The translations under genes and the position numbers were made by a program. This document shows positions 1-64,000 of a DNA stretch of 64,000 nt, piece after piece (position 1 is the first letter of the stretch; the number at the start of each line of letters is the position of its first letter). Source of the DNA: Vavraia culicis subsp. floridensis (lineage: Eukaryota; Microsporidia; Pleistophoridae); the NCBI RefSeq assembly GCF_000192795.1, contig NW_007360623.1:30639-94638 (forward strand), in the 5' to 3' direction. The notes under the pieces are model-generated. The model did no database searches, was not told the origin of the DNA, and was given only the letters and a program-made list of their open reading frames with translations.

Positions 1-418
1 CGGTTAGGAAACGGAGTGCACCATGGCGTATTTCATCGGAACACTGCCCGTCAATGATGAACAGAATTGCTGTGAACATTTTTAATTCACTGCCACTCTA
101 AATTTGCTGCGTAATATTCCGTTAATATCTGAGGTACGCCGGTCAATACGTAGTTTAAGGATCGCATTCGTGTTCTATTTTAGCAGGAAACGTCATTTGT
201 GCTGTTATCTGCTTATCATTGAGAAGAAGTGATGTGATCGCAAAAAAATTGGGACAGAATATTTGAAGAAACAGCACTGGCGGTACGAATTCAGCAATGA
301 AATGTTCTATCAGTTATTTGCACACCATGCCTGGAAACTGCAGAGCAACCGATGTTGCTCCATGTTTAGCAGCGAGGCCGAAGAAGATCCTACGGCACCG
401 AAAAACCATTCATATAAA
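1..418. other. Intergenic, no gene seen
   Basis: AT-rich sequence with no convincing open frame, no tRNA-like fold and no start-proximal C-rich motif. It ends at the left boundary of the first Helitron-like element. Confidence 0.5.
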
Positions 419-704
419 TAAAAAGACGGCTTGACAGTTGATTAGACAGCTAGAAAATCAAGAGTTTTTATTCCTACTCGGCACAAAATAAAAAGAAGAG
501 AATTGTTTTTCAGCTCATTCTTTCTGACACGCTCTCAAACACCATGCAGCATCAAAATTACGTGATTACGGCCAGAAAATAATTCTTTAACTCATGCCAA
601 AGTGCCAAAACGGTGAATAAACCGATATATGACATATTAACGGAAGAAAATACCATTTCATAGGTAGCGCAGCTTTCTTCCGTTTCATGAACGGAAATAG
701 CGCT
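419..704 (+). mobile_element. Non-autonomous Helitron-like element, copy A
   Basis: The left end begins TAAAAAGAC and is followed by sequence alignable with the elements at 12765, 31801 and, on the minus strand, 21299 and 62440. The right end has a hairpin, CCGTTTCATGAACGG, at 680-694, followed by AAATAGCGC. A subterminal hairpin a few bases before the 3' end is the Helitron hallmark. The usual CTRR end is degraded here to CTGT. There is no coding capacity. The element is 286 bp, close to the 289 bp of the 21 kb copy and 322 bp of the 12.8 kb copy, so these are probably one non-autonomous family. Confidence 0.65.
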
Positions 705-1051
705 GTTCTTAGATCATAAGAAAAATTGTTGATGAAAAGTCGTGCACTTGGAAGATAGCCAAAATTAAAAAATGTTGATATCGGCAAAAAGACGTGCAGA
801 ACGATAAACGAACCGGATGTATCTGCCATCTCAACAGAAAAGGTGCACAATCACGCACCGTGTTTTATTCTAACGTTTGAGCGGTAGTAGATGAAGGACA
901 AGTTGGTGCATTCTTCAGTGAGGATGTACCGGAAACAAAGATAGAATTTACGCTGCTTCGGAACACTGTTCCATACCGCAATCGTATCACACGTATTGCT
1001 TGACATAGCTGAACAATTTTTTATTTTTTGTCTGCTGATCACAGGTGATTG

Positions 1052-1873
1052 TTATTTTTCGTGGTTGTACTTCAAAATTAACAGCGCTTGTGCCGCTTCC
1101 TGAATAATAAAGCTGCGGTTTGCGTGATGTGTTCGATCGTACGAATTTATTGTGGCATTTACTTTGCCGAATCTTTCGTTTGGCAAAGGAGGACCGCTGC
1201 CATGTTTTATACACGGTTCATTCCTTCCATATTTATCAATGTGCATTTTCTTTTCTTTATCATAGAATTTTACGTTTGTGAATGTAAAGCTCTTTCTATG
1301 CGGAGCGATGAATTCCAGCTTGCCCAGATACGGCTTCAGAAAACGATTTACCGGCATTTTTTCATATCTTGAATGTCTGGGCGGTTCCCTACCAGGCACA
1401 CCGTTTCTCTCGCTCTTGTACATCGCAACACTTACGCGATTACTCGCCTGGTAGTTTCCATTATTGCCTAAAAAGGCATATTCACGTCTATTCTCACAGT
1501 TTCCATTCTTTTTGCCGTTCAAAGCGATGTGCAAGCGCATATTTCTGTGCTGCAAGTCGGTACCGTCCGTAGCCGCGCGCAGGCGGCTGTTCTCGCAACT
1601 CTTTTCAGTATCTACCGATAAGGCGTGTACATAATCAATGCTGCCATTCCTATCCTTACCACTCAAATCGTTCTGCTTGTACAGGTATTTTGGGTTGTTT
1701 TCATGGGCACCAGTTGATACTTCTGTGCGTATTACTCCCCTTTTCTTCTCACACTCATATTCTCCGCTTTTCTCCCCAATTTTCATTTTTTCCACTCTAG
1801 GATGCAACATAGATTCGGTTTTCTTTTTTTTATTTAAATCTTTCCTTATCAAAAAAATTGCAATCATAAACAT
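1052..1873 (-). CDS. Doubtful hypothetical protein, 273 aa
   Basis: I recognise no family. The first ATG is at 1873; the frame is open slightly further upstream but only through non-ATG codons. The N terminus is hydrophobic (residues 1-9), followed by a lysine-rich stretch, so it could be a short membrane anchor. The rest is charged and looks disordered. Against a real gene: there is no C-rich motif upstream of the ATG, unlike nearly every secure gene here, and the opposite strand is also open over part of the range. In favour: 273 codons without a stop is long for AT-rich sequence. It stands alone in a gene-poor 5 kb. Confidence 0.3.
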   Translation of the reverse strand: MFMIAIFLIRKDLNKKKKTESMLHPRVEKMKIGEKSGEYECEKKRGVIRTEVSTGAHENNPKYLYKQNDLSGKDRNGSIDYVHALSVDTEKSCENSRLRAATDGTDLQHRNMRLHIALNGKKNGNCENRREYAFLGNNGNYQASNRVSVAMYKSERNGVPGREPPRHSRYEKMPVNRFLKPYLGKLEFIAPHRKSFTFTNVKFYDKEKKMHIDKYGRNEPCIKHGSGPPLPNERFGKVNATINSYDRTHHANRSFIIQEAAQALLILKYNHEK

Positions 1874-1879
1874 CAGCAA

Positions 1880-4800
1880 AACGTCACATTTAAATTATAA
1901 TGTTATTACTTGCACGAATGTGCGTGCTGTGATTCCGAATACTGAGCGGCAACCGCTCAGTTCTTTACTATTTAAATTTGTAAATAGCCTTTTACTTATT
2001 GTAAATATACCAATTCAGGCCATTTCCTTATTGAGCACGGATAGTTCTTTAAAATGGTGATTTGCCCTACATATAAACTGATCATTTGCCTCTTTGACAT
2101 TTGAAAACCATTTTGGCTGATTTACACTGTTTGTGATCAGTGATGGCGAACTTTGGTGCAGCAATGATCGACTGTGTACGAAAATGCGTTTGATAAATTC
2201 AGTTTAATCTGATGATCGGGATGCAACCGTGTTCTAAAAGATCACTTCCTTCCTCAAAAACGTGTTTATTCGTTCCCACAGGATGCTGCGCAAATATTCT
2301 CTGGCCTTATCAAAAGGTGGCAGAGCGCTGGCCACCAATGATCTGCGTAAATACCGTGTACATGCATTGCTGCTGAACGTCATATCTTCTGTTGCATTTC
2401 TTCCCTTTTCTGTTTGTTAATTACTCCAATGTTTCTGTGACCAATTATACGTGTTTAAATTTATTGCACCGTTTCTCGCAGTTCCATGTGTTATTTGCCG
2501 CCAGAGCACAATTAAATCGATATCACGATAAAATGAATTTGCTAATCAATTTGTCATTTCTGCGCGGTCTAACAGTCCGTTTTTAACCACAAGAGCAATT
2601 TTTATGAGTAGCAGTTGTGCAATCATGTATTTTATCTAATTACGTTTGCAATTGCTTTGTTTCACGGTTTTACGCTGCACAATAATAAATTGCACATGGT
2701 AATCGCCATATGATTGCACTGCGCCTCGTATTCTATGTACGTATAGCACGATGTGTGTCATTTGGTGCTCTCCGTGTTACGTACTCAAAACGTACGACCG
2801 GCAGTCCTGTGATAGCAGCTGCTCTATTTCTGCCTTATTCTAAAATTTTTTATTCTTTATAAAGAGAACTGCAACTTTGCACCCTTTTCCCGGTACAAAT
2901 GCGATATCCAGCCAGCAACAATGCATGCACAAAGCACACCGATAAACGGCAAAGTATTCGTACGTACTAATTGCTTTCTTCCACATGAACTTCTCCTTTT
3001 TTTGTATTTCCAATTTTCCTCAAAACTGTAAATTATCTCTCAATTTCCTGCTTATAGCTTATGGTGTTTCTTAAAACACACCGCGATAAATTGTTCTCTA
3101 AAAAAAGATTTTTGGGATTGGACAAAGAAATGGAAACCGGTTTTGTTAGATAGGGAGCACGTGCTGTACGCTAATACTTTTGATTAGACGTGCAGATGGC
3201 CGTGTGTGATACAAGAAAATGAACAAGCGCACTTTAATGGACAGACCGAATCTTCAAAAACAACTAGGACCTGATGAAATGGATGGCAGCCCGTATCATT
3301 TAACAGCTTGCATCTGCTAAATGATAAATTGTGTGTTAAAAGGGATGATATTGATCAAATGACCCAGCAATATCACCTATCGTAGAACATTTCGTAAATA
3401 AGTTTGGGTAACCTACGTGGGCATAACGATTTACCGCGTGCACCTGCAAAATACCAAGCATTTATCGTACCACCTCCTATATTAGCATTTGATGAATTAT
3501 CTTGCCTAATCAGCGGTAACATATACCTTACCGTATATTTGTGATTTGCTCAACAGTTCTAAATCAGACATACAAGCTTGGTTCACCAAGGTCATGCTCA
3601 TATTATTTCTATACAAACTCAAATTTTACCAATTCTTCTCCAAACCGCTTATTCCCCAACTCATTCTTTTTTACGATCAGTTCTATTTTCAAAGCGTGCC
3701 ATCAAAACAGTGCACCCCGAATATTTTTTAGAAAATGTCTTTTTCTTCACACATACTTTTCAGAGTATGTTTTTTTAATATTTCCTTCTCGTCATAGGGC
3801 AGCTAGCGATTTGCTTAGCGGTTGAAACATTTTTTCGCTTTGTAGAGCTATTGATCCACAAACAAAGGTTGGTAAAAGTGCGGTCCATGTGCAAAAAATG
3901 TTCAACACACGGAACGCCACGTTATTTCTATGTGATTTACACGTACCACGATGCGATTCGTTATGGTGTGGTACACCAAAAGAGTTGGTTTGCGCTGTGG
4001 ATACGAGGTGCAACGTGATAAGCAAAAGAACGCTCATAGGCGAGAGGTATTGCGTATTATGTGGAAATACTGCCCATGACAGATAATTGGTGATGTATGG
4101 CTATGTCTAACAAATGTAAAATTACCGGTGGCTCTCAATTCGCTGCCACCGAACTAAGCACCCACTTGTCGGTAATTCGTACGGTATTAGACGTATTAAT
4201 GGGAAGATGGGGAAGTAAACAACAAAAAGCTGGTGGCTGAGAAGTACGGTCTTCTTTTAATTCACAAAGTTACTGTTGGGTGTGCCAAATCGATGTATTA
4301 ATACGGAGTAAGTGCTTTTGCACCCGCGGTGCAATACAAAACGGTCTTTTGGTCGAACTCTCTTTGGCCAAGTTGCCGGTTGTTGCTCACCTCGATGTTT
4401 GAAACGAAATACAGCCTCAAGAAACCAAGAGCTCGTAGTAAGGTAGTTCTCAGGAACATGGTTCGAAAAGAGCAGGTACCTCAACTCTGGTTTTAAAACA
4501 AATACTCAACGGTTTTATCCGCCATCAAACACAACACAACACTGATAACAGTCTCATTTTTTGTAATATGTGCAGATTATAAAACGTACAAGGCTATTCT
4601 GTGCGTATTCTCCTCTTTTAGCAATTGTGCAAAATTTTTGATCAATAATGGAAAGAACGGGCAAAAAGAATTTTAACCAAAAGTGCTCGTTTCATCAACA
4701 CCACGCAATACCGTAAATAAATTATATTTTCATATTTTATTCCCTATTTAACCCTGAATTGCCACATAAGCGTGTACCTCACGAAGAAATCCCTTACTTA

Positions 4801-5223
4801 TCATTTATTACCCTTCCTCATGCATAGATCGACAGGTAAGTTTGTGTTTTCGTAAAAAAGCTTATCTTTGAACTAAATTTATTTATTCCTTCGTTCACAC
4901 CTCATAGCAATGATAATTTTTCTTTCATTTATACCAGCGTGACACGTTCAAACAGAAGAGCTCAAAATTTGATGTGATTGATTTAAACCATCAGAATAGT
5001 TTAAATGATTGATCAGGGGGGTGGTACGTGCTGATAAGGAACAGCCCGATTGGAAGAGCATATCACCACTGTAAAACCTAAATCACCCCATCAATTTAAC
5101 TAATCAGCACATCCTGGGTATGGAGGGAGTTGAATGGATTTGTTCACGTCTCACAACGAATGTACCAACTGCACCGTGGACCGCTTTCCCATCGACCCTC
5201 CATATTCTCAGGCACCCTTCCAG
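1880..5223. other. Long gene-poor stretch
   Basis: Over 3 kb with only short, overlapping frames on both strands and no start-proximal C-rich motif tied to a long frame. A small perfect inverted repeat, TGCACCCGCGGTGCA, lies near 4320 with no gene context. I found no tRNA, rRNA or clear transposon end. Confidence 0.5.
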
Positions 5224-5239
5224 CCCTTCAAAATTCCAA
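5224..5239 (+). promoter_or_regulatory. C-rich start motif of the sirtuin gene
   Basis: CCC at 5224-5226 lies 14 bases before the ATG at 5240. The frame is open to an earlier ATG at 5120, but that one has no C-rich motif and would add 40 residues lacking sirtuin similarity. The motif decides the start. Confidence 0.6.
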
Positions 5240-7717
5240 ATGAAAAAAATTGATGCGTCCTACGTTCAAGCGAACAAAAGCATATTCACCAACAAAAACA
5301 CGGTCATAGTGGTAGGGGCCGGTCTAAGCGTGCCGTCCAACATACCTGATTTCCGTTCAACTGACGGTCTCTTCGCCACACTCAAAAAGCGCTATAAAAT
5401 ACGCGGCGAACACATCTTCACATATCGATTTACAATCGATAAAGAGACGCGTAGCACGTACCTAAAAGTGATAAGCGAGCTGAAGCAGGCGGTCGATGCC
5501 GCACAGCCATCGCATGGCCATTACTTTCTGAGTCATGTGCGCGAGTTTGAAAAAAAAGTGCGCGTTTACACACAGAATGTGGATGGGCTGGAGGAACGTG
5601 CCGGTCTGAAGTGCACCAAGGATTTTGGCACCGAGCTGGTTTATCTGCACGGTAATTTGAACGTGCTTGTGTGCACGTATTGCGGGTATAGCAAGCAGTT
5701 CGGGAGGGAGGAGCGTGAAGCGTTTGGAAGAGGTTGTGAAGTGGAGTGTGAAAGATGTTTGACCAAGAATTACGGGCAGGGAGCAAAGGTGTGCGGTGGG
5801 ATGGATGCGGTAGAGAACGAAGGAATTGGAGGGGGTGACAAGCGGATGAGTGAGGGTTTCAAGGACAAAGAGGTGATGACGGACAGGGATGGTACCGTGG
5901 AGGAAGAAGAGTGTGTGGGCAAAAAGACCGTATCACGACATGCCACCGGTAATGAACATGCAAGTGCACAGATCGGAAAAAATGACAAAAACACGGGCAG
6001 AAAAGGTTTGCGTGATGAGCTCACGAATGAAAGCACGGACAAGAGCCGGTCCATGATTACCGGTGCTCAACCTGGGGATAAAACCAAAACGAGAACAAAC
6101 GACCGGTGTGAGTCCAAGGAAAGCAAGACTAAGCCACAAAGAGCGGTTCAAAATCGCAAAGAAAACGCAAAAGAACAGAAATCTCTCAAGCACAAGGATG
6201 TACACGCCAGCAAAGTAGAGGGCAGCTACAAGGCCATCAGCGAAACGCCCAAGAACACGTTAGCGCCAAGAACAAGCCGCAAGTTAGTAACAGGCATGAT
6301 GAACACCAACATAATCCACTACTACCAGGTACACCCCGACAGCCACTACATAGCAACCATGACCAAGAAAGACAGCAACTGCCAGCTACTCATAGTGATG
6401 GGCACGAGTCTGAAAGTACACGGTGTCAAGCAACTCGTTAAGTACTTTTCGCGTGTTGTGCGCGCTAATAACGGAAAGAGCGTGTTCGTTAATTTGGAAA
6501 GCGTGTGTAAGAACATGATGGAATGCTTTGACATGTTCTACGAGGGCACGATTGATGAGTTTTGCGGGGTGCTGGAGGAGTGCGCAGGGCACAAGGATGA
6601 GAGGAAGCTCTCGATGCGCAATTTTGTGTGTGTGAGAAGCGGTGGACAGGTTGGCAAGGGAAAAGATGATAACAAATGTGGGCTGCGTGAGATTAGAGAG
6701 AAGTTGAGCAAAAATAAACCGGCAGCACGGGAACATCCCAGCAAGAGCGTACAAAATGGCAGTGAGAAAGAACTGCTCAGCGGTCGATCAGATGCACAAG
6801 CGATTGGCAGTGATGAGCACCACTCGTTGAACACGTGTGCTGGTAAGGACACGAGGAGCGGTCAGCAGCGTATGCGAAGGCTGAGTGCCATAGACAACGC
6901 AGAAGAAGGCGCGTGTGCTAAAAGCATCACGAAAAAGGACTCGTTTAGTGCGGTGGAGAGCGATGCATGTACGAACGTTTCAAATAAAATAGAAGCGAAA
7001 GAAAGGCAACAGCACAATACCGGTGATTTACGTGATGCTGGGGCCGTAGGTGCAAACGAAAATAAAACAGGGGAGGGGATCGAAAACGTAAAGGGCACAA
7101 GAAATGATGAGGTGACCGCCAAGGACGTAAATACCGATGAGGTGATCGCCAAGGACGTAAATACCGATGAGGTGACCGTTAAGGACGTAAATACCGATGA
7201 GGTGACCGCCAAGGATTCGTTGTTAAAAAACGCTAAAAGCACGAAAAATGCGCAAAAAAGCGGAAAGAATTCTACGGCTACAAAAAAGAACGAAAAAGCA
7301 GCAAAGAACACGGGAAAGAAGGACAAAAACGTGCAAACAAAGAAAGCAAGCAATTTTAAAGAATGCGGTGCATCCACCGGCACGATCAAAGAGGTGAAAG
7401 CGATAAATAAGGGCAGCGAGAACCAACAGCAGGACCAAAAGCGTACCATCAAGAAAATGAGCTTGATACGTATAAAAACGAAGAAAACGGCTATTACGCC
7501 ACCGGAACAGAGCAATGGCACGTGCACAAGCGGTGTTTACGATGAACAACCGTTTGATTCTATTCGTGTGAGCGAGGGTGCTGGCGATAGCGTAGGGAAG
7601 AGCACGTGCTTAACACCTAGGAAGAAGATGAACAAGAGTAAGAAAATGGCGTTGAAGACGGCCGATCTTGATTTGGGCAGCTCTCCGGTGGTGAAGAAGA
7701 AACAAAAGAAGAAATGA
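5240..7717 (+). CDS. Sirtuin, NAD-dependent deacetylase, Hst3/Hst4-like
   Basis: Class I sirtuin of 825 residues from the internal ATG at 5240. NAD-binding motifs GAGLS and IPDFRS are near residue 25-40, then YTQNVDGLE and the catalytic HG in LHGNL (about residue 136). Zinc cysteines appear as CTYC and CERC. GTSLKV-x-GVKQLVK near residue 387 is the Hst3/Hst4 version of the motif, a subfamily that in yeast removes acetyl from histone H3 Lys56. Between the zinc site (about 170) and GTSLKV lies a charged low-complexity insertion of roughly 190 residues. A long Lys/Glu-rich tail of about 375 residues follows, with a 10-residue repeat (DEVTAKDVNT type) at 7106-7213 and a basic end resembling a nuclear signal. 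It converges with RPA135. The enzyme class is secure; the subfamily is probable. Confidence 0.88.
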   Translation: MKKIDASYVQANKSIFTNKNTVIVVGAGLSVPSNIPDFRSTDGLFATLKKRYKIRGEHIFTYRFTIDKETRSTYLKVISELKQAVDAAQPSHGHYFLSHVREFEKKVRVYTQNVDGLEERAGLKCTKDFGTELVYLHGNLNVLVCTYCGYSKQFGREEREAFGRGCEVECERCLTKNYGQGAKVCGGMDAVENEGIGGGDKRMSEGFKDKEVMTDRDGTVEEEECVGKKTVSRHATGNEHASAQIGKNDKNTGRKGLRDELTNESTDKSRSMITGAQPGDKTKTRTNDRCESKESKTKPQRAVQNRKENAKEQKSLKHKDVHASKVEGSYKAISETPKNTLAPRTSRKLVTGMMNTNIIHYYQVHPDSHYIATMTKKDSNCQLLIVMGTSLKVHGVKQLVKYFSRVVRANNGKSVFVNLESVCKNMMECFDMFYEGTIDEFCGVLEECAGHKDERKLSMRNFVCVRSGGQVGKGKDDNKCGLREIREKLSKNKPAAREHPSKSVQNGSEKELLSGRSDAQAIGSDEHHSLNTCAGKDTRSGQQRMRRLSAIDNAEEGACAKSITKKDSFSAVESDACTNVSNKIEAKERQQHNTGDLRDAGAVGANENKTGEGIENVKGTRNDEVTAKDVNTDEVIAKDVNTDEVTVKDVNTDEVTAKDSLLKNAKSTKNAQKSGKNSTATKKNEKAAKNTGKKDKNVQTKKASNFKECGASTGTIKEVKAINKGSENQQQDQKRTIKKMSLIRIKTKKTAITPPEQSNGTCTSGVYDEQPFDSIRVSEGAGDSVGKSTCLTPRKKMNKSKKMALKTADLDLGSSPVVKKKQKKK
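7106..7213 (+). repeat. 30-bp in-frame tandem repeat in the sirtuin tail
   Basis: Three full copies and one partial copy of a 30-bp unit start at 7106, 7136, 7166 and 7196. They encode DEVTAKDVNT with Val/Ile and Ala/Val changes. The near identity suggests recent expansion by slippage or unequal exchange. Confidence 0.9.
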
Positions 7718-8744
7718 TGGCAACGAAAATTAAATGTATTGATGAACTGTTTTGAATCGTAGTATTTGTTTTGATGGCACGTATGATCTGTGAAAAGTGT
7801 TCTTTGGGGAAGGTGCTTACACATGCATGCCTAATGGTTGATCGCAGAGCATGTCATTGCACCCATATGCGATCAGGAACGCTATCAAGATCAATCTCAG
7901 GCCCTTTTACCACATTACATGGTAAAATACACCAGCACTGTCCCTACCAATGACTTACACACTGCCCATAATCCTGGCATACCTGTAGAACAGCCCTTAT
8001 ACACCACGCTTTTACCTGCTGATCCGGATTTAAAGCTCATTCTGTGCGATCGTTCCATACGAACACGATATTCCCACCGCTCGGCTGATGTGTGCAAACG
8101 TTGCATCGTGCTCCAACAAAGTGCTCAGCATTGGCGCGTGCACTCCTCCAACAGACGTAACAACACAAAACCTTTGCTCTACTGCGGTAGAAACGAATGA
8201 TAAAACCAATTCATTTCCTTATTCTTCCACGAAAAGACATGATTTATTGCATCGTGCTACGCTACCATGGATGTTTTATTTCCTCCTTCTCCATCAATAC
8301 AACATCCTCGTAACGTACAGATCCGTGCCATTAAGGCAACAATAACCATTTCATTTCCTTCTACGTTAACAAACGTGCTCACAATGACGAACCATTTCTG
8401 AACCAACGGCAACAGCGTCACAGCCGTAAAGAACGCAATTGTGTGTGTTTGACCGTGTGGTTCTGTTCAATTTGATTTTTATAAACATTCATCGGCAGGC
8501 CCTATCTCCGTGGTATATTCCATTCCAAGCCTTATCCTCATAAAACACTCAGTTCGCGCGGTCCCTTCCCGCAGGATATTCAGTGCTCACAGTCTCTTCA
8601 CATCAAAGTTAATCAAACCGCACATCAAATACCACTGATAGCGGTGTACCAAGACTAAAGCTAGCAGCAAAGGATAATTTACTAAAATCGCGGTGCAAAT
8701 CCTATCGAGGCACCGATGGGCAGCCGCATTGTCGTTGATTTGCT
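7718..8744. other. Intergenic between convergent genes
   Basis: About 1 kb between the 3' ends of the sirtuin and RPA135 genes. Short frames on both strands lack start motifs or recognisable content. Nothing else seen. Confidence 0.5.
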
Positions 8745-11700
8745 CTACAGCCCAACATCAACCTCAACGAAGATGTTCATCCCCAACAGCTCCGTGCACA
8801 GATACTTAAAAACGTACGGCAAATAAACCACCTTAACACGCTTGCACCCACACAAGCACTCGCCGTTTCTTGCGAAAAGGAACGTTTTGCACTGCTCGCA
8901 GTACTCGAACGCTGTTTTATCGGAACATTCCATAAGACGATCGGACAGAAGGTACGCGCAGCCGTGTGCTATCAGAGCATCACGTTCCATCTCACCGAAA
9001 CGTACACCCCCACCCTTCTTTCGTCCTTTTATGGGCTGTCGTGTCTGCGCCTGGACAGGTCCTACGGAGCGTACCTGCCACTTATCACTCACCATGTGCC
9101 TGAGTCGCTGGTAGTAGCACATGCCTGTGAACACGCGTGCCTGGAGCGGTTGACCGGTCACACCGGAGTACAGCGTTTCGTTTCCGTAGTAGTTCAGACC
9201 CAGCGCTTGCAGCTGCTCGCAGAAGTACTCGTGTGTGTGCGCACGGCCGTACTCCTTGAAGGGCGGGCACGCGTACCGTTCGCCCTTTACCACTGCCACA
9301 GTACCTGCAAGCATCTCCATCATCATACCGACCGTCATTCTGCTTGGGAACGCATGCGGATTGATGATAAGATCAGGCACCATGCCATGTTCGTTGAACG
9401 GCAGATCAACAGCTCTGTATCGGTAGCTAAGCACGCCCTTCTGTCCATGTCTGCTACAGAACTTGTCACCGATCTGGGGTGACCTTCTCACGCGCAGCGT
9501 AATTATGGCGAGAGTGTCCGTTACCCGCACACGGTGCACACGTGCACATTCCCCTGTGTACTTTACGCTCTCCCCGTCCTTCACATAAAGCACGCTGCCG
9601 TCCATCAGTAACTCGCCCACATCAGGAAGTACCACACCGTCTGTGCGCTCGACCACCTTCGTTATGTAAACGTATCCGTCAAACAGTCCCCGCTCTATTG
9701 CGCCCTTGTTGATGACCATCGCGTCTTCCATATCATACGATGTGTACGAGAGCACCGCTATGTACACGTTTGTGCCAAGCAATGCGCTCAAGAACGTACC
9801 AATCAGCGGTCTTTGCATGTTATTGAGCACGTAGAATTTGCTATCCGTGCGTCTCTCGTACGCAAACGTGGGATAAGCCATGGCCTGCTTGGCCATCTGG
9901 CACTGGTACATGTTACGCGGAGACTGGTTGTAATCTGAGAAGGGAATGGTTGAGGCAACGTACGAGAAGAAACGCGCGTTTGGCCGTTCTCTGTACACGG
10001 GCATTTTTAGGTATTGCGACGTGTGCGCCGCAGCATTGTGCTGGTCGAGCGCTACGCGATTGGCCGTGCTATTGAGCGCTTCGTTATGTCCGCTATCCTT
10101 AACATCCTGTTTATGCACATATTCTCCTTTTTTATGGCTCTGCTCTTCGTCTTTACGACCTAATTCATGCGTGTTTGCTCCGTTTCTATAGCTTAGATTC
10201 TTCTCATTAATATATTCCCGTTTATGCATGTTTTCATTGTTTTTATACCTGTAATCATGCGCATTGACAGTGTTTCCCTTGCTACGAGTGGTCTTTGCTC
10301 CGTACTCTCCATTCCTATTTTCACAATCTCTGATCTCCATCTCCCCCTTTTCACATTCGTTCAGTACAACGGCATCAACCTGCTCCATCACCCCCACATA
10401 CACCTCAACACCCCCGTCCAGGACCTTTCTCATAAGCCGTCCAGCACCACCGAACACATAAACAGCGCCTTTCCTGTCCACAATCTCAATTTTTAATCCC
10501 TCAGCTCGTCTCCTTCTCCTCAAATACTCACTGAACCGGTCATCAACATATCCCACAACCCGTCCATCAACCACCAGCCGCCTACTTCCCACCAAGCAGC
10601 CCTTGACCCGCAATTCCTCGTCCCGACCAACGATTGCATCCATCGCCATGTGCACGATTAGCCCGCACGGTGCACCGTCAGGCGTATGTACTGGACAAAG
10701 AAAGCCAAAGCTTTCTGGGCGCAGTGCACGTACACTCGTGGTCTTAAGCATTGCGAAGAATGCACCTCTGTTGACGCTCTCAAAATGACTTATGAAGCGG
10801 TACGTGTTTATACGCTCTGCCAGCACTGCCAGCCCGGTTGTTTGCAGGAGGTCGTTTGTTCTGAGGATGAGATTGCCTGTTGCAAGGAAATGCTCAGCAC
10901 GCTTGGCCACGTTGAAACGGAGTTTTTTCAGCACATCGTTTGCTGTGAGCACTACTTTGCTGCCGGAGCCGCTGTCATTTGGGGTGTTATTCGCTTTTGC
11001 CAGCTCGTCACGCATCTTCCCGCTTTCCTTTTTCTTGCTCCTACCCTCGTTTGTGCCCTCGCTCTCCGTAAGTACGTAGCGCAGCACTTCCAGTCCCTCC
11101 TCCAGCTTGTCCCTGAGCAGCCCCGAGAACAGTTGCCGCACACCAAACAGTTCCTGCGAGCTGAGCGCATCCATATCATCGTACTCCTCATCTCTGAGTC
11201 TCCTCAGAATGAGAATCAGCAGATCAAACTTATCGCTATATGTGCGCAGATGGGGAAGAATGGCATCAAGCACGTTAATGCCAAGGGATGCAAACTTAGC
11301 ACCGAGCATTTTCTGTGCATTTGCGGTTGTTACGCCCGTGTCCAGGATAAACCGGCCCTCCACACCGAGCAAATCAAGAATTTGCCTGTCTGTTACGTCC
11401 TTGAGGGCCTTAAGAACAAGAATGACAGGCACGCTGTACTCGCGTCTCTTGAGCGTAAAGCGCATCATCACGTTCTCGTCGGTCATTAGGTGGAAATAAA
11501 GCACATGGCCCACTTCACAATACACCGAGCGGTACTCCACAGCCTTTGCCGTAAACATGGCATTCTTAGCTCTAAAGGACTCACGCTGTATCAAAAACGG
11601 AAAGTTGCGCTTGGGCACGATCAAAAAGCGCACCACCTTCTCAAAGCCGTCAATCACGAAGTATCCGCCCCTCGCCTCGCCCAGTCCATCGCCCACATCA

Positions 11701-12041
11701 TCATAGTAGCTCGTGAGCTGCTCCTCATTTATCTCGTTGTGGCACAGCCTCGATCCCACCATCACAGGAAAGTAGCCGGCACTTTTGAGCTCGTCCCATC
11801 CACGTATACCATCGTTTACATGTACTTTTACGTGCATTCGTCCCCTGTAGCTGCGCATGCCCTCCACACAGTCGTTGGGCAGCAGTTTGGTTATGGTGTC
11901 GTCTGCTAGTACCGGTCTGTCGAACAGCACGTCTGTTACGGTTATTTGTATGTTGTTGATCTTTAGGGATGGTATTGTGCGTATTATGTGGGGGATTGAG
12001 GAGAGAAAGTCGTTGTATGCCAGGATGTGGTTCTTGTACAT
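8745..12041 (-). CDS. RPA135: RNA polymerase I second largest subunit (RPA2/Rpa135)
   Basis: Beta-like catalytic subunit of RNA polymerase I, which transcribes rRNA genes in the nucleolus. The 1098 residues show ISHFESVNRGAFFAMLKTT, then FGFLCPVHTPDGAPCGL, DMEDAMVINKGAIERG (Mg-binding hybrid region) and GDKFCSRHGQKGVLS, in the family order. A C-terminal zinc ribbon (CEQC and CLCGC) precedes the end. The arginine-rich stretch in the fork and the PDG form fit Pol I better than Pol II or III. The start ATG is preceded by CCCC eight bases upstream on the minus strand. A low-complexity insertion of about 110 residues (567-677, rich in Asn, Lys, Glu, His) interrupts the region just before the active-site module; it is absent from ordinary family members. 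Confidence 0.92.
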   Translation of the reverse strand: MYKNHILAYNDFLSSIPHIIRTIPSLKINNIQITVTDVLFDRPVLADDTITKLLPNDCVEGMRSYRGRMHVKVHVNDGIRGWDELKSAGYFPVMVGSRLCHNEINEEQLTSYYDDVGDGLGEARGGYFVIDGFEKVVRFLIVPKRNFPFLIQRESFRAKNAMFTAKAVEYRSVYCEVGHVLYFHLMTDENVMMRFTLKRREYSVPVILVLKALKDVTDRQILDLLGVEGRFILDTGVTTANAQKMLGAKFASLGINVLDAILPHLRTYSDKFDLLILILRRLRDEEYDDMDALSSQELFGVRQLFSGLLRDKLEEGLEVLRYVLTESEGTNEGRSKKKESGKMRDELAKANNTPNDSGSGSKVVLTANDVLKKLRFNVAKRAEHFLATGNLILRTNDLLQTTGLAVLAERINTYRFISHFESVNRGAFFAMLKTTSVRALRPESFGFLCPVHTPDGAPCGLIVHMAMDAIVGRDEELRVKGCLVGSRRLVVDGRVVGYVDDRFSEYLRRRRRAEGLKIEIVDRKGAVYVFGGAGRLMRKVLDGGVEVYVGVMEQVDAVVLNECEKGEMEIRDCENRNGEYGAKTTRSKGNTVNAHDYRYKNNENMHKREYINEKNLSYRNGANTHELGRKDEEQSHKKGEYVHKQDVKDSGHNEALNSTANRVALDQHNAAAHTSQYLKMPVYRERPNARFFSYVASTIPFSDYNQSPRNMYQCQMAKQAMAYPTFAYERRTDSKFYVLNNMQRPLIGTFLSALLGTNVYIAVLSYTSYDMEDAMVINKGAIERGLFDGYVYITKVVERTDGVVLPDVGELLMDGSVLYVKDGESVKYTGECARVHRVRVTDTLAIITLRVRRSPQIGDKFCSRHGQKGVLSYRYRAVDLPFNEHGMVPDLIINPHAFPSRMTVGMMMEMLAGTVAVVKGERYACPPFKEYGRAHTHEYFCEQLQALGLNYYGNETLYSGVTGQPLQARVFTGMCYYQRLRHMVSDKWQVRSVGPVQAQTRQPIKGRKKGGGVRFGEMERDALIAHGCAYLLSDRLMECSDKTAFEYCEQCKTFLFARNGECLCGCKRVKVVYLPYVFKYLCTELLGMNIFVEVDVGL

Positions 12042-12764
12042 TTTGTGGGGATGGAGCGGTACAAAAAAAGAAGAATGGACGATTTGTGCGCGGGATGGGG
12101 TAGGTAAGGGATTGTTGCGTGAGAATGGGCCTAACAGCTGATTTAACGATTTTGGGAATGGCTTTAAATAAATTTAAGAATGTATCCAAAGTACAAATAC
12201 ACATTTTGCCGTACCTGTTTGTGCTACCGTTAGAGATCGCTTGTTGTTCTATTTTTATTCCTATGATAGCTAAATTAGCATCGTTTATAGAACGGAACAA
12301 GGTTCTGTTGCCTACTTGTCGTATCCCTGTTCATGTATTGGAGCGAGTGCTAGTTGGTTAAGAACAGACTTTCATTACGGTACGATCTTTGGAAAGCTTT
12401 GAAGGCAGATAGGTTTTTGGTGTTCGGTGACCTGAGTGTTGGCGCTGAGAAAACGTTGTGTTCCTTCTCCTTTCTGCTTCTATACCAGACATATTTGTGG
12501 CAAACGAATGCAAATTAATTCTATTTTCGTTACAACATTACGAATAAGACTTTCTTTTTCGGTGCATCATGTCACATTTTCCGTTGCTTTTACCTGTCTT
12601 GCATTTTTCGATATATTACCGGTTCAAGACTTAACTGCTATCCAAAAATCGTACCATTTGTATCGTTTCTATGGTTGAGCGAAGTGTTGTTCTGCACAAA
12701 CGGAGTAACAAACAGTTCCTAATTTTTTATTTTGTGCAAAATCATTATTCATTCATTCAATAGA
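12042..12764. other. Upstream region of RPA135
   Basis: About 700 bases upstream of the divergent RPA135 start. The minus strand carries CCCC next to the start. No gene recognised. Confidence 0.5.
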
Positions 12765-13086
12765 TAAAAAGACAGCTCAAAAGCTGATTGGTCAGTTAGA
12801 TGGTAATAAATTATTTGACCCGTTGAAAAAAAAAATTTTGTTCCAAGCATTTACACTGAATGAAGAGCAAAAGCTGTTCTAAAACTCATTTTTTCTGAGA
12901 CGCATTTAGTCATCATTTACTTACAATATTAAAATTACATGATCAACAAATGGAAGTTAAGTTATTAACGCCTGCCAAAAGATCCTAGACAAGAGAAAAA
13001 ACATAACACGACATATAGAAGAAGGAAACATCATTTAATGGGTAGTGCAGCTTTACTCGTTTTATAAACGGAAATAGCGCAGCTAG
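12765..13086 (+). mobile_element. Non-autonomous Helitron-like element, copy B
   Basis: The best-preserved short copy. It starts TAAAAAGACAGCTC and runs 322 bp to a hairpin, CGTTTTATAAACG, at 13058-13070, then GAAATAGCGCAG and CTAG at 13083-13086. Hairpin, short spacer and CTRR is the Helitron 3' end, and the next base is T as expected at an A/T target. It aligns with the copies at 419 and 21011-21299 over much of their length, including a shared block TTTAATGGGTAGTGCAGCTT before the hairpin. No coding capacity. Confidence 0.75.
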
Positions 13087-13831
13087 TGCGGAATAAAAAT
13101 TTTTATTTTTTTCTTCAAACTTACCGACAGCTTTCACAGCCGTTTTCGAATAATATTGATAATTTTGGGTAGATTATCAAAATGTTTTAGATTTATGACT
13201 GTTTTCATCTATCACGGCATATTGTGAGATCATAGGCTACCCATAAAAGTCATAGGGAACAAACCGTGTCATCAATAGCAATGCTGCATAAAATTCTTTA
13301 AATACAGCTGTTCTAACAATTTTGCGTTTATAATGACTAATTCAGTATTTATTACAAAAATTAAAATTTATAAGGATGTTTCCTAAAATGCATTAATACC
13401 GGATTGGCCATTAAATACGACGCTCAAGAAAGGACCCCTGGCAACGAAGAGAGCACTGTGCGCGATTTGGTATGTATTAGCGCGCTACGGTTAGATAGGG
13501 ACATGTACGGGGAGCGGGTGCTTAGTAACGTGTAGAGGTGATCTACACATGTATTAGAAATGGTTGGTAATTAATGATATATCGAACAGCAACGGGTAGA
13601 TCCGTTCTAATGGGTGTAAAAGTGGTGATCGATAGAGGATGCTTTGGACAGGAACTGGAAAGACTGTTCTGAGTGGGCATCACAGATCAGATGCTGCCCT
13701 TTTGCCAGCATCATGAAATGATTCGGACGAGCGTGGCAGCCGGCTTTGATCCGATAAAGCGGTAAAATGCTGCCGTAGACATGGCAAGCATCCAGAACAC
13801 GTGCTAAAATGACAGGTCTAGTTTAATTGCT
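13087..13831. other. Intergenic, no gene seen
   Basis: AT-rich sequence between the Helitron-like element and the 3' end of the transporter gene. No motif or frame that I can support. Confidence 0.5.
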
Positions 13832-15085
13832 CTAGCTGGTCCATCGCACTGAAAGTGCCACCAAGTACAAAACAATGGACGATCCTAAATACAGGTACAT
13901 CTTTTGGTTTGCGTTCATCTTCTTCCATCTGCTGAAATAGCTGATACCAATATGAATGCCGCTGGAAATGGTGAGATTGATGCCAAGTAATGTCGGAAGA
14001 TGCGGTGCTTTGTTAAATCCTGAATGTGTAAGCATTAGCAGCGTGTTGGAAAGTGTGGCACCAAATACATAACATAAATAGGACGAGATGAGCGTGGACG
14101 TATAACCCATGAGGAAGGTGGCTACGATGGAAAGCAGAACAAGAAACAGTGAGATGTATGCAAGAGTGCTTGTTTCGTAGCGTCTCCTGGTGAGCAGAGT
14201 GGAGAACAGCACAGATACTATCTTGGCGATGCCGTCTACGTAACCGAAAATGAGCTTTTCTTCGTCGTATTTTGGATCGTATTTTATGGGCATTACGAGC
14301 GAGAGCGCTTTGATGAACAGAAATATCAGCGCACGGAAGGGCAGCAAGGCGTAGTACAGCACTCTGCCGATTACGTTGCTTGCCAGATTTGTATTTTTTC
14401 GCCGTTCTATGAAAATGTTGGCTGAGTAGAACGCAAACGATATGTAAATGGTTGATGCGATGATGTTGAGCACGCTGAAAAATACGTAATTGCGGGTGAA
14501 CGAGTCACGCGTAAGCACGCGTGCAGTAGTGAACAGCGTATTCTCTGCTTTTTTCACCGTTCCGGTGAGAAAGAATGCCGTGGCCAGACAGCATGTGGTT
14601 GACAATATGGACAGGATGAGCGCGGGCGAGTACTCCGACGAGGCAAAGAACAGGTCCTGACCGATCCACGACGAGAGAATGCTGCTCACGCGTTTTATCA
14701 CATTGAACGTGCTGTACGTTTTCTCTCTTGATCCGCCCTCTGCATACAGCATGCCCTTCGTTAGCAGGCTGAGACTCGAGCTTGCGCCATGCATGCACGT
14801 AATCAGAACGAGCGGAGCGACCCGACCGTTCGGTATGATGAAGAAACATGCAAGGAAGATCAGATCAAGGACCGTGTCCCAGATCAAAATGTTTTTTTCG
14901 CCGAAGTGCTCAACGAATAGCGGACCAACAAGACTGGCCAAAAAGCCGGAAATGAAGAAGAACGGAATGACACTGTTGTGGAACGAAGTGTTCTTAATCT
15001 GCTTCTTCTCCACGAAGAAAGGCGTGATGAACGGTGTAATTGGTGAGAAAGTGCGTAGCGCATGGAATACAAAAATTTTTCTCAT
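13832..15085 (-). CDS. Folate/thiamine carrier-like membrane transporter (SLC19 type)
   Basis: Polytopic membrane protein of 417 residues with about 11-12 hydrophobic segments. The N-terminal half has the reduced-folate-carrier layout: a first segment with FITPFF, a second with a GPLFVEHFGEKN loop, and a fifth with SSWIGQDLFFAS. A hydrophilic, lysine-containing loop splits two six-helix halves (around residue 265-285). Such carriers import folates or thiamine; microsporidia salvage metabolites from the host. The start is supported by CCC about eight bases before the ATG. Its neighbours give no pathway context. It could instead be another major-facilitator branch; the membrane transporter call is secure, the substrate is not. 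Confidence 0.68.
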   Translation of the reverse strand: MRKIFVFHALRTFSPITPFITPFFVEKKQIKNTSFHNSVIPFFFISGFLASLVGPLFVEHFGEKNILIWDTVLDLIFLACFFIIPNGRVAPLVLITCMHGASSSLSLLTKGMLYAEGGSREKTYSTFNVIKRVSSILSSWIGQDLFFASSEYSPALILSILSTTCCLATAFFLTGTVKKAENTLFTTARVLTRDSFTRNYVFFSVLNIIASTIYISFAFYSANIFIERRKNTNLASNVIGRVLYYALLPFRALIFLFIKALSLVMPIKYDPKYDEEKLIFGYVDGIAKIVSVLFSTLLTRRRYETSTLAYISLFLVLLSIVATFLMGYTSTLISSYLCYVFGATLSNTLLMLTHSGFNKAPHLPTLLGINLTISSGIHIGISYFSRWKKMNANQKMYLYLGSSIVLYLVALSVRWTS

Positions 15086-16806
15086 TCTTACGGGAGTCCT
15101 TATTTTTAAAATTTTTGTTCTTTTATCAGTTTGTAGTTAATTTATCATCGAACAAAGATGAGAAAGAGGATTGAGCGTGGCACGGTGATAATTAATTTAT
15201 TATCGAACAAGGAAGAAAGGATGAGTGCGTAATGGAATGCGCACGATGAAACGTTTGAGATATGATTTTGTAGATGAGAGAAAAATGATAATTAAAGCGT
15301 AATTACGTGATAAATTGGGTGTGAGCCGTAGTTGTGATGAACGGATCATTTTTAGAGAGAATGAATGCTGTTGTCACCCACTGGACATTTCCTAGCAAAC
15401 CACTGTTTGTGCTCAGCTGCCGCACCACGGCTCATAGCACATTTTAGCGATCAGATTTGTACAACGTGCCCTTCGCATCTCATCCACATCCTTGTAAAGC
15501 ACACGGTGCCAAAGCATTTTTTACTAAAAGCACGTTTTTTTATTTGCTGTGCACTGCGCACTGAGTGGTATGTTCCAAAACATGCAGATTGATCGCAAAA
15601 GATAAAGTACAGCATTCTGATAAATTCACAATTAAACATCAAACGCTCACCAACCGATGCCCTGCTGAAACGGTGCGTAAATTTGGTACCCGCTCAGCTG
15701 ATGCCTGCCGGCTCAGCAACATACCCTTACGAGTGTGATCATCCATAGAACTGTGAATGATGGAACAGCAGTGATTGAGGTAGGAGACCCTCAGGATTAG
15801 TGATCGTATTTAAATTAATTTATAGTTTATTTAAAATGAATATTTAACTGCTGATATTTACGAAGTAATGTAGCGACGTATTCTACCATGGTGTAATTAC
15901 GTTCATTTTCTTTTACAACGAACTAACGCGTTGTACGTTTTGTTGCCGAAATGAATTTATCGTACGATATATGCATTGAGCTGCTAGTAAACTTATTTGC
16001 AGTGTTGTGAGAGCATTGAGGTAGAGGTAAATTTATTGGTTTTGTTTTGGCGCTGCTACTCTATTTCTTGGCTTTAAAAATTATTTACTTATCTTCTTAC
16101 GCGGCAGTGTTATCCGGACGAACAATAGCGGAGTGTCAGAACGAATCATGAAATGTTAAATGCGATCGCGGGTACAGGCGTGCAAATTGAGAAGGTTAGA
16201 TTGGAAAGCGATCGTTTCTGTGGCATAGAGAAAATACTTGAACATGGCACACGAACGTATTTCTAACCAATTAGCAGGCTATACATGAAGGTGTTCATAA
16301 ATATGTGCAAAATACGGTTCAAGATCAAAGTTTGATCTAGATACCTTAAAAATGGGGAGCGTGGCAGGGGCCAAACACAAATTTTCTATTTAACCTATGT
16401 TTATTCGCTTCTTGGTGATCTACACGTTCTTCCCAACGGGACATATTACCATGTAAAAATTGTTGAGCATCTTCCGATGTGTGCAGGTACTGCCAGTGCT
16501 TGTAAAAAGCATTTTTTAATGTCTACCACCACAAACAACAACCTCTGTTCAACGATTTATCATACCACCAGCACTCCCTCATTGTATTCTTCAATTTGCT
16601 CACCTCTGATTCCTCAGCTGCACCGCAACTACCCTCAAAACGTCTGATAACCGGTCATTTGCAGTAAATCAGGACGTGGTGTACGTTCCATTTCCTGGCA
16701 CTAATGCATTCACATGCTGATTGCACAGTTTTCTTCACCCAAAGAGGCTCGGTAGTGCATCCTCATGATGGCTGTGTAGGCAGCAAAAAAGTGCGATTTA
16801 GAGCAT
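15086..16806. other. Intergenic between divergent genes
   Basis: About 1.7 kb between the transporter and CDK7 starts, so it must hold promoters for both. Near 15140 and 15193 the element ATTTATCATCGAACAA / ATTTATTATCGAACAA recurs, a possible small repeat. No gene or RNA recognised. Confidence 0.45.
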
Positions 16807-16811
16807 CCCCT
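16807..16811 (+). promoter_or_regulatory. C-rich start motif of CDK7
   Basis: CCCCT immediately precedes the ATG at 16812. The frame is open to an ATG at 16704, but the 36 extra residues have no kinase similarity, so 16812 is the likely start. Confidence 0.65.
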
Positions 16812-17780
16812 ATGCTGAGCTACATAAGGCAAAAAAAATTGGGCGAGGGCACGTATGCCGTGGTATACCTCGCTCAAATGGTGGAATCAAAGGGCCCGCA
16901 CAAAATTTTGAAGGACGCCTCTGGCACAAAGGGCGTATCGATGGTAGCCATCAAAAAAATAAAGCACTACAGCAGCACCACGGGCATAGATCTGAGCACC
17001 ATACGAGAGATAAAAAACATGCAAAGGATACGGAGCAAATATGTGCTCACACTCTTTGAAGTGTTCTTCCACAACAACTGCGTAAATATGGCGTTGGAAT
17101 ATGCACCATACAACCTGGAAGAGATCGTCAAAAACAAAAAGCTTGTGATAATGCCAAGTGACATAAAAGCTATCATGCTCATGGTGATGAAGGGCGTGTA
17201 CGCCATACATCGCAAATTCATTGTACATCGCGACCTCAAGCCGAATAACATTCTTTTGGACGCGAATGGCATCGTGAAAATAGCAGATTTTGGTTTGTCG
17301 CGAGATTTGAGCGATAATATGACGAGCTACGTGGTCACGAGGTGGTATCGTGCGCCCGAATTGCTGTATGGCGCTAGGATCTACGGGTTCAACGTTGATA
17401 TGTGGTCAATCGGCTGCATATTTGCCGAGCTTTTTCTACGAGTTCCGTTTTTTGCGGGCGAAAACGATCTCAATCAGCTCGATGTTATCTTCAGAGCGCT
17501 TGGAACACCAACCGAACACGAGTGGCCGGGCATGTCCACCCTGTCAAACTTTGTTAAACTGCCGTCATATCCCAGGGTGCCGCTGAAAACTATCTTTACG
17601 GGTGCTAGCGACGATGCAATTGAGTTACTCGAGAAGATGCTCGTGTTAGAACCACAGAAAAGGATAAGCAGCTATAACGCGCTTAAGCATGCGTACTTCA
17701 GTAACGGAGATAAGCCTACTCTGCCAAAGAATCTGATTATGTCGCTCAAAACGACCACCGAAGAATCGGATGGATCGTAG
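16812..17780 (+). CDS. KIN28: Cyclin-dependent kinase 7 / Kin28 (TFIIH kinase)
   Basis: Serine/threonine kinase of 322 residues that in other eukaryotes phosphorylates the RNA polymerase II tail as part of TFIIH. The glycine loop GEGTYAVVYLAQ, the catalytic lysine in VAIKKI, LSTIREIKNM replacing the PSTAIRE helix, HRDLKPNNILL, DFGLSRD and VVTRWYRAPELL are all intact. The activation segment retains a threonine (NMTSYVVTRW) in the place of the CAK site. The family-specific ADIWS/DMWSIGCIFAEL and RALGTPTEHEWPGM blocks fit CDK7 rather than CDK1 or CDK8. Length is normal. All catalytic residues are present, so it should be active. Confidence 0.92.
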   Translation: MLSYIRQKKLGEGTYAVVYLAQMVESKGPHKILKDASGTKGVSMVAIKKIKHYSSTTGIDLSTIREIKNMQRIRSKYVLTLFEVFFHNNCVNMALEYAPYNLEEIVKNKKLVIMPSDIKAIMLMVMKGVYAIHRKFIVHRDLKPNNILLDANGIVKIADFGLSRDLSDNMTSYVVTRWYRAPELLYGARIYGFNVDMWSIGCIFAELFLRVPFFAGENDLNQLDVIFRALGTPTEHEWPGMSTLSNFVKLPSYPRVPLKTIFTGASDDAIELLEKMLVLEPQKRISSYNALKHAYFSNGDKPTLPKNLIMSLKTTTEESDGS

Positions 17781-18281
17781 TATCTACGTAAACACGTATT
17801 TTCAGTGTTTGCCTGCATTTTCATCCTTCTAATTAAAGACATTTTGTATTTTTGGGTGGCATTCTTGTGAAATGTCAATTCAATCCAATATTAGAACAAA
17901 TTTACAGCCCTGTCAAGATTATAAATTTTGTTCACACCAAATGCAGTTTGCTCGGCGACTAAAAGTTGCATCTTTCGCAGTGCGATCAAGACGGTGGACA
18001 GAAAGATTGGGCGTAAAAATATTTTGGCCCCAGCTCAGCTTGGAAAACCAACAAAATCGAAATGCATCAAGTAAAGATCGCGTTATCGACCACATTTGTC
18101 GTAAATACTTACAATGTCAACATGAAGTAGAGGGTCCTCCTTAAACAGCGGTGGTAAAATGTTTTATCTGTGTAAATGACATGACAAAAAACATAATCTG
18201 TAAATTCAAGTAAAAACACCTGCAACAACGCGAATTCCACGTCTAAACCGTGAGTAAGGCGATTAGCACTTTTATAGACTT
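17781..18281. other. Intergenic between convergent genes
   Basis: 500 bases between the CDK7 stop and the stop of the minus-strand acidic protein. A 90-codon plus-strand frame at 17872-18144 has an ATG but no recognisable content or start motif; I leave it out. Confidence 0.45.
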
Positions 18282-19292
18282 TTAATTAGTAGGGTTAGAG
18301 GGTATATCCGATCGATTAACAGTCGTAGTTAGCCTTCGATTCTTTTTAGCTCGATTCCTCAGTTCCGGCCGGTTTTCCTCCGAATCTTTTGGCGGTGCAC
18401 TTACTGTTCCATCATCTATTTCCATCGCTTCGATGGGCGCGTCCGATGTCGTGTCGCCTTGCTGTTCACCTTCTCCAAACACACCATTCTTTCTTGACAG
18501 AAACACGTCGTATCCCCCATGATCTAACATAGCACTCTCATGAGTACCATCTCTCATGCTCGGATTTAAAGAGCCTGTCTGGTCTGTTAATGTATCATTA
18601 TTTAGATCGGGGTTTTCATCGTCTTCTTGTTGCAACTTTTGACCGTCTTCGGTTTTTAGAATGGTGTGATGTCGACCATCAGAACCACGACGGATCCTTA
18701 AATGCTGTTCGCTGTTCTTTTCTTGGCAGGTATCGTTCTGATGAGCAGATGAGTCTTGTACATTGCTATCAGTTTGTTCTTGCTCGTCAACCTCCTCTTC
18801 AACCGAATCTAATGTTTCTCTTGGTTCCACGCTTGATGGTTTGTTATCAAGTTCTGTCGTATCATCTTGATTTTTGATATTTTCTCCTTTCCCAAACTGC
18901 CGATAGCCATCCATAATTCGATTTCCGATATATCCCACGCCTCTGTGGAACGAATCCTTTAAATATGACAGGCGACCATGCATTTCACCCGTAACACCAG
19001 TACTTCTCGGTTCAACAATTGTTTCTGCATCGGCTGACGGATGCTCTTCATCAACTGTGTCATCAACTTTATCATCAACTGCGTCATCAACTTTATCATC
19101 AACCGTATCATAACCACCATCATTGTAACCAAGCTCATCACGATCCACTTGTAATCGATCTACCGACCCTTGAACCTCAACATGATTAGTTAGCCCACTG
19201 TTCTGAGCGTTAGGTTTTGGTGCTGCAGTTACTTTATCGTAAAATAAGTAGGCGGTAACCACCAAAGCTGCGCAGAATATCACAAAATACAT
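18282..19292 (-). CDS. Acidic, membrane-anchored or secreted protein, 336 aa
   Basis: I recognise no family. Residues 1-18 form a strong hydrophobic segment followed by Asp-Lys, which can act as a signal peptide or signal anchor. The rest is hydrophilic, very rich in Asp, Glu, Asn and Ser, with a short imperfect repeat DDKVDDAVDDKVDDTVDEE near residues 62-82, and ends in a basic stretch (about 315-325). It looks disordered. CCC touches the start ATG, which supports a real gene. A role at the spore wall, plasma membrane or host interface is possible but unproven. Confidence 0.75.
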   Translation of the reverse strand: MYFVIFCAALVVTAYLFYDKVTAAPKPNAQNSGLTNHVEVQGSVDRLQVDRDELGYNDGGYDTVDDKVDDAVDDKVDDTVDEEHPSADAETIVEPRSTGVTGEMHGRLSYLKDSFHRGVGYIGNRIMDGYRQFGKGENIKNQDDTTELDNKPSSVEPRETLDSVEEEVDEQEQTDSNVQDSSAHQNDTCQEKNSEQHLRIRRGSDGRHHTILKTEDGQKLQQEDDENPDLNNDTLTDQTGSLNPSMRDGTHESAMLDHGGYDVFLSRKNGVFGEGEQQGDTTSDAPIEAMEIDDGTVSAPPKDSEENRPELRNRAKKNRRLTTTVNRSDIPSNPTN

Positions 19293-21010
19293 GGGAAGAC
19301 CGATGCATTCTTCTTATATACTAAAATTATTTAACGCTTCTCAATAAGGTAATCGTAGGAATTGATGGAAATGACAGAACAATCGCGGTATCGTTCATAT
19401 TTGTTGGAACTAAAGCGTAGTGTCGTATCTACCGTTCAACAAAACGTTAAACCGCGAAAAGCAGATGAAATTGTTCCAAGATTTTTAACATTAAATGGCA
19501 AATCAGAGTAACACAGCGTACCATTCACATAAACATGTGATTATACGTTTAACGTGTATTCTGCGATCATATTGCTATGTTTAAAGTGTATGTTCTGCAG
19601 AGATACATAGATTTTTGGATGATCCTAAAAAGGGCCTTTACCTTTTTAGACTTGGCCTCGAAAAGCATTCCATTACAATTCATCTTTCATAACAAAGCAT
19701 ACAAACCGTTCCATCATTTGTTCAATTTTTCACTGTAAGCCATACAAAAACATTTCAATATCCGCTCCACTCCCGTTTCCATAACAAAAAATATAATTAG
19801 CAATAATACACCGTAACTTTACCTAAAAAGCATGTCATAAAATAGCACAAATATATCTATCAGTATGATACACGTTCATAAGCACATGTGCTGGTGATAA
19901 TATATAATAAATTTACTACCAAGTGAGAAATAAACCAATTTATTAACTACCATTCAATTTACTGTCAACTAACCTGTACGGGCACAACAAGTACGTAAAT
20001 GAAACAAATGCAGCAACCGCAAATAGATATTTGTTATTACGATCTATTTTAGAACGGATATGCGTTGTATGAGATGCGTGTCACCAAAAATTATAAATAT
20101 TTGTTATTACGATCTATTTTAGAACATTTAATTCTTTCCACTATAAAGGACATAAACCTTTGCTCCACATCTTTGCTACCACCCACAACAGTAACAAACC
20201 ATGCTATAATACCATTTGCTAATCATTGTGCTAGTAGTGAATGATTTTGTTGCTGCTCACGCATCAAACAACCATTAACCATTTTCAAATTTTAGTAAAT
20301 TTTAGCAAATTGCACCAACTGAGTGTTTTATTCACTGTAAGATGTAACAGCGTGGTAAGTCAATTATTAGCTTGCACAGGTACCACGGCTTTAATAACAG
20401 TTGATCGATCAGGCCGGTCTTCCTGGTAGCATTGAAGTATCAAACCGTGTACCTGGTGTTCCTTAGCAGTAGAAGTGTGTATTACGTTGGTTAATTAAAT
20501 GCTACTAGCGTTCTACCGTGTATCACAGGTAGGAATGTGCTAGCATGCTTTTGTTATCCGTTCCACAACAAATCGGCACCCTATTCGTACATGGTAATTA
20601 TGTTAGCCGCACAAACTATCAATTCCGCATTTCATACCGTATCGATAGACTGTTCAAATAGACTGTTTAAATGCCCGCCGCACCAAACGAAATGTACCTT
20701 CAAGCTTAATTTACACACTCTCACTTCAGAGTATCGCTCATATTCGTACAAAATACTCGTTCCATCAAAAATTAAAGTGTGAGAATGTGGTAAAGCAATT
20801 TAACAATTTTGATAATTTATGGAAAGTAAGAGCACGCCAGACGAATTTAATGTAATTGGTAGTTAAAAGGTAGGAGACCGTTCCACACACAAAGCAACCA
20901 AATTTGTATGCCAGAGTCGCATCTGGGCAGAGACACACCAACAGTTCTGTTCATAAGAATTACTTCCCTCAACACATGAACGATAAAACGTTAATAATTT
21001 TATTAAATAC
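19293..21010. other. Gene-poor AT-rich stretch
   Basis: No supportable gene in 1.7 kb. It holds a pair of 29-bp direct repeats (listed separately) and short frames without start motifs. Confidence 0.5.
20027..20125 (+). repeat. 29-bp direct repeat, 70-bp spacing
   Basis: The 29-base sequence beginning ATATTTGTTATTACGATC and ending TTTTAGAAC occurs at 20027-20055 and again, identical, at 20097-20125. The spacer between them is unrelated to either copy. Confidence 0.9.
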
Positions 21011-21299
21011 AAACTGCGCTGCTTCTGTTTATAAAACAGAGCAGAATTCGAGCACCCATTAAATAATGCTTCTTCTCTTAATTGCCTGTGCTACTTCACG
21101 TGTTTTGGATCTTTCAGTTGGGGCCAAAACATTAATTTCGGTTTGATAACCACGTAATTGCCGTGTTATGTTGTGGCTGAGCGTGGACAAGAAAGAACAA
21201 GCTGAACCCATCGTAAACTCTTTGTGTTACACAACGGTACGAAATAAAACTTTGATTTTTCTCCTCTGCTGAGCAATCAGCTTTCGAGTTGTCTTTTTA
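21011..21299 (-). mobile_element. Non-autonomous Helitron-like element, copy E
   Basis: Read on the minus strand, it opens TAAAAAGACAACTCGAAAGC at 21299, matching the left ends at 12765, 31801 and 62440. It closes with the hairpin CTGTTTTATAAACAG (21025-21039), then AAGCAGCGCAG, the same 3' arrangement as copies A and B. The CTRR end is degraded to GTTT. The 289-bp length matches copy A, and internal blocks such as CAATTACGTGGTTA align with AAATTACGTGATTA in copy A. Confidence 0.65.
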
Positions 21300-22179
21300 T
21301 TTAAATTGAGATGATGATTGATAGTTAAATTATTATCAGCGCATTTAATTATTAATTTACTATGCCATTCCTTTTTATATTCAATATTACATTTACGGTA
21401 TGAAATGCAATTTTTACAAGACCAACTCATCTACGATGATGGTGCGCTGAATATCTGCGCACCAGTCGACCACCGTGTTGTTGCAGGTAGAAGTGCTGTG
21501 GATCAGCAATTTTTTACATCACATCAATTTAAGGAGCAATTTTGATGAAATCACTGATAAACGATCAGCACTCTGAGGTGTGTAAGATCGTGAGCAAACG
21601 TATTGTTAATAGAAAGGACCGGCACAGCAAACCGTACGGTAACGGTGCTGTACCCGTGTTATTTGGCAGAAGAACCATCAGCACGTTCGTTCAGTATGAA
21701 CTTGCTGGTTAAAAGGCACCTCGTGTTTGTGAATGGGCAGGATGTGCACGTACAGTACGATTAAGTCGTACGAGGTACTCTGCCGATACAATGCAGGTAC
21801 GCGATGCATCACTCCTCAGATCGTACGTAATAAATCACTACGTTTTATTTCACCGTAAATACGTACCGGTGTTAAATCAGTGCTGCTCAGTTGCTGTGCC
21901 CTACGAGTGCAATTAAATTTTATATTTTACTTATTGACGAGAATTTCCTCATAGCACGGTTAGTGCTACGTGTTATGACAGAGTATTTCATAAGAAAGGG
22001 TTTTAACGAATTATTGTTTTAATCACGCTAAAGGAATGATCACGCTGTAACAACGCTGTAACATTCTTTTAGTCACGTCATAGGAAGCGTTTCCTTCATT
22101 CCGTTCCTCGTCCATCTCAAAACCAAAAATCATACGCATTTAAGCGAATAATTGCACCCCTTCGCCTACAAATCAAAAA
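21300..22179. other. Upstream region of the 557-residue gene
   Basis: No gene recognised. CCCC at about 22157-22160 lies about 20 bases before the next start codon and fits the start-proximal signal. Confidence 0.45.
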
Positions 22180-23853
22180 ATGGTAGTGCATAGCAAAACG
22201 AACACAAAAAGGGAATGTACCAACACAAGCACACGCGTAGTAGAGCTTAGAATAAGCAACATGCACATAAAGATATACGCAACAACACGCACATGCACAC
22301 GCGAAGTGCTCAAGCATATCGGACGTGACATGCTTGTGCTTGCATTTGATGGCAGCTTTGTGGTTCTTATGGGAACTGACAGAGTGTACGATGTGTATGA
22401 ACGGTACAGGCAGCGGCACCGTAGTGTTTATCTGATCGGTGTGGATGCCGGGCACGGAGTGACAAACGATTTTTACAAGATTAATGAGAACGTGGTATTT
22501 GAGAGTGGACAGGGGATGGACAGTACGTTGCTATCGATTGTGCGTGCACAGTTGGACAAGGTGGTGAAGGGAAAGGAACTGTCATGTGAAGGGACTGGGA
22601 TGGTGAAGCGTACGGGCGTACACGTGGTTGGTGACCGGTTATGTGATGTGCGGAGGGATGAGCCGTTTAAGTGTGGATCGGTAGAAAAGATTGAAGGTGG
22701 AGTAAACGGGAAGAAGGTGAACGTGGAGAGTGGTAGGCAGAAAAAGGGTAGGACGATCATTTGTGCCGATCAGAAGACGGCTCAGGTGCACCGTGCTACC
22801 GACCAGAAGAAGTGCACCAGCCAGCAGAAGTGCACCGACCGCAAAAAGCAAAACGAGTGCGATTTCTACGGTCTGCTCGATCTCACACGCATCCACACCA
22901 AAAGATCATCAACAGCCAAACAACACCAAAAAGATAGCACAGCATTCACCGATCTGTACAAATACATAAAATCAAAACTATCACACCACGTTTCCACGCA
23001 CAGGAAGTGTGCGCCCGATGAATGCCACACGCTCATCTGGAAGTGTAAGAAATACAAATTTGTGTTCTACGGTGCCAAACATGAACACGAGTGCGTTGTG
23101 AGCATGGCGAACGGCCTGGCAGCCCACAAAGGCTTTATAGAGGTGTGCATATCGCTGGATCATATGATGTCGAACACGAAAGGTAGGTTTGCATTTCTGT
23201 ATGAGCACCGCGATGATGCCGTGCTGTTCACATGGGGCATACCGGTGAAGCGCAGCCCTATATTCACGCAGGTTGAGCTGCACAACTTCAAAAGTGCACC
23301 GGAGTGCTATGCACGCGATCTCAGTGTAAACATGATCGTGTACAACGAGTGCATGCATGGGCACAGGTTGGGGGGTGTCAGGCACATGAGTGTCACACGG
23401 CACGTAATTTTTGTGCTGATGAGCATCAAACCACGGTACATTCCGGTGAGTCAGGTCTCCAAGTACATGACGTTCTACAAATACGTGTGCGACACGATTT
23501 CGAAGTACGGGGGGATGGTGCTCACGGAGGATATGCTGTTTTCGTATTTTCTGCTGCCCACGATATCGTGCGCAAAGCACTTTGCGATGGACGTGTACCG
23601 CGAGTTTAAGCACTCGTTCAGTTCCAAGATGCAGATTGTGATGCACACCGATGACGAGTGTGCGCAAACGATCGATAGGTTTGTTACGTGTGATGCGAAG
23701 AACTCACTGGCCAAGATCGCTAAGTGCGAGACAGAGGGCATTTTGTTTACCGAGGATATTCTGTGCATCTGTGAGGACAAAGACTCTCTCCAGGACTGTT
23801 TTCAGATCGGAAGGTGCAACGAGATCAACTACTACAAACTGGCAATGGTGTAA
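22180..23853 (+). CDS. Unknown conserved-looking protein, 557 aa
   Basis: I do not recognise this protein. Residues 25-115 look globular (IKIYATTRTCTREVLKHIG, then alternating hydrophobic strands). Residues about 150-225 are a Lys/Gln/Thr-rich low-complexity insertion. Residues 250-557 are again globular, with many Cys and His (including CHTLIWKCKK and CMHGH) but no regular zinc-finger spacing. No signal peptide or membrane helix is obvious, so it is probably cytosolic or nuclear. The ATG at 22180 has CCCC about 20 bases upstream. Codon use resembles the neighbouring housekeeping genes. Profile searches of the two globular blocks would be needed to name it. Confidence 0.8.
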   Translation: MVVHSKTNTKRECTNTSTRVVELRISNMHIKIYATTRTCTREVLKHIGRDMLVLAFDGSFVVLMGTDRVYDVYERYRQRHRSVYLIGVDAGHGVTNDFYKINENVVFESGQGMDSTLLSIVRAQLDKVVKGKELSCEGTGMVKRTGVHVVGDRLCDVRRDEPFKCGSVEKIEGGVNGKKVNVESGRQKKGRTIICADQKTAQVHRATDQKKCTSQQKCTDRKKQNECDFYGLLDLTRIHTKRSSTAKQHQKDSTAFTDLYKYIKSKLSHHVSTHRKCAPDECHTLIWKCKKYKFVFYGAKHEHECVVSMANGLAAHKGFIEVCISLDHMMSNTKGRFAFLYEHRDDAVLFTWGIPVKRSPIFTQVELHNFKSAPECYARDLSVNMIVYNECMHGHRLGGVRHMSVTRHVIFVLMSIKPRYIPVSQVSKYMTFYKYVCDTISKYGGMVLTEDMLFSYFLLPTISCAKHFAMDVYREFKHSFSSKMQIVMHTDDECAQTIDRFVTCDAKNSLAKIAKCETEGILFTEDILCICEDKDSLQDCFQIGRCNEINYYKLAMV

Positions 23854-24440
23854 GTAAATTATATTATGTTACGTGGGAGAGAAAGTGCCATCAAGGACAT
23901 TGAACGGTGTATTTCGTATGTTTGCTATTTTTCTTTTCTTAAACATGCCCGTTGCATCCATGGTACATCTTCTTTCTGCTGCTCCCGTATAACTACTTGT
24001 CAACGGGTGCGTCTCTTACCACATCACATCCGCTCCTCACTCTCACCCAACCATTCCATTCTCACCGTGTGTTCTAGGAAAAGGCACCGTTCTCACCCTC
24101 GTACCGCAATTAAATGACAGAACAGTTGGAAGGCGATAATCCGAGATTGCTATTCTGCACCATCTAAATTCGTACGAGCACGTACGCACGTTTAGTAAAA
24201 TATGACACGTTCCGTTCTTGTCCGCGTTTTGTAACACGTGTTGCACCCTGTGGCTAAGCTCACAACGTAGCACTCGTACCGTACCGTTGGTATTGCGGTC
24301 ACAGTTCGTATTTGATGCGTTGCTCCTCGTTTGCGGTGCAGTTGCATGAAATGTTGTCCTCGTACATTTCAATTTTTTATTTGCACTAATTTCAGTGCCA
24401 CGCACTTTCTACCACCGTGTTCGCTACCACGCTCACCTCT
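23854..24440. other. Intergenic
   Basis: No gene recognised. It leads into the minisatellite upstream of beta-COP. Confidence 0.45.
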
Positions 24441-24690
24441 CATCTTCATTTCCAATCTCTCCTCTTAATTTCTAATCTCTCCTCTTCATTTCCAATCTCT
24501 CCTCTTCATTTCCAATCTCTCCTCTTCATTTCCAATCTCTCCTCTTCATTTCCAATCTCTCCTCTTCATTTCCAATCTCTCCTCTTCATTTCCAATCTCT
24601 CCTCCTCATTTCTAATCTCTCCTCTTCATTTCCAATCTCTCCTCCTCATTTCCTATATCTCCTCTTCATTTCCAATCTATCCTCTTAAAT
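24441..24690 (+). repeat. 20-bp minisatellite upstream of beta-COP
   Basis: About twelve tandem copies of the 20-bp unit CCTCTTCATTTCCAATCTCT, with scattered T/C and A changes in the outer copies and near-perfect inner copies. The strand is pyrimidine-rich. It stops about 25 bases before the beta-COP start, so it occupies the promoter or 5' leader. The frame open across it is a by-product of the repeat. Confidence 0.95.
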
Positions 24691-24713
24691 TCTAAATTTT
24701 AGTTCACCCTTCA

Positions 24714-27158
24714 ATGCATCCACTCATAGTAACGGCAGAGCCCCCAATCCCCAAAGAAAAGATCCTGGCACATCTTACATCTCCGAAAACAGCTAAAAAG
24801 GCAGATGCCCTGCGCACCATGATAACCCTTTTATCACAGAACGCCGACCTTTCAGAATACACCACGACAGCAATACGTGAGGTATGCCAGTGCGGTGACA
24901 CGCAACTCAAAAAGATATTCTATCTGTTCCTTGAGATGATTCCAAAGTGTGACAAGGATGGCAACATGTTGGCCGAGATACTGCTGATTGCCAATCAGGT
25001 GCGCAAGGACTTGGAACACCCCAACGAGTATGTGCGTGGCAGAGTGCTGCATTTTATGTGTACGTTGATGTATGGCGATATAATTGAACTCATGTTCGGG
25101 CCCATCGTGCACAACCTGGAGCACTTGCATTATTACGTGCGTAGGAATGCGTTGCTGTGCGTAACGAAGATTTACGAGCATTTTGGTGCGAGCTTTCCGG
25201 ATATTCCTGATCGTATCAGACGGTGCATGGCGAAGGAGACCAACCCGTACTGTTTGAGACAGTGTTATGCATCGCTGAGAGTGTTTGAGAAGGTGACAAG
25301 CACTTATCTGGAGAAGGGCGCGCTGGTGAACGAAATCGTGCACATGCCCTTTAAGAATGTGCCTGAGGAGCTGCTCAGCGTTGTGCTGTGCGATGCACCT
25401 ACCGAGGAGTTGCTGTGGATGTGTATCAACAGCAACAAGTGCAGGTTTCAGTGTGCGCTGCTGCTCATGCGCCATAAAAACTCAGAGGATCGTGCAGTGC
25501 GCATTATCTTGGAGATCATCCGCTCGGAGCCTTCGCTGAAAGAAATCGGGCTGCAGTGCATCAAGGACGTGTACTACACACGCATACAGGTGAACGAGCT
25601 GCTCACGCTGCTCGACAGCAATGTGATGCATATCGTGTTTGAGCTGGTGTACCGCGTGGCAGACATGGCCGACTACCCCGTCATTTCTGAGTTCATACTC
25701 GGCATGATCAAGCAATCGCACGGTGACACGCCCTTCCTCATCTTTCTGATCGAGCAGGCGATTTTTATCCGCAAGAATTTTAACGTGCACAACGCCGAAC
25801 TCAACAGAACGGTTCAGCAGTTCGTGCTCGGTGATCCTGAGGCAGCATACGCAGCGATTAACCTGCTCGAAAGTGACACGCATTCTCATCGATACCTGCT
25901 CAGCGTGTTGCACCGTATAAAGTACGGCCGGATATTCAGACGGGTTGTGAGCGCAGTAGCATCGAACAACGGACTTGCACATGAGTTCCTGGGAAAGATC
26001 GATGAGATGGTCGCCGGTAATGCGCTCTCATCGACCGTATACTTCGGCGTAGCGTGTGCACTTGCACTCTACAAGTTTTTCCGAGAGAGGGCCCTGGACA
26101 AGAGGGTTGTAGCAGATAAGGTGCTTGAATTGATCAAGCGGGGAAGGAAGGAGGAGTGTTTTGATTTCAGCAGTTATGAAATCATGGCGGGCGTTCTCGG
26201 TGATGTACTAAGCGATAACGGTAAGGATGAGAATGCTGGTCGTGCCAGTAGCACGGACAAGGGCAAGGAACGTGCTGATAACGGCGCGAACAACAACACC
26301 GGTCACCACGTATTAAAAACAGCGAGCAAGCAGAACGTAAACGTGATCAGAACCACGAACAAGGACGTGCTCGATGTGCTCACCTTTAAGTTCCTCAAAA
26401 CAAAACGGGCCGATGATACGGACGAACAAATCAAAGCGTTTCTGTGCCCTAAGAGTGCGGACAGAGAGGAAAATTCGTGTCAAATGACGGGCTACTCCGA
26501 TCATTTGTACATAGAGGCTGCGTTCCGTGTGAGCAGACTGTGCGTGAACATCGATTTGCTGGTGGTGAACCAGACCAACAAGGTGATACAAAACATTCTG
26601 TTCGATTTTACGACGAGCTGTAACATTACTCATAATTTCACGTGCCTGCCCCTGAGCCTTGGTGCACGCAGCATCATCAAAATGCCGTTCTCGTTCACCA
26701 TTAAGGAGGTGTTTAACGGGTTCATCACAGGATGCGTGTCGTACACCGTAAAAAATGTTGGTCATGTGCTCAACATGAGCACGCTTAGTTTCAGGGTGAA
26801 CGATTTCTTGCAGAGCAGAGTGCTTGAGAATGAGGAGTTCAAGACACAGTGGCTCGTGCTTGAATGGGAGAATACGTATACGAGCCGGTTCAGGTGCATG
26901 CATCACGTAGAGCACATCTTCCGTGCGATTGCCGAGTGTGTAAAGGCGTATGTTGTTGACGTAAGAACGGACAGGAGCACCTTCCTGGTTGCCAACCTGG
27001 TGTGCACCACATTTCTTGGTGAGGATGTTCTGATCAATCTGAAGATCAGGCGCGATGAGATGGTCTACCTCGATTGTAGGATGAGAAGCACCGAGGAGGC
27101 CCTTGTAAAGAGTCTTAGCGTTGTGTTTAGTGAACTGCTGCGCCGTATGAAGGAGTGA
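24714..27158 (+). CDS. SEC26: Coatomer subunit beta (beta-COP, Sec26)
   Basis: Beta subunit of the COPI coat that forms Golgi-to-ER vesicles. The first ~500 residues are helical repeats of the adaptin type (for example DLEHPNEYVRGRVLHFMCTL and HYYVRRNALLCVTKIYEHF, the standard paired-repeat pattern). A charged linker covers about 502-540. The C-terminal appendage follows, with the beta-COP signature MTGYSDHLYIEAAFRVSR, LLVVNQTNKVIQN and FKTQWLVLEWENTYT. At 814 residues it is shorter than yeast Sec26 (about 970). CCCTTCA precedes the ATG. Gamma-COP lies at 57.7 kb in this window. Confidence 0.92.
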   Translation: MHPLIVTAEPPIPKEKILAHLTSPKTAKKADALRTMITLLSQNADLSEYTTTAIREVCQCGDTQLKKIFYLFLEMIPKCDKDGNMLAEILLIANQVRKDLEHPNEYVRGRVLHFMCTLMYGDIIELMFGPIVHNLEHLHYYVRRNALLCVTKIYEHFGASFPDIPDRIRRCMAKETNPYCLRQCYASLRVFEKVTSTYLEKGALVNEIVHMPFKNVPEELLSVVLCDAPTEELLWMCINSNKCRFQCALLLMRHKNSEDRAVRIILEIIRSEPSLKEIGLQCIKDVYYTRIQVNELLTLLDSNVMHIVFELVYRVADMADYPVISEFILGMIKQSHGDTPFLIFLIEQAIFIRKNFNVHNAELNRTVQQFVLGDPEAAYAAINLLESDTHSHRYLLSVLHRIKYGRIFRRVVSAVASNNGLAHEFLGKIDEMVAGNALSSTVYFGVACALALYKFFRERALDKRVVADKVLELIKRGRKEECFDFSSYEIMAGVLGDVLSDNGKDENAGRASSTDKGKERADNGANNNTGHHVLKTASKQNVNVIRTTNKDVLDVLTFKFLKTKRADDTDEQIKAFLCPKSADREENSCQMTGYSDHLYIEAAFRVSRLCVNIDLLVVNQTNKVIQNILFDFTTSCNITHNFTCLPLSLGARSIIKMPFSFTIKEVFNGFITGCVSYTVKNVGHVLNMSTLSFRVNDFLQSRVLENEEFKTQWLVLEWENTYTSRFRCMHHVEHIFRAIAECVKAYVVDVRTDRSTFLVANLVCTTFLGEDVLINLKIRRDEMVYLDCRMRSTEEALVKSLSVVFSELLRRMKE

Positions 27159-27794
27159 GTATCAATAAACGGTTGTTTTAGGTCTTGGGCTGATGAGCGT
27201 GTTCCACAGCTGATTATTGAGCATGATTTATATTTGTGATGTATGGTTTGGCATGTTCTATGGTGTGTCCTGCCAGCATGCTGCTCTATGACTTATTACG
27301 GCCAATGCTGCATTTCTTAATTTACCTCCATTTCTCAGGTACAAATGGATTATTCATTCACACTGAACCGTTGATTACCGCTGTATGAAACACTTTATCC
27401 TTTTACCTTTCAGCACATGCCGAGCAAGGAGGTACATCCCATTTTACTTACTCCCGTTGCATTTTCTTCAATTCGTTCCTACGCCACCGGAGGTCAAAAA
27501 CCTTTGCTCCGTGCTATTCAGTTCTCGTGCCTTCCCGTTTATGCCATGATATTACTCCGTTCTATTTATACTTTTGTGTGTTTGAACCTTCATATTGACA
27601 CGTATACAATTGCTATTTTCAGCCGTCTTGACCTCACGACAGCACGCATCTTCCCAGGTAACAGTCGTGTGCACGACTCTGCAAGTTTACAGGCTAAAAC
27701 GCAAACTAGAAAAATATAAAAAATCACGCCGGTAGCACTCCATAACGCAGCCGTTACAAATAAAAGGAAAAGCAACAAACTATTTTAATTATCA
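27159..27794. other. Intergenic between convergent genes
   Basis: About 640 bases with no supportable gene or RNA. Confidence 0.45.
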
Positions 27795-28403
27795 TTACTC
27801 CGCGTTCTTTATAATAAGCGTAGCGAAGGGATATAATCCGTGCTCATCCAAGCTCTTCCTGTCATCCTCCACAAGATCATCACCCAGAAATATTTCAGGA
27901 TCTGCCAATCCTACTTTGCCTTCAATCTCCCGCAATAGATTCGACACCGACTCATCTTTTTTCATGATTACGTCAAAGGATTCGCCATTCTCTAAATTGA
28001 AAACGGTGATGGAGCACTCATCAGGACCAACAACCGGCTTCATCTCTACAGTCTTTTCAACACCGTCCTGCTCCCTCTCTTTTTTCTTCTCCTGTTCCAA
28101 TTCGATTCTATCTGCCTTGATTTGATCGCGCAGCTTCTTCAAATGCAATCGTTCCTGCTGCCTCAACTCCTTCTGCCTTTTTAGCTCCTCTAACTTCTTC
28201 TTACGTTCCCTGTCCTCCTTTGTCTCTAACACATTCCTTTCATCACGATTATCCATTTTGCACATCTTTTCCTCGATATAATCAAGGAGTATTTCGAGGT
28301 CTACACTTGCCGTGTTCTCCAACGCCTCTTCTATCAGCTCATTGGAAAAGCCCTGCTTTTGTAGCTGCACACGCACCTCATCTGCCTGCACATTCTGTAC
28401 CAT
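27795..28403 (-). CDS. UBA-UBX domain protein (Cdc48/p97 cofactor type)
   Basis: Protein of 202 residues with three parts. A UBA-like three-helix segment (residues about 5-45; VQLQKQGFSNELIEEALEN and LEILLDYIEE) would bind ubiquitin. A highly charged coiled coil follows (about 55-110). A UBX beta-grasp domain ends the protein (about 125-200; SITVFNLENGESFDVIMK, VSNLLREIE, GLYPFATLIIK). Such proteins, like SAKS1/UBXN1, link ubiquitinated clients to the AAA ATPase Cdc48. The canonical FPR loop of p97-binding UBX domains is not seen, so the Cdc48 link is less certain. CCCC abuts the start ATG. Confidence 0.82.
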   Translation of the reverse strand: MVQNVQADEVRVQLQKQGFSNELIEEALENTASVDLEILLDYIEEKMCKMDNRDERNVLETKEDRERKKKLEELKRQKELRQQERLHLKKLRDQIKADRIELEQEKKKEREQDGVEKTVEMKPVVGPDECSITVFNLENGESFDVIMKKDESVSNLLREIEGKVGLADPEIFLGDDLVEDDRKSLDEHGLYPFATLIIKNAE

Positions 28404-28407
28404 GGGG

Positions 28408-29025
28408 TAAAAATTAATAACCCTTTTGTTGTTGCGTAAATTAAGGAAACATTCGGTACGAGTTTAATGTATCCCTCAAAGAAAGCAGAACAAAGCATTT
28501 ATGGGATTATTTGATGTATGTGGTGTGTAGTAAATACGGAAGTATGCTGGCAGAATTAATCTAAACAATAAAGAAGCATTTATGAAACCGTTTCTAGCAT
28601 AATGAATACATGACCAATGTTTAATAATATGTCAAAAACGTGATAAGTTAGTGTGAATATTGCGCAGTGATATGATGTAAATATTTCATTAAAATACTCT
28701 TATAGCTCAGGTATTGCAACCTTTCTCATGTATATAAATATGGTTATCATACAAAGTTTATTTTCTTACCTTTTGCTGTAATACTTTTATATCCTTAACT
28801 CATCAGGCAAAACTGTTAAACTGTGATCTTTTCATTTACCAATGAATAAGTCATTTTTTAATCGCAACGAACGCTTCTTTTGAAGCCTGCTTTATAATTA
28901 CCTATTACCCCATTTACAACCGCTTGAAGCATGCAAATGTTATTTTTGCTATTATAGACTTTAGTTAACACCAATTTGCATATATTTATTCCGTTACATA
29001 CAATATAAACCCGCTTGAGAACACT
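28408..29025. other. Intergenic
   Basis: Very AT-rich. No gene recognised. It ends where recognisable Helitron coding sequence begins. Confidence 0.45.
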
Positions 29026-29686
29026 AAAAGGAGGTACTCGCAGTTGTATGTGATTGATACGAACGATGCCACAGATCTGAGATCGAGAAACCCTGCAAAT
29101 GAGAAGTGTGACAGAGCAATACTACGCAATCTTGACATGACAATAAGAGAAGTCAACCCGTATGCAGAATCTTGCTGAGGTTGAGAGAAGTGTAGTGCGT
29201 GAAGGAAACATGTTGATGGTAAATGTAGAGTCAAACAAGAACATTCATCGTGACATGAACAGGTACAATGTTCCTACAACGGGCGAGATTACGATGATAT
29301 TCAACGACAAAAACGGCGAGCATTCATTCAAGAGAAGACAGTTTTCGGTTCTTCTTTCGTTTGCGATGACAATCCACAAGTCACAAGGTCAGTCATTTGA
29401 CAAGGTAGGTGTTTATCTGCACAGCTCTGTCGAGAGTGGCTATGCAAACGGTCTAAGGGTGTATGTTGCTGACAATGGAGACCAAGGAAAGTGTGAGAAT
29501 GGTAAAGTATACACAAGAAATGTTGTATACAATGAGCCATTATAATGAAAGTAAATTTATTGATTTTGTAACTATACAACAGTTGGTAGAAAGGAATGAC
29601 CTAATGTTTTAGTTATATTCAAAAGCGCTATTTTGTATATAATCCATTCAGACACCCGTTTTTGAAAAACGGGATAGCGCAGCTAA
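29026..29686 (+). mobile_element. Decayed Helitron (copy F): deleted replicase-helicase plus 3' end
   Basis: The fragment keeps a piece of the Helitron replicase-helicase protein, then a Helitron 3' end. From 29026 frame 1 reads RRYSQLYVIDTNDAT..., the Helitron N-terminal helicase-like region, up to a stop near 29159. A frameshift follows, and another frame (29162-29545) continues with ERSVVREGN and RYNVPTTGEI. About 29325 it jumps directly to helicase motifs near the C terminus (LLSFAMTIHKSQGQSFDKVG), so most of the protein is deleted. After the stop, sequence matching the 60.4 kb copy runs to a hairpin, CCCGTTTTTGAAAAACGGG (29655-29673), then ATAGCGCAG and CTAA (29683-29686). Confidence 0.8.
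29162..29545 (+). pseudogene. Helitron helicase remnant with internal deletions
   Basis: Open for 127 codons but not a functional gene. It joins an N-terminal Helitron block to the motif VI region of a Pif1-type helicase, losing the ATP-binding motifs. Compared with the copy at 60.6 kb it also lacks 32 bases between CACAGC and TCTGTCGAG. That removes the GQLYVTLSR block and happens to restore the reading frame into the tail VESGYANGLRVYVADNG. Confidence 0.8.
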
Positions 29687-30052
29687 GTTAGTCTTTGCAT
29701 AGAACTGGACATAAGAAACATTTCTGGACCTACTCGCTGATGTAAGTAGCTACACATCTTTACGACATGTTCTTTGTCATTAAACACAGTTTAATAGATC
29801 TGTTTCATGGGTAAAAGAAATGAACATATCTACCCGTTCTGCACTATGTACTATATGTAGTAATTAGAAAGTAAATAAACGTATTATTAACAAAAAATGT
29901 TAGTATATAAACCAAGTATTATCCAGGCTATTTATTATTTTTGTTCATTTTAGCAATTATATGACTCTTGCTATTCCATGCTCACTGGCTCAATATTTAC
30001 ACATCATATGAATAAGGGTATGATTTTTCCGTTTGTGCATTTTAGGAAAGCG
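29687..30052. other. Intergenic
   Basis: AT-rich sequence between the Helitron 3' end and the promoter of the next gene. Nothing recognised. Confidence 0.4.
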
Positions 30053-30090
30053 TATAAATACAAAAAATTTGTCAATACCCCTTACCAAAT
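30053..30090 (+). promoter_or_regulatory. TATA-like and C-rich start signals
   Basis: TATAAATA at 30053-30060 is followed by CCCC at 30078-30081 and an ATG at 30091. The pairing argues that the downstream frame was an expressed gene with a very short leader. Confidence 0.5.
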
Positions 30091-31647
30091 ATGCAAATTA
30101 TTATAATGCTGATCAGATCGGTGTATGTGATGGACAACTCGTATCCTGACCAGGATAGTGGTCGTATCGGAGAAAGTTCTCAAAGCAACACTTTCATATA
30201 TCCTGGTATGGAAGTAGTCGGCCATCCTACACAGTTGACCACTTGTAGTGATGAATCACAAGAACATGCACAACATGATTGTGAAAGTGCGGGAACGAGC
30301 AGCTCAAGAAAACGCAAGAGAGTGAGCGGGCAATCGAATGAAGGTCGCTCGAGCAAGCTTGAAAAGTTACAAAATGTCATTTTTAAAGTTATAAATAAGA
30401 GAGAAGATTTTGCACAAGAATATAATCAAACTACAAAGGATAATTAAGGAGATTTGGAGTTGTCCAGGTATTTTGATAATTTAAAAGAAATGTTGGTTAA
30501 GTTTACAGATGATACACACAAAAATAAGGGAAAGATAGTTAATACGGGAACAGATAATTGTGATGGTTTGTCACATATTTCAGAATATGTTACATTTAGA
30601 AAAAGCGAAGAAGAACAAATGAAAAGATTTAAATTGTTATTTTTGGAGCTGGATATTGCACAAGTTGATGTTCCTTGTGAGGGTGTGAAAAAACTTTCTC
30701 AGCTGCTGAAGCTTTACGCCAGATACAACGATGAACTTTATTCTCTGCTAACAACTAATTCTAAGATAAGTGAGGCAGAGTATTTTAGTAGTGAAAGTGT
30801 GAAATGTGTAGGTTGTAGGCATTCTCATCGTAATAGCTGTTTTATTGTGCAAAATGTGATCGATAATTTATTTGTAAACTCATTAGAAATGCTGTACGGA
30901 AACAAAGTTGTTGACAAGTGTTTGCTTTTTTCTGAGTTTACAAGCCTTTGTGGGTATTTTGTGCAGTTCCACAACAATGTAACAAAAATATTGCTGCGTG
31001 ATAAAGCGATCACGATATATCTTGTCAGCAGAATCGAAAACATTGCAACATCATGCATAAAACTGACGGATAAAGGAGATAATCCGTTCGATAACAAACA
31101 GAATATGCTGAGACAGATCGTTTATCGTTCCTTTGTTCGTACATTTCTGTTTTCACAACTTCTTTATGTCTTCAGAGTTGAGTCAAGCGTTATTTCTAAG
31201 TACGTATTTTTTTCCGAGTTGGAGTATACTTGCTCAACAGTTTGTGGTGCGAGTAATCCTGATACTGTTTGCGATACTTTTTTGGAAGGATATGAGCCTC
31301 TATTCTTTTTGCTGTCCGGTTTATTTGACAAGATTGGATTTACAAAATATGATTGTCTCGCTACTTGGGATAAGAATCTAAGCATGGAGCACTTAAATGG
31401 AAAATACATTCTTGAGCAGATTCTTTGTATCCATTCACGTCATATGAAAGAGAGATTAGGACAAAACGTAAAATGGTTGTATGGATATATTGGACAGTAT
31501 CTCTCCACAAGCTATTCTGAGAGGCGAGATGAAATACTTAAGAAAATTGAGGAGTTGGATTATAACAACTTTGAACATATGGCACAGCAAGTTTGTGATC
31601 TTTATAAGTGTGTTAGAGGACATCTGGAAGAGTTGATACGGCGGTAA
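30091..31647 (+). pseudogene. Unknown protein gene with one in-frame stop
   Basis: Two consecutive frames, 30091-30447 (118 codons) and 30448-31647 (about 400 codons), lie in the same phase and are separated only by a TAA at 30445-30447. The second part has no ATG near its start. The simplest reading is a single gene of about 518 residues with a nonsense mutation. The N-terminal part is Ser-rich and ends in a basic patch (SSRKRKR), possibly a nuclear signal. The C-terminal part is helical with scattered cysteines (CVGCRHSHRNSC). I recognise no family. It lies between two Helitron pieces, and its codon use is more AT-rich than the housekeeping genes, so it may be a transposon passenger or lineage-specific gene. 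Confidence 0.6.
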
Positions 31648-31800
31648 GTAACACCCAGATATGTGAATCATAAGATTAAATAGTATTTATGGATTTGTGT
31701 TGTCTAAATATTACATGTGTTTTTGTAGTAGTTTTTATATCTAATATTACGGTTCATTATTATTGTGAACAAGCATCAGGTGATATTATCATCGCATGAG
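31648..31800. other. Intergenic before a Helitron-like left end
   Basis: Short AT-rich spacer, nothing recognised. Confidence 0.4.
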
Positions 31801-32075
31801 TAAAAAGACAACACAGAAGCTGATTGATCAGTTCTGAGAAATTAATTATTTGACCCTTCGAGAAAAATAAAAAATGTTTGTTTCACGTATTCGCACTGCA
31901 TGAAGAGTCTAAAGTTGTTTTGCAGCTCATTCTTTCCGAGAAGCACTTAGTCATCACTTATAAGCAATATCTACTTTGTAGTACATCTTAATAAATTTTT
32001 ATACACTAACACATACATCAACTTTAGTGAATGTTACATAAAAATGTGAATAAGGAAATAAAACGCTCTGTTCTG
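31801..32075 (+). mobile_element. Helitron-like element, copy C (5' end clear, 3' end degraded)
   Basis: It begins TAAAAAGACAACACAGAAGC and stays closely similar for about 180 bases to the minus-strand sequence ending at 62440: shared GCTGATTGATCAGTTCTGA, TTATTTGACCCTTCGAGAAA and CACGTATTCGCACTGCATGA. Beyond about 31985 the match fades. A weak 3' candidate near 32055-32075 (GGAAATAAAACGCTCTG) resembles the end of copy A, but no hairpin is visible there, so the right boundary is a guess. Confidence 0.6.
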
Positions 32076-32359
32076 AGCTTGTACAAGAACGCTTACTATT
32101 GGTCGAGTTAAATGGCGTTCTACGAACACATTAACACGCATTTTATTCGTGTGACAATGGATTAGTGTTGTATTTCTGGAAATCATTTCCACGGCTCAAC
32201 ATCTCGTTCATGCTTTTTTGTCAGACCTTGTATTTTACTTTCATACAGTCTTTCTACTGTCCAACACTGCATTTTTCCCTATATCCTGTTTTATTTTACT
32301 TCTTAACACCTCAAGCTCCTTTCATCTCGCGTGTGCATATGTTTTTTGCTCATACTTAA

Positions 32360-32362
32360 CCC
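32360..32362 (+). promoter_or_regulatory. CCC abutting the Pol epsilon C-half start
   Basis: CCC directly precedes the ATG at 32363. This marks the frame as an independent gene with its own start rather than the 3' part of a longer one. Confidence 0.6.
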
Positions 32363-34633
32363 ATGAGCTTTTCAATCGTACAGGGCCTAAAAGACGAATG
32401 GCTTAACAAACTAAAGACGAAAACAAACCGCAAAGTATGCATTTACTACAAGAAAGAGCATAGGAAAAGCATTGTATATTTCCAATGCGGTGATAAACTG
32501 GCAATCGGTGAGCACCGAGATGACGATCATGTTCTTATCGTGCAGAAGAGCGATTTTGCAGACAAAACCTGTTTTACATTCTTTTTGTCGAACGAGAATG
32601 TGCCAAGAAACTTCAACAAAATACCTAAAAAATACGCCAATCACCTTTCGATCACGCAGTACTACGAGAAGCCGTGCGCACTGAACTATGTTGTTAGTCC
32701 ATGCAATTACACTCCTCTTGTCTCGTTTATACACAACAAACGCACATTTTATGCATTTATGCGTAACAATTCCTTTTATATATGCATGAATGACAAAAGG
32801 ATAAAAGAAACACTGTTCGTAATGTGCATGAATGATCGGAAGAGCAAAAATTTTGTGGACCGGAAAAATACACTGGTTGTGTTGCTGCCCACCAAGCATG
32901 TGATGGCGTACGATGCACACAAAACGGCATTTTCATTCCTTGAGGATGCTGTACATGACGTGCCGAGCAACATCCTATCAAATGCTCACAACACCTTGGT
33001 GATGCTCAACGAGCAGGTCCAAGCACGGTTACGTATTTGTGCGTTTGCTAAGATACCATTGTTAAATTACAGTGTAGACAGTGCTCTGAACAATATCTAC
33101 AAGGGAATGATGCGTGCAAATAGAATGGTAAAGAATGAGGGCATTGATTTCGAGTGGTATGGCACTGAGGAGACGCTAACAAGCGGATGGTACGAGAATG
33201 TGGTGGAAATAGAAATCGTAGGTGCGATGATGATTGGGGTGAAACGTTATGGAAGGGGTGTTAGTGCACGTTTGCAGGGCTTTGTTGCCAAGAGTACCGT
33301 AGGAAACGATAGTGTAGATAAACCGGGCACCTACTACGAAGGTAAGAATGCTTATGAATATGAAATGATGAAGAGCGAGCATCCTGATGACCGTGGAAAC
33401 GTGGCGGCTAATGTAACGGGCAGTATTATCACTGGCAAAGAAGAAATTGCTCACAATAATAGTTCATTTGAGCTGAGCAGTGAACTAAAACAATCGGTCC
33501 TTTGTAGTAGCTGGTGTGATACGATGTTGGAAAATAATGCGGGTGTTTGTGGAGAAAAAACGGGCAAAAAATACGATGATATTTGCACAAGCTATGACTT
33601 AGAACGGAAAGAGAACTATTCCAATGCAGCGGTTGAAGAGATTATGAGCACGGACGGAAAGGCCAATGAACTGGATGATGTAACCGAAAAGGAAAATAGC
33701 GAGGAAATAAAAACAGAAGAGCCTAATTTTATAGAAATGACTGTTCTTAAGAAATTTCTGAAGTATGTTTCGAATAGCAAAGAGCTTTTCAGCGAGCTGC
33801 CCCACTGGCTTGTAAGGACAGACCTGATTTCCAAAAAATTGAAGAACTTAGTACGGCAGCTAGGCAACGATTACATAAGAGAATGTATTAACATGCTTAA
33901 TAAACATAACTCGGTACTTGCAAGCAGTAAAAATATGATATTTGTTCATGTCAAGAACGAGAACGAACTGAAAGGCGTGATAAAAGAGAATTGGAGGATG
34001 CTGAGGAGATTTGAAAGGCTGATTTACCTTGATCACGATAACTACTTTTATTTAAAACAGGGTGATGGTGCGCCCAGAGAAAGGATCGGGTGTAATACGC
34101 AACACAAAATACCCCTCAGTTTCCTAGAAATGGCATTCAGGGGCGATGTGATTGGCAACTCCTACTTTTACGGCCTGACAAAGAAGAACGTTGATGTACT
34201 CAAGGTCTTAGAAGTATATGCGCTCAAATATCAGAGAATAAATGAAATAAGAAGCAATATTTACAAGTTGTTAGGTCTCAATGAGTTTAAAATAGAGCAA
34301 AATCAAACAATACGTACGAGTGTAATATGCATATCGTGTAAAAATGAAAATATTTTGGTAGTAAATGATAAAATAAACAAATGTAGAAGATGCTTTAACA
34401 AGTTTGGTATTGAAAGCGTAGAAAATGCGTTAATCAGTTACATCTATGAAAGGGTGCGAACCAATGAATATGTGTGCGGTAGTTGTAAAAATTATTGTGA
34501 GAAAAGATTAGCAATGGAGTGCATGTGCGGAGGGAGGTACCAAAAAGTAATTACTGACTATTCGTTCATCAAGAACGTGGTAAAGACCAAGAAAATGTGT
34601 GATTATGTTGATGACATAATGGCAAAGGTTTGA
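32363..34633 (+). CDS. Stand-alone C-terminal half of DNA polymerase epsilon
   Basis: The 756 residues resemble only the non-catalytic C-terminal half of Pol2/POLE. Two zinc modules close the protein: C-x2-C-x14-C-x2-C (CISC...CRRC, near 656-677) and C-x2-C-x11-C-x-C (CGSC...CMC, near 710-726). The second has exactly the CysB spacing of Pol epsilon. Before them are helices like the Pol2 region that leads into CysA (LKVLEVYALKYQRINEIRSN and YKLLGLNEF). Upstream, GWYENVVEIEIVGAMMI resembles the family's inactivated polymerase region. An acidic low-complexity stretch covers about 292-455. None of the polymerase or exonuclease motifs of the catalytic half is present, and none lies upstream in the window. 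In yeast the C-half alone supports viability by assembling the CMG helicase. Confidence 0.75.
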   Translation: MSFSIVQGLKDEWLNKLKTKTNRKVCIYYKKEHRKSIVYFQCGDKLAIGEHRDDDHVLIVQKSDFADKTCFTFFLSNENVPRNFNKIPKKYANHLSITQYYEKPCALNYVVSPCNYTPLVSFIHNKRTFYAFMRNNSFYICMNDKRIKETLFVMCMNDRKSKNFVDRKNTLVVLLPTKHVMAYDAHKTAFSFLEDAVHDVPSNILSNAHNTLVMLNEQVQARLRICAFAKIPLLNYSVDSALNNIYKGMMRANRMVKNEGIDFEWYGTEETLTSGWYENVVEIEIVGAMMIGVKRYGRGVSARLQGFVAKSTVGNDSVDKPGTYYEGKNAYEYEMMKSEHPDDRGNVAANVTGSIITGKEEIAHNNSSFELSSELKQSVLCSSWCDTMLENNAGVCGEKTGKKYDDICTSYDLERKENYSNAAVEEIMSTDGKANELDDVTEKENSEEIKTEEPNFIEMTVLKKFLKYVSNSKELFSELPHWLVRTDLISKKLKNLVRQLGNDYIRECINMLNKHNSVLASSKNMIFVHVKNENELKGVIKENWRMLRRFERLIYLDHDNYFYLKQGDGAPRERIGCNTQHKIPLSFLEMAFRGDVIGNSYFYGLTKKNVDVLKVLEVYALKYQRINEIRSNIYKLLGLNEFKIEQNQTIRTSVICISCKNENILVVNDKINKCRRCFNKFGIESVENALISYIYERVRTNEYVCGSCKNYCEKRLAMECMCGGRYQKVITDYSFIKNVVKTKKMCDYVDDIMAKV

Positions 34634-35194
34634 GAACGGATCATACGTGTAGCAGTGAAAGGGAGATGCAGCTCATGTCCGTAACGCTTTATTTCGAAGA
34701 TATGTTTGGATACCAGTACTACACGTTCCGCCCAGTACCTACCGGACAGTTCAGCTTGAGCCAGGGATCGTTTACACTAAAGGACTGATTTACAGTGCAC
34801 CGATCAGGGTGTATTAAGCGGATATGCAGGTCAGAATGGCGTATTGTGGTTGAATGGGTGATAAGTTCGTGCTTCCTTTGTACGAATTGTCAGGCGGAAG
34901 TGCATTATCAATTTTGGTTGGTCTGCTTTATGTCGTTTTAGCTGCAAAGTATTTTACATTTTACTTTACATCTTCGCTCTCCACACTATGTTTTACCTCA
35001 TATTTTGGTTCATGTTAGGTTAAACTTCGCATTTTATCCTTCATTACCACTTCCTATCCTATGCCTTCCCCTACGTCTTGCTAAGTCACGATGTAGACAT
35101 GTTCGTTGCAATACCGTGCTTTTGATTGCTCTGCTGAATCGGTGCATTTTCTACTGATTATGACTAAAAAATTATTTTTTAGGTCTGCCCATTG
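34634..35194. other. Intergenic
   Basis: 560 bases without a supportable gene. GCCCATT at the right edge precedes the TatD start. Confidence 0.45.
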
Positions 35195-36016
35195 ATGCTC
35201 ATCGATATCGCCTTCAACATCACACATTACAAGGAGAACGAGTACGATAGCATAATACAGCACTGCATGCACAACAATACCATGCCTATTTTCGTAGGTA
35301 CAAACGTGGATACCTCAAGAGAATGTTTACGGCTTGCAAAAAAATACCATACTATGTGCTATTCGGGTATACACCCAACTGAAAGCGGGCGTTACGGTGA
35401 TGTATCTGAACTGATTATTGATGACAGTTCAATTCTGGCACTGGGGGAGTGTGGATTGGATTATGATCGGCTGATGTATGCGTCTAAACATGAACAGCAG
35501 GCAGTTTTTAGGAAAATGTTGGCAGCAACACACACCAACTATTTCTTTCATTCAAGAAATGCTCATAACGATTTTCTTGAAATCGTAAAGGAACGTAAAA
35601 GTGCGATAAACGGTGTTGTGCACTCCTTTACGGGCACAAAGGATGAAATAGTACAACTTTTAGACCATAACCTGTACATTGGTATAAACGGTTGTTCTTT
35701 GAAGACCAAAACAGATATTTTTGATGTTTTGCCGCTAAACAGATTGCTATTGGAGACCGATGCTCCGTTTTGCTGTGTGCGAAAGAGCTACTACTATTGG
35801 AACGAGAAGGTACCTAAGGTTAAGAAGTACAGGGCAGGTGATGTAAAAATTATTTATGAATTGGTGAGTGATATTTATGGGATAGGATGTGATGAGATGG
35901 AAAGAATAGTTGAGGACAATTTTGTACGTGTTTACGGAGACAGAGCACGGAAAGGAATGCAGGAATGGAGTGCCTACATGAAACATACCAGCAATGGCCA
36001 TGGTGATGAGCTTTAG
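35195..36016 (+). CDS. TatD-family metal-dependent DNase
   Basis: Hydrolase of 273 residues in the amidohydrolase (TIM barrel) superfamily, like TATDN1 and yeast Tat-D, which are DNA exonucleases or repair nucleases. Family landmarks are present: LIDIAFNITH at the N terminus (eukaryotic DIGINLTD version), SGIHPTE, ALGECGLDYDR with the metal-binding Glu, HSRNAH, VVHSFTG and LLETDAPF with the catalytic Asp. Length is typical (about 260-300). The frame is open three bases further upstream through a TTG, but ATG at 35195 with GCCCATT just before it is the natural start. All metal ligands appear intact. Confidence 0.9.
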   Translation: MLIDIAFNITHYKENEYDSIIQHCMHNNTMPIFVGTNVDTSRECLRLAKKYHTMCYSGIHPTESGRYGDVSELIIDDSSILALGECGLDYDRLMYASKHEQQAVFRKMLAATHTNYFFHSRNAHNDFLEIVKERKSAINGVVHSFTGTKDEIVQLLDHNLYIGINGCSLKTKTDIFDVLPLNRLLLETDAPFCCVRKSYYYWNEKVPKVKKYRAGDVKIIYELVSDIYGIGCDEMERIVEDNFVRVYGDRARKGMQEWSAYMKHTSNGHGDEL

Positions 36017-37078
36017 GTGGAAGGGGGTGTTAGTATGGCGTAGGATGATTTCATAGAACAAGGATCTATCATTTGGTGTGCTGAGCGTGAAGAATAGGTT
36101 TTGCACACTTTACGAACGGTTGATGATCTTACGATTTGGACAGACAAGGATGTTGAACAGGGTATGAATTGGTAGCGTGAACTAATTTGTAAGTCGGTAA
36201 TGGTGGTATGGGCAGATATGATGTAGAAGAGCACCAGAATAATCTGCGAAAAGACAGGTTTTAACGATAAAAGCACTAATCAATGCGTTTTATGAAACGG
36301 AATAAGAAATGAAAATGATTGTTCAAGAAGGACTCTTCGTTTAGTACTGGCATGAGGTGGTACCAATTTTAACAGGAATACTAAAAAGGTAGAAGCACAC
36401 CATTTTATGTAAACTTGGTTTTCAACCAAAATTTGGGATTATTTGGTGTGAAGACGAAATGTTCCTCCGTTGAACAAAACAATGCTGAGATGCGTTGTGC
36501 AGCCAATAAATTACATCGATGCACGAATGCTCTCTTCAACACTAATATGTTTATTTTACGTGTTTTATTGAGCGATCTATTCGTTGATAATCAACTCAAC
36601 CACGGCATATACCGCAGTGGTATATCAGCCGCATCATTAATAATTAATTTACAATTTCTGTAGATGATAGGATGGTTTAGAACAGCACTGCTTAGTGTTT
36701 ACAGCATTGCATTCTCACTATATCGGTGCTTTGGATTGTTCAATGCTTCATATTGTTCTATCGCCAATATTTTTTACATCACTGTTCATTTCATGTGCTC
36801 CCAACGCGTGCAAACACCCTTTTCAGCGTAAATTTAGCATTCGCTCATCTACACCTCTTTGATTACCACCAAATATGTTGCCATATCACCCTTTCCCAGA
36901 TAAATACCAAATTTGAATGCTGTCCAGTTGCACACCACCGCTCCTGCTACAGATCACTTATTTATCTCACGTAGCACTAATATCATAGCAAACGTACCTC
37001 ACGCTACCCCTGCTCAATCCTTGCTTTCAAGCTGCTGTCCTTTTCTGTTGTATTTTTCATCCCCCGCTGACAAAAGGA
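36017..37078. other. Intergenic
   Basis: About 1 kb. A weak hairpin-like CGTTTTATGAAACG near 36285 resembles the Helitron 3' hairpin but lacks the following ATAGCGCAG. CCCCC near 37060 precedes the next start. No gene recognised. Confidence 0.45.
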
Positions 37079-38527
37079 ATGAAACTGACCTACAAGCCTG
37101 CACAGAGAAGAAAAAGCAAAATGCTTGCGAATGTAAATTTAGATGATGATATTGATAAGTATTGGACTAATGCGACCAAAGTGTTGGACAATGATGTGTA
37201 TGAGTTGGAGGAGTTCAGTTTTTTGGAGAAAAGTGTTAATTTGGAGGAGATGGGCAGGAGGGATGAAGAGGGTGTAGTGGGAGAGATGGGCAGGAGGGAT
37301 GAAGAGGGTGTAGTGGGGGAGATGGGCAAGAAAGATGAAGAGGGTGTAATGGAGGAGTATGGAGGTAGCACGTGTAAACGTGTCGGTATTGATAACGCTG
37401 ATGCAGAAAATGAACTTACGGCTGAGATGAATGATGCTAGTGTAGCAGAAAAGAACGGAGGTGGTGTAAACGGTAATGATGTTGAGATTGAGGGTGTCCA
37501 GCAGTTCATCAATTTTAGCAGCTTAGATGATGACAGTTTCAGTGTTGGTGGAGAGAGCAATGGCATGATCAGTGATGATGGCAATTACGGAGAGAATGCT
37601 GATGTTGCAGAAAACGATTTGGTGGCAGCGAAAGTGAACAACCGTGCGAAACATGAAAAAGATGATTTTTTGGTTGCTGATGTTGAATTAGTGCAAAATG
37701 TGGGTGCGAATTTGCGAGAGTTGGAAGGAAGAAAAAAAAGGAAATCGTTCTTTGACTTCAACACGATGAAAAAAGTTGAAATGATGTGTAGTGCTGGGGA
37801 TGATGCTGTGAATGCCGACGAGACTGTCAAAGAGGAGGAAGGTGCGCACAGCGGTGCGCAGTACGAGGATGAAGACCTTTACGAAGAGGGCAGTGTGGAT
37901 GATTACAGCATGGATGGGATTGAGCATGGTGAGGAATGTGACATTACTTATGAGGAGGACCGTACCAGTACGCAGCAGAACGAGAGCACTAAACAAGTTG
38001 GCATCGATACAAGCATCGTAGTAGATGGGGAGGAGCAGTCGCGTAAGACACCTGAGGAAAAATCTAAAACACGTATGCAAGGAGAAGAAATAAAAGATGG
38101 TGTTTCTGCCATGCCGATGAGGAAGAGTGTGAAAAGGAAGGTATTGCAGAACAGAACAAATGCAAAAAAAATGGAAGGAGAGAGTAAACGCAAAAGAAGA
38201 AGTTCGTCAAATGAAAGCATGGACAGCAACGTACTGAGCAATATATCATCGAGACAATCCAAGAACGGCTTTGTTCCTCTCGTGATAGAAAGTAATTTAG
38301 AAACTGCCATTCTGAACTTACAGGAGAACGCGTACATAGAGGATGACTCGGCAACCAAAAGCTTTTCATTTTACGTTACAAAGGGTAAATTTACAATAAA
38401 ACGGGGAGAAAAGGAATTTACGTTGAAGAGAGATGGAATGCTGGTAATAAATGAAGGTGAATCGTTTGTTTGCAGGGGAATGAGCAGAGGCGGTAATACA
38501 GGGATCGTTACGTATAAGATTACATAA
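37079..38527 (+). CDS. MIF2: CENP-C / Mif2 centromere protein
   Basis: Kinetochore protein of 482 residues that in other eukaryotes binds the CENP-A nucleosome and dimerises. The last ~60 residues form a cupin fold like Mif2: FSFYVTKGKFTIKRGEKEFT, GMLVINEGESFVCRG, then GNTGIVTYKI. Before it, a basic segment KRKRRSSSNES and SSRQSKNGFVPLVIESN (about residues 380-410) occupies the position of the CENP-C motif, though that motif is degenerate. Residues 40-330 are acidic and look disordered, with three 12-residue repeats EMGRRDEEGVVG. An ATG slightly downstream is possible, but 37079 has CCCCC about 17 bases before it. The cupin gives the call; the rest is supportive. Confidence 0.72.
   Translation: MKLTYKPAQRRKSKMLANVNLDDDIDKYWTNATKVLDNDVYELEEFSFLEKSVNLEEMGRRDEEGVVGEMGRRDEEGVVGEMGKKDEEGVMEEYGGSTCKRVGIDNADAENELTAEMNDASVAEKNGGGVNGNDVEIEGVQQFINFSSLDDDSFSVGGESNGMISDDGNYGENADVAENDLVAAKVNNRAKHEKDDFLVADVELVQNVGANLRELEGRKKRKSFFDFNTMKKVEMMCSAGDDAVNADETVKEEEGAHSGAQYEDEDLYEEGSVDDYSMDGIEHGEECDITYEEDRTSTQQNESTKQVGIDTSIVVDGEEQSRKTPEEKSKTRMQGEEIKDGVSAMPMRKSVKRKVLQNRTNAKKMEGESKRKRRSSSNESMDSNVLSNISSRQSKNGFVPLVIESNLETAILNLQENAYIEDDSATKSFSFYVTKGKFTIKRGEKEFTLKRDGMLVINEGESFVCRGMSRGGNTGIVTYKIT
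37247..37354 (+). repeat. 36-bp tandem repeat inside the CENP-C gene
   Basis: Three in-frame copies start at 37247, 37283 and 37319. Copies one and two are almost identical; the third has AAGAAA for AGGAGG and ATGG for GTGG. Confidence 0.92.
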
Positions 38528-39623
38528 ATCGGTTAATACGGCATTTTATCGTGGACATAGGAATATCATACAAAATTATTAGCTGTGCTAATTTCATTTA
38601 TATAAAAGTTAATTACGTTCAATTACCTGCTAAGTAATGTTTGTTCAGTCTTTAACGTATCATTGGATGTTTTGCTGCCATTAATTAATGTTTGGCATGC
38701 TTTGGCAGGATGTGTGCTGCAGCATGAAGAGGCAAGTAAACGTACTTTGGTGAAAACATGGTAGTGTGCTGTGCTGTGCAAGAAAGGTAGTGCAACGAGC
38801 ACTAACTCTTAGCAACAAACATATCTGCTGCTGGTAAGTCGTTATTTCTTTCCGTTAAATAATTACTGCCAATTCTATGCTCTATCTCGTTTATATCCTT
38901 TTCCTGCGTATTTATACGCCCTCGCCCATGCATAACCATGCCTTCGCCCGATATAGTCAATTATGTGACCTTGTTGCGTTTTTCACCGGAGAACTATCCA
39001 TACACACGGCCCAAGCCATGAATGGAGCGTACCGGCTTGTTATTTGTTTCCATTTACTCAGGTTATAGCCTGTGCTCACCCTTATTTGCCATACGTATCC
39101 ACACTCTCACATAAAAATTGTATTTTGGGCCACCGCTGAGTTGCGGCTAGGTCATTCAATCATGCGGGTCTAATTTTAAAGTTTCCCTGTTTCTTCGCCA
39201 AGTTGGGAGCATGCCCTGCAAATTCTCTTCTGCATTTCCTACCACCACAGGCTGACAACTATCAAAACATACTTAACAATAAGCCAGCAGCATGTTTATC
39301 GCAACTTCATGGTTACACGCGGGTTAAAAACAAGGGTAGAGCATATTTTCTAACAACTGCGTTAGAACGGCCCATTTCATGGTTATTATAATAAAAAGCG
39401 CTTCTACAAGAAGCTCTTGTTTTAACTCATACAATGACCGAGGAACAGGCTCTTGATTAAATTAGCGTTCAAGCTTAGGATAATGTTCTTGTCGCGCTGA
39501 TGTAAGTAATTGGTGTTGTTGATTAGCACTACGCAACAGCATTCAACACACTCGCCAAGAGCTGTTCATGATTGTGCACCCAACCACGGACATAAACTGG
39601 AAATAAATCGTAATTTAATTATC
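38528..39623. other. Intergenic between convergent genes
   Basis: About 1.1 kb with no supportable gene. A weak Helitron-like left end (ATAAAAAGCGCTTC near 39392) might be a very old copy, but I cannot align its right end. Confidence 0.4.
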
Positions 39624-40040
39624 TTATTCTACTTCATCCGTAAACGAAATATTTTTTTCATAGTACTCTAAGAGGGCAACAGGACACCTCTGATGCACGG
39701 TCTTCGCATCAACCGACATCCTCTTACCTGAATTGAAGAGGATATCAACCATCAACCTATTTTTTTTCTCGTCCATATACACATTTTCAATATTACTTAC
39801 CTCCTGCGCCCATTCATTTGTAACCTCAGGCACCGCCCTAGGTTTAGCAGCACTCTTTTTCTTTTGCTTCTTCTCTTCTTCGAACTGATCAATAAGCTCC
39901 TTGCTAAATATATCCTTAGCATACTCCCAAGTATTTTCATTTGATGGGAATCCTTCCCATTTTATTAAATATTGCTTTTTACCCTTGTATATACGGCTGT
40001 CCACAATCTTTTCGACCTGGTAAATGTTGTCATCCGACAT
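39624..40040 (-). CDS. HP1-like chromodomain protein
   Basis: Heterochromatin protein of 138 residues. An N-terminal chromodomain (residues 6-55: YQVEKIVDSR, QYLIKWEGFP, ENTWEYAKDI) retains the aromatic cage, with Tyr at the start, Trp in KWEGF and Phe in GFP, that reads methylated Lys9 of histone H3. A short basic hinge (KKQKKKSAAKPR) follows. The chromoshadow domain covers about 74-130 (EWAQEVSNIENVY, MVDILFNSGKRMSV, RCPVALLEYYE), used for dimerisation. The protein is compact; animal HP1 is about 170-210 residues. CCCC lies just before the ATG. An H3K9 methyltransferase should exist elsewhere in this genome. Confidence 0.9.
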   Translation of the reverse strand: MSDDNIYQVEKIVDSRIYKGKKQYLIKWEGFPSNENTWEYAKDIFSKELIDQFEEEKKQKKKSAAKPRAVPEVTNEWAQEVSNIENVYMDEKKNRLMVDILFNSGKRMSVDAKTVHQRCPVALLEYYEKNISFTDEVE

Positions 40041-42145
40041 AGGGGTAAAATTATTTACTCAAAAGAAACTTTGGATGCAAAGTCTGTGTAAGACAACAGA
40101 TTGATGGAACTGTGGCATATTTTACCGATGTTACGCCATGAAAATAAATTAAAAAGGTATGATAGCATTCTTTGCTAGATATAACGTACTTTTAACGATG
40201 GACAAATAGATACGTTCATATGTGTTATATACCTGTATATTCATATTTGCAGACACAAGTTCGAGCAATGCCTGCTTTGTTGCACCAAATTTGGGATGCA
40301 TTTCGTTCATAAATTAACTAAAATGCTGTTAATTTGGCTTGCGATGCGCAGAAAAATATTTTAAAGAAAACGACATTGAGCCATGATCTGTTATATTTTT
40401 TAGAATGCTGTTTATATGTGTGGTAGAGTAATTATTTAGTTTCTGTTTAGCAAAACATGGCTGCAATAGAGGGATAGCTGTGTAAATCTTAACGAGCAAG
40501 TGTGAGTTGGCAGCAACACTGATATAGCATTTATTTGCACCACGAACCGAAATAAACATATACATGCTGATAACAGCTAAGTTAGAGCTGTGGCGCCATT
40601 CAATGTAATATCAAGCAGCAATGTAATAAGAAGGACAATACCGCAGGTTATTTCTCAAAATGGTAAGGTAATGCTAAAATAAATTTAATTTTCCGGATAA
40701 TTCTACTATTCTCATGGTTCTTCACTTATAAAGGATTGTAAATAACTAAGGAATTAAACAACGAGTGTATGTGCTGCCATAGCAAAGAAAATGTGGTATA
40801 ACTCGCATAATACAAAATCGCATCCGGTGCACGATACAATCGGAAGACCGAACAGTTTGAAGAAGAACACAGACTTGAGAGCAAACAAATCATTCATTGA
40901 GAATGATCTTCTGAAAAGTGTTACTGACCAATGAAAGTGTTGGCTAGCCCCGGCGAAGTCGCTACAATGTATGAACGCATAACGACATTCTAACCTTTAT
41001 CGAGAGATATCACCACAGTTTCAAGACTAATTCAGCAAAAACATCGTTTCTCAATTTTATAGGGCATATTATCTCGCAGCTTCCCGTAGGAGATACAATC
41101 CCATCGTTCTACATTTCTAGATACTTTAATATTGCGTGTAAAACAATATTTTACTCCCTTTTGGCTGTTTTTGGCAAGAATAAAAAAATGAGCTCGGCAA
41201 CCAAGCGGAGAGACTGACCTCTCTATTTCGAGCATCGGAGTTCTAATTCTTCTAAAGGAACATGTGACGCTGTTCAAGAGATCCTCAAATTGTCAAAATA
41301 AAGAAACTGTGTGTAATGTTAACTTTTTGGTAAGGATGAGGAGTAGTGATGTACATGAAAGGTGTGCACACCCCTACTCGTATGAGAGAATATGATCTAA
41401 CTCTTAAAAGATATAGAATTGCCAACTCGTCTTGGCACCTGAGGATAAAATAGAACAAGCTGCAACCGGAGGCTTCACGGATGTGATACAGGGCCCAAGA
41501 CTGATGAGTTTCGAAAGGGTATTTGTGCCTATATCGGTCGAAAGAAGAATGAAAATGAAAGCCAACACTTGCTATTTTACGAATAATTGATCACGACAAC
41601 GGCTAGAAAATGTATTTGTACCTATGCTTAAGTTCTGCAGGAGAGGTTATTCCAAATTGTCAATTGCCCTTATTAGATGGTTAGGCTGATCACAGAATGC
41701 ACCCGATAGTAATGTTGATGCTTATTTTCAACGTTTTGTGTGCTTTCAAGGATATTACTGGTAGTGTTTGATGGAACTTCAATGTTTTACCGAATGGTAG
41801 AATAGACAGAAGACACAGCATGGAAACATAAGCTGACAATTTTGGCTAAATTGCTATAATTTGAATCAGATATTGCTCTCACAATGACCGAATCGCAGCA
41901 ATCCTAGCCAAGGAACGAACAGCCCTGGCTCGAATTAATAAGCCAAAAATGTAAATCAAAATAATTACGTTTGCTATTACATTTTGTTCTTGATATCTTG
42001 GACTGGCAAGGAACAAAATATACGATGGTAAAGTGCCTGGTGTCCTTTCCAAGAATGATAATTCTGCACCGCAAATATAATTAATATTACCGAAAAGTAC
42101 ATTCCCAAAATTACTCATTCTCTAAGAGGGCTACTAGAAGAATTG
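40041..42145. other. Gene-poor stretch, possible degraded coding sequence
   Basis: 2.1 kb without a supportable gene. Around 41020-41215 the plus strand stays open for over 60 codons (reading ISQLPVGDTIPSFYISRY within it) with no start motif, and could be a relic. I do not know its origin. Confidence 0.4.
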
Positions 42146-44983
42146 ATGTCGATGAATTTGCACGATTACGTAACCAAAATTCTTGTATATATCTTTCTAT
42201 TTAGGTCAACTGCTAACAATAGTTCTGATGAATATATGATACTATATGATTTGGGAACCACGAATATGTCGAGATTTATAACCTCTCTGGTGAATGGTAC
42301 AACAAAATGTTCATACTACACTGTGCATACCCATAGCTCTGGACAGCAGGCTGAACGGGTCGTAGAAGCGACCAAGGATACAAGCACACACATAGCGATG
42401 CCAGCTACACCCAAGGCGAAAAAAAAGCGGTGGTCAAGCTATTATGAAGTTATACAGGCAGAAACTGATGGAAATAAAACGTTCAAAGTCGTTACTGTTG
42501 AATTTTCGAAGACTCTGTTCACGAAAATGATGAGCTTAAAGAGAAATATAAGCACATTCTTCTCGCAGGATGAAATCCATCACATATTCAAATACATATT
42601 TGTGCACGTGGATGATAACACTCTACTTACGTATAGTGTGTGCATGAACTTGCAAGATGATCCACAAATATTTTATCTGCTGTCGGACTACGGTAGAGAG
42701 TACCTGTCTTTGAGACATTCAAAACAAGCTTGCGCACTTAAACGCTGTCACGATTATGGCGGTGCTCTTATAAAGTTTCGTGAAGCTGTTAACGCCACAA
42801 TCGTGCTGTTCCTGACAGAGGGTACTATGCAGAGGATACAAGTCTATGGTAAGAAAAAAAGTCGATCTGTAACCAAAAAGAAGATTCCATTAAACGAGTT
42901 CAAGCTCGGTTTTCTGTTCGAGTGTCTCGAGATCGGTGCTATCAAGTCTGGAGATGATTTCGATGCTCTGTACGGCAAGTTCATGTACAATGGCTATAAT
43001 TCCAAGTTAACTGTGATCATACACAAATTCTTACCGTTTGCAAACATTTTTGATTTCATTTTAGGTGCAAAAAATTGGAAGTTTGAGCCGTCTTTGCTCA
43101 CTCCCCATAACTTATGGACACAGCAGCACGTTGAATGCGTTACTTTCAAAGTGTTTATTTTGGTACCATCAGATGATGCTGAAGCTCTTGACAGTCTTCA
43201 TCCCCTCGAAAATATCGATTACGCTTTCTTTGCGGTAGACTTTATCAATTCAGAACCACAGTCAATTTATAACGCGAAAATATGTTTTTCAGAATATTTG
43301 GATGCGCATCTTTGCAGCATTCCAGGGAATATTACAAGTGTTCTGTGCAAGCACATGACCTTAGACTACGATTTCGTGTTCAAAAAACGTTTTAAAAATA
43401 TTACATTCCACAACTGCACCATTGGGAGCGGGTGCACTGTTACCTTTGAGAAAGGATACGAACAATTGGTGATGGACAACACTAAAGGACGGCTAGATTT
43501 GTCTGGCACGGCAGGTCTTGGCATAGTTAGCCTGAACAAAACAAATTCTGTATTAGCCTTCCAGAAAGGGAACGCGCATCATTCCAGTCTTTTCTCACTC
43601 GAGCACGCACGTATTGATGGGAACGTTGCTATCGGCGAACAAATAGAAGAACTGCTCTTCTGCAACGTTAACTTCAGCGAGACGGTCACGTTAAAAATTA
43701 CAAGCCATCATAGACGCATCGATATAAGAAGATCATCTGGATGTTTTAGCTTGATGGGTGAATTTAAAGGTGTGTTGAATCTTCAGTTTCGTTCAATTAT
43801 GGAAATCTCTGTGAATGAGCATGGATCTAAAACATTATCGCTAGTTTGCCGAAACATCACGAGCAACATCAAGTTGGCCGATGCATACGATACCGTTATT
43901 TTGAACGATACCAACATCAGCAAAGGTTTTTGCTTTACGGTGAACAAAAAGTGCAAGAAGTTGCTGGTGAAGTGCTGTTCAGGAGATTTAGATCTTTCTG
44001 AAACCGATATTTTGAAAAGTATCGAGATAACATTTACAAATGAACCATTTCATAGGCTGAACATGAATGGTCCTATCAATACGACTCGCTTATCCGTGTT
44101 CGAAGTTCCGTCCGATAAGACTGAGCTACCGTGCCTCTTTAAACAGTTTAAACGGATACGATATCTGAAAATTGGACGGCTTACTACACCCGCTCAGCGT
44201 ATGAGCCTGGAACTAAACATCCTGAGAAGGTACCTGACAGCAGCTTCTATTTTCAGATCTCGTTCAACGAATTATAGGAACGAGTCATTGAGCACCGCTG
44301 CTTGTCAATATCAATTCGATGCTGTAAACCTTAGGATGACAGCTGATCACGTCTTAGAAGGCATTTTTTACGAAAATGTGATGTCGGGAGTCGAAGTGCT
44401 AGAATACGAACATATCATGATGAGTGACAATAACTGCAAATATTTACGAGAAATGGGCAGCTTAAAGGTTTTCAAGGCCTCTATAGAGTACCTGACAAGC
44501 GAATCGCTTATGTGTTTGCCTCCCAGTATACAATCGCTGAACATTTACGATTCACAGACCAGTGAGGACAACTACCAACTGTGCCTGCTTGCTCTGAAGC
44601 ACTATCCGCACTTGAAAATTCTTACAATCGGTGGCGAGTTCTTCACCAATACATCGAATTTCGGGTTGTTGCCCAAGACTGTGGAGGTACTGGCAATATC
44701 GTACGTCTGCCAAAGTGCTAGTGTTCCCGTGGCTAGCAGTAAAAGAACAGAGCTACGTGAGCTGTACGTCCATGTAACCGAGAAAAGCATCTTCAATCAC
44801 GATATCGGTGTTTTAGACGCCAACATAGCCATTTTCCTACAGCAAATATTCGTTTTTATTGATCAAGATAACCTCAAATGCCTCATTCTATCATCTGTTG
44901 ATGATTATTGTGAAGTAGATCCTTCAACTTATGCCGTTCTGAACCGCTATGACGGACGACCTGGCCACGGAATTGATACTTGA
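42146..44983 (+). CDS. Large secreted leucine-rich-repeat-like protein, 945 aa
   Basis: The N terminus has a hydrophobic stretch (YVTKILVYIFLF, about residues 8-19) that looks like a signal peptide or anchor. The central and C-terminal two-thirds show irregular repeats of roughly 20-25 residues with recurring leucine, isoleucine and asparagine positions (for example GRLDLSGTAGLGIVSLNKTN, SGDLDLSETDILKSIEITF, LKILTIGGEF), consistent with a beta-solenoid LRR fold. Microsporidia of this type have large families of LRR proteins with signal peptides, thought to work at the host interface; that role is inference. The frame includes a TTG just before, but the first ATG is at 42146. There is no clear C-rich motif; only GGG is nearby. 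Confidence 0.75.
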   Translation: MSMNLHDYVTKILVYIFLFRSTANNSSDEYMILYDLGTTNMSRFITSLVNGTTKCSYYTVHTHSSGQQAERVVEATKDTSTHIAMPATPKAKKKRWSSYYEVIQAETDGNKTFKVVTVEFSKTLFTKMMSLKRNISTFFSQDEIHHIFKYIFVHVDDNTLLTYSVCMNLQDDPQIFYLLSDYGREYLSLRHSKQACALKRCHDYGGALIKFREAVNATIVLFLTEGTMQRIQVYGKKKSRSVTKKKIPLNEFKLGFLFECLEIGAIKSGDDFDALYGKFMYNGYNSKLTVIIHKFLPFANIFDFILGAKNWKFEPSLLTPHNLWTQQHVECVTFKVFILVPSDDAEALDSLHPLENIDYAFFAVDFINSEPQSIYNAKICFSEYLDAHLCSIPGNITSVLCKHMTLDYDFVFKKRFKNITFHNCTIGSGCTVTFEKGYEQLVMDNTKGRLDLSGTAGLGIVSLNKTNSVLAFQKGNAHHSSLFSLEHARIDGNVAIGEQIEELLFCNVNFSETVTLKITSHHRRIDIRRSSGCFSLMGEFKGVLNLQFRSIMEISVNEHGSKTLSLVCRNITSNIKLADAYDTVILNDTNISKGFCFTVNKKCKKLLVKCCSGDLDLSETDILKSIEITFTNEPFHRLNMNGPINTTRLSVFEVPSDKTELPCLFKQFKRIRYLKIGRLTTPAQRMSLELNILRRYLTAASIFRSRSTNYRNESLSTAACQYQFDAVNLRMTADHVLEGIFYENVMSGVEVLEYEHIMMSDNNCKYLREMGSLKVFKASIEYLTSESLMCLPPSIQSLNIYDSQTSEDNYQLCLLALKHYPHLKILTIGGEFFTNTSNFGLLPKTVEVLAISYVCQSASVPVASSKRTELRELYVHVTEKSIFNHDIGVLDANIAIFLQQIFVFIDQDNLKCLILSSVDDYCEVDPSTYAVLNRYDGRPGHGIDT

Positions 44984-45645
44984 TTGAGTTTATCCAAAGC
45001 GTGAAAGGATCTGTTCAAAGCGCAGATCGGAACAGGCAACCAAAGTAAATTCTGTTATGTCGCAGTTTTTTAAAATATCATTGTTAAGTTCAAATTACGG
45101 TATCAACTCAAGGAATGTACCAAAGTGAATTGGTCTGAATACCAGCTCGCTGTTATTTCATGTCCATGGTGCAATCCTTGATCCTCTGTCACGTACATCT
45201 TTTGAGCCTGTCTGTTAGTTACCACAGCTGTTCCGGTTGCTGCACCATGCGTTCACCAGCTTTTCTCCATTTATTTCACGCTAATTCTATCTCAGTGCTT
45301 AATTTCATAAATCGCCGTCTTCTAACCAATCTTCATCAGTAAAGCAGCGTAAAAGACAGGCCTAACACCATCTTTATTTAAATCTTGGCGTATATTCGCT
45401 TTAATCACAATTATGAGCTGGTTCAGACCAAATACATCGAACAAACAAGTATTCTGGTTTTGGTTCTCACAGAACCACTTCTTGTCATGTTCGTTACCAA
45501 GCACATGTTTATCTGTCTCTTCGTACAGTAACCTTTAGATAAACACACTTTTCTGTTTTTGAACTTGTCACGGGTAGAAAATGCTCCTTCAGTGCCACGA
45601 TTTGCCCGTTAGCGAATAATTCGTAAAAACACGATTTGCTCTTCC
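44984..45645. other. Intergenic
   Basis: About 660 bases with no supportable gene. Confidence 0.45.
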
Positions 45646-45650
45646 CCCTG
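45646..45650 (+). promoter_or_regulatory. C-rich start motif of CPSF30
   Basis: CCCCCTG covers about 45644-45650 and ends right at the ATG at 45651. It selects this ATG over upstream in-frame TTG and CTG codons. Confidence 0.6.
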
Positions 45651-46214
45651 ATGCAAAAGAAGGAACCCGTTTTTGACTTTGAAAATTTCATCACAACGAA
45701 CCTCAAGTTGAAGGAAAAGGATGAAATCTACTGCAAGCCTTTTCAAAAGTCCCAATGCTTCAATCCCCGCTGCCAAAAATTGCACGTCAAGTTGGATAAG
45801 GCCGTGGTGTGCAAGCACTGGCTGCGTGGCCTGTGCAAGAAGAACGAGAAATGCGAATTTCTGCACGAATACAACCTAAAAAAGATGCCCGAATGCTGGT
45901 TCTTCTCTAAGTACGGTGAATGTTCAAACATTGAGTGCCATTTTTTGCACATTGATCCGAACAGTGAAAGCAAGGAGTGCTTGTGGTATAAAAGGGGGTT
46001 TTGTAGGCACGGGTTGATGTGCAGGAACAAACATGTGAAGAAAAAACTGTGCTACTCGTATTTCTACGGGTTCTGCATTGAGGGACCGGAGTGCAAACTC
46101 GGACATCCCAAGGCTGAGCTGCCCATTAATATGGAGCAGAGAGGTATTGAAGAGAAGGACATCATCAGCAAGCCTAAGCCGCCAATTGATGCCGATATTG
46201 AGCAGGTTCTTTGA
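45651..46214 (+). CDS. YTH1: CPSF30/Yth1, CCCH zinc-finger polyadenylation factor
   Basis: RNA-binding subunit of the cleavage and polyadenylation factor, 187 residues. Five consecutive CCCH fingers are visible: CKPF-QKSQC-FNPRC-QKLH, CKHWLRGLC, CWFFSKYGEC, CLWYKRGFC and CYSYFYGFC, each ending with a Cys then His (for example CEFLH, CHFLH). Five fingers is the Yth1/CPSF30 arrangement, whose fingers 2-3 recognise the AAUAAA signal. The first finger has the usual divergent spacing. A short N-terminal acidic segment and an unstructured C tail complete it. Length is close to yeast Yth1 (208). Confidence 0.92.
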   Translation: MQKKEPVFDFENFITTNLKLKEKDEIYCKPFQKSQCFNPRCQKLHVKLDKAVVCKHWLRGLCKKNEKCEFLHEYNLKKMPECWFFSKYGECSNIECHFLHIDPNSESKECLWYKRGFCRHGLMCRNKHVKKKLCYSYFYGFCIEGPECKLGHPKAELPINMEQRGIEEKDIISKPKPPIDADIEQVL

Positions 46215-46574
46215 GGTATAGCAGCCGATTTGTCATTCAGGGTCCAACCCTGCACACAAATGCGGGTCCACCGCACGGTGCTAAGCAAATAACCTGTATT
46301 TTATAACGCGAGCTCATCGTCCCAACCATGGTTCATTATCTTTGTTGGATCGCTGCCCACATGTTGACATTAAATAAAACATTCTCAGCAGTTCATACAT
46401 GTTGGGTAAACCGTATGTTATCATGGACTGCTGTTCACATCATTTGTTCGTTCCATGCGTTCTTCTCCACATCCTCAGTCGTGAACTGCTGTTCACATCA
46501 TTTGTTCGTTCCATGCGTTCTTCTCCATCTCCGTGCGGACCGCACCAATAAATCGTTAAATTTTTTGCCCTTCC
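46215..46574. other. Intergenic with a 58-bp repeat
   Basis: Holds the tandem duplication described separately and the GCCCTTCC start motif of the next gene. Nothing else recognised. Confidence 0.5.
46427..46537 (+). repeat. 58-bp direct tandem duplication
   Basis: The unit begins ACTGCTGTTCACATCATTTG and occurs at 46427 and 46485. The first 45 or so bases of the two copies are identical (through GCGTTCTTCTCCA). It lies just upstream of the Rrp6-like gene. Confidence 0.88.
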
Positions 46575-47960
46575 ATGATCATCGATCTGTGCTCCGCCCT
46601 GCTCCACAAACTCAACAAAAACCTTGAGCTGCTCAACAGCGCCCCATCCATTCCCACACATCTGTACGGCCCCCTCTACCAGCAGGTCTGTCGGTTGAAC
46701 ACATTCGATGAAGATCTGATAATGGCACGCATCGACAAGATTTACAAGTCACTCAATAACAGCGTGGTCGTGCCTCCTACGCTTGTCAAGTTGTACCACG
46801 GTAGCGGAGAGCACACGGACAATGACACGGTTACCGGTGCGCTTGTTGGTCTCATAGGACAGAACATCATCAAGCCGTTGATTGAGGACGTGGAGATGCA
46901 CATGCGCTATGAATGTGGGTGCGAAGTGCCTGAGATGCCGGCGAGTTTGTGTGTGTTTGGTGAGAATCTGGCATGGGTGGATGAGAGCAACGTAAATTCA
47001 TTTTTGGAATCGGTAAGGAACAGCAAACACGTCCTGATGCACGCGTACCTGCACACATACCGCACTTATCTGCCGTTTACGTGCGTGTTCCTCGTACAGA
47101 CAGATCGTGGTGCGTACGTTGTAGACGCCCTCGAACACAAAAGGCTGGTTGCAATGCTTAGCTACGATTGCACGTACCGTAAGTACATGAATGGAAAAAC
47201 GTTGCTTGCGCTGAGAGAAGAGTTTAGGGTTGTTCCGTGCTGCTGTTCCCTTGTTAAGGTGCGCGAGTGCTACTTTGTAGATTTTCGTATCAGGCCGATG
47301 CAGGGCGAACTGCTGCGCTTGGACATAGCACCAGAAAAAGACGATGAGGCTGTGCTTGAGAGTGTAAAGCAAACCGAGGAGAGGATCAGTGCACAAAATA
47401 ATATCACAGGAGGAAAGAGGAAGGCTCTGGACGATATTCTGAAACTGAGGGACTTCATAGCAAAAAATAACAACGAAAGCGTGAACTACGTGCTGACTGA
47501 GCGCCAGCTCAGTCTTATACTGGAGAAGATGCCGAAGACAAAAATACAATTCAAGAGCGTGCTGCCCAGGTGCTCGCCAATACTGCGCGCACACATTGAG
47601 GACATTCTTTTCATTTTAAATGAGGTTGTGGAGAATGATGGTACACAGCCGTGTAGTGGTGTAGAAGACTGCAGCTCGAGGTGCACAGAGAATGGTAGCA
47701 GCACCATTGGGGGCGGAAATGCCGTGGAGCGCAAGTCAGACAGTGCTGACCCGTCAGGCCATCACGGCATGGCCAAGGAACCGGATAAGGGCGAACAAAA
47801 ACTGAACGATAGGTTAGAACGTATCGAGCTGAGGAGCCATAGTGCAAATCATCTTGAAATAGACAGCAATATTGCAAAGGTTAAGTACCACACGTTTGAT
47901 TATGACAAGAACGTTGTCGAAAAGGTCAAGAACAAATTCAGGCGAAAGAAAAAGGGTTAG
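46575..47960 (+). CDS. Rrp6-like exosome protein with degenerate nuclease site
   Basis: The 461 residues follow the Rrp6 plan: an N-terminal Rrp47-binding (PMC2NT) helical region (about 1-60), an RNase D-like domain (about 130-255) and an HRDC domain (about 273-350; ALDDILKLRDFIAK, VNYVLTERQLSLILEKMP). The exonuclease scaffold is clear from HTYRTYLPFTC and YFVDFRIRPM. Yet the DEDD-Y residues are gone: the xDxE pair is replaced (VLMHAYLH), the middle Asp motif (HGADSD in the family) is unrecognisable and the segment shortened, and the Y-x3-D motif after RIRP is lost (LDIAPEKDD). A charged low-complexity region and a basic tail (RRKKKG) end it. Probably nuclease-dead and structural. CCC precedes the ATG. 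Confidence 0.8.
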   Translation: MIIDLCSALLHKLNKNLELLNSAPSIPTHLYGPLYQQVCRLNTFDEDLIMARIDKIYKSLNNSVVVPPTLVKLYHGSGEHTDNDTVTGALVGLIGQNIIKPLIEDVEMHMRYECGCEVPEMPASLCVFGENLAWVDESNVNSFLESVRNSKHVLMHAYLHTYRTYLPFTCVFLVQTDRGAYVVDALEHKRLVAMLSYDCTYRKYMNGKTLLALREEFRVVPCCCSLVKVRECYFVDFRIRPMQGELLRLDIAPEKDDEAVLESVKQTEERISAQNNITGGKRKALDDILKLRDFIAKNNNESVNYVLTERQLSLILEKMPKTKIQFKSVLPRCSPILRAHIEDILFILNEVVENDGTQPCSGVEDCSSRCTENGSSTIGGGNAVERKSDSADPSGHHGMAKEPDKGEQKLNDRLERIELRSHSANHLEIDSNIAKVKYHTFDYDKNVVEKVKNKFRRKKKG

Positions 47961-49070
47961 AGTGCGTAGTTTCATCTTTTCAGCACAGCTGTGCTGGAGC
48001 ATTTTCTACCACGGGATCGTCCATCCGTAATTCAGACAAATTTTTCGTTTCTCAGACCAGGCATAGAAGAAATGTGCGAAGTGCGTAATAAAATAATTTA
48101 AGGCGTTGTACATCTAAGGCTCAGCTTTTGTGCTGAGCTATGCAAGTCGTATGTTTAAGAGACGGCACTCAATCTTCAAAAGCATGCTCCGTGTACCATT
48201 TCTGCTGTGTACAGCACAACCTGTCATCTAGCCCTTCAGCATGGCTGTAAGCATCGCATATTCTTTCCACCGATTATTATCGTTCTGCTCGATTTGTCAC
48301 GGTTCATCCGCATCAACCGGAAGGGCCCTTTTTATAAAACCGTTCTGAGCGTAGCACGTGAACCGACTCGAAGCGGAAGTGTGCTACCGTGCCTCTGAAG
48401 ACCTTTCTGTTCCAAAAACGTTCAAGCATAGTTTTGCTGCTCAGTTAACGTACATTTAATACGAGCATGCCCGCTCTACCCGTCAGTTCCGTAATGCAAC
48501 GATTTAAGCATTCAGCAGTGGTAGCAGCGCTGTATCCATGAATCAAAGCCTTTCCACCACAGGCAGGTAAAATTCTCAGGGCAACAAAAATGGGCAAAAA
48601 GTGGAATGTTCAATTCAAAATGCGTTTAAACCTCATACGCAGCAGCAATGTCCACGGATAAATACGCTGTAACAGCACAATACGTGGTATATACCACGTA
48701 TTTTTACTCAAAATACGTTTGTAGTGCGTTCCATAATTTTTACCAAATCATTGTTGCGCAGCGATCGATTTTACCACCAATCGATAAATTTATAAAAGCA
48801 TCGATGCCTACGAATCAGCCCAATGAATGGGGGCATGGCCCGCCCTTCCTTTCTGATGGTACACCACCATTGCGATACGATCGCTTGATGGAAACAAAGA
48901 AATGAACGGGCTGCATTGCATACCGCACAATAGCGCATCATGAGATGCGCCATAAATACCAAAAAGTACTCGCCAGAACTGGACAATACCATTTTTACGT
49001 CACGGCTCGCCACACAGAGCGTACACGGTGTGCTAATAATATATTTAATCGCTTTGTTCTGATCGTTTAC
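47961..49070. other. Intergenic between convergent genes
   Basis: About 1.1 kb, no supportable gene or RNA. Confidence 0.45.
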
Positions 49071-50828
49071 CTACTTGATTCGAAACGCTCTTCTCAATTT
49101 GCTCTTCATAACGAAGAACACAACCATCCACAGCACCGATAGATACAAAAACAGGACGAGCAGCCCCATCCTGTAATCTCCTGCCACAGGGAAGCACAGC
49201 ATATTCAAAAACCTGCTGAACGCCTTCATATGCTCGTGCGCTAGCTGTGGACGGATGGACACGTAGAGCAGGGCGTGCATGTACTTGAGCACGGAAACCT
49301 GCGGCAAAAACGCAATAAATTTGTGCACCTCGTGGCTGAGCGGGAACGTGAGAAGAAACGGGTACAGAACGGCTGGTGAAAGGAGACAGACGTAAAGCAC
49401 GCAACGAACGGCCAGATCAAACCGTAGATACGTGCAAAGCAGGTAGAACAGCCGTGCAGAAATGAGTGCTACAAAGATGAACAAAAACGAGAAGATGGGA
49501 CTGAGCGCAAGCAGAAGGCCGCTCGCTATACTCATCATAAGGGCGAAGCACAGGCACAGCATGCCCTCGTGAAGCAACCGAGAGAGCACGTTCAGAGAAA
49601 TTATCCGCTTGGTGGGCAGGCTGTTCGCGAAAAGCACCTGAACGTTATGGCGCGGTGCAAGCAGGGGAACAATCGGAAGTGCGAAGGAGATGAGAGTCGC
49701 ACAGATGACCAGGCAGTTCGTGTTGTGCTCCTTTTCTATGAAAATGGGGGTGATCGCGTTCTCTACATCGGCGCTCTCACTCCCTGCAACGTTGGGCACC
49801 AACAGCTCGATCCTAAACGGGTCAAGGCTATTTTTCATCAGCACAACGCCAACGAAAATAATTAAAACCAAAAACATCTGAAAAACAACGCAGTAAAGCC
49901 TAAAATTGCCGGCAATCCCGCGCATCAGCGATACCCAATTCGCTTCCCTGTTCTTCCTCTTGATTTGGCGGCCCTCGTTTTGCTTCTCCAAGTTTTCACT
50001 TCTTGCCGTCACGTCCTTGATAACATGGGATATCCCAGAAATGGTCCCCAGCGCCGCACAAAAGTCGTTTACAACCAAAGCTTTGAAGCACTTCCCGCCA
50101 ATGAAAGAAGTGCCCGTCTTGCACGCAGCGTTACCGCCGAATGCAACACACTCTGTTCGGTGATCCCCATCACAGACCCATTCCACCCCGGCATCACACG
50201 TGCTATCGCCTCTTCCGTACCCATCGCTACCCATGACAAACAAAATACCGTAGTACTTCGCCAGCTCCGCCACAATAAGAACGAGCTTTTCACATTCTCG
50301 CTCGCTCATACCACAAAAAACGCTGTCGAGGAAGATCGCATCGTAGCCTTGCATGACAAATACGCCTATCGCTACCAACGTGTGGTACAGCTTGTTCAGA
50401 TCGGAGCAACTCATGTAGAAACACGCAGACAGCCCAAGCTGCTCAAGCAATACGCTCGTTCTCTGTATCTGCTCGGCAACAGTGCTGTGCTGATTGTTCG
50501 CGAGGTAAAGGATGTTAAATACCGTAGACGTGCTGTACACGGACACTTTCCGGTTCAGAACGATTTTCTTTATCCTCTTCCTTGCGCGTCTGCTCTCATC
50601 CTTACGGTCCCGCCCATCACCTGCATACGCGATATTCGCGCACATGCCCTCCAACAAAACGCTGCTGACACCCTCCACATCCCCAAGCACCAGAAAGACA
50701 TCATCCCTGTCCAACACGATATCCGGCACTGTAACATCCCTCCCGTTCTCGTGCTCCACGCTTTCGGTGGTTTGTACGCACAGTTGTTTTATCTCGTACT
50801 TCTGTGGTTTATTTTCGTACATTGACAT
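49071..50828 (-). CDS. ABCG-type half-transporter with degenerate ATPase
   Basis: The 585 residues have the ABCG (White-type) order: an N-terminal nucleotide-binding domain (about 30-270) then six membrane helices (first near 318-340, last near 555-575). The ATPase signature is eroded. The Walker A position reads LGDVEGVSSVLLEG, without the Gly-Lys-Ser/Thr core. The signature loop reads SCSDLNKLYHTLVAIGVF instead of SGGERKR. Walker B reads AIFLDSVFCGM, keeping Asp but with Ser for the catalytic Glu. The H-loop His is absent (ILFVMGSDGYG). It therefore probably cannot hydrolyse ATP by itself; it may partner with an active half-transporter or act as a channel or scaffold. CCC touches the start ATG. 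It may be one of several ABCG paralogues. Confidence 0.75.
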   Translation of the reverse strand: MSMYENKPQKYEIKQLCVQTTESVEHENGRDVTVPDIVLDRDDVFLVLGDVEGVSSVLLEGMCANIAYAGDGRDRKDESRRARKRIKKIVLNRKVSVYSTSTVFNILYLANNQHSTVAEQIQRTSVLLEQLGLSACFYMSCSDLNKLYHTLVAIGVFVMQGYDAIFLDSVFCGMSERECEKLVLIVAELAKYYGILFVMGSDGYGRGDSTCDAGVEWVCDGDHRTECVAFGGNAACKTGTSFIGGKCFKALVVNDFCAALGTISGISHVIKDVTARSENLEKQNEGRQIKRKNREANWVSLMRGIAGNFRLYCVVFQMFLVLIIFVGVVLMKNSLDPFRIELLVPNVAGSESADVENAITPIFIEKEHNTNCLVICATLISFALPIVPLLAPRHNVQVLFANSLPTKRIISLNVLSRLLHEGMLCLCFALMMSIASGLLLALSPIFSFLFIFVALISARLFYLLCTYLRFDLAVRCVLYVCLLSPAVLYPFLLTFPLSHEVHKFIAFLPQVSVLKYMHALLYVSIRPQLAHEHMKAFSRFLNMLCFPVAGDYRMGLLVLFLYLSVLWMVVFFVMKSKLRRAFRIK

Positions 50829-51629
50829 GGGCTAGGCGGTTCACTCGGAAATTAAAAATACGAACGACCGGCAATTTATGGCAGTGCAATCCGTGGTTTG
50901 CCGAAGATCTGCCTGCCACGGAGCAAAGAACGATTGGTGCACATCGTTTGTTTTAATTACCAGCACAGGCCCAGTGAAGCGCGCCCTCCTCACGATTCTA
51001 CAAAATCTGACAAGAAATCACTTTCCTCACTCTCCTTGTCACCCTCTAAATCGTTCAGCACACAGTTATCGAGCAGCTTTACTCGTGTATTGTTCGGAAT
51101 GTCCTTTCTGCCGCTCTTCGCAACGAATCGATGCGTGGCACTTCTGCTCTTGAAATGTTTCATTTTGTTCGTTCGTTTTTGAAAGGGTGTGTTCAGAACA
51201 GGAACACATGTGATTTCCCAGTTTACCGACAACGAACAGAAAACCGTGTAATTTTGATCAAATCTGGTTGAACGACACGAAGAGCTGCAAAGAATGGAAC
51301 AACACGCAATTAATGGTTCAAAACTGTCATTTTATTTGATTGGTTGGTGGTTCGCAATTTTTATTGCTTGTATGTGTGCCAAAGTTTGTTCTTCTGCCCT
51401 TCTCTCCATTTCTATATCGAGGCTTTTCTATCGATGTGGGATAAATCACCTCCAAAATTTGATATGCTCAGCCGTAGAACGGTCTTTAGATGGACAAAGT
51501 GCGAAAGTCTTGGCGAACTGTTCCCATTCCATAGGTTGCTTCTTCTTCATTTGTGTCCGTTGATTGCAAACACCACATTTCTTGTGCCCATTCTCGTAAA
51601 TTCTACTCCTCGGGTATTTCCAACCCACG
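50829..51629. other. Intergenic
   Basis: About 800 bases; short frames on both strands, no start motif, no recognised content. Confidence 0.4.
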
Positions 51630-51630
51630 T

Positions 51631-51770
51631 TCTTGTTCACTAAGTTCTTGTCATTCTTTTCCACTTCACTCCCAATCACACATATTCTCTTATTCCACGC
51701 TCTTGTTCACCAAGTTCTTGTCATTCTTTTCCACTTCACTCCCAATCACACATATTCTCTTATTCCACGC
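51631..51770 (+). repeat. 70-bp tandem duplication
   Basis: Two copies of a pyrimidine-rich 70-bp unit starting TCTTGTTCACTAAGTTCTTG at 51631 and TCTTGTTCACCAAGTTCTTG at 51701, identical except for one T/C. It sits immediately after the 3' end of the minus-strand NIPA-like gene. Confidence 0.93.
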
Positions 51771-51779
51771 TCTCATCGC

Positions 51780-53186
51780 TTACTTCTGCTCAGTGTCCGT
51801 CTTTTCCTTCTTTTTTGGCACCTTCTTCACACCGCTCTCCCTTCCAACCACCCGATCGCTGTTCATAACCCGGCTCACAAGAAAAAACGATCCTGCCATG
51901 ATGATCACCAATCCGTACACAAATCCTTTGAACTGGTCTAACGTGTAGTACTCAAAGTCCTGGAAATAGATACCTGCCGTGAGCACGCTGAAGAGCGTCC
52001 ATATAACAAAAAACAGCGGAATAACGAGCAGGGCATCGTAGTGTCTGAGCGCTTTGTTCATCCAAAATATCTGCAGACCCGTGAAAAGAACGATGTTGGC
52101 GAAAAATAGGTACGTGATTCCGTACAAAAATTGATTGTCGCCCAGCAATGTCTGATCGACCATCTCGCCGAAGCTTTTGGCGAATAGCGTCGTAAAACTT
52201 GCAATAATACCGCTCAGTCCCACGTACAGCACCACCATGCTGTACTTCAGGATGCGTCCTGTCTCTTCAAAATACACCCGGTCGCGTTTCATAAAGTCAA
52301 AAAGGTCGTCGGTGAACGACCATTCCGAGTTCACCTCGATGAACTTGACAAGCAGGAACAGAGACAGAATGAGCAGCACAATCACGCCAAACCAGACGAG
52401 GGTCTCCTTTTTCTGGTACATTTTGAGCAGCTCACACAGCGTGAACGTCTTGTGCGACCGGCCGCTGTTCATGAGAATGACGGACGAGCCCGTGAGTACA
52501 AACACAATGGCCATGAAGTCTTTCCACGTGAACACCTCGCTGTTGATGAGCGGAGCAAAGACGGAATTGGCGATCAGACCGACTGCGCCGAGCGATGCAA
52601 GGAGACTTTGGTTGCCGAATATGTAGCTCATGAACCCGGACACCTTGCCAGCCACATACACCACCACACCAATGTAGAACATGGACACGCTCACGCCACG
52701 TATCCTGAGATACGGGCTGTGATAGCTGCGCTTTTGTAGATTGAGGCCGATGTTGATGCACAGATTGCCCTGTACGCTCAGATACACGCCCAGCGACCAC
52801 GCACCCATGTTCTTGCCCATGCACTTGTGCACGCCATCAACCTGTACGCACCCATGCTTGCTCTCGCACCCGTTTAGCAGGTTAGGCCGGCCAGGATTGC
52901 ACTCTTTTCCCTCGGGCACAGCCCTGCAGCAGTACACGCTGTTGACACTCTTCAACTCGTCGTACTCGCACTCGCTCTCTGCACGACAGCGCGCACTACA
53001 CGCCAGAGGTCCGTAGTAGAAGTATGAAGCGCATTCCGATGGCTTTGTGCAATTTTTGCCGGCACTCAGCAATTTCTGACACGTGTTATTCACACAGTAC
53101 AGAGAATGGATGTCAGGGCGTGAACGGACTAGGCAGTCCGAGTCTTTCGTGCAAAATGCTGCGACAGAGGAAATGAACAGAAACAT
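51780..53186 (-). CDS. NIPA-like (DUF803) transporter with a cysteine-rich ectodomain
   Basis: The N terminus has a signal peptide (MFLFISSVAAF) followed by about 125 residues with some 20 cysteines in short spacings (CTKDSDC, CVNNTC, CTKPSEC, YCCRAV, GCESKHGC), a secreted-type disulfide-rich module. A membrane part of about nine helices follows, with the drug/metabolite-transporter fold of NIPA magnesium transporters: LGVYLSVQGNLCINIGLNLQK in the first helix, LLASLGAVGLIANSVFAPLI, FTWKDFMAIVFVLTGSSVILM, later ALLVIPLFFVIWTLFSVLTAG. The tail is short, basic and acidic (KKVPKKKEKTDTEQK). NIPA proteins normally lack such an ectodomain. The start ATG has CCC about 20 bases upstream. The metal substrate is not shown by sequence. 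Confidence 0.78.
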   Translation of the reverse strand: MFLFISSVAAFCTKDSDCLVRSRPDIHSLYCVNNTCQKLLSAGKNCTKPSECASYFYYGPLACSARCRAESECEYDELKSVNSVYCCRAVPEGKECNPGRPNLLNGCESKHGCVQVDGVHKCMGKNMGAWSLGVYLSVQGNLCINIGLNLQKRSYHSPYLRIRGVSVSMFYIGVVVYVAGKVSGFMSYIFGNQSLLASLGAVGLIANSVFAPLINSEVFTWKDFMAIVFVLTGSSVILMNSGRSHKTFTLCELLKMYQKKETLVWFGVIVLLILSLFLLVKFIEVNSEWSFTDDLFDFMKRDRVYFEETGRILKYSMVVLYVGLSGIIASFTTLFAKSFGEMVDQTLLGDNQFLYGITYLFFANIVLFTGLQIFWMNKALRHYDALLVIPLFFVIWTLFSVLTAGIYFQDFEYYTLDQFKGFVYGLVIIMAGSFFLVSRVMNSDRVVGRESGVKKVPKKKEKTDTEQK

Positions 53187-53775
53187 TTTGTTGTGGATAC
53201 GAGCACGGGTGTTTTAACGATGCGGTAAAACAAACTGAAACATAAAATGAAAGGTAAACACTGCGGGATGATGGCACGATCAGTTTTTGACAGTTTGCGA
53301 TGAGTGCGCAGCATCCATCGGAGCAATGGATAAAATACCTCTTCGTTGCTGGTCACTTGTTTTGAACAACGCATTTTTTGAACAACTCATCACCACAACT
53401 CTTCAACACAACTCTTCATCGCACGAAAACCTCTGCGCTCACTTAAAAACGATTGCTGGCCGTACCCGTCCCGGCAATGCGGGTTGCTTAGCCATTTTGA
53501 CCTTTATATTCGTTGCCATGGGTAAACACCGGCTGCTTCCGCAAAGGCAGCGCGCCTGCGATACGAACATTCAAGACGGGTACCGTTGGTACGAAACAGT
53601 CATTGCCTGCAACTTTTTATTTAGCACTGGCACAGCAAATGCACCTGCCGTCGTGGAGGAACGGCCATTTAACGCTAGCACGGGAGAAGCACCGTCTAAA
53701 ATCAACAAAGGATGAGCACCACGAGCGATGGAGGAAAATAAATATCTTACACGGTGCTGATCGCTTAGTACATTT
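53187..53775. other. Intergenic
   Basis: 590 bases, no supportable gene. A short CACAACTCTTCA motif repeats around 53393-53417. Confidence 0.4.
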
Positions 53776-54612
53776 TTATTTTCTGAGCTGCCTCTTGGCC
53801 ATCAGAACAAACAACCGTGCGCTCTCCAGCCGTACACACCACCGCACAAGATCACCAATCCATTCATTCTCCACCCCATTAACACCCACAAATGCCCCGT
53901 TTCTTATCATAACTGCCATTTCCATGCCTCCCACACACACGTTCAGATCAAATCCATTTTTTTTCATTGTCACAGCGCCCAGTGTTCCAAAGAACATTTC
54001 TAGCACGTTCACCATCATATCATACCATCTGTAGGCATCGACCAGCATCCTGTCATACTCCACACGGCTCCATCTTTTTCTCTTTCGCTTGAGCTCGTCC
54101 ACCCGCTCCCGCAGATGCACTGCATACGATCTATCACACTCTGTCGACAGTTCTTCTCCCTCCTCCTTCAGCCTCTCCAGCTCCGCTACCATTCCCCTTG
54201 CTGCTTCACTTGCCGTATTGTACTCTCTCTCCAGCTTGGCAATCTCTTCTACCCTGTTAAACTCGTTCTCGCTCTCCAAAAAGCGCTTCTTCAGCCCTTC
54301 TAGCGTGTCATACGCCACATCAATTCCATTTATACTTTTTCTGAGCTCATAGTTCTTTACACTCAGCTCTTTTATCTCTTCTTCCAGCGCGATGCCCACA
54401 TCTTTCGTCTCTTTGAGCCTTTTCTTACTCTCCTTAAATATTGGTAGGTAGTCAACCTGCACATCGTCCTTGATGCTGTCGAGGAACAGCATTTTACTCT
54501 CTCGTTCTATCAGTGCAAACTTGTAGTTATCGAAATGGTCCTTTACCGATGAGAATTCGTGTTCAATGGTTGAAAAACGTGCGATGTCGTCTTCGGTGAT
54601 ATCAAACGGCAT
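53776..54612 (-). CDS. Coiled-coil protein, 278 aa
   Basis: I do not recognise this protein with confidence. Residues about 60-185 form a long coiled coil (KRLKETKDVGIALEEEIKEL and LERLKEEGEELSTECDRS). A compact globular C-terminal part covers about 195-278 (YDRMLVDAYRWYDMMVNVLE, then alternating strands and a final helix). That shape, coiled coil followed by a small RWD-like domain, is typical of kinetochore subunits such as Spc7/KNL1 or Spc24/Spc25; this is only a resemblance. No signal peptide or membrane segment. CCCC lies about 18 bases before the ATG on the minus strand, supporting the start. Confidence 0.75.
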   Translation of the reverse strand: MPFDITEDDIARFSTIEHEFSSVKDHFDNYKFALIERESKMLFLDSIKDDVQVDYLPIFKESKKRLKETKDVGIALEEEIKELSVKNYELRKSINGIDVAYDTLEGLKKRFLESENEFNRVEEIAKLEREYNTASEAARGMVAELERLKEEGEELSTECDRSYAVHLRERVDELKRKRKRWSRVEYDRMLVDAYRWYDMMVNVLEMFFGTLGAVTMKKNGFDLNVCVGGMEMAVMIRNGAFVGVNGVENEWIGDLVRWCVRLESARLFVLMAKRQLRK

Positions 54613-55209
54613 GATGAGGCTTTTTACGGAGGGGTATTTTTACATGAAGTACATCACGGAGACTGTCCGTTCCAGCGGACCAGAAAAGTGTGTTGCACAG
54701 GGCTGTGATATGAGAAGATAAATAAACGTACCTTTGGTAACGAAATCAAGGAAGTAAATCGAAGATTGAATTGGTGCCTGCTTGGACAAGCAAGCAATCG
54801 TTACAGAAAGATTAAGCATGGTTTAGTGGGGTGGTAGGCAGACACACTTTCGTGCTGAAAGTAGTTGTGCACAATCTGTTTTACGGCGCAGTGTAGACAA
54901 GCAAATCAATTTCTCATCGCAATTGTGAAGTGAAAACTTAAACTGTAATAAACCGTGTTGTAACATGGTTTATTACCATGCTCTCGATACAGCACTGTAG
55001 ATCGTGCCTCCGTGTTCTGGGCAATTGCGAGAAAAAACAAAAAATCATGAAACATTTATAGGAGAGTGGAATGAACGATTCACCCCAAAAAGTGAAAAGT
55101 ACCGCTAGCCAGACACCTTCATCGATCTACGTAAGCATGATTTAACCCGCACACGGAGCCTCAAGAGCAATTAAACCATTGCTCAGTCCATAACTCAGCC
55201 ATTCATACT
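54613..55209. other. Intergenic
   Basis: 600 bases; no supportable gene. Near 54950-54975 TAATAAACCGTGTTGTAA / ATGGTTTATTACCATG forms a small inverted repeat. Confidence 0.4.
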
Positions 55210-55398
55210 TTATTTAACCTCTTCATCCTCATATTTGCCCTCTTCGCTCTCCTCATCTATCTCTTTCAAGATATCGTCCAATCGACGGGCTAACTGCTCC
55301 AAATTACCTTCAATCTCGTGCACCTTACCGGTGAGTGCTGCAACAATTTCATCCACTTCTTCGGGCTCTTTGATGACTTTGATTCTTTCCTCAGGCAT
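55210..55398 (-). CDS. Small acidic coiled-coil protein, 62 aa
   Basis: One amphipathic helix with heptad spacing (IVAALTGKVHEIEGNLEQL, then ARRLDDILKEIDEE) and an acidic tail. The size and pattern resemble heat-shock-factor-binding protein 1 (HSBP1, about 76 residues), but other short coiled-coil proteins would look the same. CCCC at 55407-55410 (minus strand), nine bases before the ATG, argues that it is a real gene despite its size. Confidence 0.6.
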   Translation of the reverse strand: MPEERIKVIKEPEEVDEIVAALTGKVHEIEGNLEQLARRLDDILKEIDEESEEGKYEDEEVK

Positions 55399-55962
55399 CT
55401 GTGGGAGGGGTTGGTGTATATGTTAGGGATAAAGATGAGAACGGTTTGTTGAGTGAGTATCAAAGATAGTGGGTACGGTCGGTCTTAACGAACCAGAAGT
55501 GTGTTTTTACGTGTAGATCAATAAAGGTATTTTTAGCGGATGGAAAGCTGTTAGGATGCGTAGCAAGAACTATGAACACAACAAGTGCATGAACAGTAGT
55601 TTATGCGAATATAAACAACAAAATTAGCGCATAAAACATGAAATGGTGGAAGAGTCGATCAAACCGCGATTTGTGTGATGAGGGCAGAAAGGACGTGTAA
55701 CCAACCGTACAGCTATGGCGAGGTGCAATTCATAACATAATTTTGATGTACTTTATTTGTGAGAATGAGAAGCAGAAACATCGCTAATCCTGAAAGGATG
55801 CTGATCCAAAGCGTGCCACGCCATATTCAAGATAAAGGTTCGAGTGTCTCTCTGAATATAGGATGTAAAAAACTTTGTTCTCTCGTTCTATATTATGCTT
55901 GCTAGCCCGTAACACACAACCAATGCTGTTATTGTCCCTTTGTACGGCATGGTACTTTGCAT
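55399..55962. other. Intergenic
   Basis: 560 bases with only a short non-supported minus-strand frame near the right side. Confidence 0.4.
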
Positions 55963-56271
55963 TCACTTCTTGGTATTGTACAGCTCATCATTTTTCATTT
56001 TGTTCCTGAGCACGTTGACCAAAGATTCTTCAACCTTCACCAGCCCCTTTATACCCTCATCTAGACCGTTATACCGATCCATCAGCACACTTTCTTCTCT
56101 CTCATACCGGTATTGCACACCTGTCCGCGTATTCATCTTCCACTTTGACCACGGTCTTTCAATTTTCATCCGTTTCTGGTTTATCTTTGTGAATGATTGC
56201 GGCACTGCAGTTGGTAAATTTGCCAGCTTTGTTTTTCTGATCGATCGCGGTTTTAGAATGTCGTGCCGCAT
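55963..56271 (-). CDS. Small unknown protein, 102 aa
   Basis: I recognise no family. The ATG at 56271 is chosen over an upstream in-frame TTG because CCCC (56280-56283 on the minus strand) lies eight bases before it, as in other genes here. The N-terminal half is basic (RSIRKTK, NQKRMKIERPWSKWKM) and the C-terminal half is helical (LDEGIKGLVKVEESLVNVLRN). The composition suggests a nucleic-acid- or protein-binding subunit. No membrane segment. Confidence 0.6.
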   Translation of the reverse strand: MRHDILKPRSIRKTKLANLPTAVPQSFTKINQKRMKIERPWSKWKMNTRTGVQYRYEREESVLMDRYNGLDEGIKGLVKVEESLVNVLRNKMKNDELYNTKK

Positions 56272-56984
56272 CCGTGCGAGGGGCAAGATATTTTTTGTTT
56301 TGTGGCAGGATTAACGAATTGGAACGAGCAAGCCTCGGAGGTAAGAGAGTGATAGAAAGGATTTGCTGCATTGATATGACAGGTTTAGAGTCTTATTATC
56401 CATTCAATATAAATGGAGTGGGAAGTGTTGAGAGAAACTGGCTGTAACAGATTTTTGGAAGAATCGCCCTCAGCTCTGCAAGAAAAATTGAGCACTATCA
56501 CGCGTATTACGTACAGGATGCAATGATAAGAAGTAGAAATGCTACCGAGATTGATCATCAAGCGAATGGTTTAATCTTATTGTTGTGTTCGGTCAGCTGA
56601 TCGATGAAGGAGATGTGCGGCTTTCACACTTATTTTACTGTTTTAACATACGCCGCGTGATGATTGTTGTATTGTCAGCCTGTACCACCATTTAGTCGTT
56701 TTATGAGGATAGGAGTGCCGAACCAAATGACCAGTCGCGCGAGGTTACAGAACGAATAAAACGTGCCATTGGTCAACGGGCAAGGATTTAAATTACCTCA
56801 GTTCATACATACGTGTGGAAAGGTCAGAGGCACAGGTTATAAGCAACCAAAGAGGCGCTCAAAGTATAAAAATGTTAGCTCGTTGACGATTGGAAGGGTA
56901 ATTACGTTTGTGAAGACCTCTGACCACAAAAATGCAAAACAGTACCTGATGAAACATTTAGGTGATACCACCAGCTACTGATGC
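56272..56984. other. Intergenic
   Basis: No supportable gene. A 72-codon frame at 56763-56981 lacks an ATG start. Confidence 0.4.
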
Positions 56985-57135
56985 ACCTTAACATTTCGGC
57001 AGAAACATCACCATGTGCCAAGACTCTCACGGCTATGGCAGAGAACTACCACAGAATACCACCTTAACATTTCGGCAGAAACATCACCATGTGCCAAGAC
57101 TTTCACGGCTATGGCAGAGAACCACCACAGAATAC
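56985..57135 (+). repeat. 76-bp tandem duplication
   Basis: Two copies start at 56985 and 57061 (ACCTTAACATTTCGGCAGAA...). They differ at two positions (CTCTCACGG versus CTTTCACGG, and CTACC versus CCACC). Confidence 0.95.
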
Positions 57136-57658
57136 AGGATTAAGCCGGGCAACATCGGATATAAGATAAAGTAAAGTATTGTTGATGCTATGAATACCTT
57201 ATTTAGGTTCCTGTTGCCTAATGGATTTTGCGATCCTTCTTTTCTCGATTATTTCTAACGTATTTTATAATACGAGGCATTTAGCACTGCCTGTCTTCGA
57301 CAAGTACATTCATGGCAATAAAATGGATTTACCGATTATTTGGGCTGCATGCGTATTACAAATACTATCGCATGCGGTGCTATGCACAATTGCCGTGCCT
57401 TAACTGGCAGTTTACTGCATATAATATTGGCTTGTCCAGTCATATGTAAAGAACCCCTTTGTATCATCGTATCGATACTCGTCTTTTCCTAAACGGTACA
57501 ACCCCCGTATCACTCGAATCTATGTTAAATCTCAATTCCAAACGGTCCTTTCTGCCCTCGAACCCTGCGATGCGCCTCTCGCGACCATACCTCATTAATT
57601 AAAAACACGCCCTGTTGTCCCAATTTTAAAAATCGCAAATTCTTAGCCCCCATTTAAA
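57136..57658. other. Upstream region of gamma-COP
   Basis: No gene recognised. CCCCCATTTAAA ends at the gamma-COP start. Confidence 0.45.
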
Positions 57659-60043
57659 ATGTCCTCAAAACTTCTGACCGAGATAAAATCAACGTTTCAG
57701 CAGGGCCTCACACCACGCAACATCATAAAATCGCTGGTGAGTCTTCTCAAGCACATTCAGAACAACACGATATCTCCTCAGCAGACCGAACAAATCGCTT
57801 TTTTTCTTCTGCGCTCGTTCAGCCTGAACAACAATTTTGTAAATCAATTGGTGTACGTGTGTTTGAATTTGTTGCTGCCGTTCGATAATTCATTTGTTGC
57901 AATCAACATCATTGACAAGAAGGAGGAGCTGGGACTGAGGCTGCTCGTTAAGATTGTGCCCGAGGAAATGGTGGGAGACTTTATGAAATATGTGATGGAA
58001 TGCAAGGATGTGGACCTAGGAATGCTGTGCCTGTTGCGATTGCATCGTGATATGGTGCTGAAAGAGATGGCAAAAGAACTAGGAGATGAGAGGAAGCCAA
58101 CATGCGATCAGGTAAGGAAGGCATCGAACAGTCTCATAACGTATTTTGGGAAGCTCAAGACAGAGTTTATGAGGTATCACAAGGTGGACACTTCGAAGAC
58201 TGTGCAGCATTACCATGCCATTCTATTTGAAAGCATTGAAAAGCCGTTTTCATCGTTTTATAGGGACGGCTACGACCAGAGATACACTGTGATTGGGCGG
58301 GGAATGGCAGGTGCGCAGCAAGCACGCACCACAAATAATCTTCGAGATCACCTGAACGTAAAGATAAGTGGCGAGATTTGTTTCACTGAGGCCCTCAGAA
58401 AAGTAAGCTATATGAAGGATCCTGTGCCGTTCTTGAGCCAAGCAATAACCAATGCTGGGATTCTGCTGAACAGCAACGACATTGTCATAAGAATGAGCAC
58501 TCTGCGCTCTCTCGATGCGTTGAGCCAGAATTACGCGCGTAAAGTAGCTGTGCTTAATCCTTCGCTCATTAAGATAAACGACGATCATTCGCTAAGAATA
58601 CTGCTCAGGACAGGCGACAGCAACACGATAGAAAGGATCGCCAACACAGATCTTACGCAGTACGATGATGAGAAGGCGTTGCTTATCGTTAAAGCGTTTG
58701 GTACAATCGCGCAGAAGAATGGGAAAGAGGAGGAAATGGCACGATTCTTGAAACCTTTAATGTTCAAGAGAAGCAGTCTGGAGATGAAGAAGGAGATTGT
58801 GCGCATGTATGGTGAACTGCTAGGTGAACATATGCTTGATGATGAGTGTTACATCAATTACGAGGAAGACGATGAAAGCGCTACTGCGACAGATGCCCCG
58901 GGAATTGAGGTCAAAGGCAAGAATGGCGATGGTGAAAATGTTGATCACAGCCCCATCAAAAGTGCCCTCAACAAAAGTTTCATCATGGATGTGCTTGTCG
59001 AGTACTTGGAGGACAGCCAGTACAGCATCATCACAAATGACATACTTGGTCTAATCAAGGACAAAAAGTACCTAGTGGCAGTGTACAATCGCTTGATTCT
59101 TGAAAACGAGATTGTCAGGAACAATGCAATGGCGTGTGTAAATCGACTTACAGGCAAAGGGCTTTTTGAAGAAAACGAGGACGATCTACTCAATTACTAC
59201 TTCATGAATAGAAAGAACGCAGACGTAAGTAAATACGTGTCTAATAAAAAAAAAGAAAGCATATTTATAAAGGAAACGCGGCCGGTCGTACTTTTGAACA
59301 AGGAGATGAAGGTAGTTCTGGTCAAGCGCGTGTTCAAGTGCTTTATCTATGTGATCCTTAAGATGGAGAACACCGCTAAAGATCTGGATATAGCAGAGGG
59401 AAAGATGCTCATGGGAGTTGAAGAAGGCAAGGACCAGTACTGGGATGAAAAGGCGTTCTGCAAGAGTGCGCACTACGACGATGAGTACACAAAGGGAGAT
59501 TTTCAATTCGTTGACTGCTGTACGCGCCTCGATGAGAAGCAGGGCGAAGGCGTGAGCAAAACCACCACTGTGCTCTTCGGAATTAAAGCCGGCTTTTCGA
59601 CGACCGTTGTGCTCAAAAGACCGCTCGTGATTAATACAGAATGCTCTGCAGTATGCTTCTACGACTTAATGGATCCGGCTACCGAGGAATTCGAAAATGA
59701 GACAAGGGAACTGCGACCCTTTAATGTAAATTATTTGGACACGATCAAACCCTGCAGTCACGGAAAGACGCCATCGCATAATAAGAAAACATCGTTTGCA
59801 CTGGAGAACAGGTCGCTGAGCGTTGCGAAGGAAGAGGTACTGGACATTTTTAACTTGCAGGTGGTTGATCAGGTGTATACAGATGATGTGGTGCAGTTGA
59901 TCTTAGAGGGTATTACGATGGATAGTGTATATGTGCGAATTGAGGTGAAACTGGAGGGTATGGGTAGCGATGTGGGCGTGTTTTTGAAAGTATTAGCGAG
60001 CAGCGTAGAGGTAATTGACAAGATATTGGGTGTTTTACAGTGA
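57659..60043 (+). CDS. SEC21: Coatomer subunit gamma (gamma-COP, Sec21)
   Basis: Gamma subunit of the COPI coat, 794 residues (yeast Sec21 about 935). The N-terminal ~520 residues are adaptin-type helical repeats; RKVSYMKDPVPFLSQAITNAGILLNSNDIVIRMSTLR is interrupted by typical repeat boundaries, and TLRSLDALSQNYARKVAVLN matches the gamma-COP region. A short acidic linker lies near 400-430. The C-terminal appendage has FKCFIYVILKMENTAKDLDI (beta strands), TVVLKRPLVINTECSAVCFY and LMDPATEEFENE, similar to the gamma appendage that binds ARF-GAP. CCCCC precedes the ATG by about ten bases. With beta-COP at 24.7 kb, two core COPI genes sit in this window but not adjacent. Confidence 0.87.
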   Translation: MSSKLLTEIKSTFQQGLTPRNIIKSLVSLLKHIQNNTISPQQTEQIAFFLLRSFSLNNNFVNQLVYVCLNLLLPFDNSFVAINIIDKKEELGLRLLVKIVPEEMVGDFMKYVMECKDVDLGMLCLLRLHRDMVLKEMAKELGDERKPTCDQVRKASNSLITYFGKLKTEFMRYHKVDTSKTVQHYHAILFESIEKPFSSFYRDGYDQRYTVIGRGMAGAQQARTTNNLRDHLNVKISGEICFTEALRKVSYMKDPVPFLSQAITNAGILLNSNDIVIRMSTLRSLDALSQNYARKVAVLNPSLIKINDDHSLRILLRTGDSNTIERIANTDLTQYDDEKALLIVKAFGTIAQKNGKEEEMARFLKPLMFKRSSLEMKKEIVRMYGELLGEHMLDDECYINYEEDDESATATDAPGIEVKGKNGDGENVDHSPIKSALNKSFIMDVLVEYLEDSQYSIITNDILGLIKDKKYLVAVYNRLILENEIVRNNAMACVNRLTGKGLFEENEDDLLNYYFMNRKNADVSKYVSNKKKESIFIKETRPVVLLNKEMKVVLVKRVFKCFIYVILKMENTAKDLDIAEGKMLMGVEEGKDQYWDEKAFCKSAHYDDEYTKGDFQFVDCCTRLDEKQGEGVSKTTTVLFGIKAGFSTTVVLKRPLVINTECSAVCFYDLMDPATEEFENETRELRPFNVNYLDTIKPCSHGKTPSHNKKTSFALENRSLSVAKEEVLDIFNLQVVDQVYTDDVVQLILEGITMDSVYVRIEVKLEGMGSDVGVFLKVLASSVEVIDKILGVLQ

Positions 60044-60403
60044 GCAGGTAAATAAAATGACTGTAAGTATGGGAGCATGTTACATATGCACATATCTTTG
60101 AATGAATTATATAACGCATTTCTGTACCTGAAATATGTCACATATACCGTACGTATTGTTGTTAGAGCACTTATAGTTACCAGCTTATACTTCCTTAGCA
60201 TTTTAGCCTAGTGGCTGCAATCTGGACCTGTGATTCAACATGAAGACAGAAATTATTTGTGTTGAATGCTATTTGGATATGTATAATTATTTGATATTGA
60301 TATAGAGCTTTAAATTTACCATATACATTCTAACAGCGTTGAGGAATATTTCTAGCTTTTATTTATGAATTCTGGAATGTTTATGTAGGTTTTTCATGGC
60401 ATG
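60044..60403. other. Intergenic before the decayed Helitron
   Basis: 360 bases, no gene recognised. Confidence 0.4.
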
Positions 60404-60559
60404 ACTTGCTGTGCTATCCCATTTATCAAAATGGGTGCATGAATCGATAGTATACCAAAATAGCGCTTTTGAATATAACTAAAACATTAGGTCATTCCTT
60501 TCTACCAACTGTTGTATAGTTACAAAATTAATAAATTACTTTCATTCTAGTAGCTCATT

Positions 60560-61643
60560 ATACACAACATTTCTTGTGTATACTTTATCATTCTCACGCT
60601 TTCCATGGTCTCCATTGTCAGCAACATACACCCTTAGACCGTTTGCATAGCCACTCTCGACAGAGTTACATACAACTGACCATGCACAAAGACTGGGCTG
60701 TGCAGATAAACACCTACCTTGTCAAATGACTGACCCTGTGACTTATGGATTGTCATCGTAAACGAAAGAAGAACCGGAAACTGTCTTCTCTTGAGTATGA
60801 ATGGCAGCTTTGTCTCGCTCGGTGCCATGTCGATCCTTGGTATCACTGCCCTGCTATCTTTCCTGGATCCGGTTACAATAGTAGCTATGATGAAGTTTGT
60901 GTGGAGTTCATCAACCACCAGGTGTGTGCCATTGAGTAGGCTGTTGGCTGGATCAAGGTTGCGCAATAGCATTATCAACGCACCCCTTTTTAGAACTAAC
61001 TTGTGCGGTGGCATTCCTGAAGGCTGCTGCTTGTTGAGAAAGTCTAACGGATAGTTCGCAACAACATCATTGTCCTCTGTGACAATAGAGTCTGCACTCG
61101 TGTATGTCACTTCGTTGCCAATCATCAAGTCAAGGACACTGTCATTGATTTCCTTTGCAGCATCGTTGTTTGTTGTGAGTATAGTTCTGTTCGTCAGATC
61201 TTCGCTGTCAGCCATGTTGGCCACATCACCATATATCTCGTTAACGATGTCATCGCACATATCGTCAACATATTCGTTGAACAGTCCAAGTGCATCATGT
61301 GGTCTGTTGAACACACAGATGTATGCGAACAGCTTTCTGATATGGTCAGATGTCTCTGTCATTGCAGCTTCGCTCAGCATGTTCTTTCATTCACTGTCAT
61401 CCTGCAGAAGATTTTTTGCCCTTGCTGCTTCCTCGGATGTGCCATATACAACATTGTTTGCACTTCTTAAGTCGTCGAATGACGTTGCATCTCTCACATT
61501 GAGCAAGAGCATTCTCAGATAGAATCTCTCCTTTTCCTCTGGATTGACCGCATACGATCTTGTAATGACCTTGCCATCACCTCGCTATCGCAATACCCAT
61601 CGGCTGTTCTGGTACACATAGTGATATGGAATGTCGGTGTAGA
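60560..61643 (-). pseudogene. Helitron Pif1-type helicase C-terminal half, disrupted
   Basis: Reading from 61643 on the minus strand, the Helitron order is clear: YLYTDIPYHYVYQNSRWV, then EEKERFYLRMLLLNVRDATS, DLRSANNVVYGTSEEA, LLNGTHLVVDELHTNFI, MTIHKSQGQSFDKVG, HGQLYVTLSRV. Two in-frame stops interrupt it: TAG near 61580 (after VLR) and TGA near 61390, where the family has Trp (SE-stop-KNML). After LSRV the frame shifts, and the tail (ESGYANGLRVYVADNGDHGK) continues in another phase to about 60560. The ATP-binding N-terminal half is missing. Only the last 248 codons (60634-61380) are open. Confidence 0.85.
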
Positions 61644-61677
61644 GATATTGTCTGATTATTTTTTACTGCAACTGGTA

Positions 61678-61902
61678 TTATTTTTTTGGAACATGCACAA
61701 TACTGAAGTGCTTTGTTAAGAACTGTGCACGGAGCACAGGAACATTTTGCAGACTCTCGTAGGTCCGATCAATAAATAAGGCTTTGCCGCGGTAGACAAT
61801 CAGCTGATTATCTACAGCACAGGCAGAACCACCAGGATTTACCAATTGTGTCTTTTCCACCAAAAACTTTTCAGTTGGCGTATTGTCAAAATCTGGATGC
61901 AT
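61678..61902 (-). CDS. Doubtful 74-residue frame inside the decayed Helitron
   Basis: ATG-started frame upstream of the helicase relic, with no recognised domain and no C-rich motif. It could be a remnant of captured or original Helitron sequence rather than a gene. Confidence 0.25.
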   Translation of the reverse strand: MHPDFDNTPTEKFLVEKTQLVNPGGSACAVDNQLIVYRGKALFIDRTYESLQNVPVLRAQFLTKHFSIVHVPKK

Positions 61903-62440
61903 AATGCACCGACTTCTTAACTTATTTATAGTTTTGATTCTTTACATAAAAATGAACGCTAGTCGATGATGAGAACATACAAACTGTTCACCAAAACATC
62001 TGTTTAATTGTGATATTATGTTCTGCTACATTGACCAAAAACTTACTTTTACATCCATTTTGTATTCGCAAATGTATTTCATTCCTTTCTGGTAAATCAT
62101 CTAAATATATTGTAAATGCTATCATGATTTGTAACAATGTTGAGGACATCAAACAAAAGTTAAAAGTGCAGATATGTTATTTATTTCATGCAGTTTGATT
62201 AGACGTGGTGGTGTTCATAAAAACAGCCAACCAAATAATAGTAGGGGTTGAATAAATAAAAATAGAATGAAAATATTGTTTGTAAATGATGACTAAGTGC
62301 ATCTCATAAAGAATGAGTTGTACAACAACTTTAGACTCTTCATGCAGTGCGAATACGTGAAACAAATGTTTTCATTTTTCTCGAAGGGTCAAATAATTTA
62401 TTTTTCAGAACTGATCAATCAGCTTTCGAGTTGTATTCTC

Positions 62441-63128
62441 ATGTATTAAATCGATGGGTGATAACGTAATTAACGTGAAAGTTCAATACTGAAGTAGTTT
62501 AAATAAACGATAATCTTAAAAGGGTTCCTTAAGCATGATGATCGTTACTTTAAAACAGCTGCTCAACAATTTACTGAGCAGTGATATGAATGAACAATTC
62601 GATAGGACCAAGGCAATCTTGAAGGTGCCTAGGGCGTTTAAATTCAAAATGGGCATATAACCCGATTAAGCAAATCAATGAGTCATCTATACGATGGGAT
62701 CAATTGAATCGTTCGTGTGGTAAGCAATCCATGCGAATAGCTGTCACAAGCGCAAAAAATACTGCACATACAAACAAAATAAGTAAAACATTTACTTTTT
62801 TCTTTGCATTTCATCTCTGCACATGATAATGATAAGATACCGCGTTATGCTTTTGACCTGATGATATAGCTACGATTTGTTGCTTAAGTCATTTAGTCCG
62901 ATAATGACATTAAAATAGTAACAGCAAGGTTAAACTTACGGAGTGGTGGGTAGCAAAAAAACCATAAAAATCTATTTCTGTGAACCATTGCACAGTGCTT
63001 ATAACAGAACACTCATTCTTGCTGATTTGTTTTCTCTGTGTTTCTAAAACAGAAAATCGGAGCAGCAAACTTACGCTGTGCAGGCTAAGCATTGACCTGA
63101 AAATTTTTTAATACCCGGTGCCCTCTAA
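62441..63128. other. Intergenic
   Basis: 690 bases, no supportable gene. GCCCTCTAA at the right edge is the start motif of the next gene. Confidence 0.45.
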
Positions 63129-63851
63129 ATGGTTACGAAGGAGAAGATCATCAAAGCCACATATTACCAATTTATATCGATAATAGTTATTGTGATTCTT
63201 ACGGTCACCGTTAACAAACACTTTAAATATCTCCTAGGCTTGGTTTTCTTGAATATGAGCATTCTTTTTTTCCAGTACATAAGCGTGTGCCAGAGAAACG
63301 GAGTCGATACAGAAAGAGCTGTGATAAGGGCCCTGAAACCAAAAAAATGTAAGAAAAGAGAAGATATCAGCGAACAGCAAAAGGATATACTAGATGGTAG
63401 TAGTATTATGGACACCAATTTAAGCTTGAAAGAGAGCACTCAACGTGCTGGAATGTCGGACCTAGCCGCAACGAGAAGAGGCTTCGAAAAGTTTATTGTG
63501 CAGTATGTCATCCCTGTATCGAGTTCAAGCATGGACGATTCAATAGATTCTATGGATATGACCACTCATGATCTTGTGAAGAATATTTTGAAACACGGTT
63601 TTATATCATACGATAGGAAGAAAATAGAGCATAGGCGGGTGATGTATGAGTTGCTGAGAAAAGTATTTGGTGAGAGAGGAATTGTGGTTCATCCGGAATG
63701 TATGGTGTACTGCTACGTGAACAAGGAGCGAATGGAAAGTTGGGGCGACCCTGTACTGGCCTATCTTTTTATGGTCTGCTGTGCCGTACGGGATAACAAC
63801 GAATGGTTTGATAGAAAGGGAATGCGCTTCTTGGATGAGCTCTTGACTTAA
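63129..63851 (+). CDS. Unknown membrane protein, 240 aa
   Basis: Two adjacent hydrophobic helices (about residues 14-29 and 33-52; IIVIVILTVTVN and LLGLVFLNMSILFFQY) form a likely hairpin anchor near the N terminus. A basic patch (LKPKKCKKRE) follows, then a Ser/Asp-rich linker and a helical C-terminal part (150-240) with HGFISYDRKKIEHRRVMYELLRK. The layout (N-terminal double helix, soluble tail) suggests an endomembrane or nuclear-envelope protein, but I recognise no family. GCCC lies seven bases before the ATG, which supports the start. Confidence 0.72.
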   Translation: MVTKEKIIKATYYQFISIIVIVILTVTVNKHFKYLLGLVFLNMSILFFQYISVCQRNGVDTERAVIRALKPKKCKKREDISEQQKDILDGSSIMDTNLSLKESTQRAGMSDLAATRRGFEKFIVQYVIPVSSSSMDDSIDSMDMTTHDLVKNILKHGFISYDRKKIEHRRVMYELLRKVFGERGIVVHPECMVYCYVNKERMESWGDPVLAYLFMVCCAVRDNNEWFDRKGMRFLDELLT

Positions 63852-64000
63852 ATGCGAGTTTTGCTCAATGCAGCCCTTTCAGTTGGTTGCTTAACAGTAC
63901 TTGGATAGGTTGTAAAATTAATCGTAGCAGTAAATTTAATAAAAATATGAGAAAAGCAATTATAGTGTGCTTAAAATCACTGATACCAACGATTTTAACG

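What the first reader, a model, noticed from the sequence alone, without database searches (positions are those of the whole stretch)
32363..34633. DNA polymerase epsilon reduced to a stand-alone non-catalytic C-terminal half
Seen: a 756-residue gene with its own ATG and adjacent CCC motif, ending in two zinc modules; the second has the C-x2-C-x11-C-x-C spacing of Pol epsilon CysB. No polymerase or exonuclease motif is present in it or upstream. Known: in budding yeast the Pol2 catalytic half is dispensable for viability while the C-half is essential for CMG helicase assembly. Inference: this lineage either split Pol2 into two genes or kept only the structural half, leaving leading-strand synthesis to Pol delta.
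Basis: partly seen in the sequence, partly recalled or inferred. Interest (0 to 1): 0.8.

Follow-up and report, generated by a model that had tools for sequence, protein, structure and literature searches.

The report
Polymerase epsilon tail without an enzyme
A microsporidian parasite carries a gene for what looks like only the structural tail end of the DNA-copying enzyme polymerase epsilon, and no gene for the working half was found in the genome data held, so it may copy its chromosomes as crippled laboratory yeast mutants do.

Summary
The 756-aa ORF is real; a TAA stop lies directly before its CCC-ATG. Residues 625-748 match the zinc-bearing tail of Pol epsilon subunit Pol2: profile comparison with yeast plus human Pol2 gives E 5e-7, 0 of 200 decoys as good. 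The Trachipleistophora hominis relative passes the Pfam cut-off for zf-DPOE. The match is much weaker to this genome's own Pol alpha and delta tails. The rest of the protein could not be shown to be Pol2: sequence tests were weak or negative and two structure predictions failed. In the 5.63 Mb held, the B-family catalytic genes found are Pol delta and one taken for Pol alpha; probes for Pol epsilon's thumb, motif C and catalytic half gave nothing. The genome may be incomplete and no eukaryotic control existed, so 'catalytic half lost' is likely, not proven. Two distant unnamed relatives also look stand-alone, with CysA but no CysB. Best reading: a natural counterpart of yeast pol2-16, a scaffold for CMG assembly, Pol delta making the leading strand. 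The closest paper found reports loss of the whole enzyme or of the C-half, the opposite pattern.

The parts
32363..34633 (+). 756-aa ORF: proposed stand-alone C-terminal half of DNA polymerase epsilon subunit Pol2
32357..32362 (+). in-frame TAA stop followed by CCC directly before the ATG (the CCC motif as a microsporidian start signal is recalled)
33017..33205 (+). residues 219-281: IP..N / SG.Y.NVV stretch that aligns collinearly with the DUF1744 region of Pol2 (weak)
   Evidence: hhalign 3 of 200 decoys as good for residues 180-330, 13 of 200 for 1-330; profile Smith-Waterman on 200-300: 0 of 200 (5 sequences), 9 of 200 (3 sequences); negative
33293..33724 (+). residues 311-454: fast-changing insert, 20% identical to T. 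hominis against 66-78% elsewhere
33725..34192 (+). residues 455-610: conserved among the five relatives; placed on the inactivated palm region of Pol2 by inference only, not significant
34235..34606 (+). residues 625-748: Pol epsilon type C-terminal domain (Dpb2-binding zinc domain in yeast)
   Evidence: hhalign E 5.2e-7, 0 of 200 decoys; PF22912 above the curated cut-off in P0002
34328..34393 (+). CysA module C-x2-C-x14-C-x2-C (residues 656-677), kept in P0001-P0004
34475..34528 (+). CysB module C-x2-C-x11-C-x-C (residues 705-722), absent from P0003 and P0004

Best explanation
The gene is what remains of POL2 in this microsporidian lineage. The exonuclease-polymerase half is gone, and the inactivated C-terminal half with its two-zinc tail survives as its own gene. 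SHOWN: separate ORF; Pol epsilon type tail; no polymerase motifs A or C in the window; in the genome held, the only B-family catalytic genes found are Pol delta and one taken for Pol alpha; two GINS-type genes and a CDC45-like ORF (below its cut-off) are present. INFERRED: the protein docks a B subunit (Dpb2, not found here) through its CysA/CysB tail, bridges GINS and MCM during CMG helicase assembly at origins, and makes no DNA. Pol delta then synthesises both strands, as in yeast pol2-16. The split or loss is probably older than the parting of this genus from T. hominis, which has the same layout; two unnamed relatives at 25-28% identity agree.
For: Tail: hhalign against yeast plus human Pol2 E 5.2e-7, probability 92%, 0 of 200 decoys. 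Smith-Waterman profile z 13.6 (0 of 200) against Pol2, but 1.9 (7 of 200) and 0.8 (36 of 200) against this genome's own Pol alpha and delta tails. T. hominis relative 23.7 bits to zf-DPOE, cut-off 21. The only PDB match of the family profile at E<=10 is a Pol epsilon tail, 5vbn_B, at the insignificant E 0.46. Stand-alone: in-frame TAA before CCC-ATG; T. hominis form 782 aa. Catalytic half not found: PF00136 hits only Pol delta and the gene taken for Pol alpha, PF03104 only Pol delta, POL2_thumb none, typed yeast catalytic half none at E<=10, DTDGIW-coding pattern none with up to 1 mismatch. Yardstick: yeast Pol2's catalytic half scores 199 bits to PF03104 and 277 to POL2_thumb, though only 57 to PF00136, while this genome's Pol delta was found with PF03104 at 101.7 bits. 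Partners: PSF2 and Sld5-type GINS genes at or over cut-off, CDC45-like 30.9 bits against a cut-off of 34. Biology: in yeast the catalytic half is dispensable for viability, and C-Pol2 plus Dpb2 is the minimal Pol epsilon for CMG assembly (PMC6265327 passages; PMC5829166 passages).
Against: The body (1-610) is not shown to be Pol2: hhalign 13 of 200 decoys (1-330), 3 of 200 (180-330), 33 of 200 (450-610); palm SW 19 and 8 of 200; global body score at chance, 151 of 300 and 293 of 300 shuffles as good; the yeast/human DUF1744 HMM lists none of the 5 real proteins although shuffles are listed; no DUF1744 Pfam hit. Both structure predictions failed (pLDDT 30 and 42) and Foldseek found nothing at E<=0.001. 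The window protein alone is below the zf-DPOE cut-off (12.8 of 21) and alone matches only two ribosomal uS14 zinc proteins in the PDB, E 0.42 and 0.53. No Dpb2 found. The genome held may be incomplete. T. hominis was not searched for a catalytic half, and the protein searches could not return full-length Pol2 (length limit). PMC5216125 (passages) speaks of trees of B-family polymerase paralogues 'including microsporidians', which may hold a Pol epsilon of T. hominis or E. cuniculi. PMC7544198 says some Microsporidia lack the C-half, so the scaffold is not indispensable throughout the phylum, unless it was too diverged to be seen.
Confidence: 0.58

Rival explanations
1. POL2 was split into two genes: the catalytic half is still encoded, either in sequence missing from the assembly held or too diverged to be seen, and joins the C-half by protein contact.
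For: The genome held is 5,626,998 bases in 80 contigs and may be incomplete. A Vavraia culicis assembly in print is 6.1 Mb in 379 scaffolds (PMC4435813 Table 1 passage); whether this window is that species is not established. E. cuniculi is listed as having Pol2 and Dpb2 (PMC1851970 table passage). The searches had no eukaryotic control genome. T. hominis could not be searched for it.
Against: Five searches with different probes found nothing, although Pol delta, the Pol alpha-like gene and two B subunits were found.
Confidence: 0.22
2. It is not the Pol2 C-half but a different scaffold protein that carries a Pol epsilon type zinc tail, docking a polymerase B subunit or MCM onto another partner.
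For: Only residues 625-748 are significantly Pol2-like; tests on the body fail or are weak.
Against: The best local alignments of residues 180-330 fall at the collinear place (219-281 with yeast about 1646-1731) in hhalign and Smith-Waterman. Size and order fit a shortened C-half. In microsporidia fast sequence change often hides homology (general knowledge).
Confidence: 0.14
3. A decaying remnant of POL2 with no function.
For: Apparent loss of the enzyme half and, in two relatives, of CysB.
Against: The frame is intact over 756 codons, is 63-64% identical to T. hominis with the eight zinc cysteines kept in both, and an insert at 20% identity sits between blocks at 66-78%: a pattern of selection.
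Confidence: 0.03

Closest known systems
DNA polymerase epsilon subunit Pol2/POLE, C-terminal half (C-Pol2; Pfam DUF1744, zf-DPOE)
   Same: Two-zinc tail with the same CysB spacing, significant profile match of the tail, C-terminal position, no active-site motifs found
   Different: Stand-alone gene of 756 aa; body does not match DUF1744; 144-residue variable insert; no catalytic half found in the genome held
Yeast pol2-16 (engineered deletion of residues 176-1134)
   Same: Pol2 without its exonuclease-polymerase half
   Different: Natural; same layout in at least two species (window and T. hominis); by inference from the alignment the start lies inside the C-half; fitness unknown
Pol epsilon losses reported by Kazlauskas et al. 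2020 (PMC7544198, passages)
   Same: Reduction of Pol epsilon within microsporidia
   Different: They report loss of the whole enzyme or of the C-terminal half; here the C-terminal part is kept and the catalytic half was not found. Their Table S8 could not be read

Membership tests
Pol2/POLE, C-terminal half | Pol epsilon type C-terminal zinc domain (CysA + CysB) | tested here: met
   the window protein alone is below the Pfam cut-off, its T. hominis relative is above it
Pol2/POLE, C-terminal half | DUF1744 / inactivated exonuclease-polymerase fold | tested here: inconclusive
   No DUF1744 hit at E<=10 in 3 of 3 members of A1; collinear but weak local matches; negative; structure predictions failed
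Full-length Pol2/POLE | N-terminal exonuclease and polymerase domains in the same chain | tested here: not met
   In-frame TAA directly before CCC-ATG; no motif A or C in the window
Pol epsilon holoenzyme | Dpb2 B subunit encoded in the genome | tested here: inconclusive
   [quoted passage not shown] Dpoe2NT and recalled yeast Dpb2 found nothing, without a positive control
Pol alpha or Pol delta C-terminal domain | Tail closer to Pol alpha or delta than to epsilon | tested here: not met
   z 1.9 and 0.8 against this genome's own alpha and delta tails, 13.6 against yeast/human Pol2
CMG assembly factor | Binds Dpb2, GINS and MCM and is needed for origin firing | not testable with these tools
   Needs biochemistry

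The most novel reading that the evidence does not exclude
A whole eukaryotic lineage (this genus, Trachipleistophora and probably the unnamed, more distant group of P0003 and P0004) has discarded the leading-strand polymerase and kept only its scaffold half as a separate gene, so that Pol delta replicates both strands of every chromosome in nature. In the distant group the scaffold has shed CysB too and kept CysA. In yeast ZF1 (taken here as CysA, by order) organises the Pol2-Dpb2 core and its disruption is incompatible with growth, while ZF2 contacts Mcm5 (passages). T. hominis and the distant group were not themselves searched for a catalytic half.
Probability: 0.5. Interest if true: 0.8.

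Novelty: new variant of a known kind. Interest (0 to 1): 0.62.

Why it matters
In yeast the catalytic half of Pol epsilon is dispensable only at the price of severe sickness, so whether any organism lives without it in nature bears directly on which polymerase must copy the leading strand. A lineage that has done so would be a natural test of the Pol delta-both-strands model, would show which parts of Pol epsilon are hardest to lose (the CMG-assembly scaffold, CysA above all), and may help to explain fast sequence change in microsporidia. It would also correct an annotation: the T. hominis protein is named 'DNA polymerase epsilon, catalytic subunit A', yet Pfam detects only the zinc tail in it.

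Tried and rejected
Structure prediction of the full protein on three sequences (pLDDT 30) and of residues 449-756 on five (pLDDT 42) failed; Foldseek on the second model gave no match at E<=0.001 and is treated as uninformative. PF08490 (DUF1744) in the own genome rang nowhere, not even in the controls, so it shows nothing. PF22912 in the own genome missed even this gene, so that search does not judge absence. A plain HMM of four relatives against yeast C-Pol2 put yeast first, but barely (9.8 bits against 8.6 for the best of 5,000 shuffles). A yeast/human DUF1744 HMM listed none of the 5 real proteins while shuffles did appear. Global body alignment: z about 0 with 3 sequences and -1.4 with 5. 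Pol alpha or delta origin of the tail was rejected. P0003 and P0004 singly gave no meaningful Pfam or PDB match. Literature: of nine paper searches, six bear on a reduced Pol epsilon; judged from their listings and from passages of nine papers, none reports a C-half-only Pol epsilon.

Full report
THE OBSERVATION. The ORF at 32363-34633 (+) is 756 aa. The bases before it read TAA-CCC-ATG, so the frame is closed just upstream and cannot continue into an upstream exon without splicing. The three + frames of 31648-32362 hold 12, 15 and 13 stops. The nearest long upstream ORF, 30490-31647, has no Pfam hit over cut-off. The tail holds two zinc modules, residues 656-677 and 705-722. A six-frame pattern scan of the whole window found no B-family motif A or motif C, and one motif-B-like hit near a stop.

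RELATIVES. Protein search found P0001 (756 aa, 94%), P0002 of Trachipleistophora hominis (782 aa, 63%, named by NCBI 'DNA polymerase epsilon, catalytic subunit A'), P0003 (686 aa, 28% over 76% of the searched region) and P0004 (864 aa, 43% to P0003). They return only proteins of 0.55 to 1.75 times the query's length that share short words with it, so full-length Pol2 relatives could not have appeared, and 'all relatives are stand-alone' must not be read from them. That the window is microsporidian rests on the T. hominis match; the organisms of P0001, P0003 and P0004 are not named. Window and P0002 are 72, 77, 78 and 66% identical in four blocks and 20% in residues 311-454, the pattern of a constrained protein with a loose insert. 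P0003 begins near the same place and P0004 about 36 residues earlier; both end shortly after CysA. Their contigs are 2,173 and 4,253 bases, and I could not read the flanks, so their true ends are likely but not proven.

WHAT IT IS: THE TAIL. The window protein scores 12.8 bits to zf-DPOE (cut-off 21), P0002 scores 23.7 and passes, and 3 of 3 members of A1 list the family at E<=10. The window protein alone finds no Pol2 chain in the PDB at E<=1, only two uS14 ribosomal proteins; the family profile finds one PDB match at E<=10, the Pol epsilon tail 5vbn_B, at E 0.46. hhalign gives E 1.3e-4 (probability 53%) against yeast C-Pol2 alone, 1.4e-5 (80%) against yeast plus human, and 5.2e-7 (92%) for the tail alone, with 0 of 200 column-shuffled decoys as good. 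A simple profile Smith-Waterman gives z 13.6 (0 of 200), and P0001 alone z 14.3 (0 of 200). Against this genome's own Pol alpha and Pol delta tails the values are z 1.9 (7 of 200) and 0.8 (36 of 200). The own Pol alpha tail is itself somewhat Pol2-like (z 6.7, 0 of 200), the own Pol delta tail is not (z 1.7, 18 of 200); the first agrees with the remark in PMC7544198 that microsporidian Pol alpha tails resemble epsilon (passage).

WHAT IT IS: THE BODY. This is the weak point. The best hhalign match of residues 180-330 to Pol2 lies at the collinear place (219-281 with yeast about 1646-1731, IP..N and SG.Y.NVV), with 3 of 200 decoys as good, but 13 of 200 when residues 1-330 are used. Smith-Waterman on 200-300 gives 0 of 200 with five sequences and 9 of 200 with three. 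Residues 450-610 give 33 of 200, and 455-570 give 19 or 8 of 200. A global test of the body is at chance (151 of 300 and 293 of 300 shuffles as good), and a yeast/human DUF1744 HMM does not list the real proteins. Both AlphaFold jobs failed (pLDDT 30.1; 42.0), and Foldseek had no match at E<=0.001. I treat the body as Pol2 by position, size and parsimony, not by proof.

IS THE ENZYME HALF ELSEWHERE? The genome held is 5,626,998 bases in 80 contigs. PF00136 finds two genes: Pol delta (1,141 aa read in the locus, with exonuclease domain and zf-C4pol) and a second PolB of 813 aa. I take the second for Pol alpha, because no exonuclease domain was detected in it and its motif context is alpha-like (recalled). 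PF03104 finds only Pol delta. POL2_thumb finds nothing, the recalled yeast Pol2 catalytic half nothing at E<=10, and a DNA pattern for DTDGIW (epsilon's motif C, recalled and present in the typed yeast sequence) nothing with up to one mismatch. As a yardstick, yeast Pol2 scores 199 bits to PF03104, 57 to PF00136 and 277 to POL2_thumb, so a kept enzyme half should probably have been seen. No eukaryotic control genome was available. The 6.1-Mb V. culicis assembly (PMC4435813 passage) shows how much could be missing, if this is that species, which I could not establish. T. hominis itself could not be searched; PMC5216125 (passages) mentions trees of B-family paralogues including microsporidians without saying, in what I saw, which have Pol epsilon.

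PARTNERS. Two B-subunit genes, of Pol alpha and Pol delta type, are present and no third was found. Dpoe2NT and recalled yeast Dpb2 gave nothing, without a positive control. PSF2 and an Sld5-type GINS gene are at or over cut-off, and a CDC45-like ORF is just under (30.9 of 34 bits). E. cuniculi is listed with both Pol2 and Dpb2 (PMC1851970 table passage).

HOW IT LIKELY WORKS. From PMC6265327 (passages): C-Pol2 is a dead polymerase fold without DNA binding. ZF1 (taken here as CysA) is an organising centre of the Pol2-Dpb2 core, and disrupting it is incompatible with growth. ZF2 touches Mcm5. C-Pol2 plus Dpb2 is the minimal Pol epsilon set for CMG assembly and supports replication in vitro. From PMC5829166 (passages): pol2-16 yeast, without residues 176-1134, lives but is sick, and the data suggest that Pol delta then copies both strands. 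PMC7308368 (passages) says the same about which module is essential. A stand-alone C-half with Pol delta as the only proofreading PolB found fits this, and so does keeping CysA when CysB is lost in P0003 and P0004. Against full generality: PMC7544198 says some Microsporidia lack the C-half.

NOVELTY. [quoted passage not shown] The opposite pattern, the C-half kept and the catalytic half gone, was not found in six literature searches (listings and passages only). The parts are known; the arrangement is a new variant.

CHECK OF THIS REPORT. On checking, I cut the searches counted against a catalytic half from six to five (concerns the C-half), replaced 'last 124 residues' by 625-748, added the length limit of the protein searches, and the papers that could speak against loss.

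Noticed in passing
window 60637-61380 (-) and 29162-29545 (+): A Pif1-type helicase piece (Pif1_2B_dom, 52.9 bits), and upstream of the finding a 127-aa ORF with a Pif1-like look (recalled; no Pfam hit at E<=0.001); possibly mobile-element remains. In yeast, pol2-16 cells grow poorly without Pif1 (passage).
   Followed up: no
P0003 and P0004: Distant relatives keep CysA but end before CysB, so one zinc module seems lost in that group.
   Followed up: partly
L002:640-3081: This genome's second PolB, taken for Pol alpha, is 813 aa; its tail is Pol2-like (z 6.7, 0 of 200), in line with a remark in PMC7544198.
   Followed up: partly
window 37079-38527 (+): 482-aa ORF with acidic repeats and a C-terminal stretch that looks like a CENP-C/Mif2 cupin (recalled); no Pfam hit at E<=0.001.
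   Followed up: no
P0002 (T. hominis): Named 'DNA polymerase epsilon, catalytic subunit A' although Pfam finds only zf-DPOE in it at E<=1.
   Followed up: yes
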